Program-made: the position numbers and the translations under genes
Shown: positions 1 through 64,000 of the stretch, one piece after another
Layout: each line of letters opens with the position of its first letter
Numbering within the stretch: position 1 is the first letter of the stretch
Origin: Pelodictyon luteolum DSM 273
GTDB lineage: Bacteria > Bacteroidota > Chlorobiia > Chlorobiales > Chlorobiaceae
Direction of reading: 5' to 3'
DNA: 64,000 bases
Assembly: GCF_000012485.1 (NCBI RefSeq)
Contig: NC_007512.1
Coordinates: 1,179,001-1,243,000, forward strand
The notes under the pieces: generated by a model
What the model saw: the letters and a program-made list of their open reading frames with translations, nothing else
Told to the model about the DNA's origin: nothing
Databases searched by the model: none

Positions 1-1
1 T

Positions 2-760
2 GCACGATGGATTAATGAGAACAACTTTCGCATCCTGTGCCCGTCCCGCCCCGGTTACCTTGGCACTCCGCTTGAGAGTGGCCGGAGCATGGAAGAGCAG
101 GCCGACCTCTTCGCTTCACTTCTGGACCATCTCGGGATCGAGAAGGTGGTTGTCGTCAGTGCATCTGCAGGAGGCCCTCCAGGCTATGTTTTCGCAATGC
201 GCCATCCCGAACGGGTATCAGCCATGATTGCCATCGACTGTGTCAGTGGTTATTACGACCTTCCGGAAAAGGTCGGCCCGGTTGCCGAAGCGCTCTTTCT
301 CAACAGCTTTGGTCAAAAGCTAACAAGCATGATGGAAAAGATCAGTCCGGCTTCATTCCTGAAGCAGCTGTTCGTTACCGAGGCGTATTACACCAAGGAG
401 CAGATGAAAACGCATATCGACTTTGCCATCAATACTCCATCCGCCCTTGAATTCGTAGATGCCTTCATGAACACCATGTACCCGTACAAGCCCCGTAAGG
501 CCGGAACGGATAATGATATGGCAATCTACAGGACCTATACCCGACTGCCATTGAGCGGCATACAATGCCCGACGCTCATCATCCATGGGACCCATGATGC
601 CGATGTCAAGTTCTACGATGGTGTCTATGCATATGAAAGCATTGAGGGGGCAGAACGCCACTGGATTGAATTCGGATCGCATGTCGGATTCTGGGTCAGT
701 CCAGGCTCTGCTGCTGCCCAGAAACATGCTGCAGCTTTTCTCGAACGCCATGCCGGCTGA
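2..760 (+). CDS. Alpha/beta hydrolase fold protein, 5' end outside the window
   Basis: The reading frame is open from the first bases of the window, so the start lies upstream. The part upstream of the internal ATG at 89 is clearly coding: FRILCPSRPGYLGTPL is the usual hydrolase segment before the nucleophile. Visible features are the nucleophile elbow SASAGG (catalytic Ser within VVVSASAGG), a lid region, the acid Asp in HGTHDADV and the His in FGSHVGFW near the C-terminus. This is a cytosolic hydrolase of unknown substrate; the family includes esterases, lipases and C-C bond hydrolases. A fragment of a second copy of its 3' end lies at 12600-12705, on the other side of the transport cluster. 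Confidence 0.85.
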   Translation, partial: ARWINENNFRILCPSRPGYLGTPLESGRSMEEQADLFASLLDHLGIEKVVVVSASAGGPPGYVFAMRHPERVSAMIAIDCVSGYYDLPEKVGPVAEALFLNSFGQKLTSMMEKISPASFLKQLFVTEAYYTKEQMKTHIDFAINTPSALEFVDAFMNTMYPYKPRKAGTDNDMAIYRTYTRLPLSGIQCPTLIIHGTHDADVKFYDGVYAYESIEGAERHWIEFGSHVGFWVSPGSAAAQKHAAAFLERHAG

Positions 761-1113
761 TACCCGGAGCATTGTAGCGTGCCTGCCCACACCTCCGTAA
801 CCCCCATCCCTGGGGTATCTTCTCTGCCCGCCTTACCTATGCGATGCCGGAGCGATCATAAACCGTTCCGGCATCAGTTTCGCAGGGTGGCTCCTGAGAT
901 GTGGAGGTATTTCAGGACATAGACCCGGTATCTGGTTACGCCGCCTTTGGTGGTTACCAGCTAGTCCAAACCGCCAAGGAGCCAGCGGTGCCAACGGGTG
1001 AGGTACTGCCAGAGACTGTGTTGGGTTTTCTTGCTGTATTGGGTAACTTATTGAAGTAGTCGTGATTGTAATAGTTGGATACATTCAACCATTGGGATCA
1101 AAAGGAGACCCTC
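761..1113. other. Intergenic region with a perfect hairpin
   Basis: No convincing gene was found between the hydrolase and the Nif11-like remnant. A 5-bp G/C-rich hairpin lies near 800-818, shortly after the hydrolase stop, and may act as a weak terminator. A perfect 9-bp inverted repeat (843-851 with 867-875, arms gatgccgga/tccggcatc, 15-nt loop) has no T-run. The rest is unassigned and looks like decayed sequence. Confidence 0.4.
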
Positions 1114-1256
1114 ATGTCATTAGAGCAGGCAGAAGCGTTCCCCGAGAGCAGATTATGAGCATCGAGGATGCTGCCGGACGCCTTCCCTTCATCCACATTG
1201 AGGGATTGAGGATTGTCATGATGACTGGCTCCCAAGATAGGTTCAGTGCCAAGTGA
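1114..1256 (+). pseudogene. Remnant of a Nif11-type leader peptide gene (frameshifted)
   Basis: A good ribosome-binding site (aaaggaga at 1101-1108) precedes ATG 1114, which starts MSLEQAEAF, the usual opening of Nif11-family peptides. That frame stops after 14 codons. A second frame over the same stretch reads REQIMSIEDAAGRLPFIHIE and ends at 1256. This resembles the next part of the Nif11 domain (a helix with RLxFIxxEG). The two halves are therefore in different frames and several residues between them appear to be missing. Nif11-like domains serve as leaders of some modified peptides (RiPPs), but no modifying enzyme is nearby. The assignment rests on short motifs read by eye. Confidence 0.45.
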
Positions 1257-1367
1257 TTCTTCGGCCTTGGAATATCTCCTGCTGCACCTTATGCAATGAT
1301 TACAAGCCGGGGTCTTTGGCTTCTTAACCTGTCCATGTCTTTCTTGCAACTCCAGTCCCTCGGTGCC

Positions 1368-2396
1368 ATGCACGAACGCCAGCGATCAACAGGTTCCTTA
1401 CTGTTCCAGGCATTCAGCCTGATGGTTGTTGTTGCGCTGCTTTCCCTTGCTGCATATCCTTCCCTGCTCCATGCAGAACCCCCGCTTAAAAAAGCTTCCC
1501 TCATTCCTCTCTGGAGCCCGCAGGCACAGTTTGCCGGGTATTATGTTGCCCTTGAAAAAGGGCTGTACCGCCGTTACGGGGTTGAACTGAGTATCCTGAA
1601 CGGAGGCTCGGGCAATTCGCCAGTCGAGGCCCTCCAGAGCGGCAGGGCCGACTATGCGGTGATGTGGCTGACCACGGCGTTGCGGCATCGTGATGCAGGG
1701 ATACGTCTTGTGAACATAAGTCAGGTTATCCAGCGCTCTTCGATGATGCTTATTTCCAGGAAATCCAGCAGGATTGATTCATTGCAGGGGATGAACGGAA
1801 AAAAGGTCGGACTGTGGGACGGAGATTTATCGATTCCACCACTGACGTTGTTTTCCCGCAGGGGCATTACGATCCGTCAGGTACCGCTAACAAATACGGT
1901 GAACCTGTTCCTGCGCGGGGGGATTGAGGTGACCTCGGCGATGTGGTACAACGAGTATCACGTGATCCTGAACTCAGGGGTGGACGCCGATGAACTCAAT
2001 GCGGTCTTTCTGAGCGAACAGGGCGTGAACTTCCCGGAAGACGGGATTTACGGGCTTGAAAAGACCGTGAAGGGCGATCCTGCTTTGGCTGCAGCCATTG
2101 CGGATGCCTCACGGGAGGGGTGGCAGTACGCGTTCGATCATCCTGAAGAGGCACTTGATATTGTAATGAAATATATGCTTCGTGCTCATGTACCGGCAAA
2201 CCGGATGCACCAGAAGTGGATGCTGAACCGGATGCGCGACCTTATCATGCCCGGTACGGCTTTCGGCAAAATGCCGTCCGGAACATTGGATCGGAAGGAC
2301 TACCATGATGCAGGAAATGCCATGCAGCGTGCAGGGCTGATAGGGGGGTGTCCGGACTATGCCGATTTTACCTGGAGACATGATGCAGTTCAGTAA
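1368..2396 (+). CDS. NMT1/THI5-like ABC substrate-binding protein
   Basis: The protein is about 342 residues from ATG 1368; the frame is open back to 1296, but 1368 puts a hydrophobic signal segment (FSLMVVVALLSLAAY) near the N-terminus. After the LLHAEPP cleavage region comes an NMT1-like start: IPLWSPQAQFAGYYVALEKG, then YGVEL and GRADYAVMWLTTAL. This matches the periplasmic binding proteins used for thiamine-pyrimidine, nitrate or alkylsulfonate uptake. The ligand cannot be told. No matching SsuC/SsuB-type permease or ATPase is adjacent. Instead the gene overlaps the next one, a Cache-PP2C phosphatase, by 17 bp, which suggests the binding protein may serve sensing. No clear Shine-Dalgarno precedes 1368, so the exact start is uncertain. 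Confidence 0.75.
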   Translation: MHERQRSTGSLLFQAFSLMVVVALLSLAAYPSLLHAEPPLKKASLIPLWSPQAQFAGYYVALEKGLYRRYGVELSILNGGSGNSPVEALQSGRADYAVMWLTTALRHRDAGIRLVNISQVIQRSSMMLISRKSSRIDSLQGMNGKKVGLWDGDLSIPPLTLFSRRGITIRQVPLTNTVNLFLRGGIEVTSAMWYNEYHVILNSGVDADELNAVFLSEQGVNFPEDGIYGLEKTVKGDPALAAAIADASREGWQYAFDHPEEALDIVMKYMLRAHVPANRMHQKWMLNRMRDLIMPGTAFGKMPSGTLDRKDYHDAGNAMQRAGLIGGCPDYADFTWRHDAVQ

Positions 2397-4356
2397 GAGC
2401 ATTGTCATCCGCATGATTGTGGTGATTACCCTGTGCAGCGCAGGAATTTTCGCCGTAACGCTGGTCGTCAACTATATGCAGTCACGGAGCATGCTTGAAA
2501 TGGAGCTTGAAAAGAATGCCCGCAATCTGGCATCTTCACTGGCCAACAGGGTGGACGCAGAGCTGGTTTCGGTGGCGAAGGTGACGGAGGGGATGGCACG
2601 CTCACTCGATACGGCTGAATATAATCGAGAGGGGCTTGTTCCCCTCATTGGCAGCATGCTTGATTCCAACCCGTCTGTCTATGGTTCGGCTATTGCATTC
2701 GAGCCTTATGCATTCAATAAGCAGGAGCGCCTCTATGCGCTCTACCTGTTCCGTGACGAAGGAACGGTAAAGGCAATCCGTCTTGATGCCTCCTACCGGT
2801 ATGTGCCGTATCTTTATCAGGACTGGTACCAGATTCCCGTCGAGCTGCAGGCGCCAGTGTGGAGCGAGCCTTATTTTGACGATGGAGGCGGGAATGCGAC
2901 CATGGCGACCTGTTCGGTTCCCTTTTATTATTCGAGCGGGGGAAAAAAGGAGGTTAAGGGGGTGGTATCGGCAGATATCCGGCTTGATTCACTGACCCAG
3001 CTGATATCTTCCGTCAGAATCCTCAAAACCGGTTATGCGATGCTCCTGTCGCGAAACGGCATGGTGCTCACCCATCCTGACAGTTCATTCATCATGAACG
3101 AGTCAATTTTCAGCATTGCCGAAGAGCGTAGCGATCCTGTGTTGCGGGAGATGGGAAGAAAGATGATTGCGGGAGAGTCGGGTTTTGTCCACCATTCCCT
3201 GACGGACGAGCCTGGCTGGATGTATTATGCTCCTATCCGTTCGACAGGGTGGACTCTGGCTGTTGTTTTTCCTGAAGCGGAACTGTTCGAAAAAGTAAGG
3301 AACCTGAGCCTGACTATGGCAGGGATTGGCACTGGCGGCCTATTGCTTCTTGCGCTGGTTGTGGCCATGGCCACCCGTTCCATAACCCTTCCGCTCAGGG
3401 CGCTGGCAAGTGCAACGGGGCCGATGGCTTCAGGTAACTTCGATGTTGAACTGCCTGCTGTCCGCTCGAACGATGAAATCGGCATGCTCACCAGTTCATT
3501 CCGCATGATGGGGGAGTCACTGAAAGAGTATATCCGCAACCTGACGGAAACTACGGCACAGAAAGAACGGATACAGAGTGAGCTGCAGATGGCCACCGAC
3601 ATTCAGGCGAGCCTCCTGCCCCGTATCTTCCCGGCATTCCCTGAGCGCCCCGAGTTCGATATCTTTGCATCGATGGATGCGGCCAAAGAGGTCGGTGGAG
3701 ATTTTTATGATTTCTTTTTCATCGATGACAGTCATCTCTGTTTCCTTATTGCCGATGTTGCAGACAAAGGTGTGCCTGCGGCACTCTACATGATGGTTGC
3801 AAAGACGCTTCTGAAGTCGGAGGCGCAGCGGTTGAGAGATCCCGGTGTGATTCTTGAGCATGTGAACAACATCCTTGCCGAAGATAATGAGAGCTGCATG
3901 TTCGCTACCGTGTTCTGCGCCATACTCGATACCGCATCAGGGGAGCTGATCTTTTCGAATGCAGGCCACAACCCGCCGCTCCTCGTCGGTTCGGGCGGTG
4001 TGCGTTATCTGGACGTGAAGCCGGGATTCCTGCTTGGACCCGTGCCGGATTCCCGGTACGAGACCGAACGCATCACACTGCGCAACGGTGATGTATTCTT
4101 CCTCTATACGGACGGGGTCACCGAAGCAAAAAACAGGGAGGATGAACTGTTCGGGGAGCAGCGCCTGCTGGAGATTCTGCAGGGTGATTTCTCCATGGCG
4201 GTGGAAGATATGGTCCATGCCGTCCGCTCCAGTGTGGCGGGGTTTGCTGAAGGGGCGGCGCAGTCGGACGACATCACGATGGTTGCGCTGCAATACACGG
4301 GAAATGGCATATCAAGTTCAGCAATTGATGCCCCGCTGATTATAAGTAAAAGCTGA
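2380..4356 (+). CDS. Membrane Cache-HAMP-PP2C (RsbU/SpoIIE-type) serine phosphatase
   Basis: The start ATG 2380 (or 2383) is chosen because GGAG lies just upstream; the frame is open to 2359. About 658 residues. Order: transmembrane helix at about 8-30, a large periplasmic Cache-like sensor (about 35-300), a second helix (about 305-330), HAMP (about 330-385), a linker helix, and a PP2C/SpoIIE phosphatase domain (about 420-650). Phosphatase motifs are GGDFYDFFFI, IADVADKGVPAALYM, SNAGHNPPLL, YTDGVTEAKN and DDITMVAL, which supply the metal-binding aspartates. Such proteins dephosphorylate STAS anti-anti-sigma proteins in partner switching. A STAS gene (10774) and an RsbW-like gene (11116) lie in the same cluster and are the likely partners. 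The Cache domain suggests control by an external ligand. Confidence 0.9.
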   Translation: MMQFSKSIVIRMIVVITLCSAGIFAVTLVVNYMQSRSMLEMELEKNARNLASSLANRVDAELVSVAKVTEGMARSLDTAEYNREGLVPLIGSMLDSNPSVYGSAIAFEPYAFNKQERLYALYLFRDEGTVKAIRLDASYRYVPYLYQDWYQIPVELQAPVWSEPYFDDGGGNATMATCSVPFYYSSGGKKEVKGVVSADIRLDSLTQLISSVRILKTGYAMLLSRNGMVLTHPDSSFIMNESIFSIAEERSDPVLREMGRKMIAGESGFVHHSLTDEPGWMYYAPIRSTGWTLAVVFPEAELFEKVRNLSLTMAGIGTGGLLLLALVVAMATRSITLPLRALASATGPMASGNFDVELPAVRSNDEIGMLTSSFRMMGESLKEYIRNLTETTAQKERIQSELQMATDIQASLLPRIFPAFPERPEFDIFASMDAAKEVGGDFYDFFFIDDSHLCFLIADVADKGVPAALYMMVAKTLLKSEAQRLRDPGVILEHVNNILAEDNESCMFATVFCAILDTASGELIFSNAGHNPPLLVGSGGVRYLDVKPGFLLGPVPDSRYETERITLRNGDVFFLYTDGVTEAKNREDELFGEQRLLEILQGDFSMAVEDMVHAVRSSVAGFAEGAAQSDDITMVALQYTGNGISSSAIDAPLIISKS

Positions 4357-4394
4357 CAGCAATAATAGACGAATCCACCCGTAATCAAGACACC

Positions 4395-5177
4395 ATGAAT
4401 AAATTGCGACCTTCAGTATTGGTGATTGTGCTCTTCTCCCTCTTCATTGTGCTTGGCGGATGCAGCCAGCGGGAGAAAATCACTGCACTGCAGCAGCTGT
4501 CAGGAAAAGAGTTCGCCGTTCCTACCGGAACTGTTGCCGACAAGCTGGTGCTCTCGAAACTGCCCGATGCACGGTTCCAGTACTATAACACCGTTATGGA
4601 CGGGGCTCTTGCCGTGAAAACGGGGAAGGCGGATGCGCTGGCATATGATGAGCCCATCCTGAAAAACATTGCCGCAAAGGTCGATGGGCTTGTCATTCTC
4701 AAAGAGATGATCACGGTCGACCAGTATGGTTTTGCTGTCCGTAAAGATGACGCCCCGCTCAAGCAGGCCATCGACAGGACGCTGGGCCAGCTGAAGACGG
4801 ACGGGACCGGTACGGAGATGCTGCGGCGCTGGTTTCCTGTATCCGGAAGTCCGGCTCCGATGCCCGAAATCGCCTCAAGCGGTGACAACGGAATATTGCG
4901 CCTCGGCACTTCAAGCGTGACTGAGCCTTTTTCATTTGTTGATGGCAGCGGGATGGTTGTCGGGTATGACATCGAGCTTGCCCGGCGTGTAGCTGCGGGG
5001 CTCAGCCAGAAGCTTGAGGTCGTGAACATGGACTTCGGCGCGCTGATCCCGGCCCTGATGTCCGGCAAGGTAGACATGATTGCAGCCTGCATCACCATTA
5101 CCGAAGAGCGCTCAGAAAAGGTACTCTTTTCAGAGCCTTATTATACGGGCGGAATCGCCGCAATGGTGGCTCAATGA
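4395..5177 (+). CDS. Lipoprotein with SBP_bac_3 lobes in the order lobe 2-lobe 1
   Basis: A 260-residue lipoprotein with lipobox VLGGC (Cys23). Family 3 amino-acid-binding proteins normally read lobe 1, lobe 2, short C-terminal return. Here the mature protein starts with the lobe 2/return half (about 28-147: FAVPTGTVADK, ADALAYDEP, LGQLKTDGTGTEMLRRWF) and then carries the lobe 1 half (about 165-258: ILRLGTSSVTEPFSFV, VVGYDIELARRVA, MDFGALIPALMSGKVDMI, ITITEERSEKVLFSEPYY). Both expected amino-acid contacts are present: Asp85 in lobe 2 and Arg239 in lobe 1. The stop overlaps the next start (ATGA). This is either a circularly permuted domain or two half-domains that pair with halves in neighbouring proteins. 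Confidence 0.8.
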   Translation: MNKLRPSVLVIVLFSLFIVLGGCSQREKITALQQLSGKEFAVPTGTVADKLVLSKLPDARFQYYNTVMDGALAVKTGKADALAYDEPILKNIAAKVDGLVILKEMITVDQYGFAVRKDDAPLKQAIDRTLGQLKTDGTGTEMLRRWFPVSGSPAPMPEIASSGDNGILRLGTSSVTEPFSFVDGSGMVVGYDIELARRVAAGLSQKLEVVNMDFGALIPALMSGKVDMIAACITITEERSEKVLFSEPYYTGGIAAMVAQ

Positions 5178-8146
5178 AGGGGCGCATGCATAGATGGTTT
5201 CCGGTCCTTTTTATCCTTGCCCTGCTTTCCGGCTGCGGCAAAGATGCGCAGGAGATCCGCTCGATTGAGGATGCCCGCAACGCAAGGATTGGAGTGATGA
5301 CCGGTTCGACCGGCGAAGAGCTGGCGCTGCAGATGTTTCCTGACGCCGATATCAAGAGTTTCGATGACGTCATGGACGCCGTCACCGCGATGATGTCCGG
5401 CAAGCTGGATGCAATCGTCACAGCCTATCCCACGGCGCTGCAGGTAACCAAGAAGCATACTGCATTCCGTGTCCTCGAAGAACCGCTCCGCAACGAGAAT
5501 ACATGCATTGCCCTGAGGAAAGGCAATCCGGCACTCATCACTACCTTGAACGGCATCATCGATTCGCTCCACCAGGATGGTACGCTTGCCGACATGCGCA
5601 GGCGGTGGTTTAAAAAGGACCTGTCCCCATACGAGGAACGCACGCTTGAGGTGCCGACGAAGGGGGAGGTACTTAAAATAGGTGTCACCGCCACAAGGGA
5701 GCCGATGTCGTTCATGGACAGGGATGCAGAGGTCAGCGGATTCGACGGAGAACTGGCACGCATCATCGGCCGGGTTCTCCGCCGGCCGGTAGAGTTCCAT
5801 AACATGAAGTTCATGGGGCTTATTCCTGCTCTTCAGTCTGCAAAGATCGATCTGGTGATTACCGGTATGACGGCCACGGCTGAGCGGAAGCGATCGGTTG
5901 ATTTCACAAAGACCTATTTCGAGAACGCCCAGGTTATGCTGGTCAAGACCGCAGCTCCCCACGGTGATGGCAAGGTAAGGGTACTGAAGGATATCGACGG
6001 GAAACGGGTTGCGGTGCTGTCGGGTTCTGCCGGTGACCTTGCCGCGCGCCGCCGGTTCCGCGATTCAGAGTTCCTTGTGATGGAAAATGCAGCCGATGCT
6101 GCCGTTGCCCTGAACACCCGAAAGGCGGATGCATTTATCTATGACAGGAGCGTGCTCGAGAATATTGCCCGACAAGAGCCGGGGCTTGTGATTCTTGGAG
6201 AGCCGGTGGCGAAGCTTGAGGTTGCCGCAGCCCTCAAGAAGGGTAATACGGCGCTTGCTTCGGAGTTGAACGAGGCGATTGGGGCGTTCACAGAAGACGG
6301 CACTCTTGCCATACTCAGAAAGAAATGGATCGACGGGGATGGCGGCTCCCTTCAGGAATCGAATGCAGGCGGGAGGAAAGGCGAAGCAGAGCTTCGGATG
6401 GGGACCTGCGCTACCCTGGCTCCATTCTCCTATCATGCGAATGGAGAAATCACGGGACTTGACATTGAGCTGGCAAGGATGATCGGCAATCGGCTCCAGA
6501 AAAAAATCACGCTTGTCGACATGCCGTTCGGAGCCCTGATTCCGGCACTGCAGGCGGGCAAGATTGATTTTGCCCTTTCTAACTTCAATGTCACCGAAGA
6601 GCGAAAGAAGCTGATCCTGTTCTCGAGGCCCTATCTTCAGAATGACATTTCCGCGCTTGTGCTCCGTTCAGCCGCTGCTCCCGCGGCACCGGTTTCGGAG
6701 GGGGCATCACTTTCAGCTCCTGATCTGAACGGCACGCGGGTTGCCGTGCTGCTTGGTTCCACGCATGACACCTATGCACTCAGTCACTACCCGAACGCAA
6801 CGCTCCTGCAGTACAAGACCCCATCCGACATCATTCTGGCCGTCAAGAGCGGCAAGGTGGACGCGGGCATATACACAACCGAGACCCTCCGGGAGATTTT
6901 CAGGGCAGACCCGTCCCTTGAGCTCAAGGGCGGGGTCCTGTTCTCCGTACCCGTGGCCATGGGGTTCAATAAGCAGAATGACAGCCTTCGGGAGCAATTC
7001 AATGTCTTTCTTCAAGACATCCGTCAAAACGGTGTCTATCGGGATATGGTCGACCGCTGGATCACCCGGGGTGAGGATGCAATGCCCTCCATTTCCGGCA
7101 CAAGGGCCAATGGCGTCCTGAGGGTCGGGGTTGTCAGCGACAAGGGGCTTCCGTTCATGATTGTCAAAAACAACCGCCTGGTAGGGTTTGACGAGGAGCT
7201 CGCAGAACGGTTTGCCGCATATCTCGGCAAGGAGATCAAGACAAGTGATATGGATTTCGGCAACTTGATCGCAGCTGCGGCCACGAACAAGATTGACATG
7301 ATTGCCAGCACGCTCATGATTACCCCGGAACGGGCACTCCAGATCAGTTTTTCTGATCCATATTATGAGATTGGGGCAAGCGCTTTCGTCATGAAGACGG
7401 GGGAGGCTGAGGCTGTCGCTGGAAACGACGCTCCGGGTGCTGCATACTCCTTCATTCAGCCCATTGTGGACGGATTCCAGAATAATATCATAAAGGAAAA
7501 CCGCTGGAAACTGATTCTCAGCGGACTGAGAGTCACCGTAATCATTTCGGTGCTTTCAGCTCTGTTCGGCACGGTGCTCGGGGCGGGTGTATGCGCCATG
7601 CGCATGTCATCGGCCAAAACCTTGAAGACGCTGGCATCGGTGTTCATTTCCCTGCTTCGGGGAACGCCTGTATTGGTGCTGTTGATGCTGATTTTTTATG
7701 TCGTGTTCGCATCGGTCTCCATTGATCCTGTGGCTGTTGCCGTCATTGCCTTCGGGCTGAATTTTGCAGCCTATGTGGCCGAAATTTTCCGGAGCGGTGT
7801 GGAGAGCATCGACAATGGGCAGCGTGAGGCGGGGATTTCCATGGGGTTCACCCGGCTTCGTACCTTCCTGCTCATCATCCTTCCTCAGACCATCCAGCGC
7901 ATCCTGCCGGTGTACAAGGGCGAGTTCCTTTCGCTCGTTAAAATGACCTCGATCGTCGGATACATCGCTGTCGAGGACCTCACGAAAGCAGGCGACATCA
8001 TCCGGAGCAGGACTTTCGATGCATTCTTTCCCCTCATCATGGTAGCAATACTGTACTTTTCAATTTCCTGGCTGCTGTTGCAGTCGATGGCATATCTTGA
8101 ACGAAGGACGGATCCGAAATTCAAACGGATAAAGACAGCGGTATGA
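5174..8146 (+). CDS. Six-lobe amino-acid-binding protein fused to an ABC permease
   Basis: A 990-residue protein with lipobox LLSGC (Cys21). Order: lobe 2 (28-146), lobe 1 (165-259), lobe 2 (268-386), lobe 1 (404-499), lobe 2 (514-631), lobe 1 (645-742), then a HisM/GlnP-type permease domain (about 765-990). The permease has the EAA-type motif EAGISMGF...ILPQ and the segment [14 protein letters not shown]. Each lobe 1 keeps the Arg that binds a ligand carboxylate (Arg238, Arg477, Arg720). The lobe 2 position for the amino-group Asp is Ala84, Asp324 and Thr568, so the pockets differ. Binding domains fused to permeases are known (for example lactococcal GlnP with two), but this phase and number are unusual. 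The gene overlaps both neighbours by ATGA. Likely substrates are polar amino acids or related compounds. Confidence 0.85.
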   Translation: MKGRMHRWFPVLFILALLSGCGKDAQEIRSIEDARNARIGVMTGSTGEELALQMFPDADIKSFDDVMDAVTAMMSGKLDAIVTAYPTALQVTKKHTAFRVLEEPLRNENTCIALRKGNPALITTLNGIIDSLHQDGTLADMRRRWFKKDLSPYEERTLEVPTKGEVLKIGVTATREPMSFMDRDAEVSGFDGELARIIGRVLRRPVEFHNMKFMGLIPALQSAKIDLVITGMTATAERKRSVDFTKTYFENAQVMLVKTAAPHGDGKVRVLKDIDGKRVAVLSGSAGDLAARRRFRDSEFLVMENAADAAVALNTRKADAFIYDRSVLENIARQEPGLVILGEPVAKLEVAAALKKGNTALASELNEAIGAFTEDGTLAILRKKWIDGDGGSLQESNAGGRKGEAELRMGTCATLAPFSYHANGEITGLDIELARMIGNRLQKKITLVDMPFGALIPALQAGKIDFALSNFNVTEERKKLILFSRPYLQNDISALVLRSAAAPAAPVSEGASLSAPDLNGTRVAVLLGSTHDTYALSHYPNATLLQYKTPSDIILAVKSGKVDAGIYTTETLREIFRADPSLELKGGVLFSVPVAMGFNKQNDSLREQFNVFLQDIRQNGVYRDMVDRWITRGEDAMPSISGTRANGVLRVGVVSDKGLPFMIVKNNRLVGFDEELAERFAAYLGKEIKTSDMDFGNLIAAAATNKIDMIASTLMITPERALQISFSDPYYEIGASAFVMKTGEAEAVAGNDAPGAAYSFIQPIVDGFQNNIIKENRWKLILSGLRVTVIISVLSALFGTVLGAGVCAMRMSSAKTLKTLASVFISLLRGTPVLVLLMLIFYVVFASVSIDPVAVAVIAFGLNFAAYVAEIFRSGVESIDNGQREAGISMGFTRLRTFLLIILPQTIQRILPVYKGEFLSLVKMTSIVGYIAVEDLTKAGDIIRSRTFDAFFPLIMVAILYFSISWLLLQSMAYLERRTDPKFKRIKTAV

Positions 8147-9669
8147 GAAAGCTGGCCATGATATCCGCACTTCTTTTCGTTGCAGCGTCGCTGGTAGTCG
8201 GAACATCTTTAAACGGCGCAACCCTCCGCTCACCCGATGACCTCAGGCTTGGGCGGATAGGGGTCCTTCAGGGGACCATCCATGAGCGCTATGCCATGAA
8301 AGCCTGGCCTGAGGCGACGATACTCCAGTACCAGTCTCCGTCTGATCTCTTGCTGGCGGTGAAGTCTGGAAAGGCAGACGCTGCCATTTACAGTGATGAC
8401 GAACTCATGGTGATGCTACGCCAGAACGGTGACCTTGCCGTTCTGGGGGATGAGCTGCTTGCAACCCCGCTCGGCATGGGGTTCCGCTACGAACAGACTG
8501 AACTGCGCAGCGCATTCAACAATTTCCTCCGGGACATCATGGCTGACGGGCGGCAGGACGCGATGGTCCGCTACTGGATGAAGGACGGCGGAACCCGGAT
8601 GCCGGCGATTGCAGCATCGGCAGAGAACGAAGTGCTCAGGGTTGGTATTCTCAGCGATAACGGTATGCCGTTCTGCGCACTTATCGATAACCGGCTTACC
8701 GGATACTCCATTGAACTGCTCGACAGGTTCGGGCTGTACACAGGGCGGAAGATTACCTATGTGAATATCGAGTTCGGGAGCATGATAGCCGCTCTTGCAA
8801 GCCGAAAAATCGACATGATCGGCGCCGTGATGGCAATTACCCCTGAGCGGCGCAAAAAGGTTGCTTTTTCCGACCCTTACTATGCACAGGGAGCCCACCT
8901 CTTTGCCCTGAAAAAGAACATTGCATCATTACCTCAACCCTCGACAGCCGGCAGTGTAAAGGATGGGGAGTCTTTCCTTGCGGGGATTGCCGAAAGTTTC
9001 CGGAGCAACATCCTGCTGGAGAACCGCTGGCAGCTCATCCTTGAGGGGTTCCGGACAACCCTTGTCATTTCCGTGTTTTCCGCACTGCTTGGAACCCTCT
9101 TCGGCGCCCTGGTCTGTTTTATGAGAATGTCACGCCTCAACATCCTGAGGGTGTCGGCCGGAGTTTTCATCTCGCTGCTTCGCGGCACGCCGGTGCTGGT
9201 GCTCCTGATGCTGGTATTCTATGTGGTCTTTGCCTCCGTCAACATCGACCCGGTGCTGGTGGCAGTCATCGCCTTCGGACTGAACTTTGCAGCCTACTCT
9301 GCGGAAATCTTCCGGGCCGGCATTGAGGGTATCGACAGGGGGCAGACCGAGGCGGGTATCGCGATGGGCTTTACCGGGCCGGCAACGTTTTACTTCATTG
9401 TTCTGCCGCAGACCCTGCAGCGCATCCTGCCGGTCTACAAAGGGGAGTTCATTTCATTGGTGAAAATGACCTCGATTGTGGGCTATATCGCGGTGCAGGA
9501 TCTGACGAAAGCTGGAGATATCATCCGAAGCCGTACCTTCGATGCCTTTTTCCCGCTCATTATGGTAGCGGCATTATATTTCTTTCTCTCATGGGCTCTC
9601 ATGCGCATGCTTGAATACCTTGAAGGCATGATGGCCCCAAAACACCGGAACCGAACCGTTGCAGCATGA
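8143..9669 (+). CDS. Amino-acid-type binding lobes (lobe 2-lobe 1) fused to an ABC permease
   Basis: A 508-residue protein with a cleavable or anchoring N-terminal segment (residues 5-20) but no lipobox Cys. Lobe 2 spans about 28-146, lobe 1 about 163-258 and the permease about 280-508. The permease closely resembles that of the preceding gene ([64 protein letters not shown]). The two permeases therefore probably form a heterodimer with the ATPase encoded next. Lobe 1 keeps Arg236. The lobe 2 Asp position holds Ser84, followed by Asp85. The gene probably arose by duplication of an ancestor of the upstream gene, followed by loss or gain of lobe pairs. ATGA overlaps occur on both sides. Confidence 0.87.
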
Positions 9670-10757
9670 TACAGATCAAGCATCTTTCCAAGAAGTTCGG
9701 GGCACTTGAAGTACTCCGCGATGTAAGCATCACCGTCCGGAAAGGAGAAGTGATTTCAATCATCGGCCCCTCCGGTACGGGAAAAAGCACATTCCTGCGA
9801 TGCATCAACCTGCTTGATCGTCCGAGTGGAGGGTCGATTGTCATCAATGGAGTCGATATTCTTGATCCCAAAGCCGATGTACCGGCCATCCGCAGGAAGA
9901 TGAACATGGTGTTCCAGTCCTTTAACCTGTATCAGCATCTTTCCGTGATGGACAACCTGACCCTCGGTCCTGTGAAGCTGTTGCAGACCGGCAGGCAGGA
10001 TGCGGAGAAAAAGGCGCTCGAGCTGCTCAAGCTTGTAGGGCTTGCTGAAAAGGCTGACAGTTTTCCCGATGAGCTGTCCGGAGGCCAGAAACAGCGTGTA
10101 GCCATTGCCCGCTGCCTGGCGATGGAGCCATCAATCATTCTGTTCGACGAGCCGACCTCTGCACTTGATCCTACCATGGTAAGCGAGGTGCTGGCTGTCA
10201 TCCGCCGTCTGGCCCGGGACGGTATGACCATGCTCATCGTTACCCATGAAATGAAGTTTGCAAGGGATGTGTCCAGCAGGGTGCTCTATATGGACGAGGG
10301 TGTGATTTATGAGGAGGGGCCCCCTGAGCAGATCTTTGACAACCCCCAGAAGGAGAGGACGAAAATCTTCATCAATCGGGTGAGGAGCTTCAACTACCGG
10401 ATTGCTTCCCCCGATTACGATCTATATGCCATGAATGCGGAAATTGAGCTGTTCTGTGAAAAGCAGATCCTTCCGCTGAAGTCCCGACAGAGTCTGCAGC
10501 TGCTCGTCGAAGAGGTCCTGCAGATATGCGCAGATACCCTGCGCTCCACGGCGATCGAGCTGGCCATAACCCATTCGGAAAAGACCGGGGAGATAAAGCT
10601 TCTGGTCGAGAGCGGAGGAGCAGAGGAGAACATCCTTGAATCGGCAGCCCTGCCGGACGAACTGGGCCTGACGATCATCCGCAATCTTACCCGGAGCATT
10701 GCATACAAGCGGGATGGTGGTCAAAACAGGCTCACATTGATCTTAAAAGAACAATAA
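9666..10757 (+). CDS. GlnQ-type ABC ATPase with C-terminal kinase-like (HATPase) domain
   Basis: Residues 1-240 form a full polar-amino-acid ABC ATPase: Walker [10 protein letters not shown] (34-42), Q-loop, signature [16 protein letters not shown] (from 137), Walker [14 protein letters not shown]-loop His194. GlnQ/HisP proteins normally end near residue 245. Here about 115 more residues follow (about 250-363). They look like a GHKL/RsbW-type ATPase fold: a helix [14 protein letters not shown] in the N-box place, a strand pair around KLLVESGG, then [20 protein letters not shown] and a final RLTLIL strand. The N-box Asn is missing, so ATP binding by this domain is doubtful. Neighbouring STAS and RsbW genes make a regulatory docking role likely. 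The domain identity is read by eye; the ABC part is certain. Confidence 0.85.
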
Positions 10758-10773
10758 ATGAAAGGTGGTCAAA

Positions 10774-11112
10774 ATGGAATTCCAGATACAAAAAGAAACA
10801 GCGGCAACGGTTGTTGCTGTCATCGGCAGGATGGACGCCGTAACGGCTCCCGAGTATGAAAAAAAACTTGCCGGGATGATGGACGAAGGGGAAAAGAATT
10901 TCATCATTGATTTCGGCAAGCTCGACTATATCAGCAGTGCCGGTTTGAGGGCTTTGCTCATGACTGGCAAAAGAGTCAAAAGCCTCGGGGGTCTTATGCT
11001 GCTTGCCAATATTGGCGGTGCAGTCAAGGACGTGTTTGCGATCTCCGGTTTCGGAACAATCTTTCCAATGCACGATACCGTGCAGAGTGCGCTTGGCGCA
11101 GCTGAAGAGTAG
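10774..11112 (+). CDS. STAS-domain anti-anti-sigma factor (RsbV/SpoIIAA type)
   Basis: The start ATG 10774 follows aaaggtgg at a good distance; a GTG at 10765 is in frame but lies inside that site. The 112-residue protein is one STAS domain: IGRMDAVTAPEYEKKL, FIIDFGKLDYISSAGLRALL, LMLLANIGGAVKDVFAISGF. The SS pair in YISSAGL (Ser54/Ser55) includes the site normally phosphorylated by an RsbW-like kinase and dephosphorylated by a PP2C phosphatase. Both enzymes are encoded here (11116 and 2380). The protein is cytosolic. Its target is unknown; the kinase-like tail on the ABC ATPase just upstream is one candidate. Confidence 0.92.
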   Translation: MEFQIQKETAATVVAVIGRMDAVTAPEYEKKLAGMMDEGEKNFIIDFGKLDYISSAGLRALLMTGKRVKSLGGLMLLANIGGAVKDVFAISGFGTIFPMHDTVQSALGAAEE

Positions 11113-11115
11113 ACG

Positions 11116-11547
11116 ATGATGCCGGAAGAACGGATAAGGGTTGATGCGAAGCTTGACCGGCTTGAGGAGATAGTCGGTTTCGTGGAGGACTGTGCCGATC
11201 GGTTCAGGCTGGAAGACTCCCGGAAATTCGGGCTGAACATTGCCGTTGAAGAGGCTGTTGTCAATATCTGCAGTTATGCATACCCTGATACTGAAGGCAT
11301 GCTTGATGTGGCGTGCAGGGTTACGGATGAGTCACTCGTGATTGAACTGTCCGATTCAGGTATCCCTTTCAACATCCTTACGCTTCCTGACCCTGAAACA
11401 GATGCTGCGATAGAGGATCGGGAAATCGGAGGCCTTGGCGGCTATTTCATCCGGCAGTTCAGCGATGCTGTCAGTTATACACGAAGGGATGGAATGAATG
11501 TTCTGACCCTTGTGTTCCGGCGTGGAGCATCAATAGAGCTGCCATGA
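11116..11547 (+). CDS. RsbW-like anti-sigma/serine kinase (HATPase)
   Basis: A 143-residue protein starting with two adjacent ATGs (11116 or 11119), just after the STAS gene. It is a single GHKL ATPase domain with N-box AVEEAVVNICSYAY, G1-like DSGIPFN and a glycine loop GGLGGYFIRQF, ending in NVLTLVFRR. Proteins of this type phosphorylate the STAS partner and, in other bacteria, hold a sigma factor or enzyme inactive. No sigma factor gene is nearby. The gene overlaps the truncated permease remnant by ATGA, so the ancestral operon continued into that permease. Confidence 0.92.
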   Translation: MMPEERIRVDAKLDRLEEIVGFVEDCADRFRLEDSRKFGLNIAVEEAVVNICSYAYPDTEGMLDVACRVTDESLVIELSDSGIPFNILTLPDPETDAAIEDREIGGLGGYFIRQFSDAVSYTRRDGMNVLTLVFRRGASIELP

Positions 11548-11762
11548 ACACAAAACCACCCAATCTGACCTATGGCCTTGAGGACACCCCGCCTTTTCCG
11601 GTGAATGTTCTGCTCGGCTTTCAGCACGCGGCCCTTGCCCTGGTGTTCATTGTCTATCCTCTCATGCGCCTTGCTGCCGCTCTCATGGGGCAGTATGCCG
11701 ACAGTGTGACGACTGGGATATACAACGGTAAGCAGGACATTTCCATGCACGTTGATCACTGA
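11544..11762 (+). pseudogene. Truncated uracil/xanthine (NCS2) permease remnant
   Basis: The first 40 or so codons read as the N-terminus of an NCS2 nucleobase permease (LTYGLEDTPPFPVNVLLGFQ, then HAALALVFIVYPL). After about residue 40 the sequence no longer resembles the family, and the frame ends at 72 codons, whereas full proteins have more than 400 residues. The start overlaps the rsbW-like stop (ATGA), so the gene was once part of this operon. A deletion probably removed the rest and joined it to the acetolactate decarboxylase region. A functional short product cannot be excluded but is unlikely. Confidence 0.7.
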
Positions 11763-11782
11763 TATCCGGCAGTTCAATGACT

Positions 11783-12484
11783 TCAGCGCTCGGCACTTTC
11801 CAGGTCTCTTTCCACATCACGCTGGAAATCGCATGAGAGGTAATCGAAGTTCATGGGCATTGCCAGCTCAAGAGCTGTGATGAACTGTATGCCCGCATTG
11901 ATGTTTGCAGGAGTGCACTCAAGCAGATGCCCGCCATGGTGCCTGTCACGCGAAAGAAAATGGAGATGAAGGCCGGGTACACTGACCGAGCCCATGAACG
12001 CAGGGGTATAGAATCCGACCAGCGTTCCCTCGATTTCCTGATACTCAAAGATTGGCTGGTCTTTTGCGACCTCAGCGAGGGGCCGGTAGTTTTCCTGACG
12101 GGGTACTGAGCGGACTTTCATGGAAGAAAAGGTCCCCTCGATGCGGATGGCGTAAAAAATGTTCAGGGACGGAAGGAGGCTGTACAGCCAAGCCTGAAAC
12201 TCCGGATAGGGCGTTCTCCTATCAAGGCTGTCATGACTGACCGGCGAGTAAAACGTCACGCAGGAAAATGGTGTCAGCGTGGCGTCATCAACCATTGCCG
12301 CAACACCATCGGATGTGATCTGATAGATCTTCCCGTCAAACATCACCATCTCTCCGTCGAGGTCGTCAAAGGTACCCAATCCGAAATCCCCATGTTTCTT
12401 GATCTCGGTAAACGGGATTTTTTGCCTGTATATACCCTCTACAAGCGCGTTGACAGGTGCGCAGAAGTATATGCTTGAGCCCAT
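11783..12484 (-). CDS. Alpha-acetolactate decarboxylase
   Basis: Converts acetolactate to acetoin and CO2. The start ATG 12484 gives 233 residues beginning MGSSIYFCAPVNALVEG, which matches the usual beginning of the family; a GTG at 12556 would add 24 residues. Family features are DFGLGTFDDLDGEMVMFDGK, the FYAIRIEGTFSSMKVRSVPRQ block, and the metal-binding cluster LHLHFLSRDRHHGGHLL with HxH plus a later His as zinc ligands. It stands alone, with no acetolactate synthase beside it. It may drain excess acetolactate from branched-chain amino acid synthesis or make acetoin. It is transcribed toward the partner-switching cluster. Confidence 0.93.
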   Translation of the reverse strand: MGSSIYFCAPVNALVEGIYRQKIPFTEIKKHGDFGLGTFDDLDGEMVMFDGKIYQITSDGVAAMVDDATLTPFSCVTFYSPVSHDSLDRRTPYPEFQAWLYSLLPSLNIFYAIRIEGTFSSMKVRSVPRQENYRPLAEVAKDQPIFEYQEIEGTLVGFYTPAFMGSVSVPGLHLHFLSRDRHHGGHLLECTPANINAGIQFITALELAMPMNFDYLSCDFQRDVERDLESAER

Positions 12485-12599
12485 TAGTTTCTTTTCTTGA
12501 AAAGTTATGGCTGCCGAAATGAAGGCGTCTGGATTGCGCTGATTGATCTCTGCCACTTCATGCTAAATTACAAAATAACGTATCAAAAGAAATTGTCCG

Positions 12600-12705
12600 C
12601 CGGGGGCAGAACGCCACTGGATCGAGTACGGTTCCCACCCAGGGTTCTGGGTCAGCCCCGGAGCAGGCCGTGGCTGCAGGGTTTCTAGATGGCCATACCA
12701 AATGA
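12600..12705 (+). pseudogene. 3' fragment of a second alpha/beta hydrolase gene
   Basis: Read in frame from 12602, the sequence gives GAERHWIEYGSHPGFWVSPG, nearly the same as GAERHWIEFGSHVGFWVSPG of the hydrolase at the window start. By eye 48 of 60 bases match (12602-12661 with 646-705), including 21 identical in a row. After that a one-base shift is needed to continue with EQAVAAGFLDGHTK and a stop at 12703-12705. Only the last 35 or so codons, including the catalytic His, remain. The fragment lies in the same orientation as the hydrolase gene. The two copies bracket the whole 1.3-12.5 kb cluster. Confidence 0.75.
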
Positions 12706-12767
12706 TCCCCCCCCAGCACTGAACACTTCCTCCTGTACCCCGGGGCATTCATTGATTCCGTGTTTTG

Positions 12768-12794
12768 CCAATATAATCCAATGGATTATATTGG
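12768..12794. promoter_or_regulatory. 27-bp perfect palindrome over a -10 box (putative antitoxin operator)
   Basis: The arms ccaatataatcca and tggattatattgg are perfect inverted repeats of 13 bp around a single central base. The left arm contains TATAAT (12772-12777). The palindrome ends three bases before the toxin ATG. Position and symmetry fit autoregulation by the helix-turn-helix antitoxin encoded at 13117. Confidence 0.7.
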
Positions 12795-12797
12795 GGT

Positions 12798-13105
12798 ATG
12801 AATGTCACAATCGTAGAGCTTCCTGAATTCATTCGTCGGTCAGATAATCTCTTGACTTCTGATGAGCGAGATGCGCTCGTCTTCTATCTGTCGATGCATC
12901 CCCAGGCCGGAAGCATCGTGCGTGGCTGCGGTGGGCGAAAGGAAACAAAGGCAAGAGCGGCGGAGTTCGTGTCATATACTTTTATCATGATCCGCGCATG
13001 CCATTATTTCTATTGACGCTTTTCAGCAAAAGCGAGAGGGAAAATCTGACGAAGGCGGACATGAACGGTCTTCGGCAGATGGTTGATGTCCTTATAACCA
13101 ATTAG
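12798..13105 (+). pseudogene. RelE/HigB-type toxin, frameshifted
   Basis: From ATG 12798 the frame reads MNVTIVELPEFIRRSDNLLT and continues to HPQAGSIVRGCGG, a RelE/HigB-like toxin start. It then leaves the family and stops at 13016. Another frame over the same DNA reads RWAKGNKGKSGGVRVIYFYH, FLLTLFSKSERENLTKADMN and ends VDVLITN at 13105. This is the expected C-terminal half. Family members carry a few extra residues between GCGG and RWAKG, so a small out-of-frame deletion near 12930 is the simplest cause. The toxin is probably inactive unless frameshifting restores it. Confidence 0.8.
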
Positions 13106-13116
13106 GTGGAATTACG

Positions 13117-13425
13117 ATGCATTCAGACTTCGACAGTATCAGGAGGGGGCTTGAAGAAGCCATCGCCTACATGGGGGGGGAAGACGTCGGGGCAAGGGTT
13201 TATAGGCCTCGGCCCATAGACGTGAAGGTTGTCAGGGAGAAGACCGGCCTGACCCAGGAGCGGTTTGCTGCGGCCTTCGGCATCAGCGTGGCCACATTGC
13301 GGCATTGGGAGCGGGGAGACCGCAAACCCCACGGGCCAGCTCTCGTTCTCCTCGACCTTGTCCGTAAGGCTCCCGATACCGTACTTGGGGTGCTCAATGA
13401 AGATGAAGCTCCTTACGGGGAGTGA
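13117..13425 (+). CDS. Helix-turn-helix antitoxin (HigA/NadS-like)
   Basis: A 102-residue protein with a good ribosome-binding site (aggtgg, 13104-13109), starting 11 bp after the toxin reading frame ends. The C-terminal half is an HTH_3/XRE domain: VVREKTGLTQERFAAAFGIS followed by VATLRHWERGDRKPHGPA. The N-terminal part (DFDSIRRGLEEAIAYMGG) is typical of antitoxins paired with RelE-like toxins. It should bind the palindrome at 12768-12794 and neutralise the toxin. With the toxin frameshifted, it may persist as a regulator or protect against related toxins. Confidence 0.88.
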   Translation: MHSDFDSIRRGLEEAIAYMGGEDVGARVYRPRPIDVKVVREKTGLTQERFAAAFGISVATLRHWERGDRKPHGPALVLLDLVRKAPDTVLGVLNEDEAPYGE

Positions 13426-13435
13426 GCCCGGCCCT

Positions 13436-14821
13436 TCAGCCGAGCAGTTCCCGGGCCTCCCTGATCTGCCGTTCGACCGACTCGAACGAGCAGCTCCCGT
13501 GCGACTTTTTCGACGTGATGCTCGCTTCCGGCGTCAGCGCCGTGAATATTCCCTCGTCGAACACCTCCGAGAACTCCCTGAAGCGCTCGAGCGGGATGTC
13601 GGGCAGGGGAGTCTGGTTCTCGATGCTCCAGCTGACAATCTTTCCGGTGATGCGGTGCGCGTCGCGGAAGGGGACATCTTTCTTCACCAGGTACTCGGCG
13701 ATCTCGGTCGCCAGGCTCAAATCCTTCTTCGTGAGCTCTTTCAGGCGCTCCTCCCTGAGCCGCGTGTGCTGCAGCATGCGGTTGAAGAGGGTAACGCTTG
13801 AGATGGCGGTTTCGGCACTGTCGAACAAAGGCGGCTTGTCCTCCTGCATGTCCCGGTTGTAGGAGAGCGGGAGCCCTTTCATGATGGTGAGCATTGCCAT
13901 GAGGTCCCCGTACACCCTTCCGGTTTTTCCCCTGATCAGTTCTGCGATATCAGCGTTCTTCTTCTGCGGCATGATGGAGGAGCCGGTCGAGAAGGCGTCG
14001 CTGATCTCCAGATACCCGAACTCATACGAACTCCAGAGAATGATGTCCTCACAGAAGCGCGAGAGGTGCATCATCACGATGGAGCAGCAGGAGATGAATT
14101 CAATCAGGATATCACGGTCGCTGACGGCATCGATGCTGTTCGTGAAGAGCTCGCTGAAATCAAGCAGCTCGGCCGTGCGCCCGGCATTAAGCGGGAGGGT
14201 GCTGCCGGCAAATGCCGCCGCACCAAGCGGAGAAACGTTCACCCGCATCAGAAGATCAAGCAGGCGCTCAGTGTCCCGGTTGAACATGTTGAAGTAGGCC
14301 AGGTAGTAATGGCCTGCCGATATCGGCTGAGCCCTCTGCAGGTGGGTGTAGCCGAAGATGATGGAGTCCTTGTAGGTTTCGGCTTTCTGGACGAGGGTTC
14401 CGAGGAGGTCGTTCAGCGCTTCCTGCAGCTCTTCGATCCGCTCACGCATGTAGAGCCGGGTATCGGTTGCCACCTGGTCGTTACGGCTGCGGCCGGAGTG
14501 GAGTTTGCCGGCAGCGGCTCCTATTTTCTCCTTCAGCCGGTTTTCAATCACCGTGTGGATGTCTTCATCCTCCCACTGCGGAACGAGCGTTCCCGTTTCA
14601 ATTTCCTTTTCAATCTCCTTCAGCCCCCTGCATATCGCATGGGCGTCATCCGCCGAGATGATGCCTTCCTCGCCGAGCATGGTGGCATGGGCGATGGAGC
14701 CTTGAATGTCTTCACGGTAGAGCTTTCCATCGACATGGACCGATGAGGAAAACCTCAACGCCTCGCTGTCGAACGGTTCATTGAAGCGGCTTGCCCAGAG
14801 AAGTTCTTTCTTGTTGCTCAT
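13436..14821 (-). CDS. argH: Argininosuccinate lyase
   Basis: Splits argininosuccinate into arginine and fumarate, the last step of arginine synthesis. The 461 residues match the family length. Seen are the N-terminal [17 protein letters not shown], the [20 protein letters not shown] block, the catalytic TH of [12 protein letters not shown] and the fumarase/lyase signature [10 protein letters not shown] with the mobile-loop Ser. It is the last gene of the minus-strand argCJBFRGH operon, about 100 bp after argG. Its end lies 10 bp from the converging antitoxin gene with no terminator visible between them. Confidence 0.97.
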
Positions 14822-14861
14822 GGCTGCGGCTGGTTGTGCTGGTGGAAAAGAGGAGAAAGGC

Positions 14862-14900
14862 CATACGCCTGCCCCCCTGGGAAAAGGGAGCAGGTGTATG
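14862..14900 (-). promoter_or_regulatory. Intergenic hairpin between argG and argH
   Basis: catacgcctgc (14862-14872) pairs with gcaggtgtatg (14890-14900) over 11 bp with one G-T wobble when transcribed on the minus strand. No U-run follows, so it is more likely an mRNA-processing or stability element, or a partial attenuator, than a full terminator. Confidence 0.5.
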
Positions 14901-14921
14901 ACCGGGATCCTTGCTGTGCAG

Positions 14922-16124
14922 TTATTTTGCGGGATGGACTTCGCTGAAGGTCTTCAGGCCGAGTCCGTAGATCTGGATGAACCCTGCTGCAGCCTTGTGG
15001 TCGAACGAGTCTGCCTCGGTGTAGGTAGCCAGCGATTCATTGTAGAGCGAGTACGGAGACTGGCGGCCGAGCAGCGTAACAGAGCCTTTGAAGAGTTTCA
15101 GGCGGACCATGCCGGTGACAGGCTTCTGGGTATCGTCGACGAATGCGTCGAGGGCAGTGCGCATCGGCGAGAACCAGGTGCCGTTGTAGATGATGTTTGC
15201 GTAGTCCTGAGCGATGTTCTTCTTGTACTGGAAGACGGTTTTCTCAAGGGTAAGGCGCTCGAGCTCGCGGTGTGCGAAGTGCAGGATGGTGGCTGCCGGG
15301 GCTTCATAGATCTCACGCGACTTGATGCCGACGACTCGGTTCTCGATCATGTCAAGGCGGCCGATGCCGTTCTTTGCGCCGAGCTCATTGAGGCGGTTGA
15401 TGATGTCCAGTCCGGCCATCTTCTTGCCGTCGACCGATACAGGAACACCCTGTTCGAACTCGATTTCGACCACGGTAGCCTCATTCGGGGCGTTCTCGGG
15501 GGAGGTGGTGATCTGGTAGGCATCTTCGGGAGGCGCAACCATCGGGTCTTCGAGCACGCCGCATTCGATGCTGATTCCCCAGATGTTCTCGTCGATCGAG
15601 TAGGGGCTCTTTTTCGTGGCCGACACCGGGATGTTGTGCTTGATGGCGTAGTCCATTTCAGACTCGCGTGAGGTGAACTCCCATTCACGGAGAGGAGCGA
15701 GCACCTTCAGGTGCGGGGCGAGCGAGGCGAAGGTCACTTCAAAGCGGACCTGGTCGTTGCCTTTGCCGGTGCAGCCGTGGGCGAGCATGGTGCAGTTCTC
15801 TTCAAGTGCGACGTCGACAAGCGCTTTGGCCAGGAGCGGACGGCCGAGCGCAGTGGCCAGCGGATAGACATCCTCATACAGGGCGCCTGCCTTCAGTGCG
15901 CGCCAGATGTAGTCTTCGACGAACGGCTTCTTGAGGTCGACGAAATGGAAGCCGGAGGCGCCGGTCGCTATGGCTTTGGATTCAAGGTTCTCTATCTCTT
16001 TCTGCTGGCCGAGGTTGCCCGTGACGGCAACGATATCGGCATCGTACTTGTCCTTCAGCCATTTGATCATGATCGAAGTGTCAAGTCCGCCGGAATAGGC
16101 GATCGCAATTTTTTCTCTCTGCAT
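14922..16124 (-). CDS. argG: Argininosuccinate synthase
   Basis: Condenses citrulline and aspartate with ATP to argininosuccinate. The 400 residues are the usual length. The ATP-pyrophosphatase P-loop [15 protein letters not shown] is at the N-terminus. Further blocks are [33 protein letters not shown] and [17 protein letters not shown]. It is encoded 17 bp downstream of argR, and argH follows after a spacer with a hairpin. Confidence 0.98.
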
Positions 16125-16141
16125 TGTCGTTGTGGTATTGA

Positions 16142-16588
16142 TCAGTTTGTGGAAAGATTTTTCTGAATATAGGACATCAGCACCGAAATATTCTGCACTG
16201 AATCAGGAATTACCAGCACCGTATCGTCACCGGCGATGGTACCGAGAATGAGCTGGCTTTTGAACTGGTCGAGCCATGATCCTACGCCGTGAGCACGGCC
16301 GGGAAGGGTGCGGACGATGACCGAGGTTTCATTTGCGGCAACAGAGGTGACTTCCATCCCCACCAGCCCCTTGATGATGCGGCCGGTGCTTTCATCACCG
16401 AGCAGCAGGCGGTAGCCTGCATGGGTTTTCGAGCGCACAATGCCGAGCTCGGCGCAGTCGCGCGAAAGGGTTGCCTGCGCGACCTTGATGCCGGATTCCC
16501 GGAGAAGGCGGAGAAGGTCATGCTGGTTTCCGACGCCCTCCTGCTGGATGAGCTCCCGGATCCGCTGCTGGCGTATGTGCTTGTTCAT
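16142..16588 (-). CDS. argR: Arginine repressor
   Basis: A 148-residue transcription factor that binds ARG boxes with arginine as corepressor. ATG 16588 is preferred over GTG 16594 because aaggtg lies just before it. The N-terminal winged helix ([39 protein letters not shown]) is followed by the C-terminal hexamer/arginine-binding domain with [15 protein letters not shown]. It lies inside the operon it probably controls, between argF and argG. A candidate ARG box stands before argC (20946-20959), so autoregulation through the operon promoter is likely. Confidence 0.96.
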
Positions 16589-16596
16589 CGGCACCT

Positions 16597-17589
16597 TCAG
16601 GCCTTGATGTTTTTGGCAGCGTTCTGCAGCCGGTGGGTGAGATGGAACTTGCGGTACTCGTCGTGGTTGAGAAGCTTCACGAGGAGCGCCTTCTGCACAT
16701 GCAGGCGGTTTTCCGCCTCATCGATGATGATGGCCTGCGGCCCGTCCATCACTTCGGCCGTTATCTCCTCTCCGCGGTGTGCCGGCATGCAGTGCATGAC
16801 GACAGCGGAGGGTTTGGCAACGGCAAGCATCCGGCTGTTGATCTGGAACGGGGCGAACGCCTTAAGCCGCTCTTTCTGCTCCTCTTCCTGGCCCATGCTG
16901 GTCCAGACATCGGTATAGAGCACGTCGGCGTCTTTTGCTGCAGCCATCGGATCGTGAATGATCTCAATGGTGCTGATGCCTTTTTTCCTGGCCGCTTCAA
17001 GCAGCCCGGCGTCCGGAGTGTAGCCTTCGGGGCAGGCGAGCACGAAATGGAAGGGGAGGATACCGGCAAGTTCAATCCAGGAGTTGGCCACGTTGTTGCC
17101 GTCACCGACGAAGACGACCTTGATGCCCGCTTTCCAGAGCCCTTTTTCGTACAGCGTGAAGGCATCGGCCAGAATCTGGCACGGGTGTGAGAGGTCGGTC
17201 AGGGCGTTGACGACCGGAATTGAGGCACTGCCGGCAAGGCCCTCTATGACGGAATGCTCATGCAGACGGGCGACGATGGCATCATTGTAACGGGAAAGCA
17301 GGAGGCCGATGTCCTCGACCGATTCGCGCGAACCGACACCGATGGACTTGCCGTCGAGGTTGATCGAGTACCCTCCGAGCTCATGGATGCCGAGCTCAAA
17401 GGAGACCCGGGTCCTCAGCGAGGGCTTGTTGAAGATCATGGCGACCGTTTTGCCCTCAAGCGGACGGAATCCGTTGCCGCCCTCACGGCGGGCTTTCTTG
17501 ATGAAGAGGGAGTAGTCGAACAGTTCTATGATCTTCGATGCGTCAAGAGGCTCGAATCCAAGAAAATCGCGTTTGTCGGTAGCTTGCAT
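16597..17589 (-). CDS. argF: Ornithine carbamoyltransferase
   Basis: Makes citrulline from ornithine and carbamoyl phosphate. The 330 residues contain the carbamoyl-phosphate motif KPSLRTRVSFELG, the HEHSVIEGLA region, DLSHPCQILADAFTLYEKG with the conserved HPxQ, VFVGDGNNVANSW and the catalytic HCMPAHRGEEIT. It lies 21 bp after argB and a few bases before argR in the same direction. Confidence 0.97.
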   Translation of the reverse strand: MQATDKRDFLGFEPLDASKIIELFDYSLFIKKARREGGNGFRPLEGKTVAMIFNKPSLRTRVSFELGIHELGGYSINLDGKSIGVGSRESVEDIGLLLSRYNDAIVARLHEHSVIEGLAGSASIPVVNALTDLSHPCQILADAFTLYEKGLWKAGIKVVFVGDGNNVANSWIELAGILPFHFVLACPEGYTPDAGLLEAARKKGISTIEIIHDPMAAAKDADVLYTDVWTSMGQEEEQKERLKAFAPFQINSRMLAVAKPSAVVMHCMPAHRGEEITAEVMDGPQAIIIDEAENRLHVQKALLVKLLNHDEYRKFHLTHRLQNAAKNIKA

Positions 17590-17610
17590 GGGTGTTGGCT
17601 CGCGCTAAAG

Positions 17611-18528
17611 TTAATGGTTGCTTTCGTCGTCCTGTTCGGAGATGAACTGGGTGCCGACTCCCTCATGGGTGAATATTTCAAGCAGGAGGGAGTGGACTGA
17701 CTTTCCGTCGATGATGTGGATCTTCCGGACCCCTCCGTCGAGCGTCAGGAACCCGGAAAGGACTTTCGGGATCATGCCGCCGGTGATGATGCCCTGCTCG
17801 ATGAAGTCGGCGGCTTCAGCCTTGCAGATGGTTTTCAGGATCCTCTCGCCGACCTGGATACCTGCCACGTCGCTCACATAGATGAGCTTTTCGGCCTTCA
17901 GGGCAATGGCGATGCTGCTGGCGGCGTCGTCAGCGTTGATGTTGTATATGTTGCCGTCATCGTCGAAGCCGATGGGGGCAATGACGGGGATCAGCCCGGC
18001 CTTGCAGAGCAGGTCGATGTAGGCGGTGTTGATCGATTCGATTTCACCCACCAGGCCGAGCGTGGCCGCATCCCTGCACGGCACGGCCTGGATGGTGTCG
18101 GCATCGAGGCCGGTCACGCCGACCGCCTTGCCGCCGTGTTCGCTGATCAGCTGGACGATGTCCTGGTTGACCTTTCCGGCAAGCGTCATCTGCACAACGG
18201 AGATCATCTCCTTGTCGGTCACCCGCTTGCCGTGTACGAACGTGGAGGTGATGCCGAGTTTTTCAGCCGTTTTGGTGATGGCATCACCACCGCCATGCAC
18301 GAGCACGACGTTGATGCCGACCTTGCGCAGCAGGGTGACGTTCTGCGCGAATGAGTTCTTGAGGCACAGATCCTTCATCGCCGAGCCTCCGTACTTGATG
18401 ACGAAGGTCTTCCTCTCGAATTTACGGATGTAGGGCAGGGCCTCGATGAGCACCTGGCCGATGGCCGTCTGTGGTGCCTTGCGTGCCGGCCTCAGGTCGC
18501 TGCAGGTGAGTGAATCGGTTTCTTTCAA
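17611..18528 (-). CDS. argB: N-acetylglutamate kinase
   Basis: Phosphorylates N-acetylglutamate in the second step of arginine synthesis. About 305 residues if translation begins at the TTG at 18528; no ATG occurs before the conserved core, and a GTG at about codon 28 would be too short for the first helix. Seen are [33 protein letters not shown] and [20 protein letters not shown]. The N-terminal extension ahead of [14 protein letters not shown] resembles the helix of arginine-inhibited hexameric kinases, so feedback inhibition is plausible. Confidence 0.95.
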
Positions 18529-18561
18529 TGCGGTCGGTCGGATTGAGGGTTATGAGTACGG

Positions 18562-19770
18562 TCAGCTCCTGTAGCTGCCGTTGATGTCCACATACTCTTT
18601 GCTGAGGTCGCAGGTCCATACGCGTGCCGAAGCAGTTCCTGCCCCGAGTCGAAGGGTGATTGCGTAAGCGGGCCGGGCGAGTATGGCAGCGGCTGCTTCT
18701 TCTGAGAAATCAGCCCGGAGTCCGCGCCGGAGAATCGGCAGCTCTTCGAAGTAGAGCTCGAGGTCCTCTTCGCGGAACATGGCGCCCGAGCGGCCTGCAG
18801 CGGCAATGATGCGGCCCCAGTTGGCGTCTTCGCCGTGCAGGGCGGTCTTGACGAGGCTCGACTGCGCGATGGTGCGGGCTGCAATCACCGCCTCTTCGGC
18901 GCTCCGGGCCTCCTGCACGTTGATTTCAACAAGCTTCGTCGCACCCTCTCCGTCTATGACGATGAGGCGGGCAAGGAACCCCATCAGCGACTCCAGACCG
19001 GCGCTAAAGAGTCTGAGGTCTTCACTGCCGGCTTCAACTGAGGGGCCCGTGCCGCCGGCCATGATGACCGCCATATCGTTGGTGCTGGTGTCTCCGTCGA
19101 CCGTAATGGCGTTGAAGCTTACGCTGTTGGCACTCCGGAGGGCTTCCTGCAAAAGGCCCTGTTCGATATCGGCATCGGTGGCAAGAAATGCGAGCATGGT
19201 GGCCATGTTCGGAGCAATCATCCCGGACCCTTTGGCCACACCGCTGATGCGTACGGTGCCGCCGCTGAGCGCAATATCGACATAAAAGAATTTAGGGAAG
19301 GTGTCGGTGGTCATGATGGCTTCAGCCGCCTCGACGCCGGAGGATTCCCCGAGGGTGGCAGGGAGAGCTTCAACACCGCGAAGGATCTTCTCCATCGGCA
19401 GCAGCTGGCCGATCACGCCGGTTGAGGAGACGATGACCTCTTCGGCTTTGATGCCGAGCACTTCGGCAGCTTTTGCCGCCGTGTCTTCAGCATCCCGCAG
19501 CCCCTGCATCCCGGTTGCAGCATTGGCATTGCCGCTGTTGCAGATGACTACGCGCATGGCCGAGCCAGCAGCGGCAATGTTCCTGCGGGACAGCACGACC
19601 GGAGCGGCACAGCAGAGGTTGGTGGTGAACACGCCCGACGTGACTGCCGGCTGCTCACTGAAGAGCAGGAACATGTCGGTCCTTCCAGAGTACTTGATGC
19701 CTGCGGCTGCGGCTGACGTCTTAAATCCTTTCGGCCAGAACCCCCTTGCGCCGTCATCATCAGCCGCCAT
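18562..19770 (-). CDS. argJ: Bifunctional glutamate N-acetyltransferase/ornithine acetyltransferase
   Basis: Recycles the acetyl group from acetylornithine to glutamate and may also use acetyl-CoA, so no argA or argE is needed. ATG 19770 gives 402 residues, the usual length; the frame is open to a TTG at 19848. The self-cleavage site is PNMATMLAFLATD, where cleavage before Thr makes alpha and beta chains. The oxyanion-hole region STGVIGQLLP and NSVSFNAITVDGDTSTND are present, and the chain ends YVDINGSYRS. argD (acetylornithine aminotransferase) is missing from this operon and must be elsewhere. Confidence 0.95.
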   Translation of the reverse strand: MAADDDGARGFWPKGFKTSAAAAGIKYSGRTDMFLLFSEQPAVTSGVFTTNLCCAAPVVLSRRNIAAAGSAMRVVICNSGNANAATGMQGLRDAEDTAAKAAEVLGIKAEEVIVSSTGVIGQLLPMEKILRGVEALPATLGESSGVEAAEAIMTTDTFPKFFYVDIALSGGTVRISGVAKGSGMIAPNMATMLAFLATDADIEQGLLQEALRSANSVSFNAITVDGDTSTNDMAVIMAGGTGPSVEAGSEDLRLFSAGLESLMGFLARLIVIDGEGATKLVEINVQEARSAEEAVIAARTIAQSSLVKTALHGEDANWGRIIAAAGRSGAMFREEDLELYFEELPILRRGLRADFSEEAAAAILARPAYAITLRLGAGTASARVWTCDLSKEYVDINGSYRS

Positions 19771-19896
19771 GGGCCGGACCCCTGCAGGCCAGAGGGTTGC
19801 AGCAGCATGAGCATGGATGGTGGCGAGCGCTTTCTCTCTTTTTTTCAACGGTGTTGTGTTCTTCTTTGCGTGTTGTTTCTTTCGCCTCTTCTAGGT

Positions 19897-20925
19897 TCAA
19901 AGCCCTGCGGTTTCATCAATCCCGAGCATGATGTTCATGTTCTCGACGGCCTGGCCGGCTGCTCCTTTCAGGAGGTTGTCGATGGTTGATACAATGGTGA
20001 GGGTGCCGTGCTGTCCGGCATAGGCAACATGAAGGTCGCAGAAGTTGGTATGGGCGACATGGCGCACTTCCGGCATTTCGCTCCGCACTCTTGTGAAGGG
20101 CGCATTGCGGTAGAATGCCTCATAGGCGCTCCTGGCCTCCTTGAGATCAACCGGACCGTCCAGCGTTACGGAGAGGGTTGCGTAGATGCCCCTGACCAGA
20201 GGTCCGATAAGGGGCGTGAAGCTGAAGTCGAACGACGGGTTTCTGGCTGAGGTGCCGAGCGCCTGCATGATTTCAGGGGTGTGCTGGTGCACTCCGACCT
20301 TGTAGGCCCTGATGTTTTCGCTCATTTCGGCAAACGAAAGTTCGGTTTTGGAGCTCCGTCCTGCACCCGACAGGCCCGAAATCGCCGTACAGGCGACAGA
20401 ACGCACCCGAGGCAGTGCTGAAGAGCGGGCAAACAGGGGAGCGAGCCCGAGAATGATCGCCGTGGCGTAGCATCCGGGATTGCTTACGGTACGGGCTCCG
20501 GCTATCGCTTCACGGGAAAGTTCCGGCATGGCATAGGTCATCACCGCATCGGGGGATTTCCTGCCGCCGTAGAACCGCTCATGCTCATCCGTGTCCCGAA
20601 GGCGGAAGTCTCCTGACAGGTCTATGACCATTTTACCTGCGGCCTGAAGCTTCGGCACTATGGCGTGCGCTTCGCCGTGCGGCAGCGCGAGGAAATAGAT
20701 GTCGCTTCCGGTTTCGCCCTCGTAGGAGCGGTAGATACGGTCACAGCCGAGGGCAGGGTAAAGGGAGGAAACGGATTTGCCTGCCTGCGAGAATGCATAG
20801 AGGTGCTCAAGTCTGACGGCCGGGTGGCGGAGAATCAGCCGGGTGAGTTCAGCGCCGGAATACCCGGAAGCACCGATGATCGAGACGGTCGGTCCCGATG
20901 TTGCCCCATCCAGGGAAGCGTTCAT
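19897..20925 (-). CDS. argC: N-acetyl-gamma-glutamyl-phosphate reductase
   Basis: NADPH-dependent reduction of acetylglutamyl phosphate to the semialdehyde, the third step of arginine synthesis. The 342 residues have the Rossmann motif [16 protein letters not shown], the catalytic Cys in [15 protein letters not shown] and the HQHTPEI motif. It is the first gene of the minus-strand arginine operon. A candidate ARG box lies about 20 bp upstream of the ATG, so arginine repression through ArgR is expected. Confidence 0.97.
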
Positions 20926-20945
20926 GCAGATCTCTCTTTAAGCAA

Positions 20946-20959
20946 TGAATAAATATCCA
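20946..20959. promoter_or_regulatory. Candidate ARG box before argC
   Basis: The 14-mer tgaataaatatcca differs at one position from the ARG-box core TGAATWWWWATTCA. It lies about 20 bp upstream of the argC ATG, in the argC/21129 divergent spacer, and argR is in the downstream operon. Binding could also affect the divergent gene at 21129. Confidence 0.65.
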
Positions 20960-21128
20960 GCAAAGCGGATATATAAATCTTTTCCTGCGCATTTTCAAAC
21001 CCTGCAGGGCATTTTTGCATTCGTGTGTCAATTGCATCGCAATTTTATGCCAAGCGCTTTTTTCTCAGTATCTTATCCGAAGCTGGGGGTGCGCCTGGAG
21101 CGACCCGTAACCGCCCTTATGGATACCT

Positions 21129-22055
21129 ATGCATATGCTCCTCTTCCGTTGCTTCTCTTCACGCCCTGCCTTCGTGCTGATTCCGGGGCTTCTTCTCGGA
21201 CTCATTCTGGGTTCCTGCACCGGCGGCAGCACGCCAGAAAGCCCCATAAGGGGCGAGATGCGGCTTGTTGCCGACCCCGGCCTTCTCAGCGTGGCTTCGA
21301 TGCAGTCCGAACTCTTCACCCGCTACTATCCCGACGCCCGGGTCGTCACCATCGGTGCCGACAGCCTCTCAGCCCTCAACAGCCTTCTCTCCGGTCGCTC
21401 TAAGGCGGCTCTCACACTGCGTTGCCCGTCACCCGATGCCGGAAAACTTACGCCGTCGCTGAGGGTTGAGCCGGTTGCCCGCGATGCCGTTGTGCTCGTC
21501 GTCAATGAAAACAGCCCGCTCACGTACATTTCAAAAGAAGCAGTCTTTCAAGCCTTCAGCGGCATGCGTGCTGACGGGGATAATGGCCTGCTGCCGCTGA
21601 TTGCAGCGGACGACACCATCCTTCGGGAACTCCTTGATGGCGGTGATGCACTCAAAGGCAGGAAGCTGCAGGCGTATGGGTGCAGGAGCCAACAGGAGAT
21701 GCTGCAGCGTGTGGCCGGTGACAGCCATGCCGTCGGCATCATCTTGCGCTCGGCGTTCCAGACGGCAAGGGCCGATCATGCTGCACCCGACAAGCTCAGG
21801 CTGCTCGCGGTTTCAGCCGATGCCGCGGGGGCAGAACCCGTCACTCCCGACCCGGAAAATATCCTCAACGGAAGCTATCCCTTTGTCGCAGAGGTTTGCT
21901 ATATATATTACTCGGGAGAAGCTCTTCCGGCAGGGTTCGGCGCATGGCTGTCGGCCGAAGGCCAGAAGGCCTTTGAAAACGGCCCTCTCGTTCCTTACCG
22001 CCAAAGGGTGCGTACCATCATACTCTCAGCAAAACAAGCTTCCGACCCCTTATGA
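21129..22055 (+). CDS. PstS-like solute-binding lipoprotein
   Basis: About 308 residues from ATG 21129 (ATG 21135 is also possible), with a hydrophobic signal and lipobox ILGSC. The body is a type II periplasmic-binding fold similar to phosphate-binding PstS: LVVNENSPLTYISKEAVFQA is the PstS-like hinge segment, followed by GIILRSAF and YYSGEALPAGFGAWLSAEGQK near the end. No phosphate transporter genes are adjacent. The gene overlaps the diguanylate cyclase gene by ATGA, so it may act as a sensor or accessory lipoprotein rather than a transporter component. The ligand is unknown. Confidence 0.8.
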   Translation: MHMLLFRCFSSRPAFVLIPGLLLGLILGSCTGGSTPESPIRGEMRLVADPGLLSVASMQSELFTRYYPDARVVTIGADSLSALNSLLSGRSKAALTLRCPSPDAGKLTPSLRVEPVARDAVVLVVNENSPLTYISKEAVFQAFSGMRADGDNGLLPLIAADDTILRELLDGGDALKGRKLQAYGCRSQQEMLQRVAGDSHAVGIILRSAFQTARADHAAPDKLRLLAVSADAAGAEPVTPDPENILNGSYPFVAEVCYIYYSGEALPAGFGAWLSAEGQKAFENGPLVPYRQRVRTIILSAKQASDPL

Positions 22056-23326
22056 ACGATCTGCTGAACCGCAAGAAACGCTCTCCGCTCCTGATCATCA
22101 TCCTTGCCGGCGCCATCGGCATTCTGGTGGTCATTGCAGGAACGGCCGGGTTCATATTCTTTCAGGGGCGCATTATCGATGAGGTCGAAAAGAAGCAGGA
22201 GTGCTACTTCAACCTCGTCGAGTTCAAGGCGAAGGTGACTGGAGCCGGCATCGAGCATGCAGGCAATGCAGCCACGGGAATCGATCCCGGCGGACTTCTC
22301 CTCAAGGCGAAGCAGCAGGACCGGATTCTTCGCTTCATGTACGAACGGCTGGCAGGCCAGATGGAAGATTCATGCCTGAAACATGTCCCCGTCGTTCCAG
22401 TTCCCTCTGTTGCAAACAGCGAACTGGTCGTGCTCCAGCTTGACTCGGCCATCGAACGGGTGAAATCCGAAGCTCGAGAGGCGATGGAGAGGCTGGTGCT
22501 TTTCACCCACATGTTCATCTTTTTCATCCTTGCGCTTCTCCTCAGCCTGAACTTTGTGGCAGGCTGGATGCTCCATTTCAACTACCGCCTTACCCTCATT
22601 CCCCTACGGCAGCTGGCCGACCAGCTGAAGCTCATCAACCGCGATATCCCTGAAAGCATCCATGACACGGCCGAAGAGATGAAAAAGGAGCTGACAGCAA
22701 CGGCACATTCCCACGACATCACCCAGATCACCGAGTCGATCATGAACTTCTGCGGAGATATCGAGGCGAAGAACAAGAAACTCGACGAAATCTTCATCAG
22801 GGATGAAAAGACCGGGCTCTACAACTACCGCCACTTCAAGGAGCATCTGATCATCGACGTCGAGCGGGCAAAACGTTTCCACTCCAACGTTTCGCTCGCC
22901 ATGATCGACATCGACCACTTCAAGCTTTACAACGATGCCCACGGCCATATCGCCGGCGACCACGTCCTGGAAATCCTTGCCGGCATCATCAAAGAGGAGA
23001 GCCGGCTCTCCGACATCCCTTCGCGCTTCGGCGGGGAGGAGTTCGCCATTCTGTTCCCCAAAACCGATGCAGAGACCGCACTCGACATTTCCGAGCGTCT
23101 CCGTAAAATCATCAGTGCGACACCGGTCCCGCATGAGCACCAGCAGCCCTCCGGGCAGCTTACCGTCAGCATCGGCATCGCAACATTTCCCGATGATGCC
23201 TCCGACTGGTACACCCTCATCAACAATGCCGACCGTGCGCTCTATGAGGCCAAGGCACAGGGTCGGAACAGTGTAGTGACATTCAGCTCTCTCAACCTGC
23301 AAGAGGGTCCGCCCGATGAAGCCTGA
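22052..23326 (+). CDS. Membrane diguanylate cyclase (GGDEF)
   Basis: A 424-residue protein with a transmembrane helix (about 10-35), a periplasmic region of about 110 residues, a second helix (about 150-175), a HAMP-like linker and coiled segment, and a GGDEF domain (about 250-415). The active-site motif is GGEEF in SRFGGEEFAILFPKTDAE. An inhibitory I-site RLSD lies five residues before it. The protein should make cyclic di-GMP and be inhibited by it. It is coupled by overlaps to the binding lipoprotein upstream (4 bp) and a LolC/E-like permease downstream (11 bp). The lipoprotein may provide the signal for its periplasmic domain. Confidence 0.93.
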   Translation: MNDLLNRKKRSPLLIIILAGAIGILVVIAGTAGFIFFQGRIIDEVEKKQECYFNLVEFKAKVTGAGIEHAGNAATGIDPGGLLLKAKQQDRILRFMYERLAGQMEDSCLKHVPVVPVPSVANSELVVLQLDSAIERVKSEAREAMERLVLFTHMFIFFILALLLSLNFVAGWMLHFNYRLTLIPLRQLADQLKLINRDIPESIHDTAEEMKKELTATAHSHDITQITESIMNFCGDIEAKNKKLDEIFIRDEKTGLYNYRHFKEHLIIDVERAKRFHSNVSLAMIDIDHFKLYNDAHGHIAGDHVLEILAGIIKEESRLSDIPSRFGGEEFAILFPKTDAETALDISERLRKIISATPVPHEHQQPSGQLTVSIGIATFPDDASDWYTLINNADRALYEAKAQGRNSVVTFSSLNLQEGPPDEA

Positions 23327-24575
23327 GTTCTATATCGCAGGGAGATTCGCATTCAAGCGCCGCTCTGCAACACGGCCAACCTTCATCATCCTCATTGCCG
23401 TCATCGGCATAGCCGTCGGCACGGCAGCCCTCATCCTCACCCTCTCCGTCGTGAAGGGGTTTGCCTCAAGCATCGAAGTGAAGCTGATCAGTTTCAGTTC
23501 TCACATGCAGTTCCGCCAGCCCGACAGCCGGCTGTTCATGGAACGCCGTTCCGAAATGCAGCAAGTCCTCAATGACCCGGAAACGGTTTCCGGCGGCCCG
23601 TTCCTCGAAAAGAATTTCATCCTCAAGAGTTCCGCCGGAGCCAGGGGAGAGCGCGGCCCGGCAGGCCCGGTCATGGTAAAGGGGACGGATGAGGAGGAAC
23701 GGCGGCTGTTTCTCGGGAAGTTCCTGCGGGAGGGGAGCCTGAACGCCGCCCAGGAAGACGGCACCATAGGGCTGTACGCCGGCAGCACTCTGGCTGAAAA
23801 CCTCAGGCTGAAACCGGGTTCGAGGGTGATGCTGGCCGGTGTATCAGGCGTTTCATCCGGAACGGAAGGGGGCGGGATGCTGGAACTTCTCTCCTCACTC
23901 GACCTTGAGGTCGGCACCATCCGCGGCATCTACGACACGGGTCTGCAGGAAGGGTTCGACGATTTCATGATGATCGCAGATCTCCGGGCCATGCAGGACC
24001 GCTTCAGCCCCGGCATGATCAGCGGCTATGAAGCCAGGGTCCGCCACCCCGAACTGCTCTCCGGCACGGTGGAAAGGATAGCCGGTGAGCTCCGATACCC
24101 GTTCTACGGCTACACTGTGTTCGAGCGCTACCAGAACCTTTTTGAGTGGCTTCGTCTCCAGAAGAACCTCATGCCGCTGCTCATCGTGACCATCACGATC
24201 GTGGCCGTCTTCAACATCATCTCCACGCTTCTTGTCCTCATCATTGAAAAGACCCGGGAGGTCGGCATGCTCTCGGCGCTCGGCCTTGAACCCGGCCGCA
24301 TCAGCCGGGTGTTCATGACACAGGCCTTCCTCACCGCCATTGCGGGCATACTTCTCGGCAACCTGCTTGCGCTCCTGCTCACGCTCTTCGAAATGCGCTT
24401 CCATCTCATCACACTGCCCGAAAAAAGCTATTTCATCAAGTACGTACCGCTCATCATCGACCCGACAGACTACCTGGCCGTCTCACTTGCGGTCCTTTCG
24501 CTGACGCTCGTCTTCGCCTTCATTCCGGCAAGGATCGCCGCAGCCCTCAAACCGGGCATGGCCCTCGGCTCATGA
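23316..24575 (+). CDS. LolC/LolE-like ABC transporter permease, first copy
   Basis: A 419-residue protein with the LolC/E/MacB layout: an N-terminal helix (about 25-50) after FAFKRRSATRPTFIILIAVI, a periplasmic domain of about 210 residues, and three C-terminal helices of the FtsX type (LMPLLIVTITIVAVFNIIST, LVLIIEKTREVGMLSALGLE, then LAVLSLTLVFAFIPARIAA). In lipoprotein export such proteins pass lipoproteins from the inner membrane to LolA. No LolD ATPase gene is adjacent, so it must be encoded elsewhere. The gene overlaps the next permease by ATGA, so a heterodimer is likely. Confidence 0.88.
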   Translation: MKPEFYIAGRFAFKRRSATRPTFIILIAVIGIAVGTAALILTLSVVKGFASSIEVKLISFSSHMQFRQPDSRLFMERRSEMQQVLNDPETVSGGPFLEKNFILKSSAGARGERGPAGPVMVKGTDEEERRLFLGKFLREGSLNAAQEDGTIGLYAGSTLAENLRLKPGSRVMLAGVSGVSSGTEGGGMLELLSSLDLEVGTIRGIYDTGLQEGFDDFMMIADLRAMQDRFSPGMISGYEARVRHPELLSGTVERIAGELRYPFYGYTVFERYQNLFEWLRLQKNLMPLLIVTITIVAVFNIISTLLVLIIEKTREVGMLSALGLEPGRISRVFMTQAFLTAIAGILLGNLLALLLTLFEMRFHLITLPEKSYFIKYVPLIIDPTDYLAVSLAVLSLTLVFAFIPARIAAALKPGMALGS

Positions 24576-25843
24576 GAAAAGCAGGTACCACACTCCGTCC
24601 GGCCCTCTGGATCGCACGACGCTTCAGCTTTGCCCGGAAACGGTTCAGGGTGATCAACATCATCTCCTCGATCAGCCTCCTTGGCATCATCATCGGCGTC
24701 AGCACGCTCCTGGTCGTCATGAGTGTCCTGAACGGGTTTCAGAAGCTTGCCCGGGACATGTTTCTCTCAATTGACAGCCCCGTGCAGCTCGTATCGAAAG
24801 AAGGCCGCTCGATGCCTTTCGACCAGTCGCTCCTCAGTGCACTCCAGCAGGTGGATGCCGTCGGCTCTGCAGAGCCGTTTCATGAAGGGGATGCCATCCT
24901 TGTCGCCGGCGGGGTGAGCGAACTGGTAAGGCTCAAAGGGCTCTCCGCGCCTGCAGGGCGGCGCCTTGAAACCCTCACCGCTGCATCCCGTCCTTATTTC
25001 ACCAGCGGGAGCATCTCGGTAGGGGAGCTGCTTGCCTACCGGACAAGGATCATGGCAGGGGACCGGGTCCGGCTCTTCAGTCCCGAGCTGATCTCGCTCG
25101 GGCTTGAATCGCTCTCCGAACCCTATCTGATGCCGGCTCTCCGGATTCCCGAACCGGGCATCTCTTCACTCTTTTCACTGCAGAAGCTGTTCGACGACCG
25201 GTATGTCCTTGCCCCCATGGATCTGGCTTCACGTGTCCTGCTTATACCGAAAGGAGAGTGCAGCGGCATTGACATCAGGGCTCGCGAAGGGGTGGGGCAT
25301 TTGCGCCTCAACAGGGAACTCTCCGTCTGGCTCCGGCAACGCGAGGGCGGAGGCACGCTTGAGCTGAAGACGCTGGAGAGCCGCTACCGCGACATCTTTG
25401 CCGTCATGGAGCTTGAAAAATGGGTGAGTTTCGGGGTGCTTATGCTGATTGTGCTCGTCGCATCCCTCAGCCTGACAGGGGCACTTGCCATGACGGCCAT
25501 CGACAAGCAGGAGGACCTGTTTTCGCTGCGCTGTCTCGGCCTTGAGGGCAGTGGGCTTCAGTCGATATTCATGCTGCAGGGCGCACTGACCGGCATTGCC
25601 GGTACGCTTGCCGGGTCCGGTCTTGCATGGATCATCTGTTTTCTGCAGGAGCGGTTCGGTATGGTGCAGCTTCCATCAAAAAGCGCATTCATCATCGACG
25701 CCTATCCCGTCGAGATGGTTGCGGGTGACTTTCTCATCGTCGGACTGGCATCGATCTGCCTCTGCCTTCTGGTGAGCATCCTGCCTGCACGCAAGGCCGC
25801 CCTCATGGCCGAACGGCGCTCACGAGACCTGTTGAGCAGCTAA
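24572..25843 (+). CDS. LolC/LolE-like ABC transporter permease, second copy
   Basis: A 423-residue protein similar in layout to the preceding gene: WIARRFSFARKRFRVINIIS then a first helix, a large periplasmic domain, FtsX-type helices (EKWVSFGVLMLIVLVASLSL, MTAIDKQEDLFSLRCLGLEG) and a final SILPARKAALMAER. LolC and LolE work as a pair with LolD. Its stop codon overlaps the stop of the converging CobW gene by 4 bp, so no terminator fits between them. Confidence 0.88.
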   Translation: MRKAGTTLRPALWIARRFSFARKRFRVINIISSISLLGIIIGVSTLLVVMSVLNGFQKLARDMFLSIDSPVQLVSKEGRSMPFDQSLLSALQQVDAVGSAEPFHEGDAILVAGGVSELVRLKGLSAPAGRRLETLTAASRPYFTSGSISVGELLAYRTRIMAGDRVRLFSPELISLGLESLSEPYLMPALRIPEPGISSLFSLQKLFDDRYVLAPMDLASRVLLIPKGECSGIDIRAREGVGHLRLNRELSVWLRQREGGGTLELKTLESRYRDIFAVMELEKWVSFGVLMLIVLVASLSLTGALAMTAIDKQEDLFSLRCLGLEGSGLQSIFMLQGALTGIAGTLAGSGLAWIICFLQERFGMVQLPSKSAFIIDAYPVEMVAGDFLIVGLASICLCLLVSILPARKAALMAERRSRDLLSS

Positions 25844-26835
25844 GCTATCTTTAGGCAGCACCTGAGCTGTTGATCAAGATCCAGAGCCGCAAGCGGCAAG
25901 TCGTTTATCACCTCAAGGCGGGAAAACCCGGCCGCCGGGGCACCCCTCAGCGACAGCTCCCCCTCGACGCCGTTGAAAGCCATCCACCCCTCACGGCACC
26001 GCAGAACTCCCTTTACCCTCATCGAAAAAAGGTTACCGAAAAAACGTGCAAGCATTTCCGCATCGAAGCAGAAATCCGTGCCGATGCGCCACCCGGCCGT
26101 AAAGAAGCCATCACCTCTGCCCTCCAGAAGAAGCCACTCCCGTTGACCGCCATCTCCGGGTTCATCCGGAAGGGCACACGGGGCGGGATGGCTGTGCCGA
26201 TGGGCGTCAGGAGTTCCTGCCGTCCGGCCGGAGGTACGGGGGAGATCAAGAAGGTCAAGCTCTATCTGTCCGTATGCAGTTTCCCTGAGGGCTGTTTTAG
26301 GGGGTTGCACCTTCTCGGCATATGCCCGGAGGGCCTCACGGTGACAGGCTTCAAGAAGGTCCGGCTTGGTGGAGACGATGACATCGGCAAGACTGAGCTG
26401 GTCCATGAACGCGGGGTGGGCGGTATGGCGCTCACTGCAGAGGTTTCTCGAATCGAGAAGGCAGATGACGGCCTTCAGATCAAGCACCTCCCGGTAAAAC
26501 CCTTCCGAGAGGGTCCGGATGACCCGCAGCGGGTGGGCGATGCCTGTCGGCTCAATGAGGATGCGCTCAGGCTTTGTCTCGCGGATGAGCCGGTTGAGGG
26601 CGGTTTCGAACGAGGGGCCTGCTGTGCAGCAGAGGCATCCGCCCGGCACCTCCCGTATGGTGGCTGTTCCGGACCGCGAAGCCAGCAGGCTGTCGACGCC
26701 GATGCGGCCGAACTCGTTGATGATGACGGCCCAACGCTCCTTTGCAGGTTTTATCGAAAGGAGGTGGTTAATGGCGGTTGTTTTGCCTGAGCCGAGAAAG
26801 CCGGTGATGATGGTGGCGGGGATGTTCTTCAGCAC
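25840..26835 (-). CDS. CobW/ZNG-family G3E GTPase (metal chaperone type)
   Basis: A 331-residue P-loop GTPase starting at GTG 26835. Motifs: Walker A TGFLGSGKTTAINHLL, NEFGRIGVDSLL, the CXCC metal-binding motif GGCLCC and Walker B-like ILIEPTGIAHPLR. The usual NKxD base-recognition motif reads STKPDL, a mild departure. A His-rich linker (DAHRHSHPAP) precedes the C-terminal CobW domain, consistent with zinc or another metal. It overlaps the upstream GNAT gene by 7 bp. Probably a metallochaperone; the client is unknown. Confidence 0.88.
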   Translation of the reverse strand: MLKNIPATIITGFLGSGKTTAINHLLSIKPAKERWAVIINEFGRIGVDSLLASRSGTATIREVPGGCLCCTAGPSFETALNRLIRETKPERILIEPTGIAHPLRVIRTLSEGFYREVLDLKAVICLLDSRNLCSERHTAHPAFMDQLSLADVIVSTKPDLLEACHREALRAYAEKVQPPKTALRETAYGQIELDLLDLPRTSGRTAGTPDAHRHSHPAPCALPDEPGDGGQREWLLLEGRGDGFFTAGWRIGTDFCFDAEMLARFFGNLFSMRVKGVLRCREGWMAFNGVEGELSLRGAPAAGFSRLEVINDLPLAALDLDQQLRCCLKIA

Positions 26836-27290
26836 GATTCATCGATCATTTTTCTGAATACCTGCATCGTTGAAGGCTGGAAGCCCCTTGAGCGATAGAA
26901 CGCCTGCGCTTCAGTGTTGCACTCGTCCGTGAGGAGGGTTATGCGCCCTAGCCCCTCAAGGGCAGCGGCCTCGATTGCATGGTCGAGAAGGAGAGCTCCG
27001 ACGCCCTTTCTCCGCCAGCGGGGATCGACCACCATATCTTCGAGCAGTGCAACCTTTTTACCCTGAAACGTGCTTACGGTAGTGAGCAGGAGCACCATGC
27101 CGACGATCTCTCTTTCAATCTCGGCAACGAACACCCTGCCGGAATCAGGACGGGCGATGATCATCCGGAGCCCGTTCTCTTGGCGCAGGGGATCGGGAGA
27201 AAACTCTGTTTCCTCTGAAAAAAGTATTTCGAGCAGCCTCGTACAGGCCTCGATGTCTCCTTCTGCTGCGCTTCGGATCCGGGGTGTCAT
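26829..27290 (-). CDS. GNAT-family N-acetyltransferase
   Basis: ATG 27290 gives 153 residues starting MTPRIRSAAEGDIEACTRLL; the frame is open to 27371 but the extra residues look non-coding. Acetyl-CoA-binding signature: ALLEDMVVDPRWRRKGVGAL then LLDHAIEAA; later ITLLTDECNTEAQAFYRSRG. This resembles small-molecule or amino-group acetyltransferases; the substrate is unknown. It is cotranscribed with the CobW GTPase (7-bp overlap). Confidence 0.88.
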   Translation of the reverse strand: MTPRIRSAAEGDIEACTRLLEILFSEETEFSPDPLRQENGLRMIIARPDSGRVFVAEIEREIVGMVLLLTTVSTFQGKKVALLEDMVVDPRWRRKGVGALLLDHAIEAAALEGLGRITLLTDECNTEAQAFYRSRGFQPSTMQVFRKMIDESC

Positions 27291-27421
27291 AATGGGGTGC
27301 TGTCCTGCATGGTTTACTCTGCCAATCGGGTGCCGGATAGAATATACTTCATGAATTTGTGTTATTTTCACCCGTTAAATCTAGACAATTCTATTCCATA
27401 ATTTCCCGACCCCACTTTCAA

Positions 27422-28117
27422 ATGGATGCGTTCTGGCTCTCTCTCGTCATGATATTTCTTGCCGAACTCGGCGACAAAACCCAGCTGGTCGCTCTCACGC
27501 TGGCAACCTGCTACAACACCTGGACGGTACTCTGGGGCATTTTCTGGGCCACGCTCCTCATCCACGTGTTTTCAGCCGGCATCGGCTGGTTCATGGGCGA
27601 TCTTCTGCCGGTCGACTGGATCCGGTTCGGCGCAGGCGTGGCGTTTCTGGCATTCGGGTTCTGGACCCTTCGGGGCGACCATCTTGACGATGAGGACAGC
27701 GGTACCTGCCGACGCACCCTGAGCCCCTTCTGGCTGGTGTTCGCAACCTTCTTCATGGCCGAACTCGGCGACAAGACCATGCTCTCCACCGTAACGCTTG
27801 CCGCAACGGCCCCGTTCATACCGGTATGGCTCGGCTCAACGGTCGGTATGGTGCTCTCGGACGGTCTTGCCATCATACTCGGGCGTATGCTCGGCAAAAA
27901 GCTCCCGGAAAAAGCCGTCGGCATCGGAGCTGCCGTAATCTTCTTCCTTTTCGGCCTGTACAGCATGTATGAAGGAGGCGCTGCATTCCCGCTCTCAATA
28001 TGGGCTGCGGCTCTCGGACTCACCGCCCTCATCGGCTGGCTGTTCCTTCGCCCCAAACCGGCCTCCAGATCCCGAAATCAAACCACCGGGGACGGCAGCG
28101 ATGGCTCCAATCCTTGA
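27422..28117 (+). CDS. GDT1/TMEM165 (UPF0016) family cation exporter
   Basis: ATG 27422 gives 231 residues starting [20 protein letters not shown]; the frame extends to 27359 but that part is not typical. The two family repeats each carry the ExGDKT motif: [16 protein letters not shown] near the start and [16 protein letters not shown] in the middle. Six hydrophobic helices are visible with a short acidic loop between the halves. Homologues move Mn2+ or Ca2+ out of the cytosol. It overlaps the FetA-like ATPase gene by 17 bp, suggesting a shared role in metal balance. No yybP-ykoY manganese riboswitch was recognised upstream. Confidence 0.9.
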
Positions 28118-28772
28118 AATCCGTGATCTCTCCTTCACCCATGAGGGCGCTCAATCGCCGATTTTCGAGCATCTCTCCCTCGCAGTGGAGGAGGGGAGCC
28201 ATATCCTCCTGAAAGGGGCATCGGGCACCGGAAAATCGAGCCTGCTCCGCCTCATCTGCCGGCTTGCCGCCCCCACGTCCGGAACCATCCTGTACCGTGG
28301 GGAGCCCATCACCGGCATTGCCCCCCCGAAACTCAGAAGCGCCGTCGGCTACGTTGCCCAGATTCCCCGGATGATGGAAGGATCGGTAAAAGAGAACCTC
28401 CTCCTTCCCTTCACGTTCGCCGCCAACCATGGACTCAAGGCACCTGCAGAGGACGAACTCCGCCGGATGCTCAGTGATTTTTATCTTGACGACCTCAAGC
28501 TCACCCATCCCGCACTGAAACTCTCGACCGGCCAGCAGCAGCGACTTGCCCTTATGCGCACACTCCTGCTCAAGCCTGACCTTCTCCTGCTCGACGAGCC
28601 GACCTCTGCACTGGATGCCCTGAGCGCAAGCATGGTGTTTACCATAATGGAGCGGCTCAACACCCGTGAAAAGAAAACCCTCATTACCGTCACCCACAGC
28701 GACTATCGTCCTTCCGGTGCCCACGTTGAGCTGTATCTTCTCCGGAACCGCACCCTTACACGGCAGCCATGA
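28101..28772 (+). CDS. fetA: FetA-like ABC transporter ATPase
   Basis: The start at 28101 ([16 protein letters not shown]) gives 223 residues; upstream codons belong to the GDT1 overlap. A compact ABC ATPase: Walker [18 protein letters not shown]-loop [12 protein letters not shown], signature [18 protein letters not shown] (STGQQ rather than SGGQ), Walker [15 protein letters not shown] and H-loop VTHSDYR. With the UPF0014 permease downstream (ATGA overlap) it matches E. coli FetAB (YbbLM), linked to iron export. The truncated signature is usual for this subfamily. Confidence 0.85.
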
Positions 28773-29554
28773 CCTCCATCATAGACATCTCCATCGGCCA
28801 GCTCCTGCTTGCGCTTGTCTTCATCCTCCTTGCGCAGATCTCCTCGTTCATCTTCCAGCTCGGCCTGCACCGGGACATCGCCATCGGCACCGTGCGTACT
28901 TTTGCGCAGCTGTTCCTCATGGGATACGTACTGACATATATCCTGCACTCCGACAATGTCTTTTTGATCACAGGGGTGTTCGTCGTCATGGTCTCCTCGG
29001 CCATCTTCATCATCAAGGGCCGGGTGAATGAAAAACAGGTTGCCTACCTTCTGCCGACCTTCATCACCATGCTGCTCAGTTATTTTGTGACCGCCGTGTT
29101 CGTCTCCGGCCTCATCATCGGAAGCTCGCCCTGGTGGGAGCCGCGCTACTTCATTCCGGCCGGCGGCATGGTCATCGGCAACTCCATGTCAGCGCTTGCC
29201 ATCTCCATAGAGCGCTTTTTCAAGGACCTGCGACAGCAACGCGAACTGGTTGAAATGAAGCTCTGTCTCGGAGCCGGTTACCGGGAAGCGAGCGCCGAAC
29301 AGTTCCGGGCTGCGGTGAAAGCCGGCATGATCCCCTCCATCAACGCCATGATGGGCGTAGGGCTGGTGTTCATCCCCGGCATGATGTCCGGCCAGATACT
29401 GGCGGGAGCCGATCCCTTGATCGCCATACGCTACCAGATCGTGGTCATGCTCATGCTGGTGGGGGCAACGGCGGTCAGCTCCGTTTCGGTGATGCTCCTC
29501 ATCCGCAGGCGCTGTTTCGGCAGCGGTGAGGAGCTGCTCCTCACCCCGGAGTAA
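28769..29554 (+). CDS. fetB: FetB-like (UPF0014) ABC transporter permease
   Basis: A 261-residue membrane protein with about seven helices. Family blocks: LGLHRDIAIGTVRTFAQLFL, IPAGGMVIGNSMSALAISIE, EMKLCLGAGYREASAEQFRA and IPGMMSGQILAGADPLIAIR. This is the YbbM/FetB family, a probable iron exporter membrane part. It is the last gene of the GDT1-fetA-fetB operon and is followed by a strong hairpin terminator. Confidence 0.9.
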   Translation: MTSIIDISIGQLLLALVFILLAQISSFIFQLGLHRDIAIGTVRTFAQLFLMGYVLTYILHSDNVFLITGVFVVMVSSAIFIIKGRVNEKQVAYLLPTFITMLLSYFVTAVFVSGLIIGSSPWWEPRYFIPAGGMVIGNSMSALAISIERFFKDLRQQRELVEMKLCLGAGYREASAEQFRAAVKAGMIPSINAMMGVGLVFIPGMMSGQILAGADPLIAIRYQIVVMLMLVGATAVSSVSVMLLIRRRCFGSGEELLLTPE

Positions 29555-29606
29555 CACACTGCCGTAACACCAAGCCCGAGAGATGCTGTTGCGGCGGGGC
29601 ACAGAA

Positions 29607-29634
29607 AAAGCCCCGTCATACGGCACGGGGCTTT
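29607..29634. terminator. Bidirectional terminator between fetB and htpX
   Basis: A perfect 10-bp stem, aaagccccgt/acggggcttt, with an 8-nt loop. A-rich sequence on one side and TTTA on the other allow use from both strands, fitting the converging genes fetB (+) and htpX (-). Confidence 0.85.
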
Positions 29635-29666
29635 AAGGGTGCGGGAGAAGGCCGGGAGCAGGGGGC

Positions 29667-30542
29667 TCAGCGGGCTGATTCAAGTGCTGCGATCCGGGAT
29701 TCAAGAGGGGGGTGGCTGCTGAAGAGCGCCATCATGCCGCCACCGGCAATGCCGCTAGCCGCCATCTCTTTAGGCAGTTTGCCGGCGTCAATGCTTCCGA
29801 GTGCACGCAGGGCCTCGATCATCGGACGGCGGTCGCCGATCAGGGCTGCGGCTCCGGCATCCGCCCGGAATTCACGCTTGCGCGAGAAGTACATGACAAC
29901 GATGCTTGCAAGGATACCGAAAACGATTTCAAAGGCAATGCTGCTGATCCAGTAGCCGATGCCCGGGCTGCCGGACTCGTCTTCGTCCCTCCGGAGAAAG
30001 CTGTCGAGGGCGTAAGCAAAGACGCGCGCCAGAAAAATCACGAAGGTGTTGACGACACCCTGGATGAGGGTGAGGGTGACCATGTCGCCGTTCTGGATAT
30101 GGGCCACCTCATGAGCCAGTACCGCTTCCACCTGTTTGCGGTCCATGCTGCGGAGAAGACCGCTCGAAACGGCAACAAGCGACTTCGAACGGCTCGGTCC
30201 GGTCGCGAACGCATTGGGAGCACCCTCGTAGATTGCTACTTCAGGCATTGCAAGGTCAGCTTTTTTGGAAAGCTGCCGGACCGTATTCAGCAGCCATGAC
30301 TCGTCCTCGTTCGACGCGCGCAGGATGACCCGTGCCCCGGTGCTCCATTTTGCCATGGTTTTCGACATCAACAGCGATATGAACGAGCCGCCGAAGCCGA
30401 TGAGGGCGGCAAACGCCAGCAGCATGCCGAGGTCAAGGCCGTTCGACGTCAGAAACCGGTCTACGCCGAGAAGCCGGGCGCTGAAGGACAGCACCAGTAT
30501 AACGGCAAGGTTGGTTATGAGGAAAAGAAATACGCGTTTCAT
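29667..30542 (-). CDS. htpX: Membrane zinc metalloprotease HtpX
   Basis: A 291-residue M48 protease. Two N-terminal helices, the zinc motif [14 protein letters not shown] with the catalytic Glu, two further helices, and the third ligand region [37 protein letters not shown] is also typical. HtpX acts in quality control of inner-membrane proteins. It is transcribed alone, with about 140 bp of spacer to lgt upstream. Confidence 0.96.
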
Positions 30543-30682
30543 TGTGGGTATCCTTTATAAGTGATAGAGTTATTTGTGAGGTTGTTGAGAGAGCAAAGGG
30601 TTTTATGCGTACCGATGATGCTATAACGAACGAAGGAGGTTCACCCGTTCCCGTCCTCGCATGCTGTCCCCCAGGTGGGAGT

Positions 30683-31537
30683 TCATGCACTCCGCCCGGA
30701 CCCTGCCTGCCGTGATGCCGCGATGTATACGGCAACGGCCGCGAGCATCATCGATATGCAGAGCAGCTGGCCCATTGAAAAATCGAGGAACACGAATCCG
30801 AGCTGCGCATCCGGCTCCCTGAAATACTCGATGAAAAAGCGTACGAACCCGTACCCGAACAGGTAGACGGCCGAGAGGTAGCCGCTGAAAGGCGCTTGTT
30901 TCCTCAGCGTCCAGAGAATGCCGAAGAGCACGATGCCTTCGAAAAACGCTTCATACAGCTGCGATGGGTGGCGGAGCTCATAGGTCGGGGCAAGCGGGAA
31001 GTACATGCCGACAGCCGCATCGGTCACCCGGCCGTAGAGCTCGCCATTGATGAAGTTGCCGATGCGCCCGAACGTGTAGCCGAGCGGGACTGCGGGAATG
31101 AAAAGGTCAACGGTTTCAAGGAACCCTTTTTTCTGTGACCGCGTGAATGCAAAGAGCGCTATGGTGACCCCGATGAGACCGCCGTGGTAGGACATGCCTG
31201 ATATCCCGCTGAACGCGCATCCCTCTGCGGTTCCCATCCAGGGAAGCAGGGTACCCAGAGGATCGGCAATGAGGTCCGCCATGCCGTAGAAAAGGAGGTA
31301 GCCGATTCTTCCTCCGAGAATCACGCCCACCATCACCCAGGTCAGGGCATCGCCGATGAAGGGTTTCGTGAACGGCAGCTTTTCCGTCCTTATACGATAG
31401 TTGGCCAGCAGCCATACGATGGCGAAGGCGACAATGTACATCGTACCATACCAGCGGACGGCAAAGCCGCCGACGCTGAAGATGACGGGGTCCATCTGTG
31501 AGGGAAGGTGCTGCCACCAGCTGAGCAGAGTGTTCAT
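30683..31537 (-). CDS. lgt: Prolipoprotein diacylglyceryl transferase
   Basis: A 284-residue integral membrane enzyme that adds diacylglyceryl to the lipobox Cys, the first step of lipoprotein maturation. Seen are VRWYGTMYIVAFAIVWLLA, GGRIGYLLFYG, MSYHGGLIGVTIALF and the signature GRIGNFINGELYGR. It is needed by the several lipoproteins encoded in this window. It is divergent from aclB, with about 120 bp between the two starts. Confidence 0.96.
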   Translation of the reverse strand: MNTLLSWWQHLPSQMDPVIFSVGGFAVRWYGTMYIVAFAIVWLLANYRIRTEKLPFTKPFIGDALTWVMVGVILGGRIGYLLFYGMADLIADPLGTLLPWMGTAEGCAFSGISGMSYHGGLIGVTIALFAFTRSQKKGFLETVDLFIPAVPLGYTFGRIGNFINGELYGRVTDAAVGMYFPLAPTYELRHPSQLYEAFFEGIVLFGILWTLRKQAPFSGYLSAVYLFGYGFVRFFIEYFREPDAQLGFVFLDFSMGQLLCISMMLAAVAVYIAASRQAGSGRSA

Positions 31538-31661
31538 TTTTTACGGTTTTCCTGCTATTTACAACTGCGGAACTATTGTATCAAAAAAAAATATCGTTAA
31601 CTTTCAATCTTGCGCATTTTGTTGCATTTCCATACCCATTAACACACAAAATACCGATAGA

Positions 31662-32858
31662 ATGGCTAAGATACTTGAAGGGCCTGCCATGAAACTGTTC
31701 AACAAGTGGGGCATTCCCGTGCCGAACTATGTTGTCATCATGGATCCCGAACGCCTTATGCAGCTCGGAGAAGCTAATAAATGGCTCCGGGATTCGAAAC
31801 TTGTCGTTAAAGCACACGAAGCCATAGGCGGACGGTACAAGCTGGGCCTTGTCAAGATCGGCCTGAACCTCGAAGAGGCGTATGAGGCAGCAAAAGAAAT
31901 GATCGGCAGGGAGATCGGCACCGCCGTCGTCCGTCAGGTCATCGTCGCAGAAATGCTTGAGCATGACGCGGAATATTACGTCTCAATCGCCGGCAACCGC
32001 GACGGCGCTGAACTCCTGCTCTCCAACAAGGGCGGCGTAGATATCGAAGACAACTGGGACACCGTCAAAAGGCTTTTCATTCCCCTTGACGAGACCCCTT
32101 CCCTTGAAAAGCTCACCGAAACGGCAGCGGATGCCGGTTTTACCGGAGAAGTCGCAGAGCGCGTCGCCAAGATCGCCTCACGCCTTATCCTCTGCTTCGA
32201 CAACGAAGATGCACAGTCCATCGAAATCAACCCGCTTGTCATCCGCAAGAGCGACATGCGCTTTGCAGCGCTTGACGCGGTCATGAACGTCGACTGGGAT
32301 GCCCGTTTCCGCCATGCGGACTGGGATTTCAAACCGGTTTCCGAAATCGGCCGTCCGTTCACCGAAGCCGAGCAGCAGATCATGGAGATTGATGCACGCA
32401 TCAAGGGTTCGGTCAAGTTCGTTGAAGTTCCCGGCGGCGAAATCGCCCTCCTGACAGCAGGCGGCGGCGCTTCCGTATTCTATTCCGATGCGGTTGTCGC
32501 ACGCGGCGGCACCATCGCCAACTATGCAGAATACTCCGGCGACCCGGCCGACTGGGCTGTGGAAGCACTCACGGAGACCATCTGCCAGCTTCCGAACATC
32601 AAGCACATCATCGTCGGTGGCGCAATCGCCAACTTCACCGATGTGAAAGCGACGTTCAGCGGCATCATCAACGGGTTCCGTGCCAGCAAGGCAAAAGGCT
32701 ACCTGGATGGAGTGAAGATCTGGGTGAGGCGTGGCGGACCGAACGAGAACCAGGGTCTTGCCGCCATCAAAAAGCTCGAAGACGAAGGGTTCGACATCCA
32801 TGTCTACGATCGCACCATGCCGATGACCGATATCGTCGACCTTGCACTGAAAGCGTAA
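31662..32858 (+). CDS. aclB: ATP-citrate lyase small subunit
   Basis: ATG 31662 starts MAKILEGPAMKLFNKWGIPV and gives 398 residues, the length known for Chlorobium AclB; codons back to 31401 belong to the spacer and the antisense lgt start. The protein is the ATP-grasp/succinyl-CoA-synthetase-beta-like half of the enzyme: DSKLVVKAHEAIGGRYKLG, a citrate-binding domain with LTAGGGASVFYSDAV, and VGGAIANFTDVKATF. With AclA it cleaves citrate to acetyl-CoA and oxaloacetate, the hallmark step of the reductive TCA cycle. aclA follows 65 bp later. Confidence 0.97.
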   Translation: MAKILEGPAMKLFNKWGIPVPNYVVIMDPERLMQLGEANKWLRDSKLVVKAHEAIGGRYKLGLVKIGLNLEEAYEAAKEMIGREIGTAVVRQVIVAEMLEHDAEYYVSIAGNRDGAELLLSNKGGVDIEDNWDTVKRLFIPLDETPSLEKLTETAADAGFTGEVAERVAKIASRLILCFDNEDAQSIEINPLVIRKSDMRFAALDAVMNVDWDARFRHADWDFKPVSEIGRPFTEAEQQIMEIDARIKGSVKFVEVPGGEIALLTAGGGASVFYSDAVVARGGTIANYAEYSGDPADWAVEALTETICQLPNIKHIIVGGAIANFTDVKATFSGIINGFRASKAKGYLDGVKIWVRRGGPNENQGLAAIKKLEDEGFDIHVYDRTMPMTDIVDLALKA

Positions 32859-32923
32859 GGCTGACTGGTATCACTGAGGCAAAAGACACAGAAAACTTCT
32901 AACTTCATAAAACGGAACGTAAC

Positions 32924-34756
32924 GTGAGCATAATTGCAAATAAAGACACAAGGGTTGTCATCATCGGCGGTGTCGCCGGTGTCAATGCCGCAAAGAGGAT
33001 GGCGCAGTTCGACTTTCTCATCAACAGGCCTCTCTCAGTCCAGGCATTTGTCTATCCCCCCGAGAAAGGACAGCAGAAAGAGATCTACCGTGGCGGCGAA
33101 CTGAACAACATTTCAGTATACGCCACCCTTCAGGAGGCTCTTGAGGAGAACCCGCAGATCAATACCGCCCTTATCTACCTCGGCGCATCACGTGCCGCCC
33201 AGTCGGCCAGGGAGTGCCTTGAGTCGAAGAACATCCAGCTGGTCTCCATGATCACTGAAGGTGTGCCGGAAAAAGACGCGAAAAAGCTTCGTGCCATGGC
33301 CATCAAGAGCGGCAAGATGTTCAACGGCCCGTCCTCGATCGGCATCATGTCGGCAGGCGAGTGCCGTCTCGGCGTCATCGGCGGAGAGTACAAGAACCTC
33401 AAGCTCTGCAACCTCTACCGTGCAGGCTCGTTCGGTGTGCTGACCAAGTCGGGAGGCCTTTCGAACGAAACCATGTGGCTCTGCGCCCAGAACGGCAACG
33501 GCATCACTTCAGCCGTGGCAATCGGCGGTGACTCCTACCCGGGCACCGACTTTGTCACCTACCTTGAGATGTTCGAGAACGATCCCGAAACCAAGGCTGT
33601 TGTCATGGTCGGCGAAGTCGGCGGAACCCTTGAGGAAGAAGCCGCAGAGTGGTTCGGAGCAAAGAAGCGCCGCATCCGCCTCATCGCAGCCATCGGCGGC
33701 ACCTGCCAGGAAGTTCTGCCCCAGGGCATGAAGTTCGGCCATGCCGGCGCCAAGGAAGGCAAGAAAGGCCTCGGTTCCGCCCGCTCGAAAATCAACTCCC
33801 TGCGTGAAGCCGGCGCCCTTGTCCCCGACACTTTCGGCGGACTCTCGAAGGCCATCAAGCAGGTATACCAGGAACTCCTCGCTGAAGGCTCCATCAAGCC
33901 GGAGGCCGAGATCGACGACGCGCTGCTCCCCGAGCTGCCGCTGAAGGTACAGGAGATCATGAAGCAGGGTGACGTCATCGTCGAGCCGCTCATCCGCACC
34001 ACCATCTCCGACGACCGCGGCGAAGAGCCCCGTTATGTCGGTTATGCCGCTTCCGAGCTCTGCGAGAAGGGTTACGGCATCGAAGACGTTCTTGCCCTCC
34101 TCTGGAACAAGAAGCTCCCCTCAAGGGAAGAGTCTGAAATCATCAAGCGCATCGTCATGATTTCCGCCGACCACGGCCCGGCAGTGTCTGGTGCTTTCGG
34201 TGCAATCCTCGGCGCCTGCGCAGGCATCGACATGCCGCAGGCGGTTTCTGCAGGCATGACCATGATCGGACCCCGTTTCGGCGGCGCCGTCACCAACGCC
34301 GGCAAGTACTTTGCCTACGGCGTCAAGGAGTTCCCGAACGACATCCCCGGATTCCTCTCATGGATGAAGCAGAACGTCGGACCGGTACCCGGCATCGGCC
34401 ACAGGGTCAAAAGCCTCAAGAACCCGGACAAGAGGGTCAAGTACCTTGTCGACTACGTGAAGAACCACACCTCGCTCCATATGCCGATCCTCGACTATGC
34501 GCTTGAGGTTGAAAAAGTCACCACCTCGAAAAAGGACAACCTTATCCTCAACGTCGACGGCACCATCGGCTGTATCCTCGTCGATCTGGACTTCCCGGAG
34601 CAGTCTCTGAACGGATTCTTCGTCCTGGCCCGCACCATCGGCATGATCGGCCACTGGATCGACCAGAACACGCAGAACGCCCGACTCATCAGGCTCTACG
34701 ATTACCTGATCAACTACGCGGTGAAAGACGAGCGCGAAGTGCCCGAGAAGAAGTAA
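32924..34756 (+). CDS. aclA: ATP-citrate lyase large subunit
   Basis: The GTG start at 32924 gives 610 residues. The N-terminal half is succinyl-CoA-synthetase-alpha-like, with the phosphohistidine loop GMKFGHAGAKEGKKGLGSA. The C-terminal half is citrate-synthase-like (SADHGPAVSGAFGAILGACA, then PRFGGAVTNAGKYF, VPGIGHRV). It catalyses ATP- and CoA-dependent citrate cleavage with AclB. A strong terminator follows, so transcription from the acl promoter probably ends before the ATPase operon. Confidence 0.97.
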   Translation: MSIIANKDTRVVIIGGVAGVNAAKRMAQFDFLINRPLSVQAFVYPPEKGQQKEIYRGGELNNISVYATLQEALEENPQINTALIYLGASRAAQSARECLESKNIQLVSMITEGVPEKDAKKLRAMAIKSGKMFNGPSSIGIMSAGECRLGVIGGEYKNLKLCNLYRAGSFGVLTKSGGLSNETMWLCAQNGNGITSAVAIGGDSYPGTDFVTYLEMFENDPETKAVVMVGEVGGTLEEEAAEWFGAKKRRIRLIAAIGGTCQEVLPQGMKFGHAGAKEGKKGLGSARSKINSLREAGALVPDTFGGLSKAIKQVYQELLAEGSIKPEAEIDDALLPELPLKVQEIMKQGDVIVEPLIRTTISDDRGEEPRYVGYAASELCEKGYGIEDVLALLWNKKLPSREESEIIKRIVMISADHGPAVSGAFGAILGACAGIDMPQAVSAGMTMIGPRFGGAVTNAGKYFAYGVKEFPNDIPGFLSWMKQNVGPVPGIGHRVKSLKNPDKRVKYLVDYVKNHTSLHMPILDYALEVEKVTTSKKDNLILNVDGTIGCILVDLDFPEQSLNGFFVLARTIGMIGHWIDQNTQNARLIRLYDYLINYAVKDEREVPEKK

Positions 34757-34783
34757 GCTTCGGCACTCGGTCATACAGACAGG

Positions 34784-34819
34784 GAGAGCGGGACTTTCGG
34801 GTCCCGCTCTCTTTTTTTT
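34784..34819 (+). terminator. Intrinsic terminator after aclA
   Basis: An 11-bp perfect stem, gagagcgggac/gtcccgctctc, with loop tttcgg, followed by a run of eight T. A textbook rho-independent terminator 27 bp after the aclA stop. Confidence 0.92.
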
Positions 34820-34875
34820 GTCCGGCCGGGGTGAACGAAACCGCTGAAAGAATGCTTGTTGTAACAGAGAGCTGA

Positions 34876-36701
<1,826 letters not shown>

Positions 36702-36709
<8 letters not shown>

Positions 36710-37022
36710 ACGTCCCGAAGAGAAAGGGCCGCTTTCAAAACGGGTGGGAAGCAGCGAGCAGCGGAAGCTGAAGGCCCGGAAACGCACCATCCGCAACATC
36801 TGGTTCGGCTTCTCGCTCTTCGGCCTCATCGGCTGGTCGATCGTCATACCGACGCTGGCCGGCGTGGCGATCGGCCTGTGGATCGACAGCCGCTATCCTT
36901 CCGGGCGATCATGGGCGCTGATGCTGCTCGTCGCAGGGCTGGCGGTGGGATGCTGGAATGCGGTGCGATGGATGCTCGAGGAGAAAAAAGAGATGGAGAG
37001 GGAGGAGCGTGATGACGAGTGA
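36702..37022 (+). CDS. atpQ: N-type ATPase AtpQ (AtpI-like) subunit
   Basis: ATG 36702 (MTERPEEKGPLSKRVG) gives 106 residues and overlaps the atpC stop by 8 bp; an in-frame ATG at 36687 is less likely. A charged N-terminus is followed by two helices (IWFGFSLFGLIGWSIVIPTL then ALMLLVAGLAVGCWNAVRWM) and a charged tail. This matches the ATPase gene 1 family (AtpQ) found only in N-type operons, probably an assembly or ion-handling factor for the c ring. Confidence 0.85.
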
Positions 37023-37317
37023 GATGCTGATGGGTCTCCTGCCGGACCTTCTCGGGGGGCTGCTGCTCGGCTCACTGTTCTTCGGCGGGCTGTGGCTTAC
37101 CGTCCGCAGGGGGCTCGCCTCTCCCAGGCCGTGGCTCTGGTTCGGGCTCAGCTCGCTCCTGCGCACCATGCTCGTGCTGGCCGGTTTCTGGTGGCTGGCC
37201 GGAAATGACTGGCGGGGGTTCCTTGCCGCGCTGCTCGGTTTTACCGCAGCAAAGGTCCTGGCGGCAGTTCTCAGCCGTAAATCGCCGCCCTATGAGGGCC
37301 AGGCAAAGGAGGGATAG
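37012..37317 (+). CDS. atpR: N-type ATPase AtpR subunit
   Basis: ATG 37012 (or GTG 37009) follows ggagg at 37001 and gives 101 residues. Three hydrophobic helices are visible: LLPDLLGGLLLGSLFFGGLW, WLWFGLSSLLRTMLVLAGFW and FLAALLGFTAAKVLAAVLS. The middle helix has an Arg in SSLLRTML, a known feature of AtpR that has been proposed to interact with the c-subunit carboxylate. It overlaps atpQ by 11 bp, and atpB follows after 2 bp. Confidence 0.87.
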   Translation: MTSEMLMGLLPDLLGGLLLGSLFFGGLWLTVRRGLASPRPWLWFGLSSLLRTMLVLAGFWWLAGNDWRGFLAALLGFTAAKVLAAVLSRKSPPYEGQAKEG

Positions 37318-37319
37318 CC

Positions 37320-37991
37320 ATGCACCTTTCAGGAGATGAGATCATCATCTGGCAGCACGGGTTCGTGAAACTCAACCTTACGATCGCAACCACATGGGCC
37401 CTCATGCTGGTCCTTGTCGGGGGATCGGCGTTCGCATCACGCCGGCTGTCGAACGGGATGCACCGGCCACGCTGGCAGAACGTCCTGGAAATCATTGTCG
37501 GCATGGCCCGCCGCCAGATCGAGGAGGTGGGGCTCCGCCGCTCGATGCAGTACCTGCCGTACCTCGGAACGCTCTTCATCTTCATCGCGTTCAGCAACCT
37601 CTGCACCATCATTCCGGGCTATGAGCCTCCGACCGGGTCGCTGTCGACGACGGCAGCACTGGCCATGTCGGTCTTCGTCGCCGTCCCGCTTTTCGGTATT
37701 GCCGAAAGCGGCCTCGGGGGATACCTCTCCACCTACGTGAAGCCGACCCCCATCATGCTGCCCTTCAATATCATCAGCGAACTCTCACGCACGCTCGCGC
37801 TTGCCGTGAGGCTTTTCGGCAACATCATGAGCGGCAGCATGATCCTGGCCATCCTGCTGACCGTCACGCCGTTCGTCTTTCCGGTACTCATGAGCGTCCT
37901 CGGCCTCCTGACCGGCATGGTGCAGGCCTACATCTTCAGCATCCTTGCGACCGTCTACATTTCCGCGGCCACCAGGGCCCGGAAGGAGTGA
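37320..37991 (+). CDS. atpB: N-type ATPase a subunit
   Basis: A 223-residue membrane stator subunit. Family features: YLPYLGTLFIFIAFSNLCTI IPGYEPP, PLFGIAESGLGGYL and, most important, LALAVRLFGNIMSGSMILAI with the essential Arg of the ion half-channels, then MVQAYIFSILATVYIS. It forms the ion path with the c ring. It lies between atpR and atpE, as in other N-type operons. Confidence 0.95.
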   Translation: MHLSGDEIIIWQHGFVKLNLTIATTWALMLVLVGGSAFASRRLSNGMHRPRWQNVLEIIVGMARRQIEEVGLRRSMQYLPYLGTLFIFIAFSNLCTIIPGYEPPTGSLSTTAALAMSVFVAVPLFGIAESGLGGYLSTYVKPTPIMLPFNIISELSRTLALAVRLFGNIMSGSMILAILLTVTPFVFPVLMSVLGLLTGMVQAYIFSILATVYISAATRARKE

Positions 37992-38025
37992 TTTCCTTTA
38001 CCGCAACAAAACGGAGCACAGCCAT

Positions 38026-38307
38026 ATGGATATCCTTACCATCGTCGCCGCCGTCTCGATCTTCACCGCCGGCATCACCATCGCCGTCGGCTCGATCGGC
38101 CCCGCCCTCGGCGAAGGCCGGGCAGTGGCCAGCGCCCTCGAGGCGCTCGCCCAGCAGCCCGACGCTTCCTCGAGCATCACCCGCACGCTTTTCGTCGGCC
38201 TTGCCATGATCGAGTCGGTGGCCATCTACTGTTTCGTGACCTCCATGATCCTGATCTTCGCCAACCCCTTCTGGACCATGGCCCTGTCCAAAGCGGGAGG
38301 GCACTGA
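38026..38307 (+). CDS. atpE: N-type ATPase c subunit (rotor ring)
   Basis: ATG 38026 gives 93 residues; codons back to 37945 are not coding for this protein. Two helices are joined by the polar loop ALAQQPDASSS. The first helix has VGSIGPALGEGRAVASALEA with Glu30 at the place where Na+-type c subunits have Gln or Glu. The second has FVGLAMIESVAIYCFV with the essential Glu63, then Ser64 and Tyr68. The ESxxxY pattern and two carboxylates resemble Na+-binding rings, but at least one N-ATPase ring with similar residues has been reported as proton-specific, so ion choice is open. Confidence 0.94.
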   Translation: MDILTIVAAVSIFTAGITIAVGSIGPALGEGRAVASALEALAQQPDASSSITRTLFVGLAMIESVAIYCFVTSMILIFANPFWTMALSKAGGH

Positions 38308-38310
38308 TCG

Positions 38311-39105
38311 ATGCTCTTCGACTGGTTCACATTCTGGGCGCAGCTGCTGAACTTCCTCATCCTGGTCTGGCTGCTCAAACGCTTCCTCTACCGGCCCGTC
38401 CTGGAGGCCATCGACGAGCGGGAGAAGAAGATCTCGGGGGAACTCCGCGATGCCGATGAGGGCCGCAAACAGGCTGAGCAGGCAATCAGGGAGTGGCAAG
38501 AGAAAATGAGCCGGCTGGATGCTCAGGCCGCCGGCATGCTCGAAACGGCCCGGAAGGAGGCCGGGGAGGAGAAGAAGCGGCTGCAGGGCGAGGCGCGCCG
38601 CGAGTACGACGAGCTTCGCGGGCGGCTCCGTGAGTCCCTGCACGAGGAACAGGCCGCGCTCGGGAGGACGATCGCCGGCCGGATCCGCGCCGAAGTGTTC
38701 CGGGTCTCGGACTCCGTCTTGAACTCGCTCGCCGACAGCGGGCTCCAGGCGCAGATGGCCAGGGCGTTCTCTGGCCGACTCTCTGAAGGCGGCACGGAGG
38801 TGGAGGAGCTGCTGAAGTCGGGCGGCACGCCCCTCGTCCTGCGCAGCGGTTTCGAAATGGGGGAGGAGGAAAAGGAACTGGTGCGGAAGACTCTTGCCGA
38901 CCGGTTCGGTTACAAAGGGCGCCTGGACTTCATGACGGAGGAGTCGTACCGGGGCGGCATCGCTCTCGAGCAGGGAGGCCGAAGCATCGAGTGGAGCGTC
39001 AACTCCCGCCTTGAAGCGATCGACGAAGCATCCTCCGCCCTGCTCGACGGGCCGGATGACGAAATGAACGAGGAGGAAGGCCATGCAGGAAAAGACGCTG
39101 ACTGA
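38311..39105 (+). CDS. atpF: N-type ATPase b subunit with delta-like C-terminal domain
   Basis: A 264-residue peripheral-stalk protein, longer than ordinary b (about 160). N-terminal helix [20 protein letters not shown], then [19 protein letters not shown] and a long charged coiled coil (about 45-140). The last 100 residues ([20 protein letters not shown] ... [28 protein letters not shown]) resemble the C-terminal part of delta/OSCP. Operons of this type lack atpH, so this protein likely supplies the delta function. It overlaps atpA by 23 bp. Confidence 0.9.
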
Positions 39106-40618
39106 GAGCATCGACGCCGCCCTCAGCTCGATTGGGGAAGCGAGCCGAACGACACAGCCCGAGATCGAACTCCGCGAGAACGGGGTGGTCACCACCGTGC
39201 TCAACGGTATCGCACTCATCCGGGGGCTGCCGGGAGTGGGCTATGAAGAGCTGGTGGAGATGTCGGGGGGTGTCTACGGAATCGCCTTCAATGTCGATCC
39301 TGACGAGGTGGGCGTCGTCCTGCTCGGCGAGTACGCGAAGCTGCAGGCCGGGGGCCGTGCCAGAAGGACCGGCAGGGTCATGGACGTTCCGGTCGGCGAC
39401 GGACTGCTCGGGAGGGTCGTCAACCCGCTCGGCCGCCCGCTTGACGCAGAGGGGGAACCCCGCTTCTCCGGCCGCCTGCCGATCGAACGCCCATCCCCGG
39501 GCATCATGGACCGCAATGCGGTATCGACGCCCCTGCAGACCGGACTGAAGGTGGTCGACGCGATCGTCCCCATCGGCCGGGGGCAGCGCGAACTCATTCT
39601 CGGCGACCGCCAGACCGGTAAGACCGCCATCGCCGTCGCCACGATCCTCAACCAGAAAGGGCGAAACGTCATCTGCATCTACTGCGCCATCGGCCAGCGG
39701 GCCTCCGCGGTAGCAAAGGTCCTCGCGCAGCTTCGGGAGCACGGGGCCATGGCCCATACCGTCGCCGTCGTCACCGAGGGCAACGACCCCTCCGGCCTCC
39801 AGTACATCGCCCCCTACGCTGCGACCAGCATCGGGGAATATTTCATGGAGCAGGGCCGCGACGTCCTCATCGTCTATGACGATCTCACCAACCATGCCCG
39901 GGCCTATCGGGAGCTTTCGCTCCTCCTCAAGCGCCCGCCCGGACGGGAGGCCTTTCCCGGCGACATCTTCTATGTCCACTCGCGCCTGCTCGAACGCTCC
40001 ACCCATCTTCGAAAGGAGCTGGGAGGGGGGAGCCTCACGGCGCTGCCGATCATCGAGACCGAAGCCCAGAACATCTCGGCCTACATCCCCACCAACCTGA
40101 TCTCCATCACCGACGGGCAGATCTATCTCTCCCCGACGCTCTTCGAGCTCGGCAACCTTCCCGCTGTCGACATCGGCAAATCCGTCTCGCGCGTAGGCGG
40201 CAAGGCCCAGCTTGCCGCCTACCGGAGCGTGACGGGCAGGCTCAAGCTCGCCTACGCACAGTTCGAGGAACTTGAGAACTTCGCACGGTTCGGAACGCGA
40301 CTCGACGAGGCGAGCCGGAAGGCCATCACCCACGGGGAGCGGATCCGGGAGTGCCTGAAGCAGGACGAACTCGACGTGCTCGGCGTCGAGGAGCAGATCC
40401 TCATTCTCCTCTCCCTGAGCGAAGGGCAGTTCGACCCGCTTGAGCTTTCGGAGGTATCCGGGGCGATGAAGCGGCTCTCGGCAGCCGCGCGCGAACTTCC
40501 CCGCGACCTTCTCGAACGGCTGCACAGCGACCGGCCTCTTTCCGACGAGGACCGCCGGCGCCTCCTGCAGACGGCCGAAGCGGCGTTGCAGAAGAAGAGG
40601 ACTGCGGGGCGGTTATGA
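39083..40618 (+). CDS. atpA: N-type ATPase alpha subunit
   Basis: A 511-residue nucleotide-binding subunit. Walker [21 protein letters not shown], then [20 protein letters not shown], Walker [21 protein letters not shown] and the signature [20 protein letters not shown]. Typical Gln in the RQTGKT P-loop marks it as the non-catalytic partner. It overlaps atpF (23 bp) and atpG (4 bp). Third codon positions are nearly all G or C, as throughout this operon. Confidence 0.96.
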
Positions 40619-41526
40619 GCGAAACGATTGAGACACTCTCGAGGAAAATCGAGCGCGCCGGGATGCTCCGCTCCGTCGTCCGTACCATGAAGACCCTTGC
40701 GGCATCGAGCATCCGGCAGTACGAGGACGCCGTACGCTCCCTCGAGGACTATTACGATACGGTCGAGCTCGGACTTGCCGTGTCGCTTTCCCGCGAGCCG
40801 AAACGCGCCGTCGGCAGGCCGGGTCCGCTGAAGCGGGTCGCCATCGTGTTCGGTTCCGACCAGGGGCTCGTCGGGCAGTTCAACGATGTCCTCTCCACGA
40901 AGGTCGCCGGAGAGTACCAGGATGATGCTGCGGAGCCGACCATCCTGGCGGTGGGGGAGCGGGTGCATGCGCGCCTCAGTGAGGATGCCGCTCCTCCCGA
41001 AGAGCTCTATCTGGTCCCCAGCTCGGTTGGCGCCATCACCGGGCTGGTCTCGGCGTTGCTCGCGCGGACGGAAGCGATCCTGGAAGAACATCACGGCATC
41101 GAGGTGACGCTCTTTTTCAACAGCCCGGAGTCGGGCGAGCGCTACCGGCCGACACAAAGCCGCATCCTGCCGCTCGACGAAACCTGGAAGGAGCGCTTGC
41201 GCGACAGGCGGTGGCCTTCGCGGACGATCCCCCAGCTCATCGGCGAACCGCTCGACCTTCAGCGCTCCCTTCTCGGGGAGTACCTCTTCGTCTCACTCTT
41301 CAGGGCCTCGGCCGAATCGCTGGCGAGCGAGAACTCCAGCCGCCTTGCCGCCATGCAGCGTGCCGAAAAGAACATCGACGACATCCTCGACTCCCTCATG
41401 CACCGCTACCACCGCCGGCGCCAGTCGATGATCGATGAGGAGCTCTTCGATGTCGTCTCGGGCTTTACCGCGCTCGGCGGAGCGGAGAGGAAGGAAAAAA
41501 GAGGAAACGGAGGCGGAACTTATTGA
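40615..41526 (+). CDS. atpG: N-type ATPase gamma subunit
   Basis: A 303-residue central-stalk subunit. The N-terminal helix [20 protein letters not shown] resembles gamma proteins; [14 protein letters not shown] replaces the usual SDRGLCGAFN; the C-terminal helix has [20 protein letters not shown]. It ends the atpDCQRBEFAG order. No hairpin with a T-run follows, so read-through to korA is possible. Confidence 0.92.
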
Positions 41527-41659
41527 GCCCGTTCTCCCATTACAACAGGTACTATGAACGGATAGGCCCCGAAAGGGCCGTCTCTGGCCGCCCCCATGCG
41601 GCAAAAGGAAGGAGGGTTTCGTGACCTCCGATTGAACCGAACCTACTTGGGGGCGAGCA
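41527..41659 (+). other. Spacer between atpG and korA with hairpins
   Basis: Two short stems are visible: ggccc/gggcc around the loop cgaaa... (41565-41579), and ggagg/cctcc near 41610-41630. Neither has a T-run. No good promoter is obvious. The spacer could serve as an mRNA leader for korA or as a processing site. Confidence 0.35.
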
Positions 41660-43363
41660 ATGCCGCAGGATGAACTCAGCGTCGTATTCGAAGGTGCAGC
41701 CGGCCAGGGGATAAAAGCCATGGCCGACATCCTTGCCGCAACCCTCAAGGACTGCGGCTACTTTGTATCCGTATCGCATGAGTACATGTCCAGGATACGC
41801 GGCGGCAGCAATACCGCCCAGATCCGCATCACCGACAAGCCCCGCACCGCCTACACCCGCCGAACCGACATCTACATCGGACTTTCTGCAGAGGCGCTCC
41901 GCCGATACCATGAACGCAGCGGTACCGGGAGCGTGGCGTATATCGAACACGACGCACCGAGCGACGGTGTGCCGGGAAAGATCGTTACGACGCCCTTCAG
42001 CGAGATGGCTGCCGAGTGCGGCAGCAACCGCTACCGCAACACCGTTGGGGGCGGCATCGTCCTCGGCATGCTCGCGCTTCCGCTGAAACCCTTCATCACC
42101 CACCTCGAAGCCGCCTTCGCACGAAGCGGGACCGATGCGATGAAAGGCAACGCGAGAGCCGCGGCGCTCGGGTACGGCTGGGGTGAAGCACACCAGGATG
42201 GCGGCATGCCGTTTTCTCCACCTGTCGACACCGACCTGGCCGTCGAACATCTCCTCCTCACCGGTACGCAGGCGCTCGGGATAGGCGCTGTCGCGGCAGG
42301 GTGCAACTTCCTCAGCTCTTATCCGATGTCGCCGGCGACCGGGCTCATGACCTTCCTGGCCGCCCATGCCGAGGCGTTCGGGATCGTTGTGGACCAGGCC
42401 GAGGACGAGATCGCTGCCCTCAACGCCTGCGTCGGCGCTTCCTTTGCGGGCGCCAGGGCTCTTGCCAGCACCTCCGGGGGAGGATTCGACCTCATGCAGG
42501 AGGGACTCAGTCTGGCAGCCATGACGGAGACGCCCGTCGTGATTCATGTCGCCCAGCGACCCGGCCCCGCTACCGGACTGCCGACCCGGACGGAACAGGG
42601 CGATCTCTCGCTCGTCCTCCACGGCGGCCACGGAGAGTTTCCGAGGATCGTTCTCGCCCCGGGATCGATCTCCGAGCTCGTCACCGCCATGCAGCAAGCC
42701 TTCAGCTCCAGCAGCCGCTACCAGGTACCGGTCATCATTCTCACCGACCAGCACCTGCTCGACCTCGCAACGACGATCCCACGTTCGGTGATCCGCCGCA
42801 TCGGCTCCTACCCGTCGATCATCCAGACCGCGTGCGGGTACCGCCGCTACGCCTTCACTGCCGACGGCATCAGCCCCAGGGGAGTGCCGGGCTACGGCGA
42901 GGGGATCGTGCGCGCCGATTCCGACGAGCACGACGAAAGCGGACTCATCACCGAAAGTTTCGAGATGCGGCGCCGGATGATGGAAAAGCGCCTCAAACGC
43001 CGGACCGCGATGGCCAAGGCGGCACTGCCGCCGAGCGCGTTCGGCGATCCCGAATCCGCCCATACCCTGTTCCTCGCCTGGGGATCGACAAGGAGCCTTC
43101 TTGAGGAGGCGCTCGAAAAAACCGGTGGAGAGGGATGTGCCGGGCTCCATTTCAGCCAGGTCTATCCGCTCCCGCCGGATGTCTACCGCCTGCTGCAGGG
43201 CCGGAGACTGGCGGTCATCGAAAACAATGCAACCGGACAGTTCGCCGATCTTCTGACCCGGGAGGCGGGCGTCGTGGTCTCGCACCGCATCCTGAAGTCG
43301 AGCGGCGAACCGTTCGCCGTGGAGGATATCTGCGAAGCACTAAGGGAGATCAGCAATGCATGA
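41660..43363 (+). CDS. korA: 2-oxoacid:ferredoxin oxidoreductase alpha subunit (gamma-alpha fusion)
   Basis: A 567-residue protein with the gamma domain first (about 1-190: LSVVFEGAAGQGIKAMADIL, SRIRGGSNTAQIRI) and then the alpha pyrimidine/CoA domains (about 200-567: GTQALGIGAVAAGCNFLSSY, YPMSPATGLM, GGFDLMQEGLSLAAMTETPV, FHFSQVYPLPPDVY-like end). With KorB it makes or uses 2-oxoacids with ferredoxin; in green sulfur bacteria the family fixes CO2 onto succinyl-CoA in the reductive TCA cycle. Whether this copy uses 2-oxoglutarate or a branched-chain acid cannot be told. It overlaps korB by 8 bp. Confidence 0.9.
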   Translation: MPQDELSVVFEGAAGQGIKAMADILAATLKDCGYFVSVSHEYMSRIRGGSNTAQIRITDKPRTAYTRRTDIYIGLSAEALRRYHERSGTGSVAYIEHDAPSDGVPGKIVTTPFSEMAAECGSNRYRNTVGGGIVLGMLALPLKPFITHLEAAFARSGTDAMKGNARAAALGYGWGEAHQDGGMPFSPPVDTDLAVEHLLLTGTQALGIGAVAAGCNFLSSYPMSPATGLMTFLAAHAEAFGIVVDQAEDEIAALNACVGASFAGARALASTSGGGFDLMQEGLSLAAMTETPVVIHVAQRPGPATGLPTRTEQGDLSLVLHGGHGEFPRIVLAPGSISELVTAMQQAFSSSSRYQVPVIILTDQHLLDLATTIPRSVIRRIGSYPSIIQTACGYRRYAFTADGISPRGVPGYGEGIVRADSDEHDESGLITESFEMRRRMMEKRLKRRTAMAKAALPPSAFGDPESAHTLFLAWGSTRSLLEEALEKTGGEGCAGLHFSQVYPLPPDVYRLLQGRRLAVIENNATGQFADLLTREAGVVVSHRILKSSGEPFAVEDICEALREISNA

Positions 43364-44219
43364 CTCGCTCGACTCGTTCGACATGCCGGAGACGACGGAC
43401 GTCGCCTGGTGCCCCGGCTGCGGCAACTTCAAGCTGCTCAGCGCCATGAAGCGTGCCCTTACCGACCTCGACATCGACCGGACGCGGCTCGTCATGGTTT
43501 CCGGCATCGGCCAGGCGGGAAAGGCGCCGCAGTACCTCAATACCAACATGTTCAACGGCCTGCACGGCCGGGCACTGCCCGCGGCGCTCGGCATCCGCCT
43601 GGCCAACCCCGAGCTCACCGTGGTCGTGGAGTCCGGGGACGGGGACATCTACGGCGAGGGCGGAAACCACTTTCTGCATACCATCAGGCGCAACCCCGAT
43701 ATCACCGTGATCGTGCACGACAACATGGTCTACGGGCTCACCAAAGGGCAGGGATCTCCGACCTCGTGCCGCGGCATGGTTACGCCCGTGCAGGTAAGAG
43801 GGGTCGTCATGGAGCCCTTCAACCCGGCGGCCGTCGCCATCGCCATGAACGCCCCTTTCGTCGCACGCGCCTATGCAGGAAACGAGGACGAGACGGCCTC
43901 GATCATCATGGAGGCCATCCGTTTCAGGGGCACGGCCCTGGTCGACGTCCTGCAGCCCTGCGTGGTCTTCAACAGCATGAACACCTACGCCTGGTTCGGC
44001 GAGCATACCAGACATGTTCCGGAGGAGCATGACCCCGGTGACCGGACGGCCGCATTCGCGCTTGCGACTGCCGAAGGGCCGATCCCGCTCGGCATCCTCT
44101 ACCGGAAGGAGGGGAGGGAGACCTACGAGGAGCTCGCCTGTTGCGGCAGAACGCCGCTCCACCTTCGCAAGGCACCCGACGAAGCGGAGTTCCAGAACAT
44201 GCTCGACCTTTACCGGTGA
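43356..44219 (+). CDS. korB: 2-oxoacid:ferredoxin oxidoreductase beta subunit
   Basis: A 287-residue thiamine-diphosphate subunit. VAWCPGCGNFKLLSAMKRAL carries two of the Cys ligands for a 4Fe-4S cluster, and LQPCVVFNSMNTYAWFG probably another. The TPP/Mg motif is VESGDGDIYGEGGNHFLHTI with a later VIVHDNMVYGLTKGQGSPTS. There is no separate ferredoxin-like delta subunit, as usual for two-subunit KGOR. The stop overlaps the GTG start of the phosphotransacylase gene, which links the two products in translation. Confidence 0.93.
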   Translation: MHDSLDSFDMPETTDVAWCPGCGNFKLLSAMKRALTDLDIDRTRLVMVSGIGQAGKAPQYLNTNMFNGLHGRALPAALGIRLANPELTVVVESGDGDIYGEGGNHFLHTIRRNPDITVIVHDNMVYGLTKGQGSPTSCRGMVTPVQVRGVVMEPFNPAAVAIAMNAPFVARAYAGNEDETASIIMEAIRFRGTALVDVLQPCVVFNSMNTYAWFGEHTRHVPEEHDPGDRTAAFALATAEGPIPLGILYRKEGRETYEELACCGRTPLHLRKAPDEAEFQNMLDLYR

Positions 44220-45202
44220 AGGGCCGCAGGCAGGCATTCCCCGGAGACGAGCCGGCAGACGTCCAGATCCATCTCCACCGGCGCTACCACAGCGTGATGG
44301 AGTCGTGCAGGGATCTGCAGCCGCTCGTGACGGCAGTCGTCCACCCTGTAGACCGGGCTGCGCTGGAAGCCGCACGCGACGCCGCCGATGAAGGACTGAT
44401 CACGCCGGTGCTCGTCGGCCCCCGGGGGAGGATCAGGGGGGCGGCCGAAGCCTGCGGAATCGACATATCGCAGTGGCGCATGGTAGACGCCCGCCACAGC
44501 CACGAAGCCGCCGACCTGGCCGTAAAACTCGCCGCGGCCCGGGAGGCCGGTGCCATCATGAAGGGATCGCTGCATACTGACGAGCTGCTGCAGCCGATCG
44601 TCGCCCGCTCTTCTCCGCTGCGCACCGAGCGGCGGCTTTCGCATGCCTACGCGATGGACACGGCCGGTTACCATAAGTGGCTGCTCGTCACCGACGCCGT
44701 CGTCAACATCGCCCCGGACCTCGAGGCGAAGGCGGATATCGTGCGCAACGCTGTCGATCTCTGGAGGGCCTTCAGCGGAAGCCGCGAACCGGCGAAGGTC
44801 GCCGTACTCGCGGCCATCGAATTCGTCAACCCGAGGATGGCGGCGACCATCGACGCCGCTGCGCTCTGCAAGATGGCCGACCGCGGACAGATCCAAGGCT
44901 GCATCATCGACGGCCCGCTTGCGTTCGACAACGCCGTCAGCCGCGAGGCGGCAGAGCAGAAAGGGATCGTCTCCCCGGTCGCAGGGGATCCCGATATCCT
45001 TCTCGTGCCGGACATCGAGGCCGGAAACATCCTCGCCAAGCAGCTCACCTTCATCGACCGTGCCGATGCCGGCGGTCTCGTCATGGGAGGCGTGGTGCCC
45101 GTCATGCTCGCAAGCCGGGCCGACAGCCTCCGCACGCGCCTGCTCTCTTGCGCGCTCGGCGTCCTTGCCGCCAGGGAGGCCGAAGGGCGGAGAGGGGAGT
45201 AG
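44216..45202 (+). CDS. Phosphate acetyl/butyryltransferase family enzyme
   Basis: GTG 44216 overlaps the korB stop as GTGA, giving 328 residues (the frame is open to 44141). The PTA/PTB fold is clear: PLVTAVVHPVDRAALEAARD, IMKGSLHTDELLQPIVA, RLSHAYAMDTAGYHKWLLVT DAVVNIAPDLE, and VPDIEAGNILAKQLTFIDRA then GGLVMGGVVPVML. It moves an acyl group between CoA and phosphate. The link to korAB suggests that acyl-CoA made or used by the oxidoreductase is joined to an acyl-phosphate pool. Acetate kinase is not adjacent. The acyl chain preference is unknown. Confidence 0.87.
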   Translation: MKGRRQAFPGDEPADVQIHLHRRYHSVMESCRDLQPLVTAVVHPVDRAALEAARDAADEGLITPVLVGPRGRIRGAAEACGIDISQWRMVDARHSHEAADLAVKLAAAREAGAIMKGSLHTDELLQPIVARSSPLRTERRLSHAYAMDTAGYHKWLLVTDAVVNIAPDLEAKADIVRNAVDLWRAFSGSREPAKVAVLAAIEFVNPRMAATIDAAALCKMADRGQIQGCIIDGPLAFDNAVSREAAEQKGIVSPVAGDPDILLVPDIEAGNILAKQLTFIDRADAGGLVMGGVVPVMLASRADSLRTRLLSCALGVLAAREAEGRRGE

Positions 45203-45217
45203 GGGAAGCAGCCCGGC

Positions 45218-46132
45218 TCAGTGCTTCTCAGCGAGCGGCTCGCCCCTTCGGGCATACTCCTCGGCAAACTCCGCACCGAAGGCTTCGAGAGTGATTTTGC
45301 CATGGGCGGCAGGGGGGTGCTGCAGATAATCCTCGAGCATGCGGCCCAGTCGAAGGCAGCGTCCCATCTCAACAGTGTTGTCGGCGATTTCGGGGGGAAA
45401 ACCACGCTCGAGCATGCCGGCGTACAGCTCGTCGTCGGCCATGTCGACCCACCGAAGGCCGGGCATCATGACGGCGGCGCCGAGCGTACGGGCGATCGAT
45501 TGGGTATCGAGACGCTCTCCGTCGATGTAGCGGATGCTCTTGAGGGTGAACTGCAAATCCTTCAGCTCCATGGAAGCCATGTTGGCGACGTCGTCGGGAT
45601 GGACGAGCGGAATGGACGCGTCCCTGCCGTAGTTGGCGGCGATGATCCCCATACTGCGGATGGTGTCGATGTCCCGGAGGAAGTTGGTGTGGAAGAACCC
45701 GGCCCTGAGATGGCGGACATGCACGCCTGAAAGGCTGTTGAGCGCCTCTTCGACATAGTGCAGCGCACCTGCCGGGCCGCATCCTTCACGGAGATGGGCG
45801 CCGATGCTGCTGAGGTTGACCACGTATTTCACGCCGGCCCTTGTGATGGCATTGGCGTAGTTGTCGCCGACGTGCGCGATGTAGTTCTTCCAGTTGTCGG
45901 TCTGCATGTCGGGTGGCACGAGCGTGAAGAGGGCGTCGACGCCATGGCAGGCAGAGGAGAGGAACTCGAGGTCGAGGAGGCTGCCGACGGCTGCTTTTGC
46001 CCCAAGGGCCTCGATGGCGGCCCTCTTTTCAGCCCGGCGGGTGACGACGGTGACGCTGTGGCCGGTACGGACGAGTTTTGCTGCGAGCGGCCTCGACACA
46101 TGGCCGAGGGATCCGGTGATGAGGTAGTTCAT
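45218..46132 (-). CDS. NmrA-like NAD(P)-binding protein (atypical SDR)
   Basis: ATG 46132 starts MNYLITGSLGHVSRPLAAKL, giving 304 residues; upstream codons to 46237 are unlikely. The Rossmann motif is altered to GSLGHVS from GxxGxxG. VVTRRAEKRAAIEALGAKAA and VVNLSSIGAH follow the NmrA/quinone-reductase-2-like pattern. Function may be an NAD(P)H-dependent reductase or a redox-sensing protein; the substrate is unknown. It converges on the phosphotransacylase gene with 15 bp between the ends. Confidence 0.82.
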   Translation of the reverse strand: MNYLITGSLGHVSRPLAAKLVRTGHSVTVVTRRAEKRAAIEALGAKAAVGSLLDLEFLSSACHGVDALFTLVPPDMQTDNWKNYIAHVGDNYANAITRAGVKYVVNLSSIGAHLREGCGPAGALHYVEEALNSLSGVHVRHLRAGFFHTNFLRDIDTIRSMGIIAANYGRDASIPLVHPDDVANMASMELKDLQFTLKSIRYIDGERLDTQSIARTLGAAVMMPGLRWVDMADDELYAGMLERGFPPEIADNTVEMGRCLRLGRMLEDYLQHPPAAHGKITLEAFGAEFAEEYARRGEPLAEKH

Positions 46133-46317
46133 GGGTTGTTCATGATTACGTTCCTGGAATACGCTAGAACCGATCATGAGGGATGGTGGGGCGAGGGGCA
46201 CCGGGCTGCGGAGGATCGCCGCCCGGAGTACAACCAATCAAACGGCAGCGTGGGGTTAATCAATCCCTGCCGGGATCGATTTTCTTGGTAATAATTAAAC
46301 ATAAAAAGGAGGCCGTT

Positions 46318-46500
46318 ATGCGCGCATCAGTAACAAAAATCGGCAACTCAACAGGAGTGATCCTTCCAAAGGTTGTCGCAGAACGCCTTAAAATCAAGCT
46401 GGGCGACATGCTGATTCTGACGGAAACGCCCGAAGGCTATGCGATAACGCCATAAGACCCGGAATTCGCCGAACAGATGGAGGCTTTTCAGGCTGGCTGA
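46318..46500 (+). pseudogene. AbrB/MazE-type antitoxin cut by a stop codon
   Basis: A strong site (aaggagg, 46306-46312) precedes ATG 46318. The protein reads MRASVTKIGNSTGVILPKVV then AERLKIKLGDMLILTETPEGYAITP, a SpoVT/AbrB swapped-hairpin domain. TAA at 46453-46455 follows directly. In the same frame DPEFAEQMEAFQAG continues to a TGA at 46498, which is the usual tail of this family, where a Tyr codon stands in place of the TAA. The DNA-binding domain is whole, but the toxin-binding tail is lost, and no toxin gene was found after it. Confidence 0.75.
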
Positions 46501-46697
46501 AAATGAATTCGGTTCTTCGACCATGACCGATGAGAGCCCGGCATCGCAGGCTACCATTTACGGGGGGAGATGATTGCCTCGGCGGCAGAGGCTCATTTCG
46601 CTTTATCCATATTTGTTGTATAATATAAATTATGTAAAGCTGGATAATGGGCCAAGTGATTCTGGTGGTACTTCAACCATGAATCATATAAATTGTA

Positions 46698-46709
46698 TTG
46701 CAATTGCAA
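46698..46709. promoter_or_regulatory. 12-bp palindrome and -10 box before the ParDE-like pair
   Basis: ttgcaattgcaa is a perfect palindrome 18 bp before the antitoxin ATG 46728. A TATAAT box stands at 46619-46624 upstream, with a weak -35 region. The palindrome is a candidate operator for autoregulation. The remaining 46501-46697 is AT-rich with no gene recognised. Confidence 0.5.
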
Positions 46710-46727
46710 CGCAAAACACGTAACACC

Positions 46728-47003
46728 ATGAAGAAATCAGCATCACTTCCTTCAATAAGGATAAATCCCGAGCTCCGTACCGCTGCAGAAGGGGTTTTGC
46801 GCGAAGGGGAAACGCTGTCTGGATTCATTCTTGACTCTCTCTGCACGAATATTGAGCGGCGTAAACTTCAGACCTCTTTTTTGGAAAAAGGACTCAAGGC
46901 TCTTGATGAGTCTGAGGCTACCGGTGAGTATTACGATGCTGATGATGTGCTGGCAGAGTTGAAGCAGATGTTGGTGGAGTCAAAAACCGGGAAAAAGTTT
47001 TGA
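46728..47003 (+). CDS. Small antitoxin of a ParE/RelE-type pair
   Basis: ATG 46728 gives 91 residues: MKKSASLPSIRINPELRTAA then EGVLREGETLSGFILDSLCT. This looks like a ribbon-helix-helix N-terminus followed by a helical tail (ERRKLQTSFLEKGLKALDES, DDVLAELKQML) that would wrap the toxin. Its stop overlaps the toxin start. It resembles antitoxins of the YlcI/ParD group. Residues upstream to 46698 overlap the palindrome and are not part of it. Confidence 0.8.
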   Translation: MKKSASLPSIRINPELRTAAEGVLREGETLSGFILDSLCTNIERRKLQTSFLEKGLKALDESEATGEYYDADDVLAELKQMLVESKTGKKF

Positions 47004-47302
47004 CGTATCACATCAGATTTACCCGTCTTGCGAAGGAAGATCTGATGCGGCTTTATGTATTCCGCTTACATACTGACCATGCATCAGCTGTTGATGCACT
47101 TGAGGCAATAACACATGGGATTGATTTTCTGCATCGCTTTCCATTCAGTTGCAGAAGGATTCACCATGACAGCCCATTTTTACGTGAGCTGATTATTTCA
47201 TTTGGTTCGACTGGCTATGTGGCCCTGTTTAAAATAGATGATCATCACGTTGTCAAGATTCTGGCTATACGCCATCAACATGAAGACGATTATTATACCT
47301 GA
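47000..47302 (+). CDS. ParE/RelE-type toxin
   Basis: A 100-residue toxin beginning at a TTG that overlaps the antitoxin stop (TTGA). It reads MTYHIRFTRLAKEDLMRLYV, then AVDALEAITHGIDFLHRFPF, SPFLRELIISFGSTGYVALF and KILAIRHQHEDDYY, which follows the ParE fold including the final IRHQxEDD. ParE toxins act on gyrase, while RelE relatives cut mRNA; the Tyr- and His-poor centre favours ParE. The rare TTG start and coupling would keep toxin levels below antitoxin. Confidence 0.85.
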   Translation: MTYHIRFTRLAKEDLMRLYVFRLHTDHASAVDALEAITHGIDFLHRFPFSCRRIHHDSPFLRELIISFGSTGYVALFKIDDHHVVKILAIRHQHEDDYYT

Positions 47303-47319
47303 CAGGTATTCATGCAGCA

Positions 47320-47365
47320 CAAACGGCCGTCCACTCCCTGCAGGAATGGCCGGCCGTTTGTTTTT
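47320..47365. terminator. Terminator after the toxin-antitoxin pair
   Basis: caaacggccg (47320-47329) pairs with cggccgtttg (47351-47360), followed by TTTTT. It probably ends the toxin transcript and may also serve the converging gene at 47388. Confidence 0.8.
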
Positions 47366-47387
47366 ACTTGCTTGAGTGAATCCGGAC

Positions 47388-48287
47388 TTATTCCGTAATG
47401 GCTTTCATCATGTCCTTGATGTTGCCCGGTGTGCTCACGATCTTCATGAATGTGCCCATGGAGAGTTCCGGCCAGCTGAGTGCCAGGCGGTATTTGCCGG
47501 GCAGCATGGTGACGGTATTGCCTTCAAGAATGATTTCGTAGGGCATGGCTGCGATGTTCTCCTCACCGATTTTCGGCAGGAACTTTGCCTCTCCATCCTT
47601 CGGGTCATGCAGACCGACGCCTATGACGGCGATTTTCTTTGCAGGAAACACCAGTCGATAGACCTCTTTTGCATGGACATTGTTCTTCTTCAAATGTCCG
47701 TCGATTGTTTCCAGACCCTTTTCAAATGAGCTGTAGGTGTTGAGCCTTTCTGGATCTCCGAAGTCCGGCATGATGATTTTGTACCGGTACTTCCAAAGTT
47801 TTTCGGCACGCATGCCGCCTCCAAAGCCGGTAAATTCGTTCCCAAGCGGTCCCATGGCCGCTTTAACGTCCGCAGTAACCGTTCCGAGTACTTTCTGATG
47901 CTTCGGGCTCTCCTTCCGGAGATATGCGTTGAAGAGATACGGAGGGTTCAGATAGGACACCGTGACTGCATGGTTCTTTTTAACCAGTCCGACCTTCAGG
48001 ACTGCCGCCATGGCACCCCGATCAGCTACACTCGAGACAGCTCTTTTCAAATCCGTCCTGGTATAGGCAATGACCCGAAGGTCCGGGTTGTTTTCCGGGC
48101 TGTAGGCACCCAGTATTTCGAACCCTTTCGAACCAAGACCCGCTTTCACCTCGGCGGCAACCGTTTCCATGTTTTTCGATACCTCACCGACCTTGATGTA
48201 CGCCGGTATGTCAAGGGCGTGCTTTTCGGCCCTGAGCGGCGCAGATGCACCTATCATGAGCAGGAGAAAGATCCATAACTGTTTCAT
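47388..48287 (-). CDS. Secreted protein of unknown function
   Basis: ATG 48287 gives 299 residues with a signal peptide (MKQLWIFLLLMIGASAPLRA, cut after ALxA-like LRA). The mature protein starts EKHALDIPAYIKVGEVSKNM. Two similar alpha/beta segments seem present: one around GFEILGAYSPENNPDLRVIA and one around EVYRLVFPAKKIAVIGVGLH, the latter followed by IAAMPYEIILEGNTVTMLPG. It has a DUF302-like feel but I cannot assign it. It has its own upstream region with a 22-bp palindrome at 48334-48355. It follows the efflux operon in the same direction. Confidence 0.7.
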   Translation of the reverse strand: MKQLWIFLLLMIGASAPLRAEKHALDIPAYIKVGEVSKNMETVAAEVKAGLGSKGFEILGAYSPENNPDLRVIAYTRTDLKRAVSSVADRGAMAAVLKVGLVKKNHAVTVSYLNPPYLFNAYLRKESPKHQKVLGTVTADVKAAMGPLGNEFTGFGGGMRAEKLWKYRYKIIMPDFGDPERLNTYSSFEKGLETIDGHLKKNNVHAKEVYRLVFPAKKIAVIGVGLHDPKDGEAKFLPKIGEENIAAMPYEIILEGNTVTMLPGKYRLALSWPELSMGTFMKIVSTPGNIKDMMKAITE

Positions 48288-48333
48288 GTTACGAGTGTTG
48301 AAGGTTTTTCGGATTGTTACTTTTTGGATACCC

Positions 48334-48355
48334 TGTATCGATATATATCGATACA
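48334..48355. promoter_or_regulatory. 22-bp perfect palindrome before the secreted-protein gene
   Basis: The two 11-bp arms are tgtatcgatat and atatcgataca, with no spacer. It lies about 46 bp upstream of ATG 48287. An inverted repeat ttaac/gttaa follows at 48356-48369. Its size and symmetry fit a dimeric repressor operator. The regulator is not known; the TetR gene at 53339 is a possible but unproven candidate. Confidence 0.6.
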
Positions 48356-48407
48356 TTAACAATCGTTAACATAATATCCAAACAGAAAGCATCCGGACCA
48401 CTCAATT

Positions 48408-49529
48408 TCAGTTGGATACCTTGCGGTAGCGGTTGAGGGCGAGGGCCAGCATGAGGGCAGCATCCGCAGTCAGAATGGAAAGCGGAAGGGCGATTTCGCG
48501 GATGCCGGCCCCCTTCAGCATGACTCTGCGCATGATGTCGACGAAATGCCGGACGGGATTAGCCATGGTCATATTCTGCGCCCAGTGCGGCATGCTTTCA
48601 ATCGAGGTAAAGAGACCGCTCATGAGGGTGAAGATGACCATGAAGAACCATGCAATGAACATGGCCTGCTGCTGGGAATCGGTGAGGGTTGAGATAAGCA
48701 GGCCCATGCCGAGGACCACCAGCATGTAGATTGCGGCGACGAGATAGACGGTGAAGTAGCTGCCGAGCATCGGGACATCGAACCCTATGCGGGCAATGAG
48801 AAGCCCCAGGGTAAGTTCACCGAGGCCTATGATCCAGAACGGAAGAAGCTTGCCCGTAATGAACTGGTAACGCTTCAGGGGCGTCACATTGATCTGGTCG
48901 ATGGTACCGATCTCCTTCTCCCGGACGATGTTCATTCCCGACAGAAAGAGCCCGACCATGGTCACCAGAATAACAAGAATCCCTGGAACCATGTAATCGG
49001 AATAGCGGAGCTCGGGGTTGTACCAGGCGGAAGACTTGACGACGATCTCTCTGACAGCCGACCCGCTCTGCATGCCGGGAAGGACGGCAGGCAGGGTGCG
49101 GTTGAATGCCTGGACGATTTCATTGGAATAGGCCTGGATGACTCCCGCCGAGAACCCGTCTTCGGCATTGATGACGAGCTGTACCCGGCTCTCTCTACCG
49201 GTCATGAGCTCCTTTTCAAAGTCTCGAGGGATGACGAGCACGAGATCGGCTTTACCTGCCACGAGCTGGTTGATCGCCTCGCCTTCGGCAAATGACTCCC
49301 CGGTGAGCAGGAACCAGCCGGACCCGGTAAACTGTTCGCGGAACGCTCTGGACAGAGACGTCCGGTCAAGATCCTGGAGATGGAACGCCACGTTCTTCAC
49401 GTCGAAGGTCGCCGCATTCGAGAGAATCACCAGCTGGATGAAGGGCATGATGAATATGATCGGCAGCATGCCCCTGTTGCGGAATATCTGCAGAAACTCT
49501 TTCTGCAGCAGATACCCTATAGCCTTCAT
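48408..49529 (-). CDS. ABC-2 type efflux permease (YbhR-like)
   Basis: ATG 49529 starts MKAIGYLLQKEFLQIFRNRG, giving 373 residues; the frame stays open to 49919 but that part is antiparallel shadow of the next gene in another frame. One N-terminal helix, a large periplasmic domain (about 45-180), then five helices with YMVPGILVILVTMVGLFLSG, NIVREKEIGTIDQINVTPLK and MLVVLGMGLLISTLTDSQQQ. It pairs with the permease at 49553 and two ATPases, as in E. coli YbhGFSR. Confidence 0.9.
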   Translation of the reverse strand: MKAIGYLLQKEFLQIFRNRGMLPIIFIMPFIQLVILSNAATFDVKNVAFHLQDLDRTSLSRAFREQFTGSGWFLLTGESFAEGEAINQLVAGKADLVLVIPRDFEKELMTGRESRVQLVINAEDGFSAGVIQAYSNEIVQAFNRTLPAVLPGMQSGSAVREIVVKSSAWYNPELRYSDYMVPGILVILVTMVGLFLSGMNIVREKEIGTIDQINVTPLKRYQFITGKLLPFWIIGLGELTLGLLIARIGFDVPMLGSYFTVYLVAAIYMLVVLGMGLLISTLTDSQQQAMFIAWFFMVIFTLMSGLFTSIESMPHWAQNMTMANPVRHFVDIMRRVMLKGAGIREIALPLSILTADAALMLALALNRYRKVSN

Positions 49530-49552
49530 ATCGACATGGTTTGGTTCGGGGG

Positions 49553-50680
49553 CTACTGGAGCCGCTCCTTGAATTTCCTGACACTTGCAGCCACAAGGAC
49601 GCCGGTCATCACCACAAGCACGAGCGTTTCCTGCCATAGGATGCTGATGCCAGCTCCTTTCAGCATGATGGCTCTTACAATCTCCAGATACCACCTGGCG
49701 GGGATGATGTTGCTGATCACCTGCAGCGGAAGCGGCATGCTCTCGACCGGAAAGATGAACCCCGAGAGCAGTATGGTCGGAAGCAGGAGCCCGCCGAGGG
49801 AGATCATCATGGCGACCTGCTGTGAGTTCGTCATGGTGGAGATGAAGATGCCGAGCGAGAGCGCCGTCATGATGAAAAGAAGGGATTCCATAAGCAGAAG
49901 GAGATAACTCCCCCGGCATGGAACACCGAACACTACGGAGGCAATGGCGACAATGCTGACGACGTTGACAAAAGAGAGAATGAAATACGGGACCACCTTG
50001 CCGAGAATTATCTGCACCGGCCTCAAACTGGAGACCAGCAGCACCTCCATGGTGCCGCTCTCTTTTTCCCGGGTTATGCTGATGGATGTCATGAGGGCGG
50101 AAACCAGCATAAGGATCATGGCCATGAGGCCGGGAACGAAGAGATAGACGCTTTTCAGGGAAGGGTTGAACATCATGAGGGGTTCAGCCACAACTCCCCT
50201 CTCCCCTTCAAGGGGACGCGAGGACTGGCGAAGGTAGTCAAGAACGGCAGCCGTCGTGTAACCGGTGATGATGCGGGAGACGTTCGGATCTGACCCGTCG
50301 GTGATCACCTGCAGCTCCGCCTTCCGGTCCCGCTCGAGCCGGACCCCGAAACCGGGTTCAAAAACGATGGCCTCATCAATGCCGCCACCGGCAAAGAGCC
50401 GGGCGATGGCGGCCGGCGACTCAGGCTCACCGGCCAGGACGAACGTGCCGGACGAAAGGAGTGTATTGGTAATGCCACGGGTCACGCTGTCATGGGAGAG
50501 GTCGGAGACGGCGATTTTCACTTCGTTGATCTCGTTGCGTATGGCGTAGCCGAACAGAAGAAGCTGGATGATGGGCATGCCGAACAGGATTGCAGCAGAG
50601 CGCCTGTCACGGAAGATATGGAGGAACTCTTTTTTCACGAACCCCATGAAACTCGAAGCGGTGCCTTTTCTCTTCTTCAT
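49553..50680 (-). CDS. ABC-2 type efflux permease (YbhS-like)
   Basis: A 375-residue permease: GFVKKEFLHIFRDRRSAAIL, helix, periplasmic domain (about 45-185), then LFVPGLMAMILMLVSALMTS, SITREKESGTMEVLLVSSLR and FISTMTNSQQVAMMISLGGL, ending near VLVAASVRKFKERL. It should form the membrane heterodimer with the gene downstream. It overlaps the ATPase gene upstream by 4 bp (50677-50680). Function: export of a hydrophobic or cationic compound, unknown. Confidence 0.92.
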   Translation of the reverse strand: MKKRKGTASSFMGFVKKEFLHIFRDRRSAAILFGMPIIQLLLFGYAIRNEINEVKIAVSDLSHDSVTRGITNTLLSSGTFVLAGEPESPAAIARLFAGGGIDEAIVFEPGFGVRLERDRKAELQVITDGSDPNVSRIITGYTTAAVLDYLRQSSRPLEGERGVVAEPLMMFNPSLKSVYLFVPGLMAMILMLVSALMTSISITREKESGTMEVLLVSSLRPVQIILGKVVPYFILSFVNVVSIVAIASVVFGVPCRGSYLLLLMESLLFIMTALSLGIFISTMTNSQQVAMMISLGGLLLPTILLSGFIFPVESMPLPLQVISNIIPARWYLEIVRAIMLKGAGISILWQETLVLVVMTGVLVAASVRKFKERLQ

Positions 50681-51504
50681 GATGCCCCCCCCTTTGCGGG
50701 CCGGGCCAGGCGGATGAACAGTTCATCCATGCTCTCTACTCCAAACTGGCGTTGCAGTTCCAAGGGAGTGTCGAGCGCGGCGATGCGGCCGTCCACCATG
50801 ATGGAGACCCGGTCGCAGTATTCAGCTTCATCCATATAGTGGGTTGTGACAAAGACCGTCAGGCCGCGCTCTGCCGATTCATATATCATCTCCCAGAACC
50901 GGCGGCGGGTCAACGGGTCGACGCCTCCGGTCGGTTCATCGAGAAACACGATCCTTGGTTCATGCATCACGGCGACGGAAAACGCCAGTTTCTGTTTCCA
51001 GCCGAGCGGCAGCGCCTTCAGGCGGACGTCGGCTACTGAGGCAAGACCGAGCGTATCAATCAGAGCTCTGCCCTTTTCTTTGATTTCCTTGCGGTGGAGT
51101 CCGTAGATTCCCCCGAAAAAACGGATATTCTCCAAGGGCGTCAAATCGTCGTAGAGGGAAAACCGCTGGCTCATATAGCCGATGTTGCGCTTGATGTCCT
51201 CAGCCCCTGTATACACATCGAATCCTGCAACGGATGCGTTGCCGGAGGATGGCGCCAGCAGGCCTGTCAGCATCTTGATCGCCGTCGTCTTGCCCGCCCC
51301 GTTCGCACCGAGGAACCCGAACACCTCTCCCCCGCCAACGGAAAACGATATCGCATCGACCGCCCTGAACTCCCCGAACACCTTCGTGAGCCCTTCGGCA
51401 TTGATGACGTTGCCGGTGACATCTTTAACGACATCATTACCGATATCATGACCGATATCATTACCACCCACAGTAATGGGACCTCTTGTGACGGACTCAG
51501 TCAT
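50677..51504 (-). CDS. Efflux ABC ATPase with altered signature motif
   Basis: 275 residues. Walker A FLGANGAGKTTAIKMLTGLL, Q-loop GYMSQRFSLYDDL, Walker B RIVFLDEPTGGVDPLTRRRF and H-loop VTTHYMDEAEYCDRV are complete. The signature, however, reads LPLGWKQKLAF instead of LSGGQ. The N-terminus (about 13-28) has the four-residue repeat GNDI GHDI GNDV VKDV from a 12-bp tandem repeat, an addition before the ABC core, which may mean the real start is later. It matches the C-terminal ATPase half of YbhF; here the halves are separate genes overlapping by 8 bp. Confidence 0.9.
   Translation of the reverse strand: MTESVTRGPITVGGNDIGHDIGNDVVKDVTGNVINAEGLTKVFGEFRAVDAISFSVGGGEVFGFLGANGAGKTTAIKMLTGLLAPSSGNASVAGFDVYTGAEDIKRNIGYMSQRFSLYDDLTPLENIRFFGGIYGLHRKEIKEKGRALIDTLGLASVADVRLKALPLGWKQKLAFSVAVMHEPRIVFLDEPTGGVDPLTRRRFWEMIYESAERGLTVFVTTHYMDEAEYCDRVSIMVDGRIAALDTPLELQRQFGVESMDELFIRLARPAKGGAS
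51418..51465. repeat. Four 12-bp tandem repeats inside an ATPase gene
   Basis: Units 51418-51429, 51430-51441, 51442-51453 and 51454-51465 read gacatctttaac, gacatcattacc, gatatcatgacc and gatatcattacc. On the coding (minus) strand they encode GNDI, GHDI, GNDV and VKDV near the N-terminus. Length change by slippage would keep the frame. Confidence 0.8.
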
Positions 51505-52429
51505 CCCCCTCCCCCCTTCCCTGCTTCATGAGGGCCATGAACGTGTCTTCTATGCCGGGCCTGACCGGTTCGACCATAACGTCCTGCAGCCCCCGGCTCT
51601 GGAGATGTGCCTTGATCTCTCCGGCTGATGCAATGGCGCGGCGGTCGGCATAGTGCACCGAACTGCCGAAGGCATAGGCCGAAAGCGCATGCTCAAACCC
51701 TCTCAGCTCCCTCAGCAGGCGGTGTTTTTCGCGGGCACGCACTGCAAACAAGGGGGCGGTGAAGAGCGCAGTGACCCCCTCCGGGGTATCTATGGCAAGC
51801 AAAGAGCCTTCCTGCAGGAATGCCACCCGGTCGCAGAGGGATGCTTCATCCATGTAGGGTGTCGAGACCACGATGGTTATGCCCTGCGTCCTGAGGCGCT
51901 GGAGCATCTCCCAGAACTCCCGGCGTGAGACGGCATCGACCCCTGTCGTCGGCTCATCGAGCAGGAGGAGGTCGGGCCGGTGCACGAGAGCGCAGCAAAG
52001 GGCGAGCTTCTGCTTCATTCCCCCTGAGAGCTTGCCCGCCCTGCGGGTGCGGAACGGCTCGAGCTGGCTGTAGATGTCTCGGATGAGTTCATAGTTCTCT
52101 TCGACCGTCGTATTGAAAACGGTGGCAAAAAAGCGGAGGTTCTCTTCAACGCTGAGATCCTCGTAGAGCGAGAAGGTCCCGGGCATGTAGCCGATCCGGC
52201 TGCGTATGCTTCGATACTCCTTCACCGGGTCGAGACCGAGCACTTCTGCTTTTCCGTGGTCGGCAACGAGCAGGGTGCAGAGGATCCTGATGAGGGTCGT
52301 TTTGCCGGCGCCGTCGGCACCGATCAGTCCGAACAGCTCCCCCTCATCAACCCCGAGGGCAATGTTGCGGAGTGCAGAAACGGCACCGAATGACTTTTCA
52401 ACGCCTTCAAGGCTGATGGCCTTACCCAT
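51497..52429 (-). CDS. Efflux ABC ATPase with altered H-loop
   Basis: 310 residues. Walker A LIGADGAGKTTLIRILCTLL, Q-loop GYMPGTFSLYEDL, a full signature LSGGMKQKLALCCALV and Walker [21 protein letters not shown]. The H-loop reads VVSTPYMDEASLCDRV, with Pro where the switch His normally lies. An extra C-terminal domain (about 225-310) follows. It corresponds to the N-terminal ATPase half of YbhF. With the partner ATPase it should make one normal and one degenerate ATP site. Confidence 0.9.
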   Translation of the reverse strand: MGKAISLEGVEKSFGAVSALRNIALGVDEGELFGLIGADGAGKTTLIRILCTLLVADHGKAEVLGLDPVKEYRSIRSRIGYMPGTFSLYEDLSVEENLRFFATVFNTTVEENYELIRDIYSQLEPFRTRRAGKLSGGMKQKLALCCALVHRPDLLLLDEPTTGVDAVSRREFWEMLQRLRTQGITIVVSTPYMDEASLCDRVAFLQEGSLLAIDTPEGVTALFTAPLFAVRAREKHRLLRELRGFEHALSAYAFGSSVHYADRRAIASAGEIKAHLQSRGLQDVMVEPVRPGIEDTFMALMKQGRGEGDD

Positions 52430-52433
52430 TCTC

Positions 52434-53342
52434 TCAGGGCTCCTTCAGGCGCATTTCGCCCGGCATGCCTATTTTGAGAATGCCGTTCGGGTTTTTGACG
52501 AGGATCTTCAAGGCGTATACCATGTTGATGCGGTCCTCCCGGGTCTGTATGATCTTGGGCGTGAACTCGGCCTTTGAAGAGATCCATGTAATGGTGCCCC
52601 GAAGCCTGCTATCGGCCGGTTTGCGCCCGTCGATAAGGACGTCTACCTCCTGGCCTATCCTGATGGAGGGAAGCTGGCGGGCACCGACGTAGGCCCTCAG
52701 GTACATGTTGTCGAGATCGGCTATCCGGTAGAGTGGTTTTCCAGGCGAAACGAGTTCGCCCGGCTCTGCATACTTTGCGAGCACCGTGCCCTCAATGGGA
52801 GAGCGGATGGTGCTCCGCCCGATCTGGTCACGGAGCTGACAGATCCGCGCTTCCATGGACTGCAGCTCGGCGTTGATTTCCGGAGTCCTGGAGTTGACGG
52901 ATTGAATCTGGCGCTCCATAACCTTCACCTCGTTCCGGATATCCTCAAGCTGCTTGGCCGGTGCGGCACCATCGGCCACAAGCCGGGTGTAGCGCTCCAC
53001 GTCGTGCTGGAGGTTCCGGCGTTTCTGGCGGTAGACGCCGGATTCAGCGCTGAGGGAGGGTTTTTTTGCCTCCAGGGCTTTCTGCTGCGCCTCCAGCTGC
53101 AGAAGGCTGAACTGCAGCTGGGTCGTATCGATAATGGCTGTCAATGCACCCTTTTTCAGCCGGTCTCCTTCCTCGAGCGGAAACTCCAGAAGCCGTCCTG
53201 CCGTTTCGGATGAAACCACAACCTCCGTGGACTCGAAATTCCCATAAGCATCCGACGCACTCTGGCCGGAGCATCCGGCAAGCCCAATTGTGAGAGTAAC
53301 GCCGAGGATGGCTCTTCTTGCTATCGGTGAAGGGTGTTTCAT
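52434..53342 (-). CDS. HlyD-type membrane fusion lipoprotein (YbhG-like)
   Basis: 302 residues with signal and lipobox IGLAGC. The half-lipoyl motif AGRLLEFPLEEGDRLKKGAL is followed by a coiled-coil hairpin (about 80-190: LLQLEAQQKALEAKKPSLSA, VKVMERQIQSVNSRTPEINA), the second lipoyl half IEGTVLAKYAEPGELVSPGK and a beta-barrel domain. It links the inner-membrane exporter to the periplasm or an outer-membrane channel. It overlaps the TetR gene by 4 bp (53339-53342). Confidence 0.93.
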   Translation of the reverse strand: MKHPSPIARRAILGVTLTIGLAGCSGQSASDAYGNFESTEVVVSSETAGRLLEFPLEEGDRLKKGALTAIIDTTQLQFSLLQLEAQQKALEAKKPSLSAESGVYRQKRRNLQHDVERYTRLVADGAAPAKQLEDIRNEVKVMERQIQSVNSRTPEINAELQSMEARICQLRDQIGRSTIRSPIEGTVLAKYAEPGELVSPGKPLYRIADLDNMYLRAYVGARQLPSIRIGQEVDVLIDGRKPADSRLRGTITWISSKAEFTPKIIQTREDRINMVYALKILVKNPNGILKIGMPGEMRLKEP

Positions 53343-53956
53343 GATGCTGTCGATGGTTTCAGTAGTTCTGCAATCCAGACGGGAACAAGCGCCCGGCGTT
53401 CATCGAGCGCCCGGCGGTACTCGGCGTCGGTCCTGCCTGTAATGGCCTGCATGGCCCGGGCTGCGACAAAGGGAAAGGCAGAGAGCGAGAGCAGATTAAG
53501 GAGAAACTGCACGGCGTCCATCCGGCGGAACTCGCCACGGTCCGCACCTTCATCAAGTTCACGCTGCAGTCGCTCAAGGGCAAGTAGGTTTTTTGTGCCG
53601 ATGATATCGCTGAAGCGCCCGGGGTTGCGGTGCATTTCATGGACTACGAAGCCGGGAAGAAAGGGATACTTCTGCACGGTGTCGAAATAGCTGTCAACAA
53701 ACGCACGGACCTTTTCCTGCAGGGGCTCGTCAGAAGCAAGCGTTGCAAAGACAGGCGGCATAAGACGGGCTACGGCCGCCGCAAACACCGCATTGAAGAG
53801 TCGGTCCTTGCTTCGGAAATAGTAATGCAGCAGCGCCTTGTTGATGCCTGCCCCGTCGGCAATCTCCTGCATTCTCGCCCCTTCGTAGCCTCTCTGGTAA
53901 AACACATCTTCAGCGCTCTGCAGAATTCTGTTTTGCGTATCGCTCTCTGTGCTCAT
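53339..53956 (-). CDS. TetR-family regulator of the efflux operon (CecR-like)
   Basis: 205 residues. The N-terminal helix-turn-helix reads ILQSAEDVFYQRGYEGARMQ, then EIADGAGINKALLHYYFRSK DRLFNAVF, a standard TetR_N. The C-terminal domain follows the CecR (YbiH) pattern. It is the first gene of the minus-strand operon tetR-mfp-ATPase-ATPase-permease-permease. A 22-bp inverted repeat at 53993-54014 just upstream is the likely operator, giving autoregulation. Confidence 0.92.
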   Translation of the reverse strand: MSTESDTQNRILQSAEDVFYQRGYEGARMQEIADGAGINKALLHYYFRSKDRLFNAVFAAAVARLMPPVFATLASDEPLQEKVRAFVDSYFDTVQKYPFLPGFVVHEMHRNPGRFSDIIGTKNLLALERLQRELDEGADRGEFRRMDAVQFLLNLLSLSAFPFVAARAMQAITGRTDAEYRRALDERRALVPVWIAELLKPSTAS

Positions 53957-53992
53957 TTTCCAGGGCTCCCTCTGTTTCCCGTTTATCTATCA

Positions 53993-54014
53993 AGTTTAAC
54001 CATAAAGTTAAACT
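53993..54014. promoter_or_regulatory. Putative TetR operator between tetR and lipA
   Basis: agtttaac (53993-54000) and gttaaact (54007-54014) are perfect inverted repeats with a 6-nt spacer, about 37 bp before the tetR start. The spacing fits a TetR-family dimer. It lies in the divergent tetR/lipA region. Confidence 0.7.
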
Positions 54015-54110
54015 ATCCAATCAAACGTCCAAGAGAAACGTTCCCATCAGCCACATTTTCTTATATTGACCGAAGTCACCGCCCTTTGAAATAGAGAACG
54101 GAAGCACGCA

Positions 54111-54986
54111 ATGAAGGATCACTCCCCGAGAAAACCCGAATGGCTGAAACAGCGGCTGAGCGCCGGTGACGGGTTTGGTGCGCTCCAGAGGCTTCTCTCT
54201 TCCAAAGGCATCCATACCGTATGCCGTTCGGCAAAATGCCCTAACCTGCAGGAGTGCTGGTCAGAGGGCACCGCAACCTTCCTTCTTCTCGGCAACGTCT
54301 GTACCAGAACCTGCAGGTTCTGCGCAATCGATACATCGAGAACGCCAGCCGCCCCTGAAACCGATGAACCGGAACGGGTTGCAGCGGCTGCCAGGACCAT
54401 GGCATTGCAGTTCGTGGTGCTGACGAGCGTGACAAGGGACGATCTCCCGGACGGCGGAGCCGCACACTGGGTGGAAACCATACGTGCAATCCGGAAGGCC
54501 AGCCCCCGGGCCGGCATCGAATGCCTCATCCCTGATTTTGCCGGAAACGAAGCAGCTCTCGACCTGGTATGCAAAGAACGTCCGGATGTGCTCAACCATA
54601 ACATTGAAACCGTTCCGAGGCTGTACGAAAAAGTAAGGCCGGAGGCACGCTACCGCCGCTCGCTTGATCTGCTTCAGCGCGCAGCATCACTATTCGGGCT
54701 CACCACCAAGTCAGGCATGATGGTCGGTATGGGGGAATCATTCGAAGAGGTAGGCGAAGCCCTTCAGGACCTTGCCCGCCATGGATGCCGGATGATCACC
54801 ATCGGCCAGTACCTCCAGCCGAGTGCCCGCCATATCCCTGTGGAACGCTATGTCACTCCTGAAGAGTTCGCAGGCTTCCGTGATCTTGCCCTCTCGCTCG
54901 GCTTCAGCAGCGTCCAGTCGGGGCCTTTTGTCAGAAGTTCATATCATGCCGCAGCTTCAAGCGCGGCATGCACACCCGTCCCATAA
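54111..54986 (+). CDS. lipA: Lipoyl synthase
   Basis: 291 residues, a radical SAM enzyme inserting two sulfurs into octanoyl groups. The auxiliary cluster ligands are in [20 protein letters not shown] (CX4CX5C) and the radical SAM motif in [14 protein letters not shown] (CX3CX2C). [20 protein letters not shown] and FVRSSYHA near the C-terminus complete the signature. Lipoate serves 2-oxoacid dehydrogenase or glycine-cleavage enzymes. It starts a plus-strand run with the membrane protein and SDR genes. Confidence 0.97.
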
Positions 54987-55004
54987 CCCTCAATCATCAT
55001 CACC

Positions 55005-55583
55005 ATGGAGTTGACACCGCCAATGATGGTCTTTCTGTACTGGGCCATCGCCATCCTCATCGGCCTTGTGTTCTTCCGTTCCGACATCCTTACATTCAAT
55101 AAGGATTTCGGGCCGCGGAGAATCATCCTGCTGGCCCTGTCTGCTGCGATCGTTGCCCTGAATGCCTGGGTCTACAGCAATTCCACGTATGACGGTGGCC
55201 GCGCGCTCGATCCCCTTACCCTCATTGTATTCAGCATCGGCAACGGAATCGCCGAAACCTTCATGTTCTATGCCGTCTTCCGCATCGGGACCGCCATGGC
55301 TGAAAAAGCCACCATGAACCCCTGGGTGGTGTTCAGCGCCGGATTTCTCTGCTTCATCATATACAGCGGGCTGATTCACGGCCTCTTCTGGCTGGCCATT
55401 CTTCCCGAGCACGTCGACCAGTCGAGCCCGTTCAAACCCTTCTTCATGCCGGTGCAGATGATGATTGCCGGAAGCTGGGCACTCAGCTTCTTCTGGTACC
55501 GCGACATCCGCTCAGTCATCATCCTCCACGCCCTTGTGGATCTCACCATGGCCTGGAATGTAAAGTTCTCGCTCTTCAACTGA
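55005..55583 (+). CDS. Membrane protein, possibly CPBP (CAAX-like) family
   Basis: 192 residues with five or six helices. GNGIAETFMFYAVFRIG, then LIHGLFW and IILHALVDLTMAW resemble the Glu, His and HxxxD motifs of CPBP intramembrane proteases, but the first motif has only one Glu where EExxxR is usual, so activity is doubtful. It is 18 bp after lipA and 13 bp before the SDR gene, so cotranscription is likely. Its substrate or role is unknown. Confidence 0.65.
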   Translation: MELTPPMMVFLYWAIAILIGLVFFRSDILTFNKDFGPRRIILLALSAAIVALNAWVYSNSTYDGGRALDPLTLIVFSIGNGIAETFMFYAVFRIGTAMAEKATMNPWVVFSAGFLCFIIYSGLIHGLFWLAILPEHVDQSSPFKPFFMPVQMMIAGSWALSFFWYRDIRSVIILHALVDLTMAWNVKFSLFN

Positions 55584-55596
55584 CACCTGACTGCCA

Positions 55597-56292
55597 ATGG
55601 CTCCCTACCCTGGAACCGTTTTTGTGGCTGGAGCCACAGGAAGGACCGGACGCGAAATCATCAAGAGGCTGCAGCACTACGGCATCCCCTTCCGTCTCTA
55701 TGTACGCTCTGCCGATAAGCTGAAGGAGCTCTTTGGAAACGCCATTGATGACTTCGTCCGTATCGGCTCTCTGGAAGATGAGGAAGCCCTGAAAAGCGCT
55801 CTTGAAGGATGCGATGCCATCATCTCTGCAATCGGAAGCAATCCTGCAGATCCCACCGCACCCCCGCCATCGGCAATAGACCGTGACGGAGTAATGCGTT
55901 TGGCGGCCATTGCGGAGGACCGGGGCCTGAAGAAGTTCGTCCTTTTAAGCTCGCTCGGCGCGACAAAGCCGGACCACCCCCTCAACAAATACGGTCAGGT
56001 ACTTACGATGAAACTTGCAGGCGAGAACGAGGTCCGTCGGCTGTTCGGCCGCAGAAACCGCTCATATACCATCATAAGGCCGGGTGGACTTCTCGACACG
56101 CCCCCCTTCATGCACCGCCTTCTTGCAGCCACCGGCGACGCTATTTCCGGCTCAATAAGCCGTAGCGATGTTGCTGAAGTCGCAGTTCTATCGCTCTCGG
56201 CTGAGGGCGCCAGAAACAGGACATTCGAGCTTATTCAGGAGACTGAAGAACAGCAGGAATCCCTCAAGAAGGTATTCGACCTGCTCGATTAA
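55597..56292 (+). CDS. NAD(P)-binding atypical SDR (epimerase-like)
   Basis: 231 residues. The Rossmann motif VFVAGATGRTGREIIKRLQH is followed by RLYVRSADKLKELFG, CDAIISAIGSNPADPT and KFVLLSSLGATKPDHPLNKY, then IIRPGGLLDTPP. This fits atypical SDRs such as the SDR_a5 and Tic62/HCF173-like groups found in photosynthetic organisms. The usual YxxxK catalytic pair is not clear, so a structural or redox-sensing role is possible. It is the last gene before an AT-rich spacer. Confidence 0.85.
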   Translation: MAPYPGTVFVAGATGRTGREIIKRLQHYGIPFRLYVRSADKLKELFGNAIDDFVRIGSLEDEEALKSALEGCDAIISAIGSNPADPTAPPPSAIDRDGVMRLAAIAEDRGLKKFVLLSSLGATKPDHPLNKYGQVLTMKLAGENEVRRLFGRRNRSYTIIRPGGLLDTPPFMHRLLAATGDAISGSISRSDVAEVAVLSLSAEGARNRTFELIQETEEQQESLKKVFDLLD

Positions 56293-56637
56293 CCATCCTT
56301 ATACCAAACAGAATAAGAATCTGAATAGACACATTCAGGCAGATTTATCTGCACGCCCACAACACTCGCTCATCGCGATACCGAATACCAGCCACCACCA
56401 TTACCTAACCAATAAAATCAACATCCACCCTCACGTCAAGAAATATTAGGCGATTTGTTTATCAAAGTATAGCAGGAATTATACCGCACAGAAATATCCG
56501 CCTTCCTGTATTAAAGTTTTCCTGTACAAGAATCATTATATTATTCAATTACAAGTGATTAGATATTCAGAGCAAACACCTTACTTTAACTGTGCGACCT
56601 CCGGTTTCATTCAGCATAAACTGATTACTCATTATCA
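56293..56637. other. AT-rich intergenic region
   Basis: 345 bp without a convincing gene, clearly richer in A and T than the surroundings. It has a 14-bp palindrome gcagat-tt-atctgc at 56339-56352. No T-run hairpin, tRNA or clear promoter was recognised. It probably contains the promoter of the glycosylase gene and may be a remnant of transferred DNA. Confidence 0.4.
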
Positions 56638-57573
56638 ATGAAGCGCTTTTTTATAGAGCATTCTGAGGCTGTCGACATCAACCATTGTCTCTTCAGCGGA
56701 CAATCGTTTTCATGGCAGAAGCATGGCAATGATGGGCGGTATGTGTCAGCAATAATAAACGGGAGTGCGGTTGTTATCGAAAACACAAATGATGGTGGAG
56801 TCGTTCTTCATACTGACGGAAATACGATTGGCGTCGAATCCCCCCAGGTGTGGTTTCGACGGTATTTCTCCTTGGATGTCGACACGGAAACACTCTTTTC
56901 CGAGCCATTCCGGAACGCACATCCCGAGCTGGCACTGCAGCTCGAACGCTACCGCGGACTGAGGGTGCTGCGGCAGGATCCGTATGAAACAATGGTGACG
57001 TTCATGTGCGCTCAAGGCATTGGAATGGCGCTGATCCGCCGGCAGGTCTCGATGCTTGCCCGGCGCTACGGCGAGCATGTTCCGCTGTCACTGAACGGCT
57101 GCACCATCAATCTGTACCGCTTCCCTACCCCGTCACGCCTCGGGGCTGCAGATCCTATGGAACTCAGGGCGTGTACGAACAACAACCTCATGAGGGCCCG
57201 TAACATCATCAGCGCCTCGCAAAAAGTCACTGAAGGCTGCATTGACTTCAAGGCTCTGGCCTCGAAAAAAAACACGCAGGAGGATATTCAGGCAGCCCTC
57301 AGCCGATGCGGAGGCATCGGACTGAAGATCGCTGACTGCATCGCCCTGTTCGGACTGGGACGGTTCGATGCATTCCCCATCGACACCCATGTCCGGCAGT
57401 TCCTTGGCCTGTGGTTCGGCTTTCCCGAGGCATCAGCCCCCCTCACCGATAAAAACTACCGCATCCTCGCCGAAAGAGCCCGGGAGCTCCTTGGAGAAAA
57501 ACTGGCCGGCTACAGAGGCCACCACCTCTTCCACTGCTGGAGGACTGAAGTCAGGAAAATGCAGGCGTTTTGA
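56638..57573 (+). CDS. ogg: 8-oxoguanine DNA glycosylase/lyase (OGG1 type)
   Basis: 311 residues. An N-terminal OGG domain (INHCLFSGQSFSWQKHGNDG) is followed by the helix-hairpin-helix GPD region CGGIGLKIADCIALFGLGRF then DAFPIDTHVRQFLGLWFG. Lys230 of GLKIADC and Asp249 of PIDTH match the catalytic pair of OGG1. The enzyme removes 8-oxoguanine and nicks the strand. Base usage is somewhat more AT-rich at the start than in nearby genes, following the AT-rich spacer. A hairpin terminator follows. Confidence 0.92.
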   Translation: MKRFFIEHSEAVDINHCLFSGQSFSWQKHGNDGRYVSAIINGSAVVIENTNDGGVVLHTDGNTIGVESPQVWFRRYFSLDVDTETLFSEPFRNAHPELALQLERYRGLRVLRQDPYETMVTFMCAQGIGMALIRRQVSMLARRYGEHVPLSLNGCTINLYRFPTPSRLGAADPMELRACTNNNLMRARNIISASQKVTEGCIDFKALASKKNTQEDIQAALSRCGGIGLKIADCIALFGLGRFDAFPIDTHVRQFLGLWFGFPEASAPLTDKNYRILAERARELLGEKLAGYRGHHLFHCWRTEVRKMQAF

Positions 57574-57599
57574 AATACCCCCGGAACCCTTATTCCGTC

Positions 57600-57622
57600 A
57601 GCTCTCAGGAGGGCTCTTTTTT
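57600..57622 (+). terminator. Terminator after the glycosylase gene
   Basis: agctct (57600-57605) pairs with agggct (57610-57615) with one G-T pair and a 4-nt loop, followed by C and six T. It is short but well placed, 27 bp after the stop. Confidence 0.65.
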
Positions 57623-57726
57623 CCTGTGTATCGGTTTTTTTCTCAAGCCGTAATTCAATACCTTATGAGACGAAAATACGGCCACATGGACGTCCTTGAA
57701 ACCTTAGAGGTGAGCACTGCTTCAGC

Positions 57727-60801
<3,075 letters not shown>

Positions 60802-60830
60802 TCACCCCTAAGGAACATCGAACACCCAGC

Positions 60831-63116
60831 ATGAAAACGATCGAACCGGAAGTCAATCTTGCCCTTGCCGCCGAACATGGCCTTAATGCAGAAGAGTACC
60901 AGAAGATACAGGAGGTGCTCGGCCGCACCCCCACGTTTACTGAACTTGGGATCTTCTCCGTCATGTGGAGCGAGCACTGCAGCTACAAAAACTCAATTGC
61001 CGTCCTTAAAACCCTTCCGCGTGAGGGCGAAGCCCTCCTGACAGGAGCCGGAGAGGAAAACGCCGGACTTGTCGATATCGGTGACAACCTTGCCGTGGCC
61101 TTCAAGATCGAGTCCCACAACCATCCCTCGGCCGTAGAGCCATATCAGGGCGCTGCCACCGGCGTCGGCGGCATCCACCGCGACATTTTCACCATGGGCG
61201 CACGGCCCGTGGCTTCGCTCAACTCGCTCCGCTTCGGCTCGCCGAAAGACCCCCGGGTCCGCTACCTCGTCGACGGTGTCGTCCGCGGCATCGGCGACTA
61301 CGGCAACTCGTTCGGCGTACCGACCGTTGGCGGTGAAATCTATTTCGAGGACTGCTATACCGGCAACCCGCTCGTCAATGCCATGTCGGTCGGCATCGTC
61401 GAGCACCACAAGACCGTCAGCGCCACGGCGGAGGGTGAGGGCAACCCGGTGCTGATCGTCGGATCCTCTACAGGCCGGGACGGCATCCACGGGGCCACGT
61501 TTGCATCGGAAGATCTCAGCGAAGCCTCAGAAGACAAACGCCCGAGCGTGCAGGTCGGCGACCCGTTCGCCGAAAAGCTCCTGCTCGAGGCCACCCTCGA
61601 AGCCATTGCCACGGGATACGTCGCAGGCCTTCAGGACATGGGCGCAGCAGGCATCACCAGTTCCACGTCGGAAATGAGCGCCCGCGGCATCGAAAAGAAC
61701 GGCAATGGCGGCATCACTATCGACCTCGACCTTGTTCCTGCCCGTGAAGCAGGCATGAGCGCCTATGAAATCATGCTGTCCGAGTCCCAGGAAAGGATGC
61801 TCATCGTCGCCGAAAAGGGCCATGAGGACGACATCATTGCCGTCTACAGAAAATGGGATGTCCAGGCTGTGGTCGTCGGAACCGTCACGTCGGACAACCA
61901 TGTCAAGGTGCTGCACCACGGCGAACTGGTCGCCGACATTCCGGCTGAATCGCTCGTCCTCGGCGGCGGCGCCCCGGTCTACATCCGCGAAGCCGTGGGA
62001 AAAAAGCCCGATACTGCACCGGCCGCACTTCTGCCCGATGCGGGGCTCGACCTCCGTGCCCTTGCCCTCGAGCTTCTCAAGAGGCCAAACATCGCAAGCA
62101 AGCGCTGGGTATACCGCCAGTACGACTCCATGGTACAGACCAACACGGTGACTCCGGTGGGCCATACCGATGCTGCCGTCATAAGAATCCGAGGCACAAA
62201 GAAGGGCCTTGCCATGAAAACCGACTGCAACTCGCGTTATGTCTACCTGAACCCGCTGGCCGGGGGACGTATCGCCGTTGCTGAATGCGCGCGCAACATC
62301 GCATGCTCCGGCGCCCGCCCGCTTGCCATCACCAACTGCCTGAACTTCGGCAATCCCTACAAGCCCGAGGTGTACTTCCAGTTCAAGACCTCCGTACAGG
62401 GTATGGGAGACGCCTGCAGGGCGTTCAACACCCCGGTAACCGGAGGCAATGTCAGTTTCTACAACGAGTCCACCCATGGCGGCGGGCGGGCAGCCATCTA
62501 CCCGACACCGACCATCGGCATGATCGGCCTGCTTGATGACATCGACAACCTCGTCGGCTCTGCCTTCACGACCGCCGGCGACGCCATCATCCTCTTCGGC
62601 GATCCCCTCCTGAAGCTCGAGGGCTCGGAATTCCAGGTCATGCAGTACGGCACGCCCGGCACCGATGCTCCGGATATAGACCTCCAGCACGAAAAGAACC
62701 TGCAGGACCTTCTCGTGACTCTGGCTGAACAGAAGCTCCTCCACTCCGCTCACGACGTATCGGACGGCGGACTGTTCGTCACCCTTGCCGAAAAAGCCAT
62801 CATGGACGAATCCCGCCAGCTCGGTTTCCAGGTCGATCTTGAAGATTGCGGATCGGGACCCTACCGTGTACAGGAGCAGCTCTTTTCAGAGGCCCAGGGT
62901 CGCGTTGTCGGAACTATCGCCCCCGATGCCGCCCGTGCAGTCATCGAGGAAGCAATCCGGCACAGCGTCCCGGTGCGCGTCATCGGCCAGGTGGTTCCTG
63001 CTGATGCATCCCTTGCCGTCGACGGCCATGAGACCCTCCGCTTTACTACTGAAGAACTGACGGCAGCCTATTACGATGCACTTGAAAACGCCCTGCACCT
63101 GAACGAACTCCTTTAA
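60831..63116 (+). CDS. purL: Phosphoribosylformylglycinamidine synthase, small PurL type
   Basis: ATG 60831 ([20 protein letters not shown]) gives 761 residues, the length of the PurS/PurQ-dependent type that lacks a built-in glutaminase. Motifs: [11 protein letters not shown] with the catalytic His, [44 protein letters not shown], and in the second half [20 protein letters not shown] and [16 protein letters not shown]. It makes formylglycinamidine ribonucleotide in purine synthesis. nnr follows after 3 bp. Confidence 0.96.
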
Positions 63117-63119
63117 GCG

Positions 63120-64000
63120 ATGCAGCCAGTCCTGACCGCCATTGAAATGCAGCAGGCCGACAGTGCTGCTATCGAGAAGCTCCATATCAGCCCCATATGC
63201 CTGATGGAGCTTGCCGGAAAGGAGTGTATAGGGTATATGCTCGAAAAACTCAGCCTCGAATCGCCCGAAGGACTGCAGTTTCTCATTGTTGCCGGAAAAG
63301 GCAACAACGGCGGCGACGGGTTCGTCATCGCCCGTCATCTCCTGAACCTTGGAGCTGCAGTCGATCTTGTCCTTCTTTATCCTGAGGGTGCAGCCGGGGG
63401 CGCCGCCGAAGCAAACATGTCGATCCTGCGTGCTTATGAAGAGGAGGGACTCCCGCTCCGCATCTTCAACAGCATAGAGGAAGCCATCCCCTTTGTCTCC
63501 GAACAGGAGTACAGCGTCACCATAGACGCCATGACAGGCACCGGACTGCGTCTTGAAGCTCCGGGTGCACCGCTCCTCTCTCCCCTTGCTGAAGGCGTTG
63601 AACTGCTCAACGCCCTGCATGAGCGCTCAGAAGCCCTCTGTATGGCTGTCGACATCCCGACAGGTCTGGATGCCACCAGCGGCCATGCCGCCATGCCGGC
63701 CGTTACGGCCGACTTCACCATCACCATGGGATTCATGAAAACAGGACTGCTTCTGCAGGACGGACCGGAGCTGTGTGGAGAAGTGCATGTGGCGGAAATC
63801 TCCATTCCGGGGTTCCTCGCAGAGGATGCCGGAGCGTTTCTTATAGACGAATCCTTTGCTGCAGAACATTTCGCACTCAGGTCGGAAGGCAGTGCGAAGC
63901 ACATGAACGGAAAAGTGCTCATCATCGCAGGCTCCAGCACCGGAGAAAGCTCGATGGGCGGTGCCGCGCTGCTTGCCGCCGGTGCTGCGGTAAAGACCGG
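63120..64000 (+). CDS. nnr: NAD(P)H-hydrate epimerase/dehydratase, 3' end outside the window
   Basis: The frame is open from ATG 63120 to the window end, about 293 codons. The N-terminal YjeF_N epimerase domain (about 1-225) is complete: MELAGKECIGYMLEKL, VAGKGNNGGDGFVIARHLLN, IDAMTGTGLRLE and AVDIPTGLDATSGHA. The start of the C-terminal YjeF dehydratase domain (KHMNGKVLIIAGSSTGESSM GGAALLAAGAAVKTG) follows. It repairs hydrated NADH and NADPH. Such fused proteins are common in bacteria. Confidence 0.95.
   Translation, partial: MQPVLTAIEMQQADSAAIEKLHISPICLMELAGKECIGYMLEKLSLESPEGLQFLIVAGKGNNGGDGFVIARHLLNLGAAVDLVLLYPEGAAGGAAEANMSILRAYEEEGLPLRIFNSIEEAIPFVSEQEYSVTIDAMTGTGLRLEAPGAPLLSPLAEGVELLNALHERSEALCMAVDIPTGLDATSGHAAMPAVTADFTITMGFMKTGLLLQDGPELCGEVHVAEISIPGFLAEDAGAFLIDESFAAEHFALRSEGSAKHMNGKVLIIAGSSTGESSMGGAALLAAGAAVKT

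Follow-up and report, generated by a model that had tools for sequence, protein, structure and literature searches.

The stretch of chromosome beside argH in Pelodictyon luteolum DSM 273 is read here as the genomic fossil of a cassette insertion and not as the trace of a duplication. Within the window, the whole stretch of 64,000 nucleotides that was analysed (positions 1,179,001 to 1,243,000 of contig NC_007512.1), an intact hydrolase gene and a short repeat of its 3' end flank a transport block, and this repeat probably represents the severed tail of an older argH-side gene, left over from the arrival of the 12-kb block. At a probability of about 0.7, we consider that a foreign block brought its own hydrolase allele and, by recombination within the 5' part of the native gene, stranded that gene's 3' end. 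This reading is based on the place of the gene in two relatives, the lineages of the hydrolase alleles, the decay of the fragment and the presence of the cassette without a hydrolase in other genomes.

The intact gene, copy A, occupies positions 1..760 on the forward strand, with its start 157 nt to the left of the window, and its predicted product of 305 aa is assigned to the alpha/beta hydrolase superfamily by its match to the Pfam profile Abhydrolase_1 (PF00561; E 5.8e-15, 56.1 bits against a cut-off of 25.8); with the NCBIfam profiles the same protein gave 22 matches, 0 of them reaching their own cut-off. Fragment B, at 12602..12705 on the forward strand, comprises 104 nt, approximately the last ninth of the gene, and derives by decay from the 3' end of such a hydrolase gene. 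A preliminary description had noted by eye a 3' hydrolase piece with 48 of 60 bases equal and 21 in a row identical, some 12 kb from the intact copy and in the same direction, and both a repeat search of the window and a gapped alignment returned the same figures (646-705 against 12602-12661, 80% identity, the first 21 bases identical, direct orientation, spacing 11956). In the alignment of the two copies a shared core with 23/24 bases equal (646..669 of copy A, forward strand, its partner at 12602-12625) is followed by weaker similarity reaching the stop at 12703-12705, giving 75/104 over 646-760. The pair has a local alignment score of 36, whereas 500 dinucleotide shuffles gave at most 16, and the match has an E of 1.3e-8 in a search across the whole genome, a single contig of 2,364,842 bases. 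Relative to the intact gene, fragment B lacks 11 nt, and its core and tail lie in different reading frames. Because the same gap occurs in the sister genome, Pelodictyon luteolum MAG CIII (G025), which has in addition an in-frame TAA in its fragment B, the sequence gives no sign of function in the fragment.

Between the copies, as the preliminary description had it, lies the transport cluster, a transport and signalling cassette at 1296..11547 (forward strand) predicted to encode an NMT1-like binding protein, a Cache-HAMP-SpoIIE protein, an SBP_bac_3 protein, two SBP-permease fusions, an ABC ATPase, a STAS protein and a HATPase. The permeases in 5174-9669 are fused to several tandem solute-binding domains, four SBP_bac_3 stretches being found in 5174-8146, and they adjoin genes for SpoIIE, STAS and an anti-sigma-like kinase, an unusual combination of transport with signalling. 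To the left of the cassette stands what is left of the 3' end of a reverse transcriptase gene (769..1017, reverse strand), group II-like by its best NCBIfam match, which is below cut-off. It is followed by a short stretch (1260..1310, forward strand) that by eye resembles the 3' end of an IS3-type transposase gene and that bounds the duplicated cluster on the left; the IS3-like stretch at L071:9452-9700 gave 0 matches against Pfam. To the right follow the relic of a xanthine/uracil permease gene, with its 5' part and 3' end only (11548..11762, forward strand, borders approximate), and alsD, the gene for alpha-acetolactate decarboxylase (11783..12556, reverse strand; Pfam PF03306, E 1.9e-75), at the right end of the cassette.

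The same chromosome holds a second copy of the cassette at G000:C1:974496-984903, approximately 206 kb away and 98.9% identical to window positions 1260-11667, in which the permease gene is open, the window copy being reduced to its ends. From about 6500 to 10500 (4 kb) the two copies are without a mismatch, which suggests recent gene conversion between them. Likewise, the reverse transcriptase relic recurs near 990-1012 kb, where several reverse transcriptase 3' ends, some of them right behind different small genes, lie in G000:C1:990382-1012141 (L072, loci L120-L126). This repeat region also holds an RiPP operon of the NHLP type, with an NHLP leader peptide precursor at L072:17110-17499 (TIGR03793, 98.3 bits; a Cys/Gly-rich core at its end), a radical-SAM/SPASM protein and an ABC exporter with a C39 peptidase.

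The cassette itself is a separate unit, one that exists in other places with no hydrolase attached, because three genomes of the Chlorobium family, G065, G070 and G071 (the last seen only in part), carry a similar one together with alsD and without any hydrolase found. Among 86 genomes alsD is present in five, the window genome (G000), the MAG CIII and these three, in each of which it ends a cassette similar to that of the window. The run from NMT1 to alsD, left border included, is seen in G070; the left border is outside view in G065, where the sequence examined stops within the SpoIIE gene, and in G071, where the contig breaks off in a permease gene and a permease homologue sits between HATPase and alsD. 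In all three there was no hydrolase in the cassette stretches examined and no whole-genome DNA match to it.

Four of the 86 family genomes match the hydrolase gene over a long stretch, namely the window genome itself, the MAG CIII, Chlorobium phaeovibrioides BrKhr17 (G028) and G029, a match of 57 bases in G076 (E 6.5e-4) being left out of this count. In G028 and G029 a single intact hydrolase directly adjoins argH with no transport cluster between, and in G000 and the MAG CIII the argH-side position holds just the 3' fragment. Thirty loci beyond the 3' end of argH were examined, drawn from the 77 genomes in which argH was matched, over at most 1,500 bases each (642 in one case): two hold the intact hydrolase, two the fragment and 26 no trace at the protein level. 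In the window the interval next to argH contains a broken RelE/HigB-like toxin gene (12798..13105, forward strand; split over two frames here but open in a single frame in the MAG CIII) and an HTH antitoxin-like, higA-like gene (13117..13425, forward strand), followed by the right anchor of the variable site (13436..14821, reverse strand), which by gene order we take to be argH. Since 28-30 residues like a HigA-like protein, a relic at the same place as the antitoxin-like gene, sit between hydrolase and argH in both G028 and G029, the older gene order was likely hydrolase-higBA-argH. Ahead of the toxin/antitoxin-like pair, within 12768-13425, there is also a near-perfect 27-nt palindrome, a candidate operator. 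The arrangement from hydrolase to argH is common to G000 and the MAG CIII at 97-98% identity and is therefore older than their split.

The preliminary description had proposed looking in related genomes for a tandem hydrolase pair, and two full genes occur in 0 of the 86; what G028 and G029 have instead is the lone gene beside argH. It had also named, as evidence against itself, relatives with an independent second hydrolase gene at 12.6 kb and the cluster in a different place. Relatives do possess a hydrolase at this position and the cluster is found elsewhere, but the gene is the sole one and not a second.

The affinities of the tails place the fragment with these argH-side genes. Over the core (646-669) fragment B matches copy A and G028 at 23/24 each and G029 at 20/24. 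Over 670-705 it matches copy A at 25/36, G028 at 34/36 and G029 at 32/36, and over 706-760 at 27/44, 31/44 and 35/44, respectively, so that for 670-760 the values are 52/80, 65/80 and 67/80. Of the tail sites in 670-760, counted with 11 gap columns excluded, 14 part both window-type copies (G000 and the MAG CIII) from B, G028 and G029 together, two put B with copy A, two give mixed splits of one site each, and four are private to B. By these identities and site patterns the 3' tail of copy A (670..760, forward strand) is of another lineage than those of B, G028 and G029. As B is beyond the core nearer to G028 and G029 than to copy A, it most likely represents what remains of the native hydrolase on the argH side and is not a recent duplicate of the intact gene of the window.

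Copy A in turn looks like a mosaic. At its 5' end (-157 to -60) the G000 gene matches G029 at 90/98 and G028 at 52/98; the corresponding comparison of the MAG CIII with G029 gives 81/98 with gaps, and the first codons of the MAG CIII differ. In the body (21-645) the relation is reversed, G000 matching G028 at 613/625 and G029 at 454/625, and the MAG CIII matching G028 at 616/625. The difference between 5' end and body in their likeness to G029 (Fisher p 1.4e-5), set beside arg genes about 83% identical between G000 and G029 (about 78% for G028), points to a native-like 5' end followed by a foreign-like body and tail, although constraint could share in the 5' likeness, at which G028 nevertheless reaches only 52/98. 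With G029 as outgroup, five sites between -19 and 645 unite G028 with the MAG CIII and 0 unite it with G000, which places the body of the G028 gene inside the diversity of P. luteolum. The gene body may thus have been imported into C. phaeovibrioides in a tract ending in the conserved core, a direction that we infer from few sites. Nine outside homologues indicate that the core encodes a conserved stretch; they gave no indication of which hydrolase tail is older, and neither in its body nor in its tail is copy A tellingly nearer to them or farther from them.

A single event could produce the present layout. The native hydrolase gene would have stood beside higBA-argH when, in the ancestor of G000 and the MAG CIII, a foreign block of about 12 kb entered, bringing a divergent hydrolase allele (body and tail), the reverse transcriptase relic, the transport cassette and alsD. 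At the left joint, homologous recombination near the 5' end of the native gene would have created the hybrid copy A, which is still open, and at the right joint, 12601/12602, the block would have joined the native gene's 3' end without visible homology; the native 3' end left there would then have decayed to fragment B. One crossover and one non-homologous junction would thus suffice in one step. The right joint finds no explanation in the sequence, because the DNA left of 12602 shares with the left border only two 8-mers, apart from the repeat; it is upstream sequence of alsD, with no visible similarity to the hydrolase. Neither a donor joining hydrolase body, tail and cassette, among the genomes searched, nor a P. 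luteolum strain with the empty site, among those compared, was found. Against this reading stand the shortness of B, only 104 nt, and the closeness of its core to copy A (23/24) rather than to G029 (20/24).

An in-situ duplication of the window's hydrolase with subsequent decay of one copy is favoured by the core, in which B is as near to copy A as to G028, by the 21 identical bases, by the 80% identity over 60 bases and by the two tail sites at which B sides with copy A and differs from G028 and G029. Yet the two copies are not each other's nearest relatives (75/104 over 646-760, against 88/104 for G028 and 87/104 for G029), 14 tail sites oppose those two, and both G028 and G029 have a gene at the very place of B. 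Duplication is therefore, in our estimate, highly improbable. Of the duplication, insertion or partial deletion around the cluster that the preliminary description had offered together, the in-situ duplication finds no support, and insertion with partial loss does, in keeping with the relatives that have the lone hydrolase at this site without the cluster and those that have the cluster without the hydrolase.

A different course would be Campbell-type integration, with a single crossover between a circular donor and the hydrolase gene generating two full genes, of which the one beside argH was later deleted down to its 3' end. It explains no less well than the one-step insertion why the repeats are direct, why copy A is a hybrid and why the tail of B is native, and it fits almost as well overall. 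It needs, however, an extra deletion ending at the shared 24-nt core, and its intermediate with two full hydrolase genes occurs in 0 of the 86 genomes, so we regard it as unlikely and prefer the one-step insertion on grounds of economy. The 21-24-nt core might also be the attachment site of an integrative element that replaced the 3' end of its target gene, the element supplying a substitute end and the original lying beyond its far border; short direct repeats within the target gene at both ends (646-669 and 12602-12625, 23/24) and the switch in lineage between copy A and G028, which falls in the core, are consistent with this. But that switch is better read as the end of the tract imported by G028, identity in the core is expected because it encodes a conserved stretch, and an integrase domain was found in 0 of 13 window ORFs scanned between the repeats, a scan outside which small and overlapping ORFs lay; on this last count the element is kept as a minor rival, with little probability. 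Two further ideas were rejected. One was an origin of the G028 gene by excision of the 12 kb in a P. luteolum-like strain, since the tail of that gene is without the 11-nt gap of B and over its final portion matches B at 31/44, and since the flank 3' of it is G029-like (187/215). The other was phage or plasmid carriage of the hydrolase, with 0 matches at 1e-10 in the phage records searched and less than 60% identity in every one of the 15 plasmid records matching at 1e-20.

The favoured one-step insertion resembles homology-facilitated illegitimate recombination, which in the excerpt of PMC3240628 combines one homologous with one illegitimate junction. Common to both would be a foreign-like block, an apparently homologous left joint in the 5' part of the hydrolase, a right joint without visible homology and the survival of part of the native gene. 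A crossover near the 5' end of copy A would fit its 90/98 match to G029 there against 454/625 in the body. Unlike the defined process, the case at hand starts from end products with the donor not found, and a two-step history is possible; the directions of exchange and the origin of both junctions in one event are what we infer by this analogy. In E. coli, the integrative element e14 provides a new 3' end for icd, the gene into which it inserts. As with such islands, an intact gene with a different tail stands on one side, a relic of the original tail on the other, and direct repeats bracket the block; unlike them, the block is a metabolic cassette without an integrase in the ORFs scanned, and its core is conserved coding DNA. 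Gene transfer has reportedly been described in C. luteolum CIII from Lake Banyoles; among the titles and abstract openings of the literature listings, no paper on this site was found.

The site is also comparable to variable chromosomal hotspots, in that G000, the MAG CIII and G028 have different gene sets between conserved flanks, a likeness limited to four close genomes, with the left flank of G029 beyond reach and 26 of 30 argH flanks examined without hydrolase. By blastn the left backbones of G028 and G000 are collinear up to about G000:1165.4 kb, argH lying at 1192.4 kb, and in G028 a sensor kinase and a response regulator (Pfam) mark the end of this collinear part. Between that point and argH there are about 27 kb in G000 and about 11.4 kb in G028, with only the hydrolase in common (blastn). 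To the left of the hydrolase each of the four genomes has different neighbours: large Vps62-like proteins in G000, fimbrial-looking genes (by eye) in the MAG CIII, others in G029 and, in G028, an NHLP-like RiPP export operon with a C39-peptidase ABC exporter and a radical-SAM/SPASM protein directly before the hydrolase. Two large related proteins left of the hydrolase in G000, at L037:13425-16679 and L004:740-4192, are about 51% identical, and the second has a Vps62 domain.

One tentative and rather doubtful extension is that the hydrolase has served as a recurrent recombination anchor beside argH, its ends being repeated breakpoints, with cassettes and the gene body swapped among Chlorobium species and the body passing from P. 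luteolum to C. phaeovibrioides. If so, the swapped cassettes would be the RiPP export operon of G028, the transport block of G000 and the MAG CIII, and the other genes to the left. The site also documents a near-identical gene body in two species (616/625) whose arg genes close by agree at only about 78% (G000 against G028). What it offers is a local history and no new mechanism: a distinct, if rather commonplace, record of gene exchange between bacteria, and a traceable case of a metabolic transport block entering a green sulfur bacterial chromosome via a small accessory gene.
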